Assembly: GCA_021813325.1 (NCBI GenBank)
Contig: JAKALA010000027.1
Span: 1-47,773, forward strand
Reading direction: 5' to 3'
Origin: a bacterium
Lineage (GTDB): Bacteria; Verrucomicrobiota; Verrucomicrobiia; Limisphaerales; UBA11358
DNA: 47,773 nucleotides
The translations under genes and the position numbers were made by a program. Shown here in pieces: positions 1 through 47,773 of this stretch. Within the stretch, counting starts at the first letter, position 1. Every line of letters starts with the position of its first letter. The notes beneath the pieces are model-generated. The model had not been told where the DNA came from. It saw only the letters and a program-made list of their open reading frames with translations, and did no database searches.

Positions 1-3000
1 GAAGAGGTGGAGGGAAATCTGGAGGCGGCCATCAACGATTATGGGCAGGTGATCAACGACCGGTCGGCGCCGGAGAATCAAATTGCCCAGGCCCTTTACC
101 GCCAGGGCATGTGCTATCTGAAACGGAAGGATGAGGGCGCCGCCCGGGCGGATTTGGAACGACTGATCAACAATTACACGAATCAAACCGAGTTGATCGC
201 GAAGGCCAAACCGGTGTTGGAAGACCTGACCAATTTTGATCCGGCCACGCTCATGCCGGCTAACACGCTGGCCTATGTGGAATTGGGCAATCCGGGACGA
301 CAGATTGAAACCGTCCTGGCCCAGCTCAAGGGCACGCCGTTTGAAAATCCGCTGGCGGCCATGGGCGGACAAGCCAACGGCGGCAAGACCCCCGGCGACA
401 TCATGGGAGCGCTGCTAAATCCTTCCATGACGGCGGAATTCAAAAAAATCCGCGGGCTGGCTGTCGGCTTGACCGGGATCGCCAATAACGACCCTCCGTT
501 TATCGCCGTGTTTTATCCCGGCCAGAGCGATGCCTTGCGCGGGCTGGCGCTGGCCGGCCTGGGTATGGCAGGCAAGGCCGGACCAGACCTGGCCGGGATG
601 CAAACCATGACAATACAGGGCCAGCTATTCGCCGCCTACGATGACAAAGTGATTCTGCTCGCGCAGCCAGCCTCGCAACTCGAATGGTGTGTGAAACAAT
701 ACAAAGGCATGATTTCCGATCCCACGCTGGCCTCGGCCAATGCGGCCTTCGCCACGGTTCCCAAGGCGCAACGACAAAAAAATGCCCTGACACTTTGGGG
801 CAATGTGGCAGGCCTTTACACCAACCTGCAAACGCTCTTGCAAGATCAGCTTCCCCGCGAACTCATGATGGCTGATGCATTTGCCGATTTTCCGAACATG
901 GACCAATTGATCGTAACCCACACGCTTGAAACCAACCAGATTACTTTTCAAGCCGACTTGCGTTTTAAAACCAACAATCATTGTCTGGTTTATGACCTGG
1001 TCCGCACGCCGCATATTTCCCGGGCCGGGCTGTCCGGCGTGCCCGCCGAAGCGGTGGCTCTCGCGAGCTTTTCGCTGAGTCAGGCCGACGCACAACGCAC
1101 CGAGCAAATGCGAACGGGCCTTCTGCATTTGACGGGCCTGGACATCGGCCGGGAACTGTTTGCCAACATCGAGCAAATCACTTTTTTCCTGCTGCCTTTG
1201 GACGCCAAAACCTTTGGCGACAATCGCTCTGAAGCCATTATGAACCGGCTGGGGCTGGTCATCACCAGCCATCATCCGGAACAAACCCGGCAGCTCCTGC
1301 GAACCCTGCTGGCGGTCAATGCGCAAGCACAGGGCAATCCCCCGCCGGATGATAACCACTATCCCATCCGCATCGGCAACAACCAGCACACCTGTTTTCT
1401 GGCCCAGGCCCAGGGTAATACTGTGTTGAGCCTGAACGAAACCGTGCTCCAGGCGTCCGTCAATGCCGTGAACCTTCACCAATCCGTCAACGATTCCGGA
1501 TCGTTGCATGATGCCGTGGCCGCGCTCAATCCGAACACCAGCAAACTCATTCTTTTGAACAACGCCAGCCTGAGCGATCTGCTGTTGCCGTCCGGAAATC
1601 TGCAACTGGATGACGCCCAGCAGAAGGAATTGGATCAATGTTTTGCCCAATACAACCAGGCCGCCGCCGCCACCACGTTGGAAATTTCCACCACGGAACA
1701 ACTGGATCAGTTGGGATTGAAGGCGGCTCTGGATCATCTGCCGCCGCTGAATACCGTCTTCGATCCGCTCGCAAAAATGAATCAAATCGCCGCCGCCGCC
1801 CGGGCCGCCTCTGAGATCAAACAACTGCGCAGCCAGCAGCCCGCCAGTTTCACCCAGACGACCACCGCGCCGGCTTTGGATGGCCGGGCAGAGGATCTTT
1901 GGAAAGAGGCGCAGGTTTATCCGATCGCGCGGGTTTTGGCGGACACCAAAGACAAGCCCAATTCGCTGGCCGCCCAGTTCCGCGGGCTTTGGGACACCAA
2001 TAATCTTTACCTGCTCGTTGAAGTCACCGACGGCATCTTGCGTCATGCTGCCGATGTGCCGTGGCAGGACAACGATAGCGTGGAGCTTTATCTGGATGCC
2101 ACCAACGGAAAATCCGAAAACTATGGCGATACGGATTACATGTTCACTTTTAATTGGGACGCCACCCATCCCGAAATGGCGGAACGCAAACATGACCGCA
2201 CCAACGGCGTGGAATACGCGGTAGTGACCACGGACAAAGGCTATAATGTCGAAGTCAAACTGCCTTGGTCCACGCTGCGGGCCAATCCCGCCGTCGGCGC
2301 CAGCCTCGGGTTGGAAGTGCAGGTCAATGACAACCGGGGCAGCGCCCAGCGCGATGGCAAACTGGTCTGGCAGGATCAGGACAACCGCGCCTGGCAAAGC
2401 CCCCGGGCCTTCGGCAATCTCAAACTGGCGGGCAAACCCGGCCTGATCGGCTGGTGGAAATTCGATGAAACCGATGGCCCCACGGCCCAAGACAGCAGTG
2501 GCAAACATCATTCCGGCACTCTGGAGGGCCACGCCAAATGGAGTCACGGCAAGATCGGAGGTGCCATTGATCTGGATGGCCAGCAAAGTTACGTGCGTAT
2601 CGCCGATCAAGCTGATTTTAATCTGACCGACCGGTTTACCGTCGCTGCCTGGGTGAACATGCGTTCCATCCCCTGCGACTGGATGACCATCATTTCAAAA
2701 GGAGACACCGCATGGCGTTTGTCCACCCGGAACCAGGAAGCGCGCTTCCACTTCGGCATCAGCCACGGCCACATGTTCCTCGGGGCGGCAGAAACTGCCA
2801 CCACCGTCAACCTCAACGAGTGGCATCAGGTGACCGCCGTTTTTGAAGACGCCGTTGAATCCCTCTATTTGGACGGCAAACTGGAGGCCACCAATCGGAT
2901 TGGCGACCATGTCGGAATCAATGATTTTGACGTGCTGATCGGCAACAACGCCGAGGAATCGAATCGTTGTTTTGACGGCTTGATTGATGATGTCCGGGTT

Positions 3001-3063
3001 TACAACTACGCCCTGGCCGCCGACCAGGTCAAGGCGCTGGCCAGTGGCCGAACCGACAATTAA
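1..3063 (+). CDS. Secreted/envelope TPR-CBM9-like-LamG multidomain protein (5' partial)
   Basis: The frame is open through base 1, so the true start and any signal peptide lie upstream; numbering here starts at the GTG at base 7. Residues 1-75 look like tetratricopeptide helices (pattern of the type ALYRQGMCYLKRKDEGAARADL). A long middle region (about 80-600) begins LMPANTLAYVELG, a style seen in large planctomycete/verrucomicrobial envelope proteins of the DUF3352 kind, but I cannot assign it firmly. Residues about 621-808 resemble a CBM9-like domain (LDGRAEDLWKEA start, then DNDSVELYLDA). Residues about 811-1011 are a LamG/concanavalin-like jellyroll opening with GLIGWWKFDE and ending in DGLIDDVRVYNYAL. 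No catalytic residues are visible. A sensor kinase gene starts 21 bases downstream, suggesting co-transcription. A role in binding or sensing polysaccharide is inferred only. Confidence 0.75.
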   Translation, partial: EEVEGNLEAAINDYGQVINDRSAPENQIAQALYRQGMCYLKRKDEGAARADLERLINNYTNQTELIAKAKPVLEDLTNFDPATLMPANTLAYVELGNPGRQIETVLAQLKGTPFENPLAAMGGQANGGKTPGDIMGALLNPSMTAEFKKIRGLAVGLTGIANNDPPFIAVFYPGQSDALRGLALAGLGMAGKAGPDLAGMQTMTIQGQLFAAYDDKVILLAQPASQLEWCVKQYKGMISDPTLASANAAFATVPKAQRQKNALTLWGNVAGLYTNLQTLLQDQLPRELMMADAFADFPNMDQLIVTHTLETNQITFQADLRFKTNNHCLVYDLVRTPHISRAGLSGVPAEAVALASFSLSQADAQRTEQMRTGLLHLTGLDIGRELFANIEQITFFLLPLDAKTFGDNRSEAIMNRLGLVITSHHPEQTRQLLRTLLAVNAQAQGNPPPDDNHYPIRIGNNQHTCFLAQAQGNTVLSLNETVLQASVNAVNLHQSVNDSGSLHDAVAALNPNTSKLILLNNASLSDLLLPSGNLQLDDAQQKELDQCFAQYNQAAAATTLEISTTEQLDQLGLKAALDHLPPLNTVFDPLAKMNQIAAAARAASEIKQLRSQQPASFTQTTTAPALDGRAEDLWKEAQVYPIARVLADTKDKPNSLAAQFRGLWDTNNLYLLVEVTDGILRHAADVPWQDNDSVELYLDATNGKSENYGDTDYMFTFNWDATHPEMAERKHDRTNGVEYAVVTTDKGYNVEVKLPWSTLRANPAVGASLGLEVQVNDNRGSAQRDGKLVWQDQDNRAWQSPRAFGNLKLAGKPGLIGWWKFDETDGPTAQDSSGKHHSGTLEGHAKWSHGKIGGAIDLDGQQSYVRIADQADFNLTDRFTVAAWVNMRSIPCDWMTIISKGDTAWRLSTRNQEARFHFGISHGHMFLGAAETATTVNLNEWHQVTAVFEDAVESLYLDGKLEATNRIGDHVGINDFDVLIGNNAEESNRCFDGLIDDVRVYNYALAADQVKALASGRTDN

Positions 3064-3084
3064 CTCTGGCACCTCATCCGGTTC

Positions 3085-5100
3085 ATGACACGCAAAAGTC
3101 AGCTTCAGTGGGCGGCAATGTTGGTCTTCGCCATCGTGCTGCCCACTTTGAGCCTGCTCTGGTTCATGAGCCGGGTGATTGCCAATGAACGCCTGGTCGT
3201 CGGCCAAAAACTGGCGGCGCTTTATCAGGATAAACTGGCGGAAGCTAATGAACTCACCGAGTCGCACTTCACCAACTATCTGGCGAACCTGGACACGAAC
3301 CTGATTTCGGCAAACGCCTACCCGCTGCTGCGGCAGTTGGTTTTGCAGGAACATGCCGCCGGACTGGTGATCTGGGATGCCGCCGGCGCCATCATTTATC
3401 CGCAGTCCAGCGTCATTTCCAGCGACGATGCCGCCATCGGCACGCCGCTGGCCGAAGCCTGGCAGCTTGAATTTTCCACCGCACAAACGGCCCAGGCCGC
3501 CGCGCGCTATGCCGAAATCGCCGCCACCAGTCCCAGCCCGCAAGTCGTTTTGCAAGCGCGGATGGGCCGGAGCCGCTGTCTGGCCAGGCTGGGCCAACTC
3601 GATTCCGCCATCACAGAATGCTCCCGGGCGGCATTTGCGCAACCGCCGGACAACCTGGATTTCCAAGCGGCGCTCCGCTGGCGGCTCACCGCAGATAATG
3701 CAAGGCTTTTGCTGTTATCGTTGATTGCCCGCACGCAAAATCCAGGCAACACCACGCTGCTTCCGCGAACGCTCGATGCGCTGCATACCGATCTGTTTAA
3801 TGCGCCGCCTCAACAGCTGCCGCTGCCAGCGAATCAAAACTTGTTCATCGCTCGCAAGGTGCTGGATGCGCTGCGGCGGCAGAGTCCAGCCTCGGCAGAC
3901 AGTCCGCGCGCCGACGAACTGAACAAACTCATCACCGCCGAATCCCTGTCACTCGTGGCCGCCGATACGCAGCCATCCGCCGCCGGACAGACCGATGTAT
4001 TTTTTGAAACCACGGTGGACCATCAATCCTTCATCGGCCTGCGCCACAAAACCCGGTCGCAAACCGTGCTGGTGCTGCTGCCGAAATCGGGCTTGGAATC
4101 GGCGCTGACCGGCTACCGCGACACCTTTGCCCGTTCCGAGGTGGCTTACCGCATCACCGGCCCGGCGGGTGAATACATCGGCGGCCAGCCCGATCTGAAA
4201 GGCAAACCGTTTCTCACCGCCATTTTACCGGCGAGTTTTCCCGGCTGGAAAGCGGATTTGTATTTCACCGGCAGCGATGTCTTTGAGCAGACCGCCCGGC
4301 GGCAGATCGCGGTTTACCTCTGGACCGGAGCGTTGGTGATTCTGTTGATTTTCATTGCCGGCGGTCTGGCCATCCGCGCCGTGGGCCGGCAAATCCGGTT
4401 GAACCAGATGAAGAACGATTTCATCGCCACCGTGTCGCACGAATTGAAAACGCCGCTGGCCTCGATGCGCGTGTTGGTGGACACGCTCCTCGAAGGGCGC
4501 GTGCGGAATGAGGCGCAGGCCCAGGAATATCTGCGGCTGACCGTGAAGGAAAACGAGCGTCTCAGCCGGATGATCGATAATTTCCTGACTTTTTCCCGCA
4601 TGGAACGCCATAAAGTGGCCTTCAATCTCGCCGCCACCCGCCCCGGCGCTTTGGTCCATGACGCCCTTGAATCGGTCCACACCAAATTCAATTCAAACCG
4701 TTGCACGCTGACGGTCAGCGTGGCGGAAAACCTGCCGGACATCCGGGCGGATCATGACGCGATGGTGACGGTGCTCGTCAACCTGCTGGACAACGCCTGC
4801 AAATACACCACGGAAAACAAACAGATTACGCTCAAAGTATTTTTGCGCGAAAATCAAGTGGCTTTTGCCGTGGCGGACAACGGCATTGGCCTGGCCCGGC
4901 GGCATCACCGGAAAATTTTCGAGCGCTTTTATCAGGTGGACAATTCGCTCGCCCGGCACACCGAAGGTTGCGGCCTCGGCCTGAGCATTGTGAAATTCAT
5001 CGTGGACGCTCACCGTGGCCGGATCAGCGTGGACAGCGTTCCCGGTGAGGGCAGCACCTTTACCGTGCTCCTGCCCGTGGCCGGCAACGACATTGATTGA
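3085..5100 (+). CDS. Membrane sensor histidine kinase with large extracytoplasmic domain
   Basis: 671 aa. A first membrane segment (about residues 9-28) and a second (about 410-431) bracket a roughly 380-residue extracytoplasmic sensor domain. Its stretch around 130-190 has TPR-like helical periodicity (AAARYAEIAA, then ARLGQLDSAITECSRAA). Directly after the second membrane segment comes the HisKA box ATVSHELKTPLASMR with phosphoacceptor His452. The ATPase domain shows the N box LVNLLDNACKY (Asn570), the G1 box DNGIGL (Asp598) and the G2 motif GCGLGLSI. There is no obvious HAMP domain between membrane segment and HisKA. The ATG start is 21 bases after the upstream stop, and the response regulator starts 3 bases after this stop, so the three genes look like one operon. 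The signal sensed is unknown; a TPR-type sensor suggests a protein or peptide partner, possibly the upstream protein. Confidence 0.93.
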   Translation: MTRKSQLQWAAMLVFAIVLPTLSLLWFMSRVIANERLVVGQKLAALYQDKLAEANELTESHFTNYLANLDTNLISANAYPLLRQLVLQEHAAGLVIWDAAGAIIYPQSSVISSDDAAIGTPLAEAWQLEFSTAQTAQAAARYAEIAATSPSPQVVLQARMGRSRCLARLGQLDSAITECSRAAFAQPPDNLDFQAALRWRLTADNARLLLLSLIARTQNPGNTTLLPRTLDALHTDLFNAPPQQLPLPANQNLFIARKVLDALRRQSPASADSPRADELNKLITAESLSLVAADTQPSAAGQTDVFFETTVDHQSFIGLRHKTRSQTVLVLLPKSGLESALTGYRDTFARSEVAYRITGPAGEYIGGQPDLKGKPFLTAILPASFPGWKADLYFTGSDVFEQTARRQIAVYLWTGALVILLIFIAGGLAIRAVGRQIRLNQMKNDFIATVSHELKTPLASMRVLVDTLLEGRVRNEAQAQEYLRLTVKENERLSRMIDNFLTFSRMERHKVAFNLAATRPGALVHDALESVHTKFNSNRCTLTVSVAENLPDIRADHDAMVTVLVNLLDNACKYTTENKQITLKVFLRENQVAFAVADNGIGLARRHHRKIFERFYQVDNSLARHTEGCGLGLSIVKFIVDAHRGRISVDSVPGEGSTFTVLLPVAGNDID

Positions 5101-5103
5101 CCT

Positions 5104-5799
5104 ATGGAAACCGTGCTCATCATTGAAGATGACCCGACGATGCTGATCGGGTTGAAGGACAACTTTGAGTTCAACCGCTACAAAGTCATCACCGCCACGG
5201 ACGGCGAAAAAGGATTGAACGCCGCGCTGAATGCCCGGCCCGACCTAATCATACTCGACATCATGCTCCCCAAGATCAATGGCTATGAACTCTGCCGGCT
5301 GATCCGCCGGGAAAAACTCGCCATGCCCATTATCATGCTCACCGCCAAGGGCGAGGAATCGGACATTGTGCTGGGATTGAACCTGGGCGCGGATGACTAT
5401 GTCACCAAGCCTTTCAGCATCAAGGAACTGCTGGCCCGGGCCGCCGCCTTTCTGCGCCGGGCACGCGCGGCCAGCGAGGAAGTGCATGAATTTGGCGACT
5501 TCTGCCTGAACCTGTCCGCCCGCCGCCTGACCCGCGGCGGAAAGGAGATTGAACTTTCCCCCAAGGAATTTGATCTGCTGGCCTTTTTCGTGAAGAAAAC
5601 CGGCAAGGCGCTGACCCGCGATGAAATGCTCAACGCCGTCTGGGGTTACGATTGCGTGGTCACCAGCCGGAGCATTGATCGTTTCGTCACGACGCTGCGG
5701 AATAAAATCGAACCCGACACGGATCAGCCCCTTTACATTCACACCATTCGCCAGATTGGCTACCGCTTCGAGCCGCCCGAAGCCAGCACCCCGGCCTGA
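5104..5799 (+). CDS. OmpR/PhoB-family response regulator
   Basis: 231 aa. The receiver domain carries the acidic pair EDD (8-10), phosphoacceptor Asp52 in LIILDIMLP and the conserved Lys102 in DDYVTKPF. The C-terminal winged-helix domain shows the family pattern ELSPKEFDLLAFF, followed by LTRDEMLNAVWGYD and RSIDRFVTTLRNKIEPD. It is surely the partner of the kinase three bases upstream. In two-component systems the kinase phosphorylates the Asp to promote DNA binding; the targets here cannot be read from the sequence. Confidence 0.95.
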   Translation: METVLIIEDDPTMLIGLKDNFEFNRYKVITATDGEKGLNAALNARPDLIILDIMLPKINGYELCRLIRREKLAMPIIMLTAKGEESDIVLGLNLGADDYVTKPFSIKELLARAAAFLRRARAASEEVHEFGDFCLNLSARRLTRGGKEIELSPKEFDLLAFFVKKTGKALTRDEMLNAVWGYDCVVTSRSIDRFVTTLRNKIEPDTDQPLYIHTIRQIGYRFEPPEASTPA

Positions 5800-5812
5800 T
5801 CCGCTGGGGAAA

Positions 5813-6007
5813 TTATTGATCGGCAATCCTCACCAAGGTGCCATCAAACAGCCAGATCAGGTCGGTATCGGCCAGATGAATGCAGCCGCAGGAGGCGGGG
5901 CGGCCGATGGTGGTTTGATCCGCCAAGCCGTGGAGGTGGATGTAACGGGCGGGGGATCTTGGCGTCGGCAAATTCCGGTTGCGAAGTGTGGTCAATGACT
6001 TTGCCAC
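5813..6007 (-). pseudogene. Decayed C-terminal fragment of an L,D-transpeptidase (YkuD fold)
   Basis: The 64-codon reading frame (GTG at 6007) contains RYIHLHGLADQTTIGRPASC followed by GCIHLADTDLIWLF. This is recognisably the active-site block of YkuD-type L,D-transpeptidases, normally of the form YIHG...IGxPxSHGCIRM. The usual SHGC reads SCGC here, and the segment between the final Phe and the last strand is shortened. Intact family members have a catalytic domain of about 120 residues or more; only the last third is present. The frame is blocked upstream by the stop codon of the pentapeptide gene at 6020-6022. I read it as a remnant left by deletion. A tiny functional protein is unlikely. 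Confidence 0.6.
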
Positions 6008-6019
6008 AGTGGCTCCAGC

Positions 6020-6544
6020 CTAACCGCCCGCCGGTTCTTCTCCCTCTTCATCCTGCCAGTCAATCATGCGCTGCTGATCCGGAGATAATCCGAGCGCTGT
6101 CCCGGCCTTTCGCGTCAACTTTGCATCCGTCAGATCGGCCCCGGCAAAATCACATCGCTTGAAACCGCCATAGCGCAGATCAGCCCCCGCAAGCGACGCG
6201 CCGACAAATCGCACTTGCTCAAACAAATTGGCCCGGAGATCGGCGCCGGAGAGATCCGCGCGGCTGAAATCCACCTTGATAAAATCATTCCAATTGGCCA
6301 CCGACCCAGACAAATCGCTGTCAGCGAAAGACGCTGAACGAATCTCTGAGCGGCCAAAAAAAGTCCAGGGCAACGTCAGGCGCTCCAGCTTGGCGTCTGC
6401 CAGCATGGTTTGAACAAAACGGACGCCCGTGGATTCATCGCCGCAGCGAGGCGGGCGTTGCAACAACGCCGGCAGCGTGCCCGCGGCCAGCCAGTGCTGC
6501 TTTTGGAGTTCCCGGCACGATTCCTCGTAGGTAAAACGTTTCAT
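6020..6544 (-). CDS. Pentapeptide-repeat protein
   Basis: 174 aa from the ATG at 6544; a TTG three codons upstream is a less likely start. After a unique N-terminal part (KRFTYEESCRELQ), the middle and end show repeated A(D/N)LxG-type pentapeptides such as ADLSGADLRAN, ASLAGADLRYGGF and CDFAGADLTDAKL, which form a right-handed quadrilateral beta-helix in this family. The C-terminus (LSPDQQRMIDWQDEEGEE) is non-repetitive and acidic. Family functions range from DNA-mimic gyrase protection to unknown; nothing here discriminates. The gene is isolated, with the decayed transpeptidase fragment in the same frame just after its stop. Confidence 0.8.
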   Translation of the reverse strand: MKRFTYEESCRELQKQHWLAAGTLPALLQRPPRCGDESTGVRFVQTMLADAKLERLTLPWTFFGRSEIRSASFADSDLSGSVANWNDFIKVDFSRADLSGADLRANLFEQVRFVGASLAGADLRYGGFKRCDFAGADLTDAKLTRKAGTALGLSPDQQRMIDWQDEEGEEPAGG

Positions 6545-6691
6545 TTCAGTCAAAAGTTCAGACTCTGTCCCCAGGAACCTGTCCCTCTCATGGAATCAAC
6601 TATTCTCAAAAAAGCTCACAAGCCCGTCATTCTGACCCGCACAAGCGCCCATGGAAAGCGGGTCAGGAAGTTCCATACAATTTGTTCCATT

Positions 6692-7039
6692 TCAGCCAAA
6701 CGTTTCCCCGTTCCATCCCCAGTGGGAAGCTTTGACATCGGAGAAATTTAAATAAACCCGCTCCGGCGAAACGCCCAGCGACGCCTGCAACAGCCGGCAA
6801 ATCGCCGCGGACAGTTGTGCATTGACTGGCCCGGTCAAACCGCCGATGCTGCGCACATCCACCCGGGCGGCGTTGCCCGGCTGACCCGACATCAAGATGG
6901 CCGCCGGGCGCAGGGTGGCCATGACGTATTGCTCCGGTTTGCCGATGGTTTTGGCCGTGACCGCGCTGAGTGCAGCCAACAATTCCGAGGTTTTCTCGGG
7001 GGAAATGGGGACGTTTGTTTCAAGAGTCAATAGCGGCAT
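6692..7039 (-). CDS. Macrophage migration inhibitory factor-like tautomerase
   Basis: 115 aa, the normal length of the MIF/D-dopachrome tautomerase family. It begins MPLLTLETNV, so removal of Met would expose the Pro that acts as the catalytic base in this superfamily. Conserved family features include KPEQYVMATL and a C-terminal block SPERVYLNFSDVKASHWGW, close to the MIF signature in which NxxxVGWNG-type residues line the active site. Members have phenylpyruvate or dopachrome tautomerase activity in vitro; the bacterial role is unsettled. It lies 40 bases downstream of dtd on the same strand and may be co-transcribed. Confidence 0.85.
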   Translation of the reverse strand: MPLLTLETNVPISPEKTSELLAALSAVTAKTIGKPEQYVMATLRPAAILMSGQPGNAARVDVRSIGGLTGPVNAQLSAAICRLLQASLGVSPERVYLNFSDVKASHWGWNGETFG

Positions 7040-7079
7040 AAACGATTTATAAAACGGCCCGCCGCTTCTATCAAGCCCG

Positions 7080-7532
7080 TTACTCCCGCAGCTTGGAATC
7101 GATGATTATGGTTACCGGACCGTCGTTAACCAGTTCCACCTGCATGTCGGCCCCGAATTCGCCGGTGGCGACCGTTTTGCCCAGATCGGCTTCCAGCCGC
7201 TTCACGAAGGCTTCGTAGCGGGGAATCGCCACGACGGGCGAAGCTGAACGCGTGAAGGACGGACGGTTGCCCTTGCGCGTGCTGGCATAAAGCGTGAATT
7301 GACTGATCACCAAGAGATCGCCCCCGGTCTCCAGAACACTGCGATTCATCGCGCCGGCGGCATCTGGAAAAACACGCAACCGCACAATTTTGCCGCTCAA
7401 CCATTCAATATCCTCGGCGGCGTCCGTTTCTTCCACGGCCAGCAACACCAGCAGCCCTTTTTCAATTCGGCCCTTGACCGAATCCTGAATGGCAACGCTC
7501 GCACGCCTGACTCGTTGGATCACCGCTCGCAT
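7080..7532 (-). CDS. dtd: D-aminoacyl-tRNA deacylase
   Basis: 150 aa from the ATG at 7532. Both family signatures are intact: SQFTLY (77-82) and NDGPVTI (136-142, the Gly-cisPro motif). The enzyme removes D-amino acids (and glycine) mischarged on tRNA in the cytoplasm, acting as a homodimer whose cross-subunit cis-Pro rejects L-substrates. The start MRAVIQRVRRASV matches the canonical N-terminus; the frame is open further upstream, but that extension has no family similarity and overlaps the next gene. The MIF-like gene follows 40 bases downstream. Confidence 0.96.
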   Translation of the reverse strand: MRAVIQRVRRASVAIQDSVKGRIEKGLLVLLAVEETDAAEDIEWLSGKIVRLRVFPDAAGAMNRSVLETGGDLLVISQFTLYASTRKGNRPSFTRSASPVVAIPRYEAFVKRLEADLGKTVATGEFGADMQVELVNDGPVTIIIDSKLRE

Positions 7533-7666
7533 GGGCGCTTTATACTTTTGAACCACGAACGCGACATCGCCGTTGGGCCAAAGTCGATGTGACTTGCCGT
7601 TGCAATGAGCGGTTCGCCGGTAACACTGGCCGAGGTGAGTGAATTTCTCCCGCACTGTGGCCTGGT

Positions 7667-7703
7667 AAAAAACCGGCTGTGGCATCCAGCCAACAGCCGG
7701 TTT
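7667..7703 (-). terminator. Rho-independent terminator of the GH27 gene
   Basis: On the minus strand an 11-bp perfect stem (7693-7703 pairing with 7670-7680, core AACCGGCTGT) with a 12-base loop is followed directly by six T residues (complement of 7667-7672, partly shared with the stem). It sits 50 bases after the stop of the GH27 gene, in the right orientation to end its transcript. Confidence 0.85.
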
Positions 7704-7753
7704 GGTGACGGGATTTGGCGAACGAATGGAGTTCCAAATTCGCCTGAGCAGGC

Positions 7754-9772
7754 TTACTTGGCGGCGGTGAATTTGTAGAGCACCACGCCATGCGCCGGGA
7801 TGGTCACCGGCAAAGCGTCGCTGGCCGTGTTGACCGTGGCCACGTCCTTTTGCCGCCACAAATCGCGGGCGGTTTGTTGTCCGCTCAGACCGAGTTTGGC
7901 AAAGTCGGTAAATGACAGGGTTGCGGGCGCAATGCCCAAATTAAAAAAGCCGACCGCATGACCGCCGTCTTCTAGTGGTTTCTCATAAATGCGGATATTT
8001 CCGTCTTTAATGGCACAGGTGGCTTCCTTGCCCAGCGGATCCTGGTCGATGGCCAGCACTTCATCGTTGCTCAACAGGTTGAGCGTGAAGTCGTCAAACT
8101 TGGTCATGTCGCATCCAATCAGGAGCGGCGCGGAGAGCAAACACCACAGGCTGATGTGCGTGTATTGTTCGTCCGGCGTGAGCCGCGTGGGATGCAAATT
8201 GCCCCAGCCCACTTCGCCAACGATGAGCATGTCCGGGTCGTTCCAATTGCCCGGCTGGGCATAAGGCGCGGCCGGATCCTGGCGGAATCCAATGCTGCTC
8301 ATGCTTTTCCAGGTATCGGTAATGTCGCCGGTGGTGCGCCAGCAATTGCCGTGAACCGAGCCACCCCATTTCCACACGTCTGCCATGCCATATTGGCAAA
8401 GGCTGAAAACGATGTCGCGATTCTGCTTCACCATATACTCGCCCATGTGCAGGTAGGGGCGGATGGCTTTGATGGTTTCCGGATCGGTCTGCGGGCGGTT
8501 CACGGGAAAGGTATCGCTGGAGGCGACATCACCATAGCTGCACCAGTCATATTTCAGGTAATCAAAACCCCATCGGGCGTAAGTCTGCGCGTCCTGTTCC
8601 TCATGCTGCCAGCTCGAGGCGCAGCCGCCGCAGGTCCACGGCCCGGGCGAGGAATAAAGGCCCGCCTTCAAGCCAAGTGAATGGATGTAATCCGCCAGCC
8701 CCTTCATGTCGGGAAAACGCTTGTTGGGCACGATGAAGCCCTGCGCGTCGCGGAATTCGCCATGCAACGTCGGGTCTTTGGAATCGCGATGATTCTGCCA
8801 GAAATCGTCCACATTGATGTAAGTCCAGCCGTGGTTGATGAGGCCGCTTTTAACCATCGCATCCGCCGCGCTTTTGACTTTTTCCTCCGAGACCGCGCCC
8901 GCAAAACAATTCCAACTGTTCCAGCCCATGGGCGGCGTGAGCGAAATCTGGTCGCCGCAGACAATGCGGAATTTCTTTTCATTCTGGCCCAGCTTGTTTT
9001 TGGCCCGCAAGGTCACCACGAATTCGCCCTTGGTGTTTAACTTGCCGGCGATGATGCCGGTTTTGGGATTCAGCTTCAGCCCGCGGGGCAGGCCATCGGC
9101 GGAAAAGCGCATCGGCCGTTCACCCGTGGCCGGCACGGTAAACATAAACGGCGAGCCGGGCCGGACGCCGAAGACGCTGGCGCCGTTGATGCGCGGTGTG
9201 GCCGGCGCAGATGGTGTCAGAATGTAAGGAGCCACGGCTTCGGGCTGGTCAGGATTCGCAATGGTGGCGAGGTTGGGGCTGCTGGCTTCAAATTTCGCGT
9301 TGGCCCAGTCGGCGTGGTCGTAATCGATGCCATTATCGCCGTCGGTGACTTCAAGGGACAACTTTTTGACTCCGCTCAAATCCACGTCCACCTCCTTGGC
9401 GGCGTCCCCGGCTTTCATCAGCCCGCTGTCCCAAAGCACCTTGCCATCGCCACGGACAATAAATGTGACACTGGAGGCCGGATTATGATTCACCTCGTCA
9501 TCCACCCCCACGCTGGCGGAAAATTTTTGCGCGGCGCCGTCGAGGTTGATGGCCAGGACACTGTCGGCGTGCGTGCCGAAACCGTGTTCAAACGTTTTGC
9601 CGCCGATGGTCAGCGGGTGGCCCTCCACTGATTTGTTCGCATGAGGATCGCCCCAACCTTGGGAGGCATTGGCAAGATTCAGGCTGTCCAGCCAGACGGT
9701 TTCAGCCGAAACAAGGTTCGTGGTCAAGGTGGCCAGGCAAATGCCCAGGCCGATGGCAAGGTGAGGTTTCAT
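7754..9772 (-). CDS. Secreted NPCBM-GH27 alpha-galactosidase-like glycoside hydrolase
   Basis: 672 aa. A signal peptide (about 1-23, ending LVSA) is followed by an NPCBM domain (about 25-170; WLDSLNLANASQGWGDPHAN, then KTFEHGFGTHA). A small Ig-like putative-Ig segment follows (about 185-275, FSADGLPRGLKLNPKTGIIAG). The GH27 barrel starts at TPPMGWNSWNCF, the family hallmark. The predicted nucleophile is Asp409 in LKYDWCSYG and the acid/base is Asp483 in RTTGDITDTW; both are present. A C-terminal beta domain ends the protein. GH27 enzymes release terminal alpha-galactose (or beta-L-arabinopyranose, alpha-N-acetylgalactosamine) with retention. Export to the periplasm or surface and plant-glycan scavenging are inferred. 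It is divergent from rdgB (70-bp spacer) and has its own terminator. Confidence 0.93.
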   Translation of the reverse strand: MKPHLAIGLGICLATLTTNLVSAETVWLDSLNLANASQGWGDPHANKSVEGHPLTIGGKTFEHGFGTHADSVLAINLDGAAQKFSASVGVDDEVNHNPASSVTFIVRGDGKVLWDSGLMKAGDAAKEVDVDLSGVKKLSLEVTDGDNGIDYDHADWANAKFEASSPNLATIANPDQPEAVAPYILTPSAPATPRINGASVFGVRPGSPFMFTVPATGERPMRFSADGLPRGLKLNPKTGIIAGKLNTKGEFVVTLRAKNKLGQNEKKFRIVCGDQISLTPPMGWNSWNCFAGAVSEEKVKSAADAMVKSGLINHGWTYINVDDFWQNHRDSKDPTLHGEFRDAQGFIVPNKRFPDMKGLADYIHSLGLKAGLYSSPGPWTCGGCASSWQHEEQDAQTYARWGFDYLKYDWCSYGDVASSDTFPVNRPQTDPETIKAIRPYLHMGEYMVKQNRDIVFSLCQYGMADVWKWGGSVHGNCWRTTGDITDTWKSMSSIGFRQDPAAPYAQPGNWNDPDMLIVGEVGWGNLHPTRLTPDEQYTHISLWCLLSAPLLIGCDMTKFDDFTLNLLSNDEVLAIDQDPLGKEATCAIKDGNIRIYEKPLEDGGHAVGFFNLGIAPATLSFTDFAKLGLSGQQTARDLWRQKDVATVNTASDALPVTIPAHGVVLYKFTAAK

Positions 9773-9842
9773 CCGACGATTTTGCCGCCGAAAACCGTTG
9801 CGTCAAGCTCGCCGGAACATAAAAGTTCGCTACACTACGCCC

Positions 9843-10523
9843 ATGACGACACTGCTCATCGCCACCCGCAACGCGCATAAAGTTGGGGAAATTCAGGCCA
9901 TCTTAGGCACCTCATTCCGTTGTCTAACGCTGAAAGCGTTTCCCGAGGCTCCCGCCGTGGTGGAAGATACCGCTACGTTTGCCGGCAATGCCGCCAAAAA
10001 GGCGGTGGAACTTGCCCAGTGGCTTTCGGATCGTGGCGGTCAACATTCCGCCGGCGTGGATTTTGTGCTGGCCGACGATTCGGGGTTGGAGGTGGACGCC
10101 TTGGATGGCGCGCCGGGCGTGCATTCGGCCCGTTTCGCCGCGCTGGACCAGGCGGAAAATTCCCAGGACGCGGATAACAACGCCAAATTGCTGCGGCTGT
10201 TGAACGATGTGCCTGCGGAAAAGCGCACCGGGCGATTCCGCTGTGTCATTGCCCTGGCGCCGGTGGCAAAGGATCGTGTCGAAGCGGCTTCCCCGGTTTG
10301 CTATGCCGACGAATTTGCCGCCGAACTGTTTGACGGGGCGTGCGAAGGCCGGATTCAATTTTCTTCCAGCGGACAGGGCGGTTTTGGCTACGATCCACTG
10401 TTTGTGCCGGATGGTTTTAGCCAGTCCTTTGCCGAACTGGGCGAAACAGTGAAAAATGGCCTGAGCCATCGCGCCAAGGCGTTGGCCAAACTGAAGGAGT
10501 TCTTCGGTCGTAACAGAACGTAG
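9843..10523 (+). CDS. rdgB: XTP/dITP diphosphatase (non-canonical purine NTP pyrophosphatase)
   Basis: 226 aa from the ATG at 9843, which gives the canonical start MTTLLIATRNAHKVGEI. Family motifs follow: ADDSGLEVDALDGAPGVHSA, GFGYDPLFVPDG and the late SFAELGETVKNGLSHRAKAL. The enzyme hydrolyses ITP, dITP and XTP to monophosphates, keeping deaminated purines out of DNA and RNA. An in-frame ATG 45 bases upstream would add an unconserved leader and is rejected. The gene converges with the agmatine deiminase gene, 22 bases apart. Confidence 0.95.
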   Translation: MTTLLIATRNAHKVGEIQAILGTSFRCLTLKAFPEAPAVVEDTATFAGNAAKKAVELAQWLSDRGGQHSAGVDFVLADDSGLEVDALDGAPGVHSARFAALDQAENSQDADNNAKLLRLLNDVPAEKRTGRFRCVIALAPVAKDRVEAASPVCYADEFAAELFDGACEGRIQFSSSGQGGFGYDPLFVPDGFSQSFAELGETVKNGLSHRAKALAKLKEFFGRNRT

Positions 10524-10545
10524 GCTCGGCTGGCCAAATTGGATT

Positions 10546-11655
10546 TTATACCGGCTGCTGCTGCGTGAGGCAATGGAGCGAGCCAAAACCCCAGACCAAG
10601 TCCACGGCATGAATGCCAACGACCGGACGGTCCCGGAACAATTCGCCCAAGATGCCCAACGCGACGCGGTCATGGGGATCGTTGAAGGTCGGGACCATCA
10701 CGGCGGCGTTGCAGATGTAGAAATTCGCGTAACTGGCCGGCAGGCGCACGCCATCGAAATACAGGGGCGCCGGCATGGGAAGTTCGATGACTTCAGGCTT
10801 TGAGCCGTCTTCGAGTCGCAGATCCTTGATGCGCTCCCAATTTTCGGCCAGCGGCTTGTAATTTTCGTCTTTGGAATTTTTTTCCTTCACCAGCACCAGC
10901 GTTTGGGGATTCACAAAGCGGCAAATATCATCGATGTGTCCGTGCGTATCATCACCTTTCGGGCCTTTGGCCAGCCAGAAGATGTTTTTCACGCCCAGAA
11001 AACTTTTCAGCGTGGTTTCAATCTCAGCTTGGCCGAGACCGGGATTGCGCACCTGGATTTTGGGGTTCAGATAGCATTCTTCGGTGGAAAGCAAAGTGCC
11101 ACGCCCATTCAGTTCAATGCCGCCACCTTCAATGACAAATGGCCGGACGTTGTATTGGGCGTGAAACAGCTTTTTGCCCAGCAGTTGCGCGGCGGTTTCC
11201 GGAACCTTCGTGTCTTTCTGCCAGTTGTCGTATTTGGCCCAGCCGTTGAAATGAAAATGCACGATGGCGGTTTCGGCTTTGCGTTTGCGGGTTTCCGGCT
11301 TGCGGACAAAGATCGGTCCCGTATCGCGGGTCCAACCGCGGTTGGTGCGGTGCGTGACAAACTTAATTTTACGCAGATCCACCCCCGCGTGTTTGAACAC
11401 CCGGCGGGCAAATGCCTCATCCTGTTTGTGGCGGACAATGAGACGGACATTTTCGCCGGCGGAGATTTTACGGACCATTTCGCCATAAACCCATGGGATC
11501 ACCTCGAATTTTCCCGGCCAGTCACTGGCGTTGTGCGGCCAGCCCAGCCAGGTGGCTTCGTGTTTTTCCCATTCGGCGGGCATGGCGTAGCCAAGGGCGG
11601 CGGGCGGCGTGGTGAACGAAAATTTTGCGGTCGGCATAAAGATCGCGCGCAGCAT
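10546..11655 (-). CDS. aguA: Agmatine deiminase / peptidyl-arginine deiminase family protein
   Basis: 369 aa; an alternative Met lies six codons in (11637). The N-terminus AMPAEWEKHEATWLGWPHNA is typical of agmatine deiminases (PAD_porph family). Other family blocks are RDTGPIF and GDDTHGHIDDICRFVNP (His/Asp catalytic pair). The C-terminal GSLHCLTQQQP carries the nucleophile Cys362. The reaction converts agmatine to N-carbamoylputrescine plus ammonia, a step from arginine to putrescine. It is divergent (146 bp) from the deoxyhypusine-synthase-like gene, which also belongs to polyamine chemistry. No N-carbamoylputrescine amidase is in the window. Confidence 0.9.
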   Translation of the reverse strand: MLRAIFMPTAKFSFTTPPAALGYAMPAEWEKHEATWLGWPHNASDWPGKFEVIPWVYGEMVRKISAGENVRLIVRHKQDEAFARRVFKHAGVDLRKIKFVTHRTNRGWTRDTGPIFVRKPETRKRKAETAIVHFHFNGWAKYDNWQKDTKVPETAAQLLGKKLFHAQYNVRPFVIEGGGIELNGRGTLLSTEECYLNPKIQVRNPGLGQAEIETTLKSFLGVKNIFWLAKGPKGDDTHGHIDDICRFVNPQTLVLVKEKNSKDENYKPLAENWERIKDLRLEDGSKPEVIELPMPAPLYFDGVRLPASYANFYICNAAVMVPTFNDPHDRVALGILGELFRDRPVVGIHAVDLVWGFGSLHCLTQQQPV

Positions 11656-11801
11656 AACGGCTCCCCTGGATTTAGGAAATGCCGAAACTGGAAAGGAAGC
11701 GCAACGACATCGCTAGACCGGGATTTTCGAGCATTCGCGCAATTTGGGATTGGATTTCATTTCCGCTCGCGTATCGTTGGGGACAACATTTTTTCCAAAT
11801 T

Positions 11802-12815
<1,014 letters not shown>

Positions 12816-12817
12816 AA

Positions 12818-13444
12818 ATGGAAAACAAAATCCGCACACTTGCAGAACGTTATGCTGCCGATTTAAAACGCAGCATTGATGTTCGCGTGACGGAGATGGA
12901 ACAGGATGACCGCTCGCATGTTTTGATTTACCGGGTGCTTGGTGTTACAGAAAGCGAAGGCAAGTTGATTGATGTTTATCAAAACAAAGGGCGGTTTCTT
13001 TACAAATACGCCGGCTCATTTCTTGAGGAAGCCGCCAAATTATGTTTCAAGAAAAAGTTTCCAAATTCTGGATCGGTGCGTGTGCCGAACACACGAGGCG
13101 AACGCCCAAAAACCTTTGAAATAGACTGTTTGGTTGGTCAGGATGCTTTGGAAATCAAGTGGCGCGACGCAACCACGGATGGCGATCATATCACCAAGGA
13201 ACACACTCGCATTCAGGCAATACAAGATGCCGGCTACAAACCGGTGCGCCTCATGTTTTATTACCCGAACCGCGAACAGGCCATCCGCATCCAGCAAACA
13301 CTGGCAAGCTTGTATAAAAGTGTTCAAGGGGAGTATCACTATGCCGATGCCGCCTGGGCTTATGTGAACCAACGCACGCGAGTGGACTTGTTGGCGATTT
13401 TGGAAAAGCTGGCCCAGGAAAGGACGGAACAGCATGGCCAGTGA
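12818..13444 (+). CDS. Type II restriction endonuclease, ApaLI-like
   Basis: 208 aa from the ATG at 12818. A PD-(D/E)XK nuclease core is visible: Asp103 in FEIDCLVGQDALEIKW and Glu112-x-Lys114. Surrounding sequence (DVYQNKGRFLYKYAGSFLEE, then VRVPNTRGERPKTFEIDCLV and TTDGDHITKEHTRI) resembles, from memory, the ApaLI restriction endonuclease family, whose prototype cuts GTGCAC. This is recognition, not a database result. The gene is AT-richer than its neighbours and overlaps its methyltransferase by 11 bases, the normal tight pairing of a mobile R-M unit. By eye no GTGCAC occurs in the window, which supports the proposed specificity. The enzyme would cleave unmodified incoming DNA. Confidence 0.82.
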   Translation: MENKIRTLAERYAADLKRSIDVRVTEMEQDDRSHVLIYRVLGVTESEGKLIDVYQNKGRFLYKYAGSFLEEAAKLCFKKKFPNSGSVRVPNTRGERPKTFEIDCLVGQDALEIKWRDATTDGDHITKEHTRIQAIQDAGYKPVRLMFYYPNREQAIRIQQTLASLYKSVQGEYHYADAAWAYVNQRTRVDLLAILEKLAQERTEQHGQ

Positions 13445-14645
13445 AGTTCGCCATGGCGATTGTCTGGATACGGTCAAGAGCCTGGCTTCCGGGGCTGTTG
13501 ACTTGATTTATGTTGACCCGCCATTCTTCACGCAAAAAACTCATTTGATGGCGGCCCGCAATCGGGTGACAACATTTCAATTCAGCGACGAGTGGGAATC
13601 ACGCAAAGAATATATCGAATTCCTGTCTGACCGGTTGCACGAATTTCGGCGCGTCTTGAAAACGACCGGCTCGATATTTTTCCACTGCGACACCAACGCT
13701 TCGCATCACATCCGTTGCTTGCTGGACGAGGTTTTTGGTGATGGAATGTTCCGTTCGGAAATTATCTGGCATTACCGCCGCTGGTCGAATTCGCAACGCA
13801 ATCCTCTGCCGTCGCATCAAACCATTTTCTTTTACAGCAAAACGGACAATTACCAATATCACCAGCTATTCGACGAGTATTCGCCGTCCACCAACGTAGA
13901 TCAGATTCTTCAACGGCGGCAGCGAGATGAACATGGCAAAGCCATTTACGCTCGTGACCGCCAGGGGAATGTGATTTACGACGGCCACAAGTCGGGTGTT
14001 CCAATTGCTGATGTGTGGGATATTCCCTTCCTAAACCCCAAAGCCCGGGAGCGTGTTGGTTACCCGACACAAAAACCTATCTTGCTGCTCGAACGCATCA
14101 TCCGACTGGCCACGGCACCAGGCGATTTGGTGCTTGATCCGTTCTGCGGGAGCGGCACGACCTTGGTGGCGGCGGCGTTGCTGGATCGAAACTCGCTGGG
14201 AATTGATGTTTCTCAAGAAGCGGTTCAGTTGACCAGACAGCGTTTGGAGCAACCTTTCAAAACCTCTTCTGAACTGTTGCGGAAAGGGCGTGAAACGTAT
14301 GTTCAGTGTGATGAAGATGCCCTGGCTTTTTTACACGGCTTGCCGGTGGTGCCAGTCCAACGCAACCGTGGCATTGATGCCATTCTTAAAACCGCACCCG
14401 GCGAAAATCCTGTTCTAATCCGGGTTCAACGCAAAGACGAGAGTCTGGCTGATGCTGCCGAGGCGATCCACAATGCCGGACGCAGCAAACAGCCGGCAAC
14501 GCTCGTTCTGATTGTCACCGACCTGCAGCAGCCTTCCGGTTTGTTCAATATGTTGCCTTCCGATGTTTTGCTGGTCAACTCAACAGCCGGTGAGCTGGCA
14601 GAACGGCTGGCTGACAGAGGAATTTGCACTCGATTTACTTTGTAA
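13434..14645 (+). CDS. DNA (N4-cytosine/N6-adenine) methyltransferase, beta class, R-M partner
   Basis: 403 aa. Motif IV DPPF (28-31) precedes motif I LDPFCGSGTT (from Asp235), the motif order of beta-class amino-methyltransferases. TQKPILLLERII just before motif I is the usual motif X region. After residue 280 there is an extra C-terminal domain (ILKTAPGENPVLIRVQ, then DAAEAIHNAG) that may help recognise DNA. It starts inside the endonuclease gene (ATG 13434, 11-bp overlap), so both are translated from one message. It would protect host sites from the upstream nuclease. Whether it methylates A or C cannot be decided from DPPF alone. Base composition is AT-rich like the endonuclease, a sign of transfer. 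Confidence 0.93.
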   Translation: MASEVRHGDCLDTVKSLASGAVDLIYVDPPFFTQKTHLMAARNRVTTFQFSDEWESRKEYIEFLSDRLHEFRRVLKTTGSIFFHCDTNASHHIRCLLDEVFGDGMFRSEIIWHYRRWSNSQRNPLPSHQTIFFYSKTDNYQYHQLFDEYSPSTNVDQILQRRQRDEHGKAIYARDRQGNVIYDGHKSGVPIADVWDIPFLNPKARERVGYPTQKPILLLERIIRLATAPGDLVLDPFCGSGTTLVAAALLDRNSLGIDVSQEAVQLTRQRLEQPFKTSSELLRKGRETYVQCDEDALAFLHGLPVVPVQRNRGIDAILKTAPGENPVLIRVQRKDESLADAAEAIHNAGRSKQPATLVLIVTDLQQPSGLFNMLPSDVLLVNSTAGELAERLADRGICTRFTL

Positions 14646-14671
14646 ATATTTTAGAAACCAAACTTTCCATC

Positions 14672-15679
14672 ATGAAACCAAACGACTTCTCTGACGCGCG
14701 CATTCTTGTCACCGGCGGTGCCGGCTTCATTGGCAGCGCGCTGGTCTGGGCGCTGAACCGGCGCGGTTGCGAGAACATCGTCGTCAGCGACATTCTCGGC
14801 ACGAACGAAAAATGGCGCAATCTGACGCCGCTTCGTTTTGCCGATTACGTCGAAGCCGCCGACCTGCTCGCCCGCCTGCAGGCCGGTGCGCTGGGAAAAT
14901 TTGACCTGGTGCTCCACATGGGCGCCTGTTCGGCCACGACCGAGAAGGATGCGACTTACCTGATTCGCAACAATTACGAATTCACCCGCGACCTCGCGAT
15001 GTGGTCGCTGGCGCAAAAGACCCGTTTCGTCTATGCCTCGTCCGCCGCGACCTATGGCGACGGATCGGCGGGCATGGAAGACAACGACACGAAGCTCGAC
15101 ACGCTGCGTCCGCTGAACATGTATGGCTACTCCAAGCATCTGTTCGATCTGCACGCCAAGCGCGCCGGGTTCCTGAACAAGATTTGCGGCCTGAAATTTT
15201 TCAACGTCTTCGGCCCGAACGAGGATCACAAGGGCGACATGCGGTCGCTCGTCCACAAGAGCTTTGCGCAGGTGCAGGGCAAGGGCGTCATCCAGTTGTT
15301 CAAGAGCTATCGCAAGGAATACAAGCACGGCGAGCAGAAGCGCGATTTTCTTTACGTCAAAGACTGTGTGGCCATGACGCTGCATCTGGCGGCCACGGGC
15401 AAGGCGACCGGGCTGTTCAATATCGGTTCCGGCCAGGCGCGCACGTGGGTGGATTTGTCGAATGCCGTCTTTACGGCGTTGAAAAAGAAGCCGGTCATCA
15501 AGTTCATCGAGATGCCGGAAATCATTCGCGACAAATACCAGTATTTCACCCAGGCCAATTTGCTGCGCCTGCGCGGCGCCGGGTATGCCGCGCCGGTGAC
15601 CTCCCTGGAAAATGCCGTGCATGACTACGTCCGCAAATACCTGGTGATTGACAAGCGGCTTGATCCTGCGGTGGATTAA
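14672..15679 (+). CDS. hldD: ADP-L-glycero-D-manno-heptose 6-epimerase
   Basis: 335 aa from the ATG at 14672. Extended SDR fold: nucleotide-binding TGGAGFIG (14-21), the HldD-typical VLHMGACSATTEKDATYLI, the YxxxK pair Tyr151/Lys155 in MYGYSKHLFD, and FFNVFGPNEDHKGDMRSLVHK. It converts ADP-D-glycero- to ADP-L-glycero-manno-heptose for the LPS inner core, using bound NADP. Its presence indicates a heptose-containing Gram-negative envelope. It starts 26 bases after the methyltransferase stop, but its GC-rich composition matches the chromosome and not the R-M unit, so the R-M pair was probably inserted upstream of it. Confidence 0.94.
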   Translation: MKPNDFSDARILVTGGAGFIGSALVWALNRRGCENIVVSDILGTNEKWRNLTPLRFADYVEAADLLARLQAGALGKFDLVLHMGACSATTEKDATYLIRNNYEFTRDLAMWSLAQKTRFVYASSAATYGDGSAGMEDNDTKLDTLRPLNMYGYSKHLFDLHAKRAGFLNKICGLKFFNVFGPNEDHKGDMRSLVHKSFAQVQGKGVIQLFKSYRKEYKHGEQKRDFLYVKDCVAMTLHLAATGKATGLFNIGSGQARTWVDLSNAVFTALKKKPVIKFIEMPEIIRDKYQYFTQANLLRLRGAGYAAPVTSLENAVHDYVRKYLVIDKRLDPAVD

Positions 15680-15903
15680 ATAGTGGGCGGCATTTCGCGA
15701 GAACGACGGTTTGGCTGCGCAAAGAACAGCCCGGCGGGTAGTCCTGTCCAGAAGTTGGCCAGCCGACTGACGGCGGGATTAGATTAGACCGGCTCGAATG
15801 TTAGAGAATCATCTTTAGTTGGCTTGTTCGCTCTGAACGGTTGTCGCTGGACAAACCGGCGGCTTATCCACATGCTGGGCTGTCCTTGAACCCCGGAATC
15901 GAT

Positions 15904-16689
15904 ATGGAAACCACTCCGCCCCTGCTTGAAACCGAATGCAAACCGCCCCAGAGCAGCCTGTGGTCGCGTCTCTTCAACATCTTTGCCGCGCCCGGCGAAG
16001 TTTTCGAAGAACTCAAGAGCACCAAGCTGGCGCACGCCAACTGGCTGGCGCCGGTGCTGTTGTTTGTCGCCGTCGGCATCATTTCCTCGGTCGTGGTCAT
16101 GTCGCAGCCCAGCGTTATTCAACACATTCATGAACAACAGCAGGCGGCTTTTGACAAGCAGGTCAAAGCCGGCAAAATGACCCAGGCGCAGGCGGATCAG
16201 GCGGCGGCCATGGCGGAAAAGTTTTCCGGGCCGTCGGCGATGATTCTGTTTGGCTGCATTGGTTCCGCGACCACCGGATTTGCGCTGCCATTTTGGTCGG
16301 CATTTCTCCTTTGGTTGATCGCCCGTTTCTATCTGAAAGTGCCCGTCGGCTACCTGAAACTGCTGGAGTTGGTGGGTTTGTCGATGATGATCCTGGCTTT
16401 GGCGGGCGTGATTAAAACCTTGCTGATCGTCATTACCGGGAACCTCTACGCCTCCACCAACGCGCTGATCTTCATCAAACACTTTGACCCGCGAAGCCCT
16501 CTCCACAATGTGCTGGCATTATTCGATCTCATGACCTTCTGGCTGTTGGCGGTTCGAAGCATCGGCCTGGCGCGACTGACGGGCGCGAGTTTTGGCAAGG
16601 CGGCCGTGCCGGTCTTTGGCGTCTGGTTCATCATTTCCGGCCTGATCATCGGATTTAGTTTGGCGATGCAGGCTATTTTTGCGAAATAG
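15904..16689 (+). CDS. Yip1-domain integral membrane protein
   Basis: 261 aa from the ATG at 15904. The opening LWSRLFNIFAAPGEVFEELK is the common entry motif of bacterial Yip1-family proteins. About five hydrophobic segments follow (around 45-65, 113-135, 150-175, 205-225 and 235-258), with a charged, Gln-rich helix at about 70-105 (HEQQQAAFDKQVKAGKMTQA). Function is unknown; homologues commonly sit beside MacA/MacB-type efflux genes. The MacA-like adaptor gene starts 40 bases downstream on the same strand, so this is probably the first gene of that operon. Confidence 0.8.
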   Translation: METTPPLLETECKPPQSSLWSRLFNIFAAPGEVFEELKSTKLAHANWLAPVLLFVAVGIISSVVVMSQPSVIQHIHEQQQAAFDKQVKAGKMTQAQADQAAAMAEKFSGPSAMILFGCIGSATTGFALPFWSAFLLWLIARFYLKVPVGYLKLLELVGLSMMILALAGVIKTLLIVITGNLYASTNALIFIKHFDPRSPLHNVLALFDLMTFWLLAVRSIGLARLTGASFGKAAVPVFGVWFIISGLIIGFSLAMQAIFAK

Positions 16690-16729
16690 ATCCAAGGTTT
16701 CCAGCATCCAGCATTTCACGAAAGGCGAC

Positions 16730-18100
16730 ATGGCTACTCAAAAAAAACGAAAGAAAGTTGTAATTTTCATCAGTATTGGCGCGATCCTGATCGCGCTGGC
16801 GCTGGTGGCGATTTTTAAAAAGAAAGAACCGGTTGTCACCGTTCAGACCGAGAAAGTGGCGCGGCATACCATCACTGAGACCGTCGTGGCCAACGGCAAG
16901 ATTTATCCGGTCTTGCAGGTCCACATCAGTCCCGAGGTGAGCGGCGAAATCATCGAGCTGAACGTCAAGGAAGGCCAGTTTGTGCATAAAGGCGACCTGC
17001 TGTTGAAGATCAAGCCCGACTACTATCTCGCCTCGTTAAACCAGGCCAAGGCGAGCTACGAATCCTCGCTGGCAGCGAAGGCGACCGCCACCGCCAATCT
17101 GGAAAAGGCGGAGGCCGAATTTGTGCGCAATAAGGCGTTGTTTGATCACCAGTTGCTCTCCGAATCGGATTACATCGGTTTCAAGGCGGCCCGCGACGTG
17201 GCCAAAGCCCAGCTCGACAGCGCCGGGGACCAGGTCAACGTGGCCAAAGCAGCAGTGGACAGCACCAAAGATTCGCTGGATAAAACCACGATTGTCGCCC
17301 CGCTGGATGGCACCATCACCAAGCTGAATTCGCAACTGGGCGAACGCGTGCTCGGCACCGTTCAAAACGCGGGCACGGATATTATGATCATTTCCGATCT
17401 CAGCCAGATGGAAGCGCGCGTGGATATTGGCGAGATGGATGTGGTTTTGGTCAAGGAAGGCCAGAAAGCCAAGCTGGAAGTGGATTCGTTCAAGGACAAG
17501 AAATTTGCCGGCGTGGTGACGCAGGTGGCCAATTCATCCGAAGGTTTCAACACCTCTTCGGCATTGAGCAGTTCCTCCTCATCCGGCCAATCGGCCACCC
17601 AGTTTCAGGTGCGCATCCGCTTTGCCGAGGGCGAAATGTTCCGTCCCGGCATGTCCGTCACCGCCACGGTGGAGACGCGCACGCACACCAATGTTCTGGC
17701 CGCACCCATTGCCAGCGTCACGGCGCGCACCCTGAAACCGCAAATGAAGAAAGGCCCGGCCAATACCGCCACCAACACTGTGACGACCAATGCAGCGCCG
17801 GCGGTCAATGCCACCAACGCGGTTGGCGGGTCGGAGACCAATGCCGTCAAACCCGACAAGAAGGGTGACGGAAATAACAAGCCGGTGGACGTGGTGTTCG
17901 TGGTCGAAGGGGACCACGTCAAAATGGTGCCCGTCAAAATTGGCATCAGTGACGACAATTATTGGGAAATCACCGATGGCTTGAAGGAAGGCGAGGAAAT
18001 TGTGGTTGGCGGCTACCGCGCCATCAGCCGCGATTTGGACGATGGCAAGAAAATCATCAAAGGAGCCGCAAACCCGGAAGCTGACAAACCCAAGCCGTGA
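16730..18100 (+). CDS. MacA-like periplasmic adaptor of an ABC efflux pump
   Basis: 456 aa. A single N-terminal membrane anchor (about 9-29) is followed by the HlyD/MacA architecture: a biotinyl-lipoyl half ([20 protein letters not shown]), a long coiled-coil hairpin (about 105-185; [20 protein letters not shown], then [19 protein letters not shown]), the second lipoyl half ([20 protein letters not shown]) and beta-barrel domains. A Ser-rich stretch ([10 protein letters not shown]) and a Thr/Ala/Asn-rich linker near 340-385 are unusual insertions. GAAAGG before the ATG at 16730 is a good ribosome site. The ATPase gene starts by a 4-base overlap at its stop. It should bridge the ABC permeases and an outer-membrane channel encoded elsewhere. 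Confidence 0.92.
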
Positions 18101-18783
18101 GCCTGATCCGCCTCCAAAAAATCTCGCGGCGCTATCAGATGGGCGCCGAAACCGTCCACGCCTTGCGCGAAGTTTCCTTGGAAATCCAGCGCGGCGAATA
18201 CGTGGCCATCATGGGACCATCCGGTTCCGGCAAATCCACCCTGATGAATCTGCTGGGCTGCCTGGACACGCCGACCGGCGGCACGTATGAGCTGAATGGC
18301 ACGCAGGTGAGCGAGATGAATGACAATCAGCTCGCGGAAATCCGCAACCGTGAAATCGGCTTTATTTTCCAGACCTTCAACCTGCTGCCCCGCTCGGATG
18401 CGTTGCGCAATGTGGAATTGCCGCTGGTCTATGCCGGCGTTTCATCGAAAGAACGACGGCAAATGGCCCGGGACGCCCTGACCAATGTCGGGCTGGCTGA
18501 CCGCATGCATCACAAGCCGAACGAGCTTTCCGGCGGACAGCGCCAGCGGGTGGCGGTGGCCCGGGCGCTGGTGAACAAGCCGTCCATTCTGCTGGCCGAC
18601 GAGCCAACCGGGAATCTGGATTCCAAGACCGGAGCGGAAATCATGGCCTTGTTTCAACTGCTGGCTGACAAGGGCAACACCATCATTGTGGTCACCCATG
18701 AAGAGGATGTGGCCCGCCACTCCCAGCGAATCATCCGCATTCGCGACGGCTTGATTGCCAGCGACGAACCGGTGAAGCGATAA
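18097..18783 (+). CDS. ABC transporter ATP-binding protein, MacB/LolD type
   Basis: 228 aa from GTG 18097, overlapping the adaptor's stop as GTGA. Walker [10 protein letters not shown] (40-48), Q-loop [10 protein letters not shown], signature LSGGQ (144-148), Walker B ILLADE (164-169) followed by the family pattern PTGNLDS, and switch His in VVTHEEDVA. This is the type VII (MacB/LolCDE) ATPase pattern. It powers the two permeases encoded next. A single ATPase gene serving two different permeases suggests a homodimer of this protein under a permease heterodimer. Confidence 0.95.
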
Positions 18784-18819
18784 AATGTCCATGCCCGCGC
18801 GTTTCATTCATTTTGTCCG

Positions 18820-20049
18820 ATGAACTTCTTTGCCGAACTGCGCGAAGGGTTGCTGATCTCGTGGAGCGCCATCCGCGCCAACAAGCTCCGTTCGGTGCTG
18901 ACCACGCTGGGCATCGTGATCGGCGTGGTCACGGTGACTTTGATGGGCACGGCGATCGCAGGGCTGAATGCCTCCTTCATGAACAGCATTTCCTCGATTG
19001 GCGCGGACGTGCTGTATGTCAGCCGTTTCAACTGGCTGATTCAATCGCGTCAGGAATGGTTGAACGCGCTCAAAAACCCGCGGATTACCCTGGAGGAAGC
19101 GGAGTTTCTCCAACGGCAAATGAACTCGGCCTTGGCCATTGCGCCGGTCGCGCAGGACGACGCGGCCGTCAAATTCAACAAACACGGCACCTCCAGCGCA
19201 CCCGTCATCGGCACGACCGAACAATACCTGCTCACCGCCGGACTCACGATCAATGACGGGCGTTTCTTGAGCGCTTCGGAATGCGAAGGCGGCCGGCCGG
19301 TCTGCGTGGTGGGGGCCGATCTGGCGACGAACCTTTGTCCGGGCGAGACGCTGGTCGGACAGACCATTTATGCCAATAACCATAATTTTACGGTGGTGGG
19401 GGTGCTCGAAAAACAAGGCGGCTTTGCGGAAAGCGGTGGCGCGGACAACGAAATCATCGTGCCGATTCAACAATTCACCCGCTCATTTTGGTCCAATCCG
19501 GATTATACCATCCAGGTGAAGTCGCAAAATCTCGACGCCCTGGGCGACACCAAGGAAGAGCTGCGAGCCGTGTTGCGGCGACATCGGCATATTGCGCCGG
19601 GCGATCCGGATAATTTTGCCATCAACCAGCAGGACCAATTTCTCGAATTATTTCACAAGGTGGCCGGCACCATTGAAGGTATCGGCTTGTTCATCACCGG
19701 CCTGTCGTTGTTTGTGGGTGGCATCGGCATCATGAACATCATGTTTGTCTCGGTGGCGGAGCGAACCCGCGAAATCGGCGTGCGCAAAGCGATCGGCGCC
19801 AAGAAGCGCACCATTTTGCTGCAATTTCTGATCGAGGCGGCGTGCATTTGTTTGATAGGCGGGATGATTGCGTTGATGATCGCATGGCCATTGACCTTGC
19901 TATTGAAAAAAGCCATGCCGGCCGTTTTGTCGCCGACGATTGTGGGCATCGCCCTGCTGGTATCGGCGCTGACCGGGCTGCTGTCCGGCTTTTTTCCGGC
20001 CTGGCGCGCCGCCCGCATGAACCCGGTGGATGCCCTGCGCAACGAATGA
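18820..20049 (+). CDS. MacB-like FtsX-family ABC permease (first)
   Basis: 409 aa. The N-terminal block ISWSAIRANKLRSVLTTLGI, a large periplasmic MacB_PCD domain (about 50-270), and the C-terminal FtsX domain with GGIGIMNIMFVSVAERTREI and VRKAIGAKKRTILLQF are classic. Four membrane segments are predicted (one N-terminal, three C-terminal), ending in the typical AARMNPVDALRNE. It lacks its own ATPase domain, unlike E. coli MacB. The second permease gene begins 34 bases later; together they would form the membrane part of a mechanotransmission-type efflux or lipoprotein-release machine. The substrate is unknown. Confidence 0.93.
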   Translation: MNFFAELREGLLISWSAIRANKLRSVLTTLGIVIGVVTVTLMGTAIAGLNASFMNSISSIGADVLYVSRFNWLIQSRQEWLNALKNPRITLEEAEFLQRQMNSALAIAPVAQDDAAVKFNKHGTSSAPVIGTTEQYLLTAGLTINDGRFLSASECEGGRPVCVVGADLATNLCPGETLVGQTIYANNHNFTVVGVLEKQGGFAESGGADNEIIVPIQQFTRSFWSNPDYTIQVKSQNLDALGDTKEELRAVLRRHRHIAPGDPDNFAINQQDQFLELFHKVAGTIEGIGLFITGLSLFVGGIGIMNIMFVSVAERTREIGVRKAIGAKKRTILLQFLIEAACICLIGGMIALMIAWPLTLLLKKAMPAVLSPTIVGIALLVSALTGLLSGFFPAWRAARMNPVDALRNE

Positions 20050-20083
20050 AGACCAGGAACGAAAACAGACGGTTGATTCACAG

Positions 20084-21346
20084 ATGAAAAGCCGGAAGAT
20101 CAGCATTATTTCCGAAGTCCGCGAAAGCTGCACCATGGCGCTGGGCGCGATTGCGTCCCACAAGCTGCGGTCTGGGCTGACGCTGTTGGGCGTGCTGGTG
20201 GGGGTGTTTTCGATCATTGTGGTCATGACCGCCATGCGGGTTTTACAGAGCGATGTGGAACGTCAGCTCAGTTCGCTGGGCAGCGATACCTTCATGGTGC
20301 GCAAATGGCCGGGCACTTTCATCGGCGTATCGAGCGGCGATTACGAGAAATATTGGCGGCGAAAGAATGTGACCATGGAGGAGGGCAAACGGCTCGAGGA
20401 AAAACTTAATTTACCCGCCAACATCGGAATCGAAGCGACCTTCTGGTCGGGCGAAGTAAAAACACGCTACAAAACCAGCGCGCCGACGGTGCGACTTTAC
20501 GGGGAGACTCCCGGCAGTTTTCCCGCCCACAACTGGATTCTGGCGGAAGGCCGGTTGTTGCTGGACGCGGATGTGGACAGCGCCCGCAGTGTCTGCGTGC
20601 TGGGCAGCGGACTGGCTACCAATATTTTCCCCAACAGTTCCGCCGTGGGCGAACAGTTGAAAATTGACGGCATCAATTACACCGTGGTGGGCGTGTTGGA
20701 AAGCAAAGGCGGCACGATGGGCGGCGATCAGGACAATTTTGCCATTGTGCCGTTGACCACGGGATTGAATCGTTACGGACGCTGGTGGCGAAGTCTGAAC
20801 ATCCTCGTGCAGGCGCCCAGCCGCGCCGCGTATGAGGCCACTGTGGATGAGGTGCGCGGACTGATGCGGATCATCCGCAAAGTGCCGCCGGGCAAGGAGG
20901 ACGACTTTGAAATCGCCTCAAACGATTCCATGATTGAACAATTCAAAAAATTCACCTTTTCCGTGCGCGTCGGCGTGGCGGTGGTGAGTTCCATCGCCCT
21001 GCTGGCGGCGGGCATTGGCATCATGAACATCATGCTGGTTTCGGTGACGGAACGGACGCGGGAAATCGGCATCCGCCGGGCCATCGGCGCCAAAAAGCGC
21101 AACATCATGGTTCAATTCATCATGGAAGCCATCACACTCTGCGAAGTCGGCGGGGCGGTGGGCGTGGTGCTCGGCATTCTGGGCGGCAATTTGCTGGCGG
21201 TTTTCCTGAAGCTGCCGCCGGTGATTCCGGTGGACTGGGTCATCATCGGGCTGGCGATCTGTTCCGTGGTGGGCGTTATATTTGGCACCTACCCGGCGTG
21301 GAAAGCGGCCAATCTGGACCCGATCGATTCGCTCCGCTACGAATAG
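20084..21346 (+). CDS. MacB-like FtsX-family ABC permease (second)
   Basis: 420 aa from the ATG at 20084; an in-frame ATG at 20030 overlaps the first permease and is less likely. Architecture matches its neighbour: SHKLRSGLTLLGVLVGVFSI at the start, a periplasmic MacB_PCD domain, then AAGIGIMNIMLVSVTERTRE and IRRAIGAKKRNIMVQFIM, ending AANLDPIDSLRYE. Sequence identity with the first permease is moderate, so they are old paralogues, probably forming a heterodimer. Last gene of the Yip1-MacA-ATPase-permease-permease set. Confidence 0.92.
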   Translation: MKSRKISIISEVRESCTMALGAIASHKLRSGLTLLGVLVGVFSIIVVMTAMRVLQSDVERQLSSLGSDTFMVRKWPGTFIGVSSGDYEKYWRRKNVTMEEGKRLEEKLNLPANIGIEATFWSGEVKTRYKTSAPTVRLYGETPGSFPAHNWILAEGRLLLDADVDSARSVCVLGSGLATNIFPNSSAVGEQLKIDGINYTVVGVLESKGGTMGGDQDNFAIVPLTTGLNRYGRWWRSLNILVQAPSRAAYEATVDEVRGLMRIIRKVPPGKEDDFEIASNDSMIEQFKKFTFSVRVGVAVVSSIALLAAGIGIMNIMLVSVTERTREIGIRRAIGAKKRNIMVQFIMEAITLCEVGGAVGVVLGILGGNLLAVFLKLPPVIPVDWVIIGLAICSVVGVIFGTYPAWKAANLDPIDSLRYE

Positions 21347-21784
21347 TTGTCAGGCCGCTTGGGTATCCATGAAATTCACGCTCCCATCTTGGCGATGGCC
21401 GGTGGCCAATCGCCTCCATAATCGCTTCCACCAAGGTTCGCATCGTATCCGAATCTTGCTTGGATTTTCTCAAGCCTTGAGCAATCCGCGAAGCGCATGC
21501 CTGAAAACGACAACCGAATTGGCTCATGTGACGGGTAAGACGGCAAATCTTCAAACCGTCGCTTTTATAATGTGCCCGTGGCTTTCATCTGTCCAAAACC
21601 AGTCGCCCCTAAAACCTGCCGAGCACAGGGCCGGCGAATTCTGCCGGACGATGGCCGGACCAATGGCGGGTGACATGGCCAAGGCTAGGTCTCTTGCGGA
21701 CGGGCCGGTCGCACAGTAGTGGCTGGCGCGGGCGCGGGCGTTGGACATCAACTCCTGGTTCTCGCGGCGATTTCCGGAGTTGGA
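21347..21784. other. Gene-poor spacer between efflux operon and sahR-like gene
   Basis: 438 bases with no convincing gene. Small open frames exist but show no family patterns and mixed codon use. A GC-rich inverted stretch near 21631-21645 (CCGGCGAATTCTGCCGG) could fold but lacks a T-run. Bases 21687-21706 resemble a stretch inside leuS at 27398-27416 (shared core CTTGCGGACGG), suggesting a short dispersed repeat. Confidence 0.5.
21687..21706. repeat. Short dispersed repeat, copy 1
   Basis: AGGTC, one extra T, then CTTGCGGACGG, then GCC. It matches 27398-27416 apart from single-base insertions. The core GTCC-TTGC-GGAC of the other copy is a small palindrome. Two copies only, so the repeat status is tentative. 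Confidence 0.4.
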
Positions 21785-22717
21785 TTAGGCTTTTTCGCCG
21801 CCCGCCAGGATCGTTTGAAAATGCGGCGGCTGCTCTTCGGCGGCGACGATGCTGATTTCGATTTTTTTGAAACCGGCTTCCTCCAGCCAGCGATTCAAAT
21901 CGCTTTCGGCAAAGCCGAGCCAGCGGTCGCCGTAGAGTTCATGCGCCTTCTCGAAGTTGTGTTTGAGCAGGTCGAGAATCATGATTTGTCCGCCGGGTTT
22001 CAAAATTTTCTGAGCGCTTGTCAGGGCGGCCGCCGGATCTTCCGCGTGATGCAAGGCCTGGCTCAAAATCACCAGATCGACGCTGTTGGCATCCAGCGGC
22101 GGATGCTGCAAATCGCCCTGGCGAAATTCCAGATTCTTCAACCCGTTCTTCCTCGCCTTGGCCGCACCGAATTCAACGATCTTCTCCGAGTTGTCCACGG
22201 CGATGACTTTCCTGCAACGGCGCGCGAGCAATTCGCTCAACAAGCCCTCACCCGCGCCCAAGTCGGCGACGGCAATGCTCGGCAAGATTCTCAACAGCAA
22301 ATGCCCGAACGCCTGCCACGAGCGGCCCGGCCCATAGACGCGGTCAAAGCGTCCGGCAATCTGATTGAAATAGACCTGCGCTTGTTCCTTCCGGCGGGCG
22401 AGCACGCGCTTGAGGTTGATCTGGTCGTGGGAATGTTCCGGCAGTTCCTGCGCGCCGCGAATCGCAAGTTGGATGAATTCCGCCGCGACCTGGTCCGCGT
22501 GTTGGTTGAGCTTGTAGAACGTCCGCTTGCCCTCGCGCCGCGAGACGACCAGTTTGCAGTCCGCCAGCAAGCCGAGATGCGTGGAGATGCGCGATTGGCC
22601 GAGGCGCGTAATCTCCTGCAGTTCGTTCACGGACAGTTCATCGCGCTCCAGCAGCGCGACGATGCGGAGACGCGTCGGGTCCGAGAGGGCGCGCAATGAT
22701 TTCAGGGTGGAGGACAT
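21785..22717 (-). CDS. sahR: SahR-like regulator: ArsR winged helix fused to a SAM-methyltransferase-type domain
   Basis: 310 aa. Residues 1-75 form an ArsR-type winged helix ([20 protein letters not shown], recognition helix [13 protein letters not shown], wing [13 protein letters not shown]). It lacks the Cys pair of metal-sensing ArsR proteins. After a linker (80-145), residues 149-310 are a class I methyltransferase fold with motif [10 protein letters not shown] (150-158), an acidic residue at VIAVD, and [14 protein letters not shown]. Published SahR proteins of Proteobacteria have this design, use the methyltransferase-like domain to sense S-adenosylhomocysteine and repress metK, ahcY and methionine genes. 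Here the gene diverges from metK with ahcY following, which fits well. Assignment to SahR is by architecture and context; it could retain true methyltransferase activity. Confidence 0.82.
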
Positions 22718-22756
22718 GATTTTGTTCCCGCGCCAGATTTTTATTCAGGAAACCGT

Positions 22757-22802
22757 TTGACGCATCTGCAAATTTTTATATCATCAAATCTTGATACGTC
22801 AA
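22757..22802. promoter_or_regulatory. Overlapping divergent promoters of sahR and metK around a palindromic operator
   Basis: A perfect inverted repeat ATCAA-ATC-TTGAT lies at 22783-22795. On the minus strand TTGACG (complement of 22797-22802) and TATAAA (complement of 22775-22780) are 16 bases apart, a good sigma70 promoter for sahR with the palindrome inside its spacer. On the plus strand TTGACG (22757-22762) and TATCAT (22779-22784) are also 16 apart, for metK, with the palindrome overlapping and following the -10. A dimeric ArsR-type protein bound here would block both promoters. Seen directly: repeat and boxes; operator role inferred. Confidence 0.65.
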
Positions 22803-22831
22803 TATGTTGTTGGCGTGACGCACACAAAATT

Positions 22832-24004
22832 ATGAGCAACCGTTACATCTTCTCTTCCGAGTCCGTGGGCGAAGGCCATCCGGACAAAGTCGCCGATACC
22901 ATTTCCGATGCCGTGCTCGACGCGTGTCTGGCCCAGGATAAATTTTCCCGCGTCGCCTGCGAAACCTATGTGAAATCCAACATCGCCATCGTCGGCGGTG
23001 AGATCACCACCCAGGCCAAGCTGGATTTCGTCGCGCTCGCCCGCCAGGCCATCCGCGAAATCGGCTATGTGAACGACGACGACGTGTTTCATGCCGACAA
23101 GGTGTTCGTCAATGTCATCGTCACCCAGCAATCGCCCGACATCGCGCAAGGCGTGGACGCGCGCAAAGCCAAAGGCAAGAAGACCGCCAAGCAGGGCGCG
23201 GGCGATCAAGGTTTGATGTTTGGTTACGCGAGCAACGAAACGCCCGAGCTGATGCCCGCGCCGATCATGTTCGCGCACCGTCTCGGCCGCGAACTGACCA
23301 AGATTCGCAAGAGCGGCAAAGGTCCGGCCTGGCTGCGCCCCGACGCGAAGTCGCAGGTTTCCGTCATTTATGAAAACGGCAAGCCCGTCGCCATTTCCAA
23401 CGTCGTCATCTCCACGCAACATGCGGCGGATGTTGAACACGCCGAGATCGAGGAGTTCTGCATCGAGAACGTCGTCAAGAAGGTTCTCCCCGCGAAGTTG
23501 CTCACGAAGCAAACCGAGTTTTTGATCAATCCCACCGGCCGGTTCGTCGTCGGCGGACCGCAGGGCGACACCGGTTTGACCGGCCGCAAGATCATTGTGG
23601 ACACCTACGGCGGCATGGGGCGGCATGGCGGCGGCGCGTTCTCCGGCAAGGATCCGACGAAGGTGGATCGCAGCGCCGCCTACATGGGCCGCTGGGTTGC
23701 CAAAAACATTGTGGCGGCCAAACTCGCAGACAAATGTGAAATCCAGTTTGCCTACGCCATCGGACATCCTGACCCGGTCAGCGTGCATGTGGACACGTTC
23801 GGCACCGCGAAGGTCGCCGATGCCCAGATTCTCAAAGCCGTCGGCAAAGTGTTCAGCTTCCAGCCGGCGGACATCATTGACCAATTGAACCTTCGTCGCC
23901 CGATCTATTCGAAGACGACCAACTACGGTCACTTCGGCAAGAGCGACAAGGATCTCACGTGGGAAGCGACCAACAAAGTTGAGGCGTTGCTGAAAGCGAT
24001 TTGA
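22832..24004 (+). CDS. metK: S-adenosylmethionine synthetase
   Basis: 390 aa from the ATG at 22832. Canonical start [20 protein letters not shown], the ATP-binding [12 protein letters not shown], the signature [20 protein letters not shown] with its P-loop-like GGGAFSGKD, and [16 protein letters not shown]. An insertion of basic residues ([10 protein letters not shown]) before GAGDQG is a mild variation. It makes SAM from methionine and ATP. Expression is likely from the divergent promoter region next to the sahR-like gene; the 5' leader would be under 50 bases, too short for a SAM riboswitch. Next on the strand are the four-helix-bundle gene and ahcY. Confidence 0.97.
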
Positions 24005-24007
24005 TGA

Positions 24008-24071
24008 AGGTTTAAGGGCAAAGGTTTCAGGTTTCAGGAAAAAGTCCTGGCCTGGAACCTTGCCTTGAACC
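24008..24071. repeat. REP-like imperfect palindrome / left inverted repeat of the four-helix cassette
   Basis: Starts four bases after the metK stop. Bases 24009-24031 (begins GGTTTAAGGGC) can pair with 24051-24071 (CCTGGAACC...GAACC) in a stem of about 21 pairs with two bulges and a few G-U pairs. Separately, 24008-24031 matches the reverse complement of 24450-24473 at 21 of 24 positions, framing the next gene. Confidence 0.65.
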
Positions 24072-24097
24072 AAAAACTTTAACCCTTGGACCGTTAG

Positions 24098-24454
24098 GTG
24101 GCTTATCAATCCTTTGAAGATTTGGAAGTTTGGAAGCGCGCGTGCAGACTGGCAGTTGAAGTCACAAAAGCGTTTTCAAAGTCTAAGGATTACATCTTCA
24201 AAGATCAGACGATTCGTGCGGCTGTCTCGATCCCGTCTAATATTGCTGAAGGGTATGAACGTGACCGCCGCTTGGATGTGATTCGTTTTCTGCGTATCGC
24301 CAAAGGCTCTGCCGCCGAACTTCGCACGCAATGTTACCTTGCGTTGAAGCTGGACCTTTTAGCTGGCGATAAATGCCAGTCGTTCATCCAGGAATGCAAA
24401 GAAATCTCCGCCATGCTGCAAGGTTTGATCCGCGCCCGCAGCCGCACCACCTGA
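24098..24454 (+). CDS. Four-helix bundle protein (23S rRNA intervening-sequence protein family)
   Basis: 118 aa with a GTG start at 24098. The pattern YQSFEDLEVWKRACRLAVEV, then IRAAVSIPSNIAEGYERD and LRIAKGSAAELRTQCYLA is the signature of the S23/IVP four-helix bundle family, originally found in intervening sequences within 23S rRNA genes and related to the Avd protein of diversity-generating retroelements. Such proteins form pentameric barrels and may bind nucleic acid; their role is not settled. It lies between metK and ahcY and is bounded by inverted repeats that run right up to its ends. The stop codon TGA lies inside the right repeat. Confidence 0.9.
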   Translation: MAYQSFEDLEVWKRACRLAVEVTKAFSKSKDYIFKDQTIRAAVSIPSNIAEGYERDRRLDVIRFLRIAKGSAAELRTQCYLALKLDLLAGDKCQSFIQECKEISAMLQGLIRARSRTT

Positions 24455-24473
24455 AACCTTAACCCTTTAACCT
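24450..24473. repeat. Right inverted repeat of the four-helix cassette
   Basis: Begins CCTGAAACCTTAACCC and is the reverse complement of 24008-24031 with three mismatches. It contains the stop codon of the four-helix gene and is followed by another partial copy (CCTGAAACCT at 24471-24480), ten bases before the ahcY start. Confidence 0.65.
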
Positions 24474-24489
24474 GAAACCTATTTAACTT

Positions 24490-25992
24490 ATGCCTAAAGC
24501 CTCCAAATCCAAAATTACCGCCGTGCTCGCCGAAGTCAGCGCCGCGCTGCCTAACCTCGCCCAATTTGCCGCCCAAACGCCGGCGGGCAAAGACTACATC
24601 GTTCGCGATTTCGCGCTCGCCGATTGGGGCCGCAAGGAAATTGCCATTGCCGAGCACGAAATGCCCGGTTTGATGTCCGTGCGCAAAAAATACGCCAAGA
24701 CCAAGCCGCTCAAAGGCGTGCGCGTCACCGGTTCGTTGCACATGACGATCCAGACCGCCGTGCTCATTGAAACACTCGTCGCCCTTGGCGCGAACGTGCG
24801 CTGGGCCTCGTGCAACATCTTTTCCACGCAGGATCACGCCGCCTCGGCCATCGCCGCCACCGGCACGCCGGTGTTCGCTTGGAAGGGCGAGACGCTTGAG
24901 GAATATTGGGAGCTCACGCTCAAGGCAATTTTGTTCCCCGGCGACCAAGGTCCGCAACTCGTGGTGGATGATGGCGGCGATGTGACGCTGCTCATTCACA
25001 AAGGTTACGAACTCGAAAAAGGTTCCAAGTGGGCCTACGAAAACAAGGGCGACAGCCACGAAGTTTCCGTGGTCAAAGCCCTGCTTCGCCGACTTGCCAA
25101 GGAAAAGCCCGGCATCTGGACCAAGATCGTGAAGGATTGGCGCGGTGTTTCCGAAGAGACGACCACCGGCGTGCATCGCCTGTATCAGCTCGCGGAACAG
25201 GGCAAATTGCTCGTGCCCGCCATCAACGTCAACGACTCCGTCACCAAGTCCAAGTTCGACAACCTTTATGGCTGCCGCGAATCGCTGGCCGACGGCATCA
25301 AGCGCGCTACCGATGTCATGCTCGCGGGCAAAGTTGCCGTCGTTTGCGGTTACGGCGACGTGGGCAAAGGTTGCGCGCATTCGCTGCGTTCCTATGGTTC
25401 ACGCGTCATTGTCACGGAAATTGACCCGATCAACGCGCTTCAGGCCGCCATGGAAGGTTTCGAGGTCAACACCGTGGAAAGCACGTTGGGTATTGGCGAC
25501 ATTTACGTCACCACCACCGGCAACTGCGACATCATCACTGCCGAGCACATGCTCAAGATGAAGGATCAGGCCATCGTGTGTAACATCGGTCACTTCGACA
25601 ACGAAATCCAAGTGGACCGCTTGAAAAAGGTCAAAGGCTTGCGCATCGAAAATATCAAGCCGCAATACGATCGTTACTATCTGCCCGGCGGCAAGAGCAT
25701 CTACCTGCTCGCCGAAGGTCGTCTCGTGAATCTGGGTTGCGCCACGGGCCATCCGAGCTTCGTGATGAGCAACAGCTTCACGAATCAGACGCTTGCCCAA
25801 ATTGATCTCTGGGCCAACAAGGATAAATACAAGAAAACGGTCTATCGTCTGCCCAAGAAACTGGACGAAGAAGTCGCGCGGTTGCATTTGGAAAAGATTG
25901 GCGTGAAGCTGACCAAACTCTCCAAGAAGCAGGCGGATTATCTGGGCGTGCCGATGGAAGGCCCCTACAAGCCGGAACATTATCGCTACTAA
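24490..25992 (+). CDS. ahcY: Adenosylhomocysteinase (SAH hydrolase)
   Basis: 500 aa, the longer bacterial form. Family blocks: [53 protein letters not shown]-binding GYGDVGKG (287-294), and the C-terminal [10 protein letters not shown] with KPEHYRY, whose Lys/Tyr reach the partner's NAD site. It reversibly splits SAH into adenosine and homocysteine, relieving product inhibition of methyltransferases. No own operator palindrome was found between the four-helix gene and the ATG, so it probably depends on the metK promoter across the inserted cassette, or on an unseen promoter. A perfect terminator follows. Confidence 0.97.
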
Positions 25993-26007
25993 GCGAACTC
26001 AAATCTG

Positions 26008-26039
26008 AAAGGCGAACGGAAATTTCCGTTCGCCTTTTT
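26008..26039 (+). terminator. Rho-independent terminator after ahcY
   Basis: A 15-bp perfect inverted repeat (26008-26022 with 26023-26037, arm AAAGGCGAACGGAAA) ends in a run of five T at 26035-26039, 16 bases after the ahcY stop. The central AAATTT probably forms the loop. The minus-strand version also ends in three T, so it may serve the converging NTF2-like gene weakly. Confidence 0.92.
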
Positions 26040-26120
26040 GTTTCAACCACGAAAGCCAACGGGTGCCGCGCGAAGCCACCTTGTCGTTCGACCACGGGAA
26101 AGGACGGCTTTGCGACTCGG

Positions 26121-26618
26121 TCAGGTCAAGGTCTTCACGGTTTCGGCCCGGGAAATCAGCCAACTGCCATCGATTTTGCGCAGTTGAAAGTGCATTTCCT
26201 CGGCCCGCATGTCGCGGCTGCCGCCCATCAAAACCCGAGTGGTGCAGTTAACGTCGGCCGTCAGCTTGTCGGGTGCGACGCGGATGCTCACATCCGAAAA
26301 TTCGAGCTTCAATGCGCTCAACATGGTCAGGCCGCTGCGGGCGGCGTCCCGGATTTCATCGCGTCCGTTCAGCGTGCGTGCGGTTTCGCCGCTCGCGTCC
26401 AGGCTGACCTGGGCATCCACGGTGAACATGCCGGTTAAATGGCTGATCTTGAGGGCGCGGCTGATGTTGCTGTCATGCGTGGTAAACGTCGCCGTGGTGG
26501 CCAGGCGGGCCATCTGGCGTTGCACCAGTTTTTCCGGGCTGGGGCAGCAAAGGCCCCACAGCCAATAGCCGAGCCCCAGGCCGGCCAGCAGCAGCAACAG
26601 GCGAAAGACCTTTTTCAT
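26121..26618 (-). CDS. Membrane-anchored NTF2-like protein of unknown function
   Basis: 165 aa. It has an N-terminal hydrophobic anchor or signal (MKKVFRLLLLLAGLGLGYWL), then a roughly 120-residue domain (helical start PEKLVQRQMARLA, then strands ending HFQLRKIDGSWLISRAETV). The final strand pattern of 'F-L-R-K-x-DGSWLI' is typical of NTF2/SnoaL-like domains. No catalytic residues can be named. It overlaps the signal peptidase gene by 4 bases (ATGA), so the two are translated together. Function is not recognisable from sequence. Confidence 0.7.
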   Translation of the reverse strand: MKKVFRLLLLLAGLGLGYWLWGLCCPSPEKLVQRQMARLATTATFTTHDSNISRALKISHLTGMFTVDAQVSLDASGETARTLNGRDEIRDAARSGLTMLSALKLEFSDVSIRVAPDKLTADVNCTTRVLMGGSRDMRAEEMHFQLRKIDGSWLISRAETVKTLT

Positions 26619-27136
26619 AAAAATAATTTGCCTACGATGCGATCGCGCTCCGCCCGCCCTTGGGTGTGAAACTCAAAAGGCATGGAACGATTGTCGCCCA
26701 CCACGTAATACTGGTTGTTGCTGCAAACGATGGGGCCGTGCTCCCAATCGCATTCAAACTTCACGTAAGGTTCAGCCAGCCGCTTGCCGTCGATGTAAGC
26801 GTGGCCCTCGTGGAACGTGAGTGTTTCGCCCGGCAGCGCGATGATGCGTTTCATCAGCATGACGTGCGGGCCGGCGAGACGAACCGAGACAATATCCCCG
26901 CGCTGCGGCTCGTGCCAGCGATAGGCCAGGCAGTTGACGCAATCAAACTCGCCGTCGTGCAAGGTGGGCTGCATGGAAATGCCCTCGATGCGGATGGGCA
27001 GCAGCACGTATTTGAACGTGACGAAACAAAACGTCACCAGGGCAAGAATGCGAATCAGCGTCGCTTTGGGGCGGCGACCGATAAACGCCACTTGCAGCCA
27101 GTGAGGCTGGACCGCCTGGTCATTTGCACTCAACAC
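26615..27136 (-). CDS. lepB: Signal peptidase I
   Basis: 173 aa from a GTG at 27136 (no ATG is available before the catalytic site). One membrane anchor (about 27-47) precedes IRIEGISMQPTL with catalytic Ser54; the general base is Lys96 in VMLMKRIIALPGE. The later boxes AYIDGKRLAEPYV and YYVVGDNR (box E, GDNRxxS) are present. It cleaves signal peptides of exported proteins in the inner membrane. Small for the family but complete. Its stop overlaps the start of the NTF2-like gene by 4 bases. It is divergent from leuS (161 bp). Confidence 0.93.
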   Translation of the reverse strand: MLSANDQAVQPHWLQVAFIGRRPKATLIRILALVTFCFVTFKYVLLPIRIEGISMQPTLHDGEFDCVNCLAYRWHEPQRGDIVSVRLAGPHVMLMKRIIALPGETLTFHEGHAYIDGKRLAEPYVKFECDWEHGPIVCSNNQYYVVGDNRSMPFEFHTQGRAERDRIVGKLFL

Positions 27137-27297
27137 ATGCGTATTAAAACGCTATCCGCGCCAAAGTTTCCAGCAAACAATGCACACCAATTTCAGCCTG
27201 CTTCGGGCAGCGGAACTTTTATCTCGGCAAAGTCAGCCTTGGCGCGGGCAATTCCGCGATTGAGTCCGCTCCTTCTTCGCGTAGAATCTACCGCTCT

Positions 27298-30135
27298 ATG
27301 GCCAGCAGTCGCCGACAATATCCGTTTCACCTGATTGAACCCAAGTGGCAGCAAGCCTGGGATGCTCAACAGACCTTTCGCGCTTGGAATCCCGGGGAGG
27401 TCCTTGCGGACGGCCACCCATTTGCCAAACGCCATGGGCTTTCCGGCAAGGTGACCGCCACGCAGTTGCCGAAGAAGTTTTACATCCTCGACATGTTCCC
27501 GTATCCCAGCGGTGCGGGCCTGCATGTCGGCCATCCTGAAGGTTACACGGCCACGGACATTCTGGCGCGCTATCGTCGCGCGTGCGGTTTCAACGTGTTG
27601 CATCCGATGGGCTGGGACTCATTCGGTCTGCCCGCCGAGCAATACGCGGTCAAAACCGGACAGCATCCGCGCAAGACCACCGAGGCAAATATTGCCAATT
27701 TTACCCGCCAGATCAAAAGCCTCGGCTTCAGCTACGATTGGTCCCGCGAAGTCGCCACCACGGATGTGACCTATTTCAAGTGGACCCAATGGATTTTTCT
27801 CAAGCTCTACAATTCGTGGTTCAATCCCGAAACGAACCGAGCCGAGCCAATTGAAACTTTGGAATATCCTAAGGAATTGCGATTGATTTCAGATTGGAAC
27901 CAACTCATTTATGAGTCTGCACCCGGTGAAATCCTTTCAAAGGAACAGGAAAATGATTTCAAAAAAGAATTCCAAGAAGATTGGAATCGGAATCGTGAAA
28001 AGCTTCGCCGAGAGTTTCGCGATTCCAAGCGTCTCGCCTATGTCAGCGAAGCGCCGGTGAACTGGTGTCCGGAACTCGGCACCGTGCTGGCAAACGAGGA
28101 AGTTATTGACGGCAAGAGCGAGGTCGGCGGTTTCCCGGTCATCCGCAAGCCGATGCGCCAATGGATGCTGCGCATCACCGCTTACGCCGAAAAATTGCTG
28201 GCCGACCTCGACACGATTGACTGGAGCGATTCGCTCAAGGAAATGCAGCGGAACTGGATTGGCCGCAGTGAGGGCGCAGAAGTGGACTTTCAGATTGCCG
28301 ATTGCCAATTGCCAATTGCCGATTCAAAAATCCGCGTGTTCACCACCCGCCCAGACACATTGTTCGGCGCTACCTACATGGTTCTTGCCCCGGAGCATCG
28401 TTTGGTGGATGTGATTACCACCGAAGAGCAGTTGAGTGCGGTGGAAAATTATTGCGAACATACTGCCCGCAAAAGTGACCTGGAGCGCACCGAACTGGCC
28501 AAGGAAAAAACCGGCGTTTGGACCGGCGCTTATGCCATCAATCCCGTCAACGGCGAGAAGATTCCGATCTGGATTGCCGATTACGTGCTCGCCAGCTACG
28601 GCACCGGCGCAATTATGGCCGTGCCCGCGCATGACGAGCGCGACTTTGAGTTTGCCAAGAAATTCAGCCTGCCGATTATTCAGGTTGTTCAGCCGCCGGA
28701 CGCGAAGACTGACTGGCAGGGATTCTGTGAAAATGGCACCTCGGTGAACTCAGGCTTTCTTGATGGATTGCCCACCGCCGAAGCCAAAAAGAAAATCACG
28801 GCCTGGCTCGAAGAAAAAGCTCTTGGCCAGAAGACCATCAACTACAAGCTGCGCGACTGGCTGTTCAGCCGTCAGCGTTACTGGGGCGAACCGTTTCCGA
28901 TTGTTTGGAAGGTTGGCCCGGACGGCGAGTCCTATCACGAAGCGTTGCCGGAAAGTGCGCTGCCAGTTTTGCCGCCCACGTTGGAAGACTACAAGCCCAC
29001 GGCGAGCGGCGAACCGCCCTTGGCCCGCGCCAAAGAATGGCTGAACGAAGTGCCGGGTGCTGTCCGGGAAACAAACACCATGCCGCAATGGGCCGGCTCC
29101 TGCTGGTATTATCTTCGTTATCTGGATGCGAAGAATGCCGGCACGTTTGTTGGCAAAGATGCGGAGCATTACTGGATGAAATCCGGCGGTGACAAGCCGG
29201 GAGTTGACCTTTATGTCGGCGGCACGGAACACGCCGTTTTGCATCTGTTTTACGCACGGTTCTGGCACAAGGTTTTGTTTGATCTTGATTTGGTTTCCAC
29301 GGCTGAGCCGTTTTTCAAGCTCGTGAACCAAGGTCTCATTCTTGGAGAAGACGGCCAGAAGATGTCCAAGAGCCGCGGCAATGTGGTGAACCCGGATGAT
29401 ATTTTGAAGGAGTTCGGTGCGGATGCGTTCCGTCTCTACGAAATGTTCATGGGGCCGCTGGAAATGTCGAAGCCTTGGAGCACCAAGGGCGTTGAAGGCG
29501 TGTATCGCTTCCTCGGTCGTGTCTGGCGTCTGTTTGTGGATGAAAAATCCGAAACCGCATTTGAGCAGGCGGAAACCACCGCCGAGACGCAGAGTCGCGG
29601 AGAATTGCTGGATTTGATTCTGCTGGACGGAGCGATTACGGACGCCGCCGCCACGCCGGCACAGTTAAAAGCACTGCATGCGTGCATCAAGAAAGTCACG
29701 GAAGATTTGGACGGCATGCGCTTCAATACGGCCATCTCTGCCATGATGGTCTTCATCAATGAAGCGATGACGTGGCAAAACAAGCCGGTGACCGTGCTGA
29801 AGCCGTTTCTGCAATTGCTGGCGCCGTTTGCGCCGCACCTGGCGGAAGAACTTTGGGCCCGGCTGCATTCCACCTTTGGCCAGATCGCGCCTTCGCTTTC
29901 TTATGCGCCCTGGCCGAAGTTTGATCCGGCGCAATTGATTGAAAGCGAAATCGAACTGCCGGTGCAGGTGAACGGGAAATTCCGCGACACCATCAAGGTG
30001 CCCGTGGATGCGGACAACACCACAATCGAAGTGGCGGCCAAAGCCTCCGAAAAAGTTCAGACGTTTTTATCCGGCAAGACGGTGAAAAAAGTCATTATCG
30101 TGCCCAAGCGAATGGTGAACTTGATTGTGGGCTAA
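27298..30135 (+). CDS. leuS: Leucyl-tRNA synthetase
   Basis: 945 aa from the ATG at 27298. Class I signatures: HVGH (76-79) in [11 protein letters not shown] and KMSKS (688-692) in [13 protein letters not shown]. The editing (CP1) domain, [14 protein letters not shown] and a C-terminal anticodon-binding domain are in order. Three stretches look inserted relative to the usual protein: about residues 33-55 ([20 protein letters not shown]), about 197-240 with a charged helix, and about 333-345 ([13 protein letters not shown]), encoded by 7-base repeats. The first and third coincide with repeat-like DNA yet keep the frame. All catalytic motifs are intact, so the enzyme should be functional. Confidence 0.96.
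27398..27416. repeat. Short dispersed repeat, copy 2, inside leuS
   Basis: AGGTCCTTGCGGACGGCC lies in the codons for the extra N-terminal stretch of LeuRS. It shares CTTGCGGACGG with 21687-21706. Its core GTCC-TTGC-GGAC is palindromic. The +1 frame reads RGGPCGRPP, a string I remember as recurring in spurious peptides from related genomes. Confidence 0.4.
28294..28321. repeat. Four 7-bp tandem units (ATTGCCR) within leuS
   Basis: Four consecutive copies of ATTGCC plus G or A (G, A, A, G), followed by ATTC. They encode part of [13 protein letters not shown] in the editing domain. Units of 7 bases rotate the frame, so the peptide is not a simple repeat. Confidence 0.8.
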
Positions 30136-30161
30136 AATTTGTCAGTTTCGTTTGGAAACTG

Positions 30162-30194
30162 CCGGTTTCATGGCTCCCAGCCAACGGAAACCGG
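30162..30194. other. Two-step hairpin between leuS and the GH51 gene
   Basis: CCGGTTTC (30162-30169) pairs with GAAACCGG (30187-30194), with an inner GGCT/AGCC stem (30172-30175 with 30179-30182). It lies in the spacer between two converging genes. No T-run follows on either strand, so it is not a standard terminator; it may still mark transcript ends or be a repeat palindrome. Confidence 0.4.
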
Positions 30195-30302
30195 TGTGTT
30201 GTTGACGAACAACAAATGGCGGTAGCGGTATTATCACGAATGATTGGTGATGCCTGGCGGCTTTTGCCGACGTCGCAAGCTGATTCTACTTCATGGATTC
30301 GA

Positions 30303-32768
30303 CTAAAATCGAATGACGGTCACGGAGTGGGCTGGTGTCGTCAGCGTGGTTTGGCCGTTGATTAATTCATGCGTCCATTGCGCCGTTGCGGGCTTCACAG
30401 ATTCGGGGGTGTCTGCCGTGTTTTGGGCATCCAACTGACCCACCAGCGTGGTGATCCTGGCTTGCGGACGAGCCGGCGTGAAGCCGATGATGCGCAAGGG
30501 CACCGTGGTTAATCGCTCGCTTAGGTTGACGATTTGCAGCACCAGCGTTTTGCCGTCCTCGCTTTTGGTGGCGGTTACATCAAGGCCTGGATTCGAACAA
30601 TCGGCTTTGACCACGAGTGGCTGATGATTCCGCGAATACATCTGTGTCACGTAGCCCGGCGGTTGCAGCCAGACTTGGGATGGATTTAAGAACAGCAACC
30701 CCTGGTCCCAGCCGTTGTCGTTTTGGCCGTCGGGCTGAAGGCCATTCGCCGAACACGTGATCGGCAGACGCCCATCCCGCATGATGGCGTTAATGGCCAG
30801 GGCATTGGCCAGGGCGCGGCGCTGTCCATGATTGTTCGCGTTGAGTTCAAACACGAGCACTTTGTGCTTCGCGCCACCGGCGATTTTGTCCAGGGCATCA
30901 ATGTAAGAGAGCATGGCCGGCAAGGTGGCATCCGGGCGCGGGCCCTCTGTCCAAACGTGCAGGTCAAACCAGACTTCGCGATCGTGTTGCTTCGCCAATT
31001 GCAGAATCTTTTGCTGGGCGGCGAGAGTCGTGATGCCGCCGTCGGCACCGCTGAAATGAAACGGATCAGTGATGACACGGTGATATGAAAAATCGCCGAC
31101 GATGAGAATGATCGAAGGGTCTTTCGCCCAAATCACCTCCGCCAGGGCCTTGAACTTCGCGTAATATTCATCATCCACGCGCTCCTCGTTGCCGAGTTCG
31201 ATATATTTCAGGCGATACGGTTTGGGATGTCCGTCAGCGACCCGGCGTTTGCCCCATTCACTGTTGGCGGGGCCGTTGAGGTAATCCAGGAGATCGGCCA
31301 TGTCCTGGGGCGATTCATTGATGTCGAAGTCGGGAATGCCGAGAAAATCCGCCGCTTCGCAGAAATTCAGGAAATCAAAAATGCCCCAGCCGTCGGAAGC
31401 ATCCGGATACCAATGGCCTTCGTAGGGCGGACGGAACGCGCGCGGTCCAATCATTTTCTTCCAGCGATATTCCGGATTGTTGACCATGCTGCCGCCGTAG
31501 CGCAGCACCGTGACGCCTTGCTGGATCAAGCCTTCGGCGATGTCTTTGCGCACCGGCAGATTTTTGAATCGTCCCCACGCGCCGGGTTGCAGAAAGGCGT
31601 AACCGATGGTGATTGCGCCGGGTTGGCGGAGCTTGATGGCGAAACGTCCGTGCGTGTCAGCGGAGTCGGGTTTTAATTTGAAATCAACCCGCTGCCAGTC
31701 GCCGGCTTTGAGTTTCAGTGGTTTTTGTGCATAAACGACGGAGCCTTCCCGGTTTTCCAAGGACACCGAAAACGCGGCTGGCTTTTCCGCCCGTGCATAG
31801 ACATAGCCTTCGTAGGTTTTGCCTTTGACGAAATTCATGCCCCAGCGATTGAGACTCTGATTTTCAATGCCCATTTCACCAGCGCCGCCGTCAAAAGTGA
31901 TTTGCTGGCTTTGCGGGCCGGAAAAAGCGTTTTGGTTGGCCAGCGAAAAACTTCCATGCGCAGTGCCGGTGCGGATTGGCCGCCACATGCCGCTGACGAC
32001 ATCTGACGGGCTGCCTCCGTTGTCATATGCAAACGGAATGGTTTGTTCAGTCGCTGCCGCACGAACGGTGAAATGACGGAAGCAAACCTTGTGCTGCCAG
32101 ATGCGCAAGCCGATGGCGCCCGCTGCCAGCGGATGTTCCGTGTCGGTGTATTCCGTAACGGGCTGGTCATTGACGAACACGGCGAACGATTTTGGCTGCA
32201 GACGCACGGTCAGCTTGATCCATTCGTTCACCGGCACCGCGCACGGCACGCGTTGAATGGGTTCCCAGTTTTGCCGGTGGCGTCCCAATACCAGAAATCC
32301 GGGACGTTCCAGCGAGATTTCGTAGCCGGTAAAAACGTCCGCTCCCTTGCCGGCGTCTTTGACATCGATAATCAACCCGCCATTGCCACCGGTGGATTCC
32401 GTCAATTTCACTTCCACGCTGATTTCACCAGTCGCGACCGCCGGACCGTCCCATGATATTTTTGCGCCATCGCTGCCCACGCCTTGAACACTGCCGTCGC
32501 CCGCGACGGTCCAGCGCCCGCCGTAAGCCGCAAAATGTTTCAAGGGCAACTGCGCGGCGGGTTCGGCGAAGCTCTCGCCAAAAATCATCTGGCTGTCAAT
32601 GCCGCCGTAGATTTCGTGATTCACGTCCTCAATGCAGGCACCGGTCAGATACGGGGTGATGGGGTGCAGCACTTGATCGGCGTGGACGGAGATTCCGGTT
32701 TCCTGTGCGCGCCCGATGACCGTGGTCATGGCAAAGCCAGCCGCCAAAAGCAGTGATGCGAATTTCAT
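30303..32768 (-). CDS. Secreted GH51-type alpha-L-arabinofuranosidase with inserted lectin-like domains
   Basis: 821 aa from the ATG at 32768, which gives a clean signal peptide (MKFASLLLAAGFAM to GRAQ). The frame is open ten codons further. The N-terminal GH51 hallmark (PYLTGACIEDVNHEIYGGID followed by QMIFGESF) is interrupted by a jellyroll of the DUF1080/LamG kind (about 80-240; WIKLTVRLQPKSFAVFVND) and a CBM4/9-like sandwich (about 260-395). The barrel resumes with LRYGGSM. The predicted acid/base is Glu528 in IELGNEERVDD and the nucleophile is Glu641 in KVLVFELNANNHG. It would release terminal alpha-L-arabinofuranose from arabinan or arabinoxylan. GH127 lies upstream in the same orientation with 36 bases between. 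Confidence 0.9.
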   Translation of the reverse strand: MKFASLLLAAGFAMTTVIGRAQETGISVHADQVLHPITPYLTGACIEDVNHEIYGGIDSQMIFGESFAEPAAQLPLKHFAAYGGRWTVAGDGSVQGVGSDGAKISWDGPAVATGEISVEVKLTESTGGNGGLIIDVKDAGKGADVFTGYEISLERPGFLVLGRHRQNWEPIQRVPCAVPVNEWIKLTVRLQPKSFAVFVNDQPVTEYTDTEHPLAAGAIGLRIWQHKVCFRHFTVRAAATEQTIPFAYDNGGSPSDVVSGMWRPIRTGTAHGSFSLANQNAFSGPQSQQITFDGGAGEMGIENQSLNRWGMNFVKGKTYEGYVYARAEKPAAFSVSLENREGSVVYAQKPLKLKAGDWQRVDFKLKPDSADTHGRFAIKLRQPGAITIGYAFLQPGAWGRFKNLPVRKDIAEGLIQQGVTVLRYGGSMVNNPEYRWKKMIGPRAFRPPYEGHWYPDASDGWGIFDFLNFCEAADFLGIPDFDINESPQDMADLLDYLNGPANSEWGKRRVADGHPKPYRLKYIELGNEERVDDEYYAKFKALAEVIWAKDPSIILIVGDFSYHRVITDPFHFSGADGGITTLAAQQKILQLAKQHDREVWFDLHVWTEGPRPDATLPAMLSYIDALDKIAGGAKHKVLVFELNANNHGQRRALANALAINAIMRDGRLPITCSANGLQPDGQNDNGWDQGLLFLNPSQVWLQPPGYVTQMYSRNHQPLVVKADCSNPGLDVTATKSEDGKTLVLQIVNLSERLTTVPLRIIGFTPARPQARITTLVGQLDAQNTADTPESVKPATAQWTHELINGQTTLTTPAHSVTVIRF

Positions 32769-32804
32769 GTAAATAGACTGTAAACTTGATGTTTGCATGC
32801 GCGC

Positions 32805-35273
32805 TTATTTGACGCGCCATTCCAAAATGCCCCCGGACCAATCGGGCTGAAGTTGCACTTCCAGGCGTAACGCCGCAGCGTTAATGGGCTTGAACGTGAC
32901 ACGGTTAAATTTATCCATGTCTGTTCCATAGCCCGAAGTGTTTTCAACCGGCTTCCATTCGTCAGTGCCGCCGGCGGGTTTCCAGTCCGCGCCCTCCTTG
33001 TAGAGCAGACGCCACGATTGCGGGACGCGGCACTGGGCGTGAACGCGCCGTTCATCCCACCAGTAAACTTCCACTTCGGAAACCGTTTGTGGCTGCGCAA
33101 AATCGTATTGCACCCATTCCTTGGTGCCACGGTGATCCCACCAGGTGAAGCGTGGAATTTTATTGTCGTCCGATGCGGCTGGTTCCAATTGATCATTCAG
33201 TGCTTTCACCGTGTCGTTGGCGAAACAGTGCGACGCTGAAGCCTTTGCCTGACTGGCCAGAGTCGGAGCGGCCAGTGGCTTCGCTTTCAAGGCTGTTTCC
33301 GCAACCCAAACCATCATGTCTGTGGGCTGACGATTTGCATTGGCGAAGTAAGGAATGGCGGTGAATTCCATGTTGGTGATGCCCGGCGCTTCAGTTCCAG
33401 CGATATAAAGTTGATCGCCCCAATCCACTTGATGCACGCTGCACGCCTGGCCTTGCACCACCGTGATGCCACCCAGCAGTTGCGGACGAAATTCCGCGGT
33501 GAGCGCCGAACCAGGCGGCAGGAAGAGGTTGCGCGTGGTGCCGCCGTTGTCGAGTCCTTCCAGGCAATAAACGATCGGCCCGCGTTGCAACGCCACCCGG
33601 CCTTGATCCGCTTCAATTTTGGGATTGGCATAAACCCTTTCCGCAGTCATCGGCAAATCCAGTTCCACCGAGTCGCCTTGATGCCATTCCCGTTTCAGAC
33701 TGGCATACCCGCCAGCGGTTGACCAATGACTCAGCGTTTGTCCATTGATGCGAATGGCCGGTGCGGAACACCACGCGGGCAGGCGCAGATTGACGGCAAA
33801 GGTGGCCGGAGTCGTCGGATTGATGGATAACTTCACTTTGCCGTTCCACGGATAGTCGGTGGTCTGCGTTAGCGAAACATCAGCGCCGGCCAGTTTGACG
33901 GTTGCGCGGCTGCCGATGTAAAGATTCACGAAAATGCTGTCCGCATTTTGAGCGTAAAGGTAGCCCGGCAATGCGCCCATCGCTTTCAGAAACATGGGCG
34001 GACAGCACGGGCACGGATGCCACTCCCAGCGTTTGCGTTGGGCGCCCGCTTCCAGCGGGTTTTCGTAGAAATAACAGTTGCCGGCGGTGGCCACGCCGCT
34101 GAGCAGGCCGTTATACAACACGCGTTCCAGTTCATCGGCGTAACGCGCGTTGCCGGTCGCCAGGTTCAGATCGTGATGGAAAAACGCGGCGGCAACTGCG
34201 GCGCAGGTTTCAGCGTAACCGCTGTTCGGCAGGAAATAGTCAGGGCCAAACTTTTCGTCATTGCTTTCGGCGCCCACGCCGCCGGTTAGATACATGCGGC
34301 GGGTGACCATGTTGGTCCATAAACGTTTTGCTTCAGCCAAATATTCCGGTCGATGGGCGGCTTCGCCGGCGGAGACCAATCCGCAGCACAGTAACATGGC
34401 GCGCACGGCGTGGCCTTCGATGGTTTCCTGCTGGAGCACTGGAATGGCGTCCTGGTCGTAAGCCCCGAAATCGATGCGACCTTCGTGATGCCCGCGTGCA
34501 TCAATCCAAAATTCCGCGAGTTCCAGATAATTCCGTTCCTTCACCGGCACCGACAGGCGGGATTTTAAATCGGGTTGTTCCTTGAACAGTTGGTAAAGCG
34601 ACACGAACGACGCTTCGCCCAGCGCATGGCCGGGAATGAGGTTTTGCTTTGGTGCCGGCCCCATGACTTCGGTCATGTAATTGGCCATTCGCACGGCGAC
34701 ATTCAGCAGCTTGGTTTTTCCCGTGGCCCGATAATAATGCACGCCTGCTTCCACCAGCGCTCCGGCGTTGTAGAGATCATGCTGCCAGCGGTCATTGCCG
34801 CCGTTGGCGCCCCAGTGGTGCGTCGGTTCCTTGAGCTGAGTGTAGGTATTGATGTAACCGTTGGGATCTTTATCGGCGGCGGCGGCGATGCGGTCAATGT
34901 AAGCATCCAGACGCGCTTCCAACTTTGGATCCGGTTGGGCGAGCAAAAAATCCGCGGCGCCGGTGATCATTTCATAAAGGAGTCCGTCAAACCAAGGTTC
35001 GCCGTAGTGCTGGCCACTTTTGCCTTCCGTCACCAGATCAAAATTCGTCAACGTGCCGTCGCGCTCGAATTTGTCGAGGCAGTCGGGAAGGGTGACCTCG
35101 CGCCAGACCTTGAGTTTGGGGGACCAAAATGCATCCTCGATTTGCACCCGTGGAATCGGCACAGATTGGAGCTGTGGGATTTTCGATTCCCGGGCAGGGC
35201 TGCCGGCGGTGAATGACAGGAGCGCGGCGGTGAGTATTGATGGACCCATTAAAGAGCGTGCCGTAGTTCGCAT
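32805..35273 (-). CDS. Secreted GH127-type beta-L-arabinofuranosidase
   Basis: 822 aa. Signal peptide (about 1-28), then the GH127 (DUF1680) catalytic domain. The zinc/cysteine site of the family is present: Glu355 and Cys357 in YAETCAAVA, and Cys423-Cys424 in CPCCPPMF, where the last Cys is the nucleophile in HypBA1. Other family blocks are HYGEPWFDGLLYEMI and YNGLLSGV. From about residue 660 a galactose-binding-like (F5/8 type C) domain follows (ENTSGYGTDMDKFNRVTFKP). It should act on beta-linked L-arabinofuranose, as in plant glycoproteins or pectin side chains. First gene of a GH127-GH51 pair. Confidence 0.92.
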   Translation of the reverse strand: MRTTARSLMGPSILTAALLSFTAGSPARESKIPQLQSVPIPRVQIEDAFWSPKLKVWREVTLPDCLDKFERDGTLTNFDLVTEGKSGQHYGEPWFDGLLYEMITGAADFLLAQPDPKLEARLDAYIDRIAAAADKDPNGYINTYTQLKEPTHHWGANGGNDRWQHDLYNAGALVEAGVHYYRATGKTKLLNVAVRMANYMTEVMGPAPKQNLIPGHALGEASFVSLYQLFKEQPDLKSRLSVPVKERNYLELAEFWIDARGHHEGRIDFGAYDQDAIPVLQQETIEGHAVRAMLLCCGLVSAGEAAHRPEYLAEAKRLWTNMVTRRMYLTGGVGAESNDEKFGPDYFLPNSGYAETCAAVAAAFFHHDLNLATGNARYADELERVLYNGLLSGVATAGNCYFYENPLEAGAQRKRWEWHPCPCCPPMFLKAMGALPGYLYAQNADSIFVNLYIGSRATVKLAGADVSLTQTTDYPWNGKVKLSINPTTPATFAVNLRLPAWCSAPAIRINGQTLSHWSTAGGYASLKREWHQGDSVELDLPMTAERVYANPKIEADQGRVALQRGPIVYCLEGLDNGGTTRNLFLPPGSALTAEFRPQLLGGITVVQGQACSVHQVDWGDQLYIAGTEAPGITNMEFTAIPYFANANRQPTDMMVWVAETALKAKPLAAPTLASQAKASASHCFANDTVKALNDQLEPAASDDNKIPRFTWWDHRGTKEWVQYDFAQPQTVSEVEVYWWDERRVHAQCRVPQSWRLLYKEGADWKPAGGTDEWKPVENTSGYGTDMDKFNRVTFKPINAAALRLEVQLQPDWSGGILEWRVK

Positions 35274-35673
35274 GGTGATTGATTAAATTGCTTGTGTCGG
35301 GTTCAGCATGATTTCCTCTCAATGGGTGTCAAACATGAAAACGCTGGTTCGGACTGATAACCATGCGGAAAGCGTCTGCCGCCGGGCGCAAACGCCGCGT
35401 TTGGATGGTCGGTATGTTTCAAGCGGCCAATGGTTCCGGAGCCGACGCAATGAGTCCATGAGTTTTGTCGCCGGCAAAATTGAGAAATTTTGTCAGGCGT
35501 GGTTTGGGATTGTTGGTCAAAGACTGGCCGACTTTAAAACGTTCTCACAAATCACGATTTCTGAACAACGCTTGGAGTTGGCCGTTGGACTTCCATTTAA
35601 TGTGTCTTGCATTTTGAGTAGAACTTGAAACCTTGCAGTCATAGTCCGATATAACATCAAATTCATTTTCAAT
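35274..35673. other. Non-coding divergent spacer between GH127 and the YVTN gene
   Basis: About 400 bases without a supported gene; a 106-codon open frame inside shows no family pattern. It must hold the promoter of the GH127-GH51 pair (minus strand) and that of the YVTN gene. A weak candidate for the latter is TTGAAA (35625-35630) with TATAAC (35650-35655), 19 bases apart, close to the gene start. No operator-like palindrome stood out. Confidence 0.4.
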
Positions 35674-36678
35674 ATGAAAAGTCACCTCCTCTGTATGCTC
35701 ACTCTCAGCTTGGCCGCCACCCTGGAAAGTCAGGCCGGTCAATACCGGTTGCTGAAAGAAATCCCGGTGGGCGGCGAAGGCGGCTGGGATTATCTGTCGG
35801 TGGATTCGCCGCCGCATCGTCTGTATGTTTCGCACGGGAACAAGGTGGTGGTGATTGACACGGCCACAGAAACGGTTTGCGGGGAAATCACCGATACGCC
35901 CGGCGTTCATGGCGTGGCCATTGCCCCGGAATTGGGCCGTGGCCTGGCGACTTGCGGCCGGGAAAACAAAGGCGCGGTCATTGATTTGAAGACATTGCAG
36001 ATTCTTTCCAAAGTGGACACGGGCGCCAATCCGGATGGCATGCTTTACGAGCCGGGGCGGAAGGAATTTTACACCTTCAATGGCCGGGGCCGCTCCGCCA
36101 CGGTGATTGACGCGCAGACGGAAAAGGTGGTGGCCACGATTCCGCTTGGCGGCAAACCCGAGTTTGCCCAGGCCGATGCGCCGGCGGGTTTGGTGTTCAA
36201 CAATCTCGAAGACAAGAGCGAAGTGGCGGTGATTGACGCGCAGAAACATGAAGTCGTGAACCGCTGGCCCATTGCGCCCGGCGAAGAGGCCAGCGGCATG
36301 GCGTTCGATGAAAAGAATCACCGGTTGTTTCTGGGCTGCGGCAACAAGTTGATGGTGATGCTGGACAGCGCGACGGGAAAAGTTTTGGCCAGCGTGCCGA
36401 TTGGCCAGGGCGTGGATGCCAATGCCTTTGACCCGGAAACCGGTCTTGCCTTTGCCTCCTGCGGCGATGGCACAGTGACGATTGCCAAAGCCGAAGGGGA
36501 CAAGCTGACGGTGGTGCAGACCCTCACCACCGAACGCGGCGCGCGCACCATGACGATCGACCCGGCCACGCACAAGATCTATCTCGCCACGGCCAAATTT
36601 GACGCGCCGGCGGAAGGCCGGCGGCGCGGCCGGATGACGCCGGACAGCTTCAAGATTTTGGTGTATGGCCCGGAGTAA
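35674..36678 (+). CDS. Secreted YVTN/YncE-like beta-propeller protein
   Basis: 334 aa with a signal peptide (about 1-21, ending ESQA). It carries repeated propeller blades of the YVTN type: RLYVSHGNKVVVIDTATETV, GAVIDLKTLQILSKVDTGAN, SATVIDAQTEKVVATIPLGG, SEVAVIDAQKHEVVNRWPIA and KLMVMLDSATGKVLASVPIG, roughly 45 residues apart, giving about seven blades. These proteins are often periplasmic with unknown ligands (YncE binds single-stranded DNA; others go with quinoprotein or metal systems). It lies 75 bases before the PepSY lipoprotein gene and may belong with the efflux set downstream. Confidence 0.88.
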   Translation: MKSHLLCMLTLSLAATLESQAGQYRLLKEIPVGGEGGWDYLSVDSPPHRLYVSHGNKVVVIDTATETVCGEITDTPGVHGVAIAPELGRGLATCGRENKGAVIDLKTLQILSKVDTGANPDGMLYEPGRKEFYTFNGRGRSATVIDAQTEKVVATIPLGGKPEFAQADAPAGLVFNNLEDKSEVAVIDAQKHEVVNRWPIAPGEEASGMAFDEKNHRLFLGCGNKLMVMLDSATGKVLASVPIGQGVDANAFDPETGLAFASCGDGTVTIAKAEGDKLTVVQTLTTERGARTMTIDPATHKIYLATAKFDAPAEGRRRGRMTPDSFKILVYGPE

Positions 36679-36753
36679 GTTCGAAAAATGACAGTTTTTT
36701 CATTTTCGATTCATGGCCGGTTCAGAATGGTTTGCTGAACTAGGACTGCGGAA

Positions 36754-37107
36754 ATGATTCCGCACAAACTGAAAATGAACATGAAGACCAAAATCATCTT
36801 CGGTGGATTGCTCGCGGCGGCGCTGATCGCTGCCGGTTGCGCCACCGAAAAGCAGGAACAGGCCGAACTTCGGGCGCAGGCGAAAATCAGCAAGGAGCAG
36901 GCGGCCCAAACCGCGCTGGCCCGGGCGCCCGGTGGCACGGTGAAGGAAGCGGAACTCGAAAAGGAAAAAGGCCACGTGATCTGGTCGTTTGACATCGCCA
37001 CGCCGGGTTCCAAGGACATCACCGAAGTGGGCGTGGACGCGATCACCGGCCAGATGCTGTCGGTTGAAACCGAAACGCCGGAACAACAAAAGGCGGAAAA
37101 AGATTGA
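36754..37107 (+). CDS. PepSY-domain lipoprotein
   Basis: 117 aa if ATG 36754 is used; ATGs at 36775 and 36781 would also leave an intact signal. A lipobox LIAAGC places the lipidated Cys at residue 29. The rest is a single PepSY-like domain (AKISKEQAAQTALARAPGGT, then EVGVDAITGQMLSVE). PepSY domains are thought to inhibit or modulate partners near the membrane and are frequent beside CusRS/PhoPQ-type two-component genes. The response regulator gene follows 82 bases later, suggesting an accessory role in signal sensing. Confidence 0.83.
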   Translation: MIPHKLKMNMKTKIIFGGLLAAALIAAGCATEKQEQAELRAQAKISKEQAAQTALARAPGGTVKEAELEKEKGHVIWSFDIATPGSKDITEVGVDAITGQMLSVETETPEQQKAEKD

Positions 37108-37189
37108 GCGGATGGGGGTGTTCGCCGGCCGGCCGGAGGACGGCGGACTTTCAGCTTTGATCGCCAACGGATCCAACGATATTTCCATC

Positions 37190-37864
37190 ATGCGCATCCT
37201 CGTCGTTGAAGACGAAAAGAAAGTGGCTTCGTTCATTCGCAAGGCGCTCCAAGCCGAGGGGTTTGCCGTCGATTTGTGCGCGACCGGGGAAACGGCCTTG
37301 GTGGCGGTGCGCACCACGGCATTTGATGCGATGGTGCTCGACATCATGCTTCCCGGACGTGACGGCTTGAGCGTGCTGCGCGAACTCCGCGAAACGGGCG
37401 ATCGCACGCCTGTCCTGCTGCTTTCCGCGCGCGGCGCCGTCAATGAGCGGGTCGATGGATTGAATCAGGGCGCCGATGATTACCTGCCCAAGCCGTTTGT
37501 GATTGCCGAATTGGTGGCGCGTGTCCGCGCGCTCGGGCGCCGGGCCGGCGAAACGAAATCGGCAATAATGTGCGTGGGCGATCTGGAACTCGACACCATC
37601 AGCCGCGGCGCCCGGCGGGGCGACCGGAGGATTGAGTTGACGGCCCGGGAGTTTCTTCTGCTGGAATTTCTCATGCGTTCGCCGGGCCGCGTCTGCGGCC
37701 GCATGAGCATCATTGAAAAAGTTTGGGACTATGACTTCGATCCGGGCACGAATCTGGTGGACGTTTACATCAAGCGCCTGCGGGAAAAAATTGACGACGG
37801 GTTCGAGGTGAAACTGCTGCATGCCGTGCGGGGAGTGGGGTATGTGCTGAAGGAGGGAAGATGA
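37190..37864 (+). CDS. OmpR-family response regulator (CusR/QseB-like)
   Basis: 224 aa from the ATG at 37190; the frame extends upstream but the canonical start MRILVVEDEKKVASFI fixes it. Acidic pair ED (7-8), phosphoacceptor Asp51 in AMVLDIMLPG, Lys101 in DDYLPKPF. The winged helix includes ELTAREFLLLEFLMRSPGRV and GTNLVDVYIKRLREKID, the pattern of CusR/PcoR-like regulators. It overlaps the kinase start by 4 bases (ATGA). It probably controls the RND operon that follows directly. Confidence 0.94.
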   Translation: MRILVVEDEKKVASFIRKALQAEGFAVDLCATGETALVAVRTTAFDAMVLDIMLPGRDGLSVLRELRETGDRTPVLLLSARGAVNERVDGLNQGADDYLPKPFVIAELVARVRALGRRAGETKSAIMCVGDLELDTISRGARRGDRRIELTAREFLLLEFLMRSPGRVCGRMSIIEKVWDYDFDPGTNLVDVYIKRLREKIDDGFEVKLLHAVRGVGYVLKEGR

Positions 37865-38949
37865 GCATCCGCCAACGGCTCACCTGGTGGTATGCGGCGA
37901 TCATGTTCGTTTCGCTGCTGCTCATGGGGGTTTTGACTTTCCAGGAGTTCGCACCGGGGACCACTCGCTTGTCGGCCGGCGGCGCGGACGCGGATGAAGG
38001 CGACTTGAGCGAGGTGATGCGGATCATCTTCTTCTGCGGTGTGCCGTCAGCCGGCCTGGCGCTGGCGGGCGGCTGGTGGTTGATGCGCCGGGCGCTGGCA
38101 CCCATCGCGCAGCTTACCCGGGCCGCGGAACGGATTCACGACCGCAATCTGCACGAAAAACTGTCACGCTCCGGCAATGGCGATGAACTTGACCGGCTAA
38201 CCGAAGTTTTTAATGCCATGACCGCGCGTCTCCATGACGCCTTCCGGCACATTCGCGAATTCACGCTGCACGCTTCGCATGAATTGAAGACGCCGCTGAC
38301 CATCCTGCATGGGGAAATCGAGACCGCGCTGCTGGACCCGGGCCTGTCGGATGCCCACCGGGAACTGTTTTCCAGTCAACTGGACGAACTCCAGCGGCTG
38401 ACCAAGATCGTGGACGGTCTCACGCTGCTGACCAAGGCTGATGCCGGCCAAATCAGCCTGAGGCAGGAGCCCGTGAGACTGGATGAGATTGTCCGGGAAG
38501 CATTCGAAGACACGAAAATTCTCGCGCTGCCCGCCCGGATTTCGGTGAGCCTGGTCAATTGCCAGCCGGCCAGCTTGCCCGGCGACCGGCATCGCATCCG
38601 GCAACTGTTGTTGAACCTTTGCGACAATGCCGTCAAATACAATCATCCCGGCGGCGCCATTGAATTTTCCCTGCGGCGGGCCGGCCTGGAGGCGGAATTG
38701 AAAATTGTCAACACCGGCCCGGCCATCCCCCCGGAAATCATGCCGCGCCTCTTTGACCGCTTCTTTCGCGGGGATCCGGCCCATAATTCCGCCATTGACG
38801 GATGCGGCCTGGGTTTGAGTATTGTTCACTGGATCGCGACGGCGCACCGCGGATCCGTCAGCATGGAATCCGTCCCGGGAGAAAAAAACATTGTTACCGT
38901 GCGACTGCCGATTAATCCTGAAGCAGGTGTTGATGAAGAAACCGTCTAA
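37861..38949 (+). CDS. Sensor histidine kinase (CusS/QseC-like)
   Basis: 362 aa. Two membrane segments (about 13-25 and 52-72) enclose an unusually short periplasmic loop of about 25 residues, so ligand sensing may depend on another protein such as the PepSY lipoprotein. HAMP (about 73-125, LAPIAQLTRAAERIHDRNLH), HisKA ASHELKTPLTILHGEIETAL with His140, N box LLNLCDNAVKYNHP and G2 GCGLGLSIVHWIA. The G1 region reads VNTGPAIPPE, where the Asp of DxGxG is replaced, a common variant (NTG) in this subgroup. It overlaps both the regulator (4 bp) and the channel gene (17 bp). Confidence 0.93.
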   Translation: MSIRQRLTWWYAAIMFVSLLLMGVLTFQEFAPGTTRLSAGGADADEGDLSEVMRIIFFCGVPSAGLALAGGWWLMRRALAPIAQLTRAAERIHDRNLHEKLSRSGNGDELDRLTEVFNAMTARLHDAFRHIREFTLHASHELKTPLTILHGEIETALLDPGLSDAHRELFSSQLDELQRLTKIVDGLTLLTKADAGQISLRQEPVRLDEIVREAFEDTKILALPARISVSLVNCQPASLPGDRHRIRQLLLNLCDNAVKYNHPGGAIEFSLRRAGLEAELKIVNTGPAIPPEIMPRLFDRFFRGDPAHNSAIDGCGLGLSIVHWIATAHRGSVSMESVPGEKNIVTVRLPINPEAGVDEETV

Positions 38950-40336
38950 CATATTGATTTTGATTTCGGTGGTGCTCACCGGTTGTGCGCATTACCAGCC
39001 GCAGCCCCTCCAGCCGGCCCAGACCGCGCGCCAATTTGATCGGCGGCGGCTCGACGATCCCGGGCTGAAAACCTTTGTCGCCACCAATTGCCCGGGCCGC
39101 TACGCCAGTTGGCCGCCCGCCAAGTGGGATTTGAATTCGCTCACGCTGGCGGCCTTTTATTTTCATCCCGATCTGGCGGTCGCGCGGGCCCAGTGGCGGG
39201 TGGCTGCCGCCGGCATCACCACCGCCGCCGGCCGGCCCAACCCGGTCATTTCCGGCGGGCCGGGCTACAATTTTACCACCGCCGCGCCGACGCCGTGGAT
39301 GCCGTTTGGCGCGGTGGATCTGCCCATTGAAACGGCCGGCAAACGCGGCAAACGCATCGCCATGGCGGCGGCCGGCGCCGAGGCGGCGCGCTGGAATTTC
39401 ATCGCCGCAGCCTGGCAATTGCGCAGCGGGGTTCGCAACACGCTGATCGATTATCGCGCCGCGCAGCGCCGCCGCCAGTGGCTGCAAAAACAGGTGGCAG
39501 CCCAGCGCGACATCGTGCGCTTTTTGCAAGGCGGACTGGATGCCGGCGAAGTTTCCCGCCCGGAACTGGTTGCCGCCCAGCTCGCGCTCGACAAGGCCCA
39601 ACTGGAAAGCGCGGCGGCGGCCACCAAATTTTCCGAAGCCGTTTCGCGGCTGGCGGAAGCGCTGGGCGTGCCGCAAACGGCGCTGGCGGATATGAATTTA
39701 AACCAGGGGGTGCTGACGATTCCGCCCCATGCGCTCCAGGCCGCCGCGGCGCGCCGCGCGGCCCTGATTGGTCGGGCCGACATTCGCGCCGCGCTGGCTG
39801 ACTACGCGGCCAGTGAAGAAAATCTGCGCCTGGAAATTGCCAAGCAATACCCGGATGTGCATTTCAATCCCGGCTACCAGTATGACCAGGGCAATAATAA
39901 ATGGACGCTGGGCCTCGCGTTGGAACTGCCCGTTTTGAACCAAAACCAAGGGCCGATCGCCGAAGCCGAGGCCAATCGCAAGCTGGCCGCGGCCAGGTTT
40001 CTGCAACTTCAGTCGCGGGTTGCGGCGCAAGTGGACCGTGCCGTGGCGGGATGGCGCGACGCACAAGCCCAGTTGAAAACCTCCCAGGACATCGTGGCGG
40101 CGGCGGAAAAGCAGGTGCAATCCGTCACCGCGCAAATGCAGGCAGGAGCAGCCTCGCGGGCCGATTTGGCGTTGACGCGCATCGAACTCGTCACCGCCCA
40201 ATTGGCGCAACTCGACAATCAAGCCGCCACCCAGGTCGCGCTGGCGGCGCTGGAGGACGCGTTGCAGCAGCCCGCTGATCATTTTGAGATGAACGCCCTG
40301 CTTTCATTGCCGGCGCGCCAAACCCATTCACCATGA
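38933..40336 (+). CDS. TolC/CusC-family outer-membrane efflux lipoprotein
   Basis: 467 aa from the ATG at 38933, which lies inside the kinase gene. A lipobox VVLTGC sets Cys18 as the lipidated residue. The remainder is the OEP fold with two long helical repeats (AALADYAASEENLRLEIAKQ followed by YPDVHFNPGYQYDQG; VAAAEKQVQSVTAQMQAGAA). Trimers form the outer-membrane exit duct of tripartite pumps. The following small gene overlaps its stop (ATGA). Confidence 0.92.
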   Translation: MKKPSNILILISVVLTGCAHYQPQPLQPAQTARQFDRRRLDDPGLKTFVATNCPGRYASWPPAKWDLNSLTLAAFYFHPDLAVARAQWRVAAAGITTAAGRPNPVISGGPGYNFTTAAPTPWMPFGAVDLPIETAGKRGKRIAMAAAGAEAARWNFIAAAWQLRSGVRNTLIDYRAAQRRRQWLQKQVAAQRDIVRFLQGGLDAGEVSRPELVAAQLALDKAQLESAAAATKFSEAVSRLAEALGVPQTALADMNLNQGVLTIPPHALQAAAARRAALIGRADIRAALADYAASEENLRLEIAKQYPDVHFNPGYQYDQGNNKWTLGLALELPVLNQNQGPIAEAEANRKLAAARFLQLQSRVAAQVDRAVAGWRDAQAQLKTSQDIVAAAEKQVQSVTAQMQAGAASRADLALTRIELVTAQLAQLDNQAATQVALAALEDALQQPADHFEMNALLSLPARQTHSP

Positions 40337-40536
40337 AAAATCGCTGGACCATTCTTTTGCCGGCCCTGGCTTGGCGCCGGGAAGCGCGGCTGTTCGCCGA
40401 TAATGCAGGCGCCGCGAGTCCACCCCCCGCGCCGGTCAAACCGGCCGCCGCCGGGCGGACGGTTTTGACGCTGGCTGCCGCCACCCCAAAACGGCTGGCG
40501 TTGGCGGTGAATAAATCATCCGAAATTTTCCAATGA
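40333..40536 (+). CDS. Small coupled ORF between efflux channel and adaptor genes (unknown)
   Basis: 67 codons. The ATG overlaps the channel gene's TGA, and its own TGA overlaps the adaptor's ATG, both as ATGA, so it is tightly placed for translational coupling. The product has a weakly hydrophobic N-terminus (MKNRWTILLPALAW) interrupted by Arg residues, a Pro/Ala-rich middle (AASPPPAPVKPAAAG) and no recognisable domain. It could be a real small periplasmic or membrane-linked component, a degraded signal-peptide protein, or merely a spacer frame maintained for coupling. Confidence 0.45.
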   Translation: MKNRWTILLPALAWRREARLFADNAGAASPPPAPVKPAAAGRTVLTLAAATPKRLALAVNKSSEIFQ

Positions 40537-41576
40537 AACCGAAATCACTCACTATCGGCCTCGTCATTCTGCTCGTGGGTGGACTGGGCATTTACGCGTT
40601 CATCAAATATCGCGGTTCAGCTTCCATCACAGACAGCGGCGACGCGGATAATTCGCCCAGTGTGGTCAGCGTGCAAACCGCTGCGCTTCAACGCATGACT
40701 CTGCACCGTTACGCCGCCGGTTATGGCACAATTGAGCCGGCCACGGCCACGGCGGATGAACCGGATGCTGGCGCGGCGCTGGCGGCGACCACCGCCGGGG
40801 TGGTGTTCCGGGTGCTGGTCGTGGAAGGTCAGCATGTGGAAAAAGGCGACGTGCTGATGGAATTGAACTCTGGAACGGCCACGTATGTCTCCGCGCGGGC
40901 CGAAATGGAGCGGCAGCAAAAGCTGTTCGCGCAACAGAATACTTCGCTGAAAAACCTGCAAAACGCGGAGGCGCAGATGGCCGCGCTGGAAGTCGTCGCG
41001 CCTTTGTCTGGAACGGTGACGAAACTCAACATCAAACCGGGCATGGCAGTGGACCTTGCCACGATCGTCGCGGAGGTGATGGATTTGAACCGGCTGTCCG
41101 TGCGGGCGGAAATTCCGGTGGCGGATGCGGCCGGTTTGCAAGCCGGCGTGACACTGCAAATACTCACACCGTCGCCGGTGATCGCGCCCGTTACATTTGT
41201 GAGTCCATCGGTGGATGCGAACAACGGCACGGTGCTGGTGCGCGCAAATTTGCCGGCGGAAAATGGTTTGCGTTCCGGTCAATTCGTGCCGGTGCGAATC
41301 ATCACGGCGGTTCGCACCAATTGTCTCGTGGCACCGGAAGCCAGCGTGGTGACGGATGAGACCGGCCATAGCGTCATCAGTCTGGTGCAGGGTGACGAGG
41401 CCGTGTCGGTGCCTGTGCGGACGGGTTTTCACGAAAAGGACTGGGTGGAAGTATCCGGCGCGGGTTTGCAAGCGGGTGGATTGGTGGTGACGGTCGGGGC
41501 TTACGGGCTGCCGGATAAAACTAAAATCCAAGTCGTCAATCCGCCGGCGGCAACCAACCCGGCATCCGCGCAATGA
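40533..41576 (+). CDS. RND efflux periplasmic adaptor (membrane fusion protein) with short hairpin
   Basis: 347 aa. An N-terminal anchor or signal (about 5-25) precedes the lipoyl halves AGVVFRVLVVEGQHVEKGDV and VVAPLSGTVTKLNIKPGMAV. Between them lie only about 45 residues, so the alpha-helical hairpin is much shorter than in AcrA or CusB. Beta-barrel (LSVRAEIPVADAAGLQAGVT) and membrane-proximal domains follow. It connects the RND pump to the outer-membrane channel. Overlaps of 4 bases on both sides support one message. Confidence 0.9.
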   Translation: MKPKSLTIGLVILLVGGLGIYAFIKYRGSASITDSGDADNSPSVVSVQTAALQRMTLHRYAAGYGTIEPATATADEPDAGAALAATTAGVVFRVLVVEGQHVEKGDVLMELNSGTATYVSARAEMERQQKLFAQQNTSLKNLQNAEAQMAALEVVAPLSGTVTKLNIKPGMAVDLATIVAEVMDLNRLSVRAEIPVADAAGLQAGVTLQILTPSPVIAPVTFVSPSVDANNGTVLVRANLPAENGLRSGQFVPVRIITAVRTNCLVAPEASVVTDETGHSVISLVQGDEAVSVPVRTGFHEKDWVEVSGAGLQAGGLVVTVGAYGLPDKTKIQVVNPPAATNPASAQ

Positions 41577-44500
41577 ACTCCGGCAATTCTTCGGGCCTCG
41601 GCCAGTTTGCCACACGCCACGCGATTTCCATCACTTTTATCGCCCTGGTGCTCTGCCTGGCCGGATTTTTCTGCGCGCGCAACACGCCGTCGTCCGTGTT
41701 CCCCAAAACCGATTTCCCGCGCATTGTCGTGATGGTCAACAACGGCATCATGCCGGCCAACGAAATGATGGCCACCGTCACGCGCCCCATCGAGGAGACG
41801 ATGAAGAGCATTCCCGGCGTCGCGTCGGTGCAATCCTCCACCATGCGCGGCTCGGCGGTCGTCAACGTGATCTTCAACTGGGGCGCGGATATGCAACAAG
41901 CGGAGGTCTATGTGATGGGCCGGCTCTCGCAAATTCGCAGCGACTTGCCGCCCACGGCGTCCACTGACGTTTCGCGCGTGGCGTTTTCGTTGAGCTATCC
42001 GATCATCGGCATCAGCCTCACCAGTTCCACGCGCAACCAGATGGATTTGTGGGACACGGCCACCTACAAAATCAAGCCGCTCTTCCTGCAAATTCCCGGC
42101 GTGGCGGCGGTGGAAATCCTTGGCGGCAACGCGCCGGAATTTCACGTGGTGGTGGACCCGCTGAAATTGCGGGCGGCGCACCTCGGCTTGCCGGATGTCA
42201 GCAACGCGCTGAAAGAGAACAACCTCGTGGCCGCCGCCGGCATGATCACGGAAAACTATCACCTCTACCTGACCACGGTGGATGGCCGCGTGCATTCCGC
42301 CGCCGACATCGGGAACGTCGTTATCACGGTTCCCAACGGCCATCCAGTGCGCATCCGGGATGTGGCGAGCGTGGTGCGCGGGCCTGAACCGGTGTTCCAG
42401 AGCATCACCGCGCAAGGCCGCCAGGCGGTGCTGTTCAACATCGAAAGCCAGCCCGGCTCCAGCATCCTGGCGATTGCGGCCCAACTGAAAGCGCAAATCA
42501 AAAGTCTTCAGCAGGAACTGCCACCGGACATGCACTTGGCATTCTTTTACGACCAATCGCAATTCGTGCGTGATTCGGTCGGCAGCGTCCGGGATGCCAT
42601 CCTGTTCGGTTTGGTTTTGTCGGTCATCATTCTTTTCTTTTTCCTGAAAAACTGGGGCAGCGTGTGGACGGCCATCGTCACCATTCCGATTTCGGTGCTT
42701 GTCACGGTGGTCATCATGAAAATCGCCGGCATGAGCTTCGACATGATGACACTGGGCGGCATCGCGGCGTCCATCGGGCTGATCATTGACAATGCCATCA
42801 TCGTGGTGGAGGCGATGTGCCACCGGCTGGCGGCGGGCGGGCCGCGGTTGCGGTGCATTCACGCAGCCATGGGCGAGATTTTAACCGCGCTGATCGGCTC
42901 GACGCTGACGCCCGTGGTGGTGTTTCTGCCGCTGGCTTATTTGAACGGCATGGCGGGCGTCTTCTTCCGGGCGCTGGGTTTGACGATGGTGGTGGCGCTG
43001 CTGGTGTCACTGCTTTTGGCGCTGACGCTGACCCCGTCATTGGCGGCCTGGCTGATTCGCGGCCGGCGTGGCGGCGAGGCCGCGTCGCCCTCACCAGACG
43101 AAGCCGGCTTCGTCTTGAGGCCGTTGCTGCGGATGTATGAGGCCGCCGTGCGCTGGGCCTTGCGGCATGCCTGGCTGACGTTGCTCGCGTGCGGCATTGT
43201 TTTGGTCGCAAGCATTTTCATTTTCCGGCAATTGGAAACCGGCTTCCTGCCGGATTTCGACGAAGGCGGGTTCGTCATGGATTTCAACGCTCCGCCGGGC
43301 ACGAGCCTGGCCGAGGCGTCGCGCGTGCTCGACCAGGCGGAGCAAAGCATCCGCACCAATGCCGACGTGGAGAGTTATTCACGCCGGCTGGGCGCGCAAT
43401 TGGGGCCGTTCATCACGGAACCGTATCGCGGCGATTATCTGATCAAGCTCAAGGCTGGCCGGAAACATTCCACTGCGGAGGTGCTGGCCGGGATGCGGCA
43501 CGATTTCAACCGGCGTTTCCCGATGATCCGCTGGGATTTTCACGGCTATCTGGAGGATTTGATCGGCGATTTGCAGATGACCGCCGAGCCCATTCAAATT
43601 TACCTGTATTCGCCGGATTTGTCGTGGCTCGAAAAAACCGCGCCGCGAGTGGAAGAGCAAATCAAACAGATTCCCGGCATCGTGGATACGTTTGACGGGC
43701 TGACCAAGACCGGGCCGTCCATCAACCTGCGCGTGCGGCCGGTGGACGCCGACCGCTTCGGCCTCACGGCACAGAGCATCTCCGACGCGGTCAACACCGC
43801 CCTGCTCGGCCAGGTGTCGTCTTACGTGCTTCAAGGCGACCGCATCGTGAATATCCGCGTCAAGGTGGACCCGGCGAGCGTGGATTCTGTCGCCAAACTG
43901 CGCAACCTGCCGATCCGCGCCCCGAGCGGCGCGGTGGTGCGGGTGGACCAAGTGGCTGATGTAAACATGGTGCCCAGCGAATCGGAATTGAACCGGAAAG
44001 GTTTCCGGCAAATGGACATGGTGTCAGCTTGGCTGGAAGGTGTGGACCTGGGCACCGCCATGCGCGAGGTTCAGGCCAAACTGAGCCAGGCCAAATGGCT
44101 GCCGCCGGGCTCGGTGGAATACGGCGGGCTTTACCAGCAGCAACAGGAATCTTTCCGCAATTTGCTGGCGGTGTTGCTCGCCGCCATTCTGCTGGTGTTC
44201 ACCGTGCTGCTGATTGAATTCCGTTCGTTCTATGAACCGGTGGCCATCGTCTTTGGCTCCGTGCTGGCGCTGTTCGGCGCCTTGGCGGCGCTGTGGCTCT
44301 CCGGGGTTTCGCTCAACATCATCTCCTACCTCGGCATGATCATCGGCGTGGGCATCGTCGCCAAAAACGGCATTCTGGTGCTGGACTATTTCCAGCAATT
44401 GCGCGGGCAGGGCGTGGAATTGGTCGAGGCGCTGGTGCAAGCCGGCCACCGCCGGCTGCGGCCGGTGCTGATGACCTCGCTGGCGGCGGCGCTGGGCATG

Positions 44501-44686
44501 TTGCCACTGGCTTACGGAGCGGGAACCGGCGCGCAAATGCTCCAGCCGCTGGGGGTGGCCGTCATCGGCGCGCTGATCATCTCCGTGCTGCTCTCGCTCA
44601 TCGCCACGCCGGTGGTTTACTATTTGCTGATCCGGATGCACCTGACCGTATTGCGGAAATATCCGGACAACGAACCGCCCGTTTGA
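41573..44686 (+). CDS. RND-superfamily efflux permease (HAE1/CusA-like)
   Basis: 1037 aa, full length. Two homologous halves each have one membrane helix, a large periplasmic porter loop and five to six further helices. In helix 4 the proton-relay pair reads Asp406-Asn407 (GLIIDNAIIVVE) instead of the Asp-Asp of drug pumps; in helix 10 Lys931 is kept (GIVAKNGILVLDY). The substrate could be hydrophobic compounds or metals; the Met triad of CusA cannot be confirmed by eye. The adjacent CusRS-like genes hint at envelope or metal stress. ATGA overlap with the adaptor. Confidence 0.93.
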   Translation: MNSGNSSGLGQFATRHAISITFIALVLCLAGFFCARNTPSSVFPKTDFPRIVVMVNNGIMPANEMMATVTRPIEETMKSIPGVASVQSSTMRGSAVVNVIFNWGADMQQAEVYVMGRLSQIRSDLPPTASTDVSRVAFSLSYPIIGISLTSSTRNQMDLWDTATYKIKPLFLQIPGVAAVEILGGNAPEFHVVVDPLKLRAAHLGLPDVSNALKENNLVAAAGMITENYHLYLTTVDGRVHSAADIGNVVITVPNGHPVRIRDVASVVRGPEPVFQSITAQGRQAVLFNIESQPGSSILAIAAQLKAQIKSLQQELPPDMHLAFFYDQSQFVRDSVGSVRDAILFGLVLSVIILFFFLKNWGSVWTAIVTIPISVLVTVVIMKIAGMSFDMMTLGGIAASIGLIIDNAIIVVEAMCHRLAAGGPRLRCIHAAMGEILTALIGSTLTPVVVFLPLAYLNGMAGVFFRALGLTMVVALLVSLLLALTLTPSLAAWLIRGRRGGEAASPSPDEAGFVLRPLLRMYEAAVRWALRHAWLTLLACGIVLVASIFIFRQLETGFLPDFDEGGFVMDFNAPPGTSLAEASRVLDQAEQSIRTNADVESYSRRLGAQLGPFITEPYRGDYLIKLKAGRKHSTAEVLAGMRHDFNRRFPMIRWDFHGYLEDLIGDLQMTAEPIQIYLYSPDLSWLEKTAPRVEEQIKQIPGIVDTFDGLTKTGPSINLRVRPVDADRFGLTAQSISDAVNTALLGQVSSYVLQGDRIVNIRVKVDPASVDSVAKLRNLPIRAPSGAVVRVDQVADVNMVPSESELNRKGFRQMDMVSAWLEGVDLGTAMREVQAKLSQAKWLPPGSVEYGGLYQQQQESFRNLLAVLLAAILLVFTVLLIEFRSFYEPVAIVFGSVLALFGALAALWLSGVSLNIISYLGMIIGVGIVAKNGILVLDYFQQLRGQGVELVEALVQAGHRRLRPVLMTSLAAALGMLPLAYGAGTGAQMLQPLGVAVIGALIISVLLSLIATPVVYYLLIRMHLTVLRKYPDNEPPV

Positions 44687-44734
44687 AGGCAGCTGGACGA
44701 TTTTATGGAGAAACATTGAACGGGATAAGCTTGT

Positions 44735-45154
44735 ATGAACTGGTTTGTCTGGGCCGTTTTATCCGCACTATTTGCCGGCATCACCGCGATTCTGGCGAAG
44801 ATCGGCGTGGCGGGCGTGAACTCGAATCTCGCCACCGCCATCCGCACGACGGTGGTGCTGGTGTTCACCTGGGGGATCGCGCTGGCCACGAGCAAACCCG
44901 CCGCCGTGTTGGAATTGTCCCGGCGCACCTGGCTGTTTCTCGCTCTCTCCGGGCTGGCTACGGGATTGTCGTGGCTGTGTTATTTCCGCGCGCTGCAACT
45001 GGGCGAGGCGTCGCGCGTGGCGCCGGTGGACAAATTGAGCATCGTTTTCGTCATCGCCTTTGCGGCGTTGTTCCTGCACGAAAGGTTGACCTGGCATCAG
45101 TGGATCGGCGGCGGGTTGGTGGTGGCGGGCGCGATGGTGCTGGCCTGGAAATAA
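44735..45154 (+). CDS. EamA/DMT-superfamily half-size transporter
   Basis: 139 aa, about half the size of usual ten-helix EamA exporters. Five hydrophobic helices are visible, opening WFVWAVLSALFAGITAILAK and ending GGGLVVAGAMVLAWK. The conserved LSGLATGLSWLCYFRALQLG and ASRVAPVDKLSIVF are typical of a bacterial family of short EamA proteins that presumably dimerise like SMR pumps. Substrate unknown. It starts 48 bases after the RND gene. Confidence 0.87.
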   Translation: MNWFVWAVLSALFAGITAILAKIGVAGVNSNLATAIRTTVVLVFTWGIALATSKPAAVLELSRRTWLFLALSGLATGLSWLCYFRALQLGEASRVAPVDKLSIVFVIAFAALFLHERLTWHQWIGGGLVVAGAMVLAWK

Positions 45155-45179
45155 AACCAAAACCGAGTTCGACACAATC

Positions 45180-45752
45180 ATGAGTCTAAAACTCAAATAC
45201 AATGGCCGACGCCTGTTGCTGGGCGCGCTGATCCTGCTCGTTGGGATCGGAAGCTATGCCGGCTGGCTGGTGATGGATCATAACTTTCATGTTGTTATGG
45301 CGGGGCAGGTTTACCGGTCGAGCCGGATGAGTCCGGGGACCTTGGACCGGGTGATTCAAGCGCATGGCATCAAGAGCGTTTTAAGTTTGATCGGCCCCAG
45401 CCTCTCCGAAAGCAACGCGGTCAGGCGGGCGGGCGGAACGTATTTTGATGTTTCCCTGTCCGACCGGCATGAAGTCACGGACGCGCAGATGGGACAGATT
45501 GTTGCCCTTCTGCGCACCGCGCCCAAGCCCGTGCTCATCCACTGCAAATCGGGCGCGGACCGCACCGGACTGGCGGCGGCGCTCTACCATTATGTCATCG
45601 AAGAGCAGCCCGCCGGAAAGGCCGACAACGCATTGACCCTCTTCTACGGCCACATGCCGTCATGGATGGGTTTTGGCACCAGCGCGATGGATCGTTCCTT
45701 CTGGCGCTACGTTCGCGAACACCCGCCCCGGAACGCCACCAGCCGGCCGTAA
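45180..45752 (+). CDS. Membrane-anchored dual-specificity-type phosphatase (first of tandem pair)
   Basis: 190 aa. An N-terminal anchor (about 12-32) leads to VYRSSRMSPGTLDRVIQAHG, the entry typical of bacterial Siw14/DSP-like phosphatases. The P-loop HCKSGADRTG carries catalytic Cys122 and Arg128; a candidate general acid is the Asp in VSLSDRHEVTD. The catalytic domain would face the periplasm if the anchor is oriented Nin, unusual for a phosphatase, but topology is not proven. It is followed 18 bases later by a paralogue. Substrates (phosphotyrosine, inositol or lipid phosphates) are unknown. Confidence 0.87.
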   Translation: MSLKLKYNGRRLLLGALILLVGIGSYAGWLVMDHNFHVVMAGQVYRSSRMSPGTLDRVIQAHGIKSVLSLIGPSLSESNAVRRAGGTYFDVSLSDRHEVTDAQMGQIVALLRTAPKPVLIHCKSGADRTGLAAALYHYVIEEQPAGKADNALTLFYGHMPSWMGFGTSAMDRSFWRYVREHPPRNATSRP

Positions 45753-45770
45753 TCAATTCCGCCCTCGGCC

Positions 45771-46412
45771 ATGCCTCCCGCCAATTTGAAAATCAATCGC
45801 CTGGCAAAACTCGCCGGCGGCGGGTTGCTTGCCCTCGCGCTTGCGCTGGGCGGATATGCCTGTTACGCGCTGGCGACGGACAATTTCCACACCGTCGTGC
45901 CGGGACAAGTGTATCGTTCGGGCCAGATGGATGCCGGCGATTTCAGCCATTACATCCAAAGATATGGCATCAAAAGCATCCTGAACCTGCGCGGCGAAAA
46001 CTCCGCAACTTCCTGGCATCAGGCCGAAATCGCCACGGCGGAGAAACTGAACGTGGTTCATTACGACCGCAGTCTCGGCTCCGGAACGCCGCTGACCTTG
46101 GAGCAAATGGACGACCTGGTGGCCTTGTTGCGACAGGCGCCCAAGCCGGTTTTGATCCACTGCAACGGCGGTGCCGACCGTTCCGGTTTGGTATCCGCGC
46201 TTTACTGCTTTGCGATTGACGGCGAGAAGCCGGAGCAGGCCGACAAGCAATTGACGATTTGGTATGGCCATGTGCCATTGATCCGGCCCAAGGTGATTGC
46301 AATGGACAATTCGTTTTGGTGTTACGTCACCAACCACATCGTCTCGGCCGGGCCGGACAAACCTGCGGCAACAGCCGCCGGCCCGCCGATGAAAACCGGT
46401 CCGTCGCCCTGA
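45771..46412 (+). CDS. Membrane-anchored dual-specificity-type phosphatase (second of tandem pair)
   Basis: 213 aa, clearly a paralogue of the gene before it: an anchor at about 11-33, VYRSGQMDAGDFSHYIQRYG, GIKSILNLRGENS, then the P-loop HCNGGADRSG with Cys131 and Arg137, and YGHVPLIRPKVIAMDNSFW matching YGHMPSWMGFGTSAMDRSFW in the first copy. It has a Pro/Ala-rich C-terminal tail. The pair arose by tandem duplication and has diverged well. Confidence 0.88.
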   Translation: MPPANLKINRLAKLAGGGLLALALALGGYACYALATDNFHTVVPGQVYRSGQMDAGDFSHYIQRYGIKSILNLRGENSATSWHQAEIATAEKLNVVHYDRSLGSGTPLTLEQMDDLVALLRQAPKPVLIHCNGGADRSGLVSALYCFAIDGEKPEQADKQLTIWYGHVPLIRPKVIAMDNSFWCYVTNHIVSAGPDKPAATAAGPPMKTGPSP

Positions 46413-46436
46413 AAAAAACAACGCGCTGCTCTTGCC

Positions 46437-46874
46437 ATGAAACTGAAAGAAGAACAAATCCACTTTCTCTTCAAAATCGGCGTCGTGATCAAGGGCGTTG
46501 ACGGCGCGCTGGAGGCGGTGGCCGGCGTTGCGCTGTTTTTCACCTCCACGGCGGCGCTCCGCAGGTTGGCGGATTTGCTGACGGCTGGAGAACTTCGAGA
46601 AGATCCTACAGATTTCGTAGCGACCCACCTTGTGGCTTTTTTTCACCAAATCTCAATTAACACCAAACATTTTGCATCCGTTTATCTCTTGATTTACGGA
46701 CTCGCCAAGATGGGGTTGGCTGTCGGCCTTCTGCGCGGCAAATTGTGGTTCTATCCCACTACTGTCCGGTTTAGAAGCCCAGTAAACATTGGTGATTTTG
46801 CGGGTTGGACGGTGGCGGCGGGAGTGAGAGCTGAGAAAGAGCCTGTAAAATTGGCATTTTCTCAAACAGCGTGA
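46437..46874 (+). pseudogene. DUF2127-type membrane protein gene truncated by an IS
   Basis: The native part (46437-46757, 107 codons) begins KEEQIHFLFKIGVVIKGVDG and includes LLTAGELREDPTDFVATHLV and YLLIYGLAKMGLAVGLLRGK before LWFYP. This is the pattern of DUF2127 membrane proteins, which usually continue for two or more further membrane segments. At base 46758 the sequence changes to the end of an IS4-type element, and the frame runs on into it to a stop at 46874. The product therefore lacks its C-terminal half and carries an alien tail. Confidence 0.75.
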
Positions 46875-47773
46875 GGCTCAAAATCTGTAAAATAGTGTAG
46901 AGGCTGGCGTCCAGATGCAGGCGTTTTTTCAAAATGGCGACGAGCCGGTAAACGGCGATGGCGCTCCAGATTTGGGTGCGGACAGCGTTGGGCGAAGTGC
47001 CGTAAAAGGCTTTGATGCGCAGATGTTGTTTGCGCCATTTGAAGAACAATTCAATCTGCCAGCGGCCGCGATACAGTTGGGTGATGGTCAAAGCCGGGAC
47101 AGTGAAGTTGTTGGTCAGGAAGACCAGCGTCTTGCCGGTTTCGGGATCGCGGTAGCCGATGCGGCGAATTGGGGCGGGATAATCGGTCTGGGTTTCCAAG
47201 CCGGTGGCGACCACGGTTTGGTCAAAGCGCAGGCCGGTGGTTTTGTCCCCGGGCCGGGAGTAACGGCGGGCACAGCGGAAGTTTTGCTTGGCGCGGGTGA
47301 CAAAGAAGGCACCGGATTGGTGGAGCCGATGGAGTCTGGCGAAGTCGAGATAACCGCGATCCATGATGTAGAAAGAACCGGCCTCCCAGACCAGTTGGTC
47401 GAGGCTGTTCACGTCGTGAACACTGCCCGGCGTAATAATGATGCCGGTGGGAAAGCAGCCTTGCAGGGTCAGCAACGTGTGCAGTTTGATGGCTGCCTTA
47501 TGCCGCCGGAAAGTGGCCCAGGGAAACAGCGGGAGGCAGAGGTCAATGGTGGTGGAATCCAGCGCGTAAGCCGCCGCTTGGAGTTCAGCCCGGAACGGTT
47601 CATCGACGTAGCGCGTGGTGGCCTGCCGGATGAGGGCTTGTGCGAAATCGGCGAAAATGCGCCAGTCGCGGTTTTCATTGGCATCGGCCAGGGTGCTGCG
47701 GGAAGTGGGCTGACGGATGCCGGCGTGATAAAGTTTGGGGCCGAAAGCCGCCAGACAGGTTTCGATGTCGCGC
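46758..47773 (-). mobile_element. IS4-family insertion sequence (partial, runs off right edge)
   Basis: One end lies at about 46758, where ACTACTGTCCGGTTTAG starts directly after the last native codon of the DUF2127-type gene and 13 bases before the transposase stop. The other end, its inverted repeat and any target duplication lie beyond the window. The boundary is deduced from loss of homology and is good to a few bases. Confidence 0.75.
46771..47773 (-). CDS. IS4-family transposase (N-terminus beyond the window)
   Basis: The minus-strand frame is open from the right edge to the TAA at 46771-46773, about 333 codons. The first visible part reads IETCLAAFGPKLYHAGIRQP, then STLADANENRDWRIFADFAQ, typical of this transposase group's N-terminal domain. 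The DDE residues are seen as LDSTTIDLCLPLFPW (first Asp), FYIMDRGYLDF (second Asp) and the YREK box YRGRWQIELFFKWRK with catalytic Glu and the exact Y-2-R-3-E-6-K spacing of the IS4 family. The frame is intact throughout, so the element may be active. Confidence 0.93.
   Translation of the reverse strand, partial: RDIETCLAAFGPKLYHAGIRQPTSRSTLADANENRDWRIFADFAQALIRQATTRYVDEPFRAELQAAAYALDSTTIDLCLPLFPWATFRRHKAAIKLHTLLTLQGCFPTGIIITPGSVHDVNSLDQLVWEAGSFYIMDRGYLDFARLHRLHQSGAFFVTRAKQNFRCARRYSRPGDKTTGLRFDQTVVATGLETQTDYPAPIRRIGYRDPETGKTLVFLTNNFTVPALTITQLYRGRWQIELFFKWRKQHLRIKAFYGTSPNAVRTQIWSAIAVYRLVAILKKRLHLDASLYTILQILSLTLFEKMPILQALSQLSLPPPPSNPQNHQCLLGF

Follow-up and report, generated by a model that had tools for sequence, protein, structure and literature searches.

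A gene of the S23/IVP family lies between metK and ahcY in the window, the whole stretch of 47,773 nucleotides from a member of the Verrucomicrobiota that was analyzed here, and is framed by inverted arrays of a 7-bp unit. This observation is one case of a wider pattern around S23 genes. The best explanation, which we consider probable, is a cassette in which the S23 product recognizes its cognate arrays, and which is exchanged as a unit and gives rise to gene-less derivatives. In this arrangement, the S23 gene would be bracketed by two inverted arrays of its 7-nt unit with the G-rich strand pointing inward, and the cassette would be exchanged and lost as a whole. From sequence comparison, we infer both the binding of the arrays by S23 and the movement of the cassette.

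Anatomy of the metK-ahcY cassette

All features of the locus lie on the forward strand. The upstream neighbor metK (ORF, 22832..24004) is next to ahcY (ORF, 24490..25992), the downstream neighbor, an arrangement conserved in the relatives examined. The cassette starts directly after the metK stop codon (24004). Its left arm A (24008..24038) is a G-rich heptad array with the units GGTTTAA, GGGCAAA, GGTTTCA, GGTTTCA and GG. An S23/IVP four-helix-bundle gene of 118 aa with a GTG start (24098..24454; ORF and profile matches) follows, and the right arm A' (24450..24480) is an inverted heptad array that ends 9 nt before the ahcY start at 24490. As the initial annotation had stated, the right repeat contains the stop codon of the gene (TGA, 24452-24454). 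The S23 gene and the arrays probably constitute a cassette of about 480 bp.

The complementarity of the arms was 84% over 31 nt (24008-24038 and 24450-24480), so that these terminal inverted repeats are able to form a long stem, and 88% over 25 nt (24008-24032 and 24449-24473). A hand count of 24008-24031 against 24450-24473 agreed with the 21 of 24 matching bases reported previously. The arms are inverted runs of tandem 7-bp units, a feature that was absent from the initial annotation. The arm score, defined as the best inverted match between the 250 nt upstream and the 200 nt downstream of an S23 gene (SW), was 18.5 at the window locus; scores of at least 18 were obtained in 3 of 485 shifted control windows.

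A local hairpin was predicted for the left arm together with the adjoining downstream sequence (24009..24071; -40.7 kcal/mol, z -4.6), and 0 of 200 shuffled sequences folded as well. In a single-sequence fold, most of the pairing of the left arm was with the stretch that follows it, and its pairing with the right arm was partial. The REP-like self-fold that had been attributed to the left repeat was therefore found here, but it is uncommon in the family: a local upstream hairpin was detected at 10 of 194 armed loci (a set that includes five duplicate cross-phyla loci and other non-Xanthomonadaceae loci, from a 54-row set). A regulatory leader hairpin was rejected as a general feature on this count. 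A known RNA family was also rejected as the identity of the locus, as no Rfam match was over the gathering score in 22000-27000. The ORF at 21785-22717, divergent from metK, looks by eye like a fusion of an ArsR-type regulator and a methyltransferase.

The assignment of the 118-aa product to the IVP/S23 type was confirmed by matches over the cut-off to PF05635 (114.8 bits, cut-off 33.8, E 2.6e-33) and TIGR02436 (112.8 bits, cut-off 24, E 9e-33), and NF008912 was matched with 145.5 bits (cut-off 124). An AlphaFold2 model of the protein (mean pLDDT 95.5) had the four-helix fold of solved S23 members, with 2gsc (TM 0.84-0.88) and 2rld (TM 0.80-0.83; both query-normalized) as its best PDB matches. 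Five chains are listed in each of these two entries. No catalytic domain or site is known in the S23 four-helix-bundle fold, a point against the cassette reading. A pentamer-forming S23 protein of this fold would recognize arrays of its own 7-nt unit, perhaps with one unit per subunit.

Avd of diversity-generating retroelements (DGRs) has the same fold. The chains of 4dwl matched the S23 model with a TM of about 0.70-0.79 (query-normalized), weaker by E-value than 2gsc and 2rld, and the window protein matched the DivGenRetAVD profile weakly (E 1.4e-4, below its cut-off). Further, the homology of 4DWL and 2GSC is remarked upon in the accessible part of one paper. These likenesses agree with a retroelement in which S23, as an Avd homolog, copies the cassette with a reverse transcriptase acting in trans. 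We regard such a retroelement as highly improbable: in contrast to a DGR, no reverse transcriptase was detected in the genome of the window (95% complete; 0 RVT_1 matches), and RVT_1 was not matched in 16 of the 27 S23 genomes searched, including G079 and G154, the pair with an apparently swapped cassette that is described below. The S23 dN/dS of about 0.1 is also unlike a recent mutagenic burst. Of the mobile or retro-type unit that had been suggested initially, a unit framed by special repeats, as at the other copies in the genome, was retained, whereas the retro-type part was not supported.

Period, polarity and drift of the arms

PF05635 was matched seven times in the genome of the window, six times over the cut-off. 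Inverted 7-bp arms were present at all six copies, clearly at five and weakly at L008 (13.5), each with its own unit: GGTTTMA in the window, AAAGCGG at L004 (33 of 33 bases) with variants at L005, TTGCCAA at L006 and AAAGGCT at L007. Thus, the shared flanking repeats that the initial annotation suggested testing for at other loci of the family were found as inverted heptad arms but not as a shared unit. At L009, the seventh, sub-threshold match, no clear heptad array was seen.

Dispersed arrays of the window's own unit were not found in this genome; a 12-base piece of the unit had 4 exact matches elsewhere, none of them an array, and a control pattern also had 4. Few heptad arrays without S23 were present in about 360 kb of the genome sampled with the window. 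Outside S23 loci, this sample held a compact gene-less heptad hairpin of the GTTGAAA type (L361, about 10500-10585) and two single arrays. One of the latter, an array of about 4.5 GATTGCC/AATTGCC units at 28293-28324 of the window, is in frame within the leuS ORF, has no inverted partner within 600 nt and resembles in its unit the arms of the S23 copy L006. The other (L356, 18950-18980) is a lone, partnerless TTTCCGC array that appears to lie in coding sequence; an S23 cassette whose unit is likewise TTTCCGC is located about 1.5 kb away.

The arms were compared, at an arm-score threshold of 13, with control windows of identical layout that had been shifted along each locus. Scores of at least 13 were obtained for 83 of 97 S23 genes in relatives (4 of 101 genes, too near contig ends, were left out) and for 19 of 485 shifted controls. 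Across many phyla, the corresponding numbers were 64 of 75 S23 genes and 11 of 556 controls (80 loci from one genome-collection scan, of which 5 were left out as too near contig ends). In 119 Xanthomonadaceae, 64 of 68 S23 loci reached the threshold, a count made without shifted controls. PF05635 matches occurred in 50 of 59 relatives, and the arm counts are of 30 to 40 tool-chosen loci and 60 hand-picked ones.

The arms averaged about 30 nt in length. Although they were selected on inverted pairing only and not on period, their lag-7 autocorrelation was 0.68 in relatives (z 35; 0.30 when shuffled) and 0.71 across phyla (z 30; 0.31 when shuffled), with self-match also at lag 14. G exceeded C in the left arm at 173 of 194 loci. 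The aligned units had a weak common pattern, A-G-K-G-R-Y-Y, in which only the G (0.90) and the preceding A (0.66) were strong, and contained 3.2 bits of information compared with about 2.5 in permuted units.

The sequence of the unit varied between loci, whereas the 7-bp repeat was constant. Units formed classes, with pairing within a class and mostly not between classes. In the six genomes with an occupied metK-ahcY spacer, the arms were of the types GGTTTMA, GTTTCAA/GTGTTCA, GTTTCAA/GTTGGAA and GTTTTCA, and pairing was retained. Pairing scores within and across loci were 18.8 and 12.8 at metK-ahcY, 21.9 and 14.6 at accB-accC, 18.5 and 8.8 among 60 relatives, and 21.2 and 8.5 among 60 loci across phyla. 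An arm's own partner was the best of all in 3 of 6, 4 of 13, 26 of 60 and 38 of 60 cases, respectively; it was not always the best because units fall in shared classes. A correspondence of arm class with S23 clade at accB-accC was rejected, as identity within arm classes (0.76, 19 pairs) and between them (0.72, 59 pairs) differed too little to be of use. Palindrome correction could maintain the pairing of the arms even if it had no function, which also speaks against the cassette reading.

Such drift bears on an explanation in which slippage creates the arrays as ordinary microsatellites of 7 bp and template switching keeps them complementary, with S23 genes merely tolerating or attracting them. 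Units that drift freely and arrays that are homogeneous within a locus are what slippage and correction would give, and heptanucleotides are reportedly the most frequent class of long repeat in the majority of prokaryotic genomes (a statement cited in the accessible part of PMC4679880). However, such arms were rare in shifted windows of the same loci, their inward polarity is fixed, and dispersed arrays in Xanthomonadaceae track S23 and its arm unit, as described below. We consider it quite improbable that the arrays are microsatellites of this kind.

Placement, exchange and gene-less arrays

The cassettes lie in spacers, typically just after a stop codon and near the next gene: at 93 of 136 loci, the distance from an upstream stop on the same strand to the start of the arm was within -10 to 50 nt. 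At L256 and L263, a heptad arm takes the place of the bases directly ahead of accC and no Shine-Dalgarno sequence is evident there, whereas GAGG is present at empty sites; at the filled sites, accC translation may be coupled or arm-dependent. In a Nostoc plasmid, an S23 cassette (L212, 2489-2857) lies between ribonucleotide reductase subunit genes on the strand opposite to both. At L047, L052 and L075, the cassettes lie directly after the end of apparently the same tRNA gene, and a related small ORF then follows in each; this tRNA gene end looks like another preferred address.

The position of the arrays just after stops and before starts agrees with a serious rival, in which S23 is not mobile and acts as a post-transcriptional regulator or mRNA-processing factor, with heptad arrays as its RNA targets and the dispersed arrays as its regulon. 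The arms would form a long stem that is cut by RNase III, as in the intervening sequences (IVSs) of rRNA, which would separate the neighboring cistrons or adjust their translation. The structural neighbor Avd belongs to the DGR ribonucleoprotein, the S23 protein is kept (dN/dS about 0.1) and the arrays are positionally stable, all of which fits a regulator; the replacement of the S23 gene and its arms as a block within conserved flanks (see below) does not. In the accessible part of PMC4990558, the Coxiella IVS is described with a 28-bp terminal stem that RNase III cleaves in vitro, and with heptameric repeats in tandem ahead of the S23 start. Rehm et al. (2015; PMC4692102), in the part accessible to us, described G-rich heptameric repeats, GGGAATC in Xanthomonas and GGGGA(C/T)T in Nostoc, with a preference for four units, inverted convergent pairs and positions near stops and starts, and reported that most are transcribed. 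These repeats have the same units as the S23 arms of Xanthomonadaceae and the same placement; that part of the paper treats them as G-quadruplex and names no protein, and the link to S23 is new here. However, a crude ORF rule placed both neighbors on the opposite strand at 29 of the 194 loci with arms, so the element is not always read in sense, and essential neighbors work without the cassette at empty sites. We judge the regulator with arrays as RNA targets to be a doubtful account, and the RNase III-cut stem equally so.

The presence of the cassette varied between relatives. At metK-ahcY, 30 spacers were examined, out of 53 genomes with an ahcY match. S23 was present in six, the window's included, and absent in 24; the empty site that the initial annotation had proposed to look for thus exists, and the gene is not at the same place in all relatives. 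Among the spacers without S23, that of G040 had inverted heptad arms without the gene, and by reading, 21 of the others were short and 2 had other long sequence. Repeat copies without the gene, also proposed there as a check, therefore occur at the same site in G040 but not as dispersed arrays of the window's unit in its genome. The accB-accC spacers of S23-less Xanthomonadaceae were sampled from 30 of 65 genomes (9 that have arrays, and 21 selected on size), of which accC was found in 28; 21 spacers were 6-14 nt and six were 48-338 nt in length. The 162-nt spacer of G160 had heptad arms around an apparent remnant of the S23 3' end. Filled and empty sites at the two loci differed by breaks at stop and start codons, and no target duplication was made out.

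The accB-accC cassettes of two close Xanthomonadaceae, G079 and G154, were 73% identical, with flanks of 98.3% and 98.6% identity. Identity dropped at the accB stop and recovered at the accC start, and the arms switched type from GGGATTC to GGGAATC. In this pair, S23 had a dS of 2.1 and a dN of 0.20, and accC a dS of 0.046 and a dN of 0. Replacement by a diverged cassette appears likelier here than fast change under selection, because selection-driven fast change would not raise dS so. The ratio in S23 is about 0.1, and the protein is kept by purifying selection. In the reverse case (L073 and L078), S23 was 97% identical and the flanks 82-86%. An identical 333-bp S23 was found in L047 and L049, metagenome contigs of which the latter ends nearby, with flanks without similarity. 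Movement by transposition is conjectural: a target duplication could not be established, and homologous flanks are common among similar S23 pairs. Many S23 loci thus look vertically inherited, which counts against high mobility, as does the lack of dispersed arrays of the window's own unit in its genome. Plasmid or phage carriage was rejected, being rare or absent, respectively: one query matched 34 of 72,556 plasmid records and 0 of 50,697 phage records.

We think it likely that S23 and its cognate heptad arrays are one exchangeable unit with gene-less derivatives. At a guess, complementary arrays could anneal with the help of the protein ring and be copied as templates by the replication and repair machinery of the host, which would allow S23 cassettes to be exchanged or to spread with no nuclease of their own.

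S23 was present in 54 of 119 Xanthomonadaceae. Array matches in these genomes were exact tandem GGGAATC or GGGATTC, for which reversed control patterns gave 0 to 4 per genome; the matches overlap and include the arms of S23 itself. Their median was 50 in genomes with S23 and 0 in those without. At least 50 matches were found in 28 of 54 genomes with S23 compared with 1 of 65 without, and at least 10 in 35 of 54 compared with 8 of 65. When arm units were classified by tandem GKGAWT in both S23 arms, 23 of 25 genomes with such arms had at least 10 GGGAWTC array matches, as did 12 of the 29 whose arms differ (p 1.3e-4), a strict rule under which several of the 12 (such as G064, G108, G121 and G163) carry the unit imperfectly; at least 50 were present in 21 of 25 and 7 of 29, respectively. 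Independent contrasts for 41 genomes on an accC tree, a tree of one gene, gave r 0.76 (p 7e-9), and 12 of the 13 large contrasts shared one sign. The 13 genomes with S23 in this tree all carry it at accB-accC and mostly have GGGAWTC-type arms, which favors the link; every S23-less genome with arrays was deliberately included, which is conservative. Thus, the dispersed arrays in Xanthomonadaceae are linked to S23 and to its arm unit.

An inward-facing partner was present within 700 nt at 22 of 60 dispersed arrays and an outward-facing one at 0, and no S23 gene was found in the 60 fetched loci. In one Xanthomonadaceae genome, a gene-less heptad array (L288, 1501-2186) has about 97 units. Gene-less heptad hairpins would be non-autonomous derivatives of S23 cassettes, formed by internal deletion or by spread in trans. 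This autonomous and non-autonomous reading is carried over from the family and not from the window copy, because the window's unit has no dispersed arrays.

Relation to known elements and implications

The 23S rRNA IVSs gave the S23 family its name. The window cassette resembles them in its protein family, a size of about 430-480 bp and terminal inverted repeats forming a long stem, but it lies in a protein-coding operon, between metK and ahcY and not within 23S rRNA. A scan of S23 loci with seven typed 23S motifs revealed no rRNA setting, and the single motif match was at a metK-ahcY locus. In further contrast to the IVSs, heptad arms are general to S23 genes, with a unit that varies, and gene-less arrays are tied to the presence of S23. 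On the cassette reading, the rRNA IVSs would be further cassettes of this type, with rRNA as their site. In CPR bacteria, IVP ORFs occupy several different insertion sites, spread across 16S and 23S genes, according to the accessible part of a report.

S23 cassettes also resemble RAYT genes with REP or REPIN sequences, in which a gene is flanked by short palindromic repeats and gene-bearing genomes contain many gene-less intergenic copies. Dispersed gene-less copies of the flanking repeat were found in Xanthomonadaceae but not for the window's unit. RAYTs are HUH tyrosine transposases, whereas S23 is a four-helix bundle, and the cassette contains S23 as its only gene and no such transposase. 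The sequence of a REP is conserved within a genome, whereas S23 arms keep only period and polarity. S23 genes and gene-less arrays would be akin to RAYT genes and REP sequences, although S23 is no transposase.

Other heptad arrays are on record, such as the GGGACCG repeats of Geobacter metallireducens, as given in the accessible part of the source. TAACTGA direct repeats of Beggiatoaceae, located in spacers just upstream of starts and proposed to act post-transcriptionally, resemble the A' side of some S23 arms (L136); the accessible part of that paper (PMC4679880) contains no mention of S23 by term. A link between S23 and heptad arrays was not found in the openly accessible literature searched, a scope that excluded most subscription journals and bioRxiv.

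The chances appear even that S23/IVP genes are the autonomous members of an undescribed and very widespread group of minimal elements, with ends made of inverted, freely evolving 7-nt arrays read by a pentameric, non-enzymatic protein, which seed and maintain dispersed heptanucleotide arrays and for which the rRNA IVS is one landing site. Two old puzzles, the role of IVS S23 proteins and the commonness of 7-nt tandem repeats in prokaryotes, would then perhaps have one answer. Each S23 is predicted to recognize its own arm unit, which is simple to test. If true, a protein that follows its repeat by period and polarity while the sequence drifts would represent an unusual form of nucleic-acid recognition, and the cassettes around S23 may explain the origin of many bacterial seven-base repeats.
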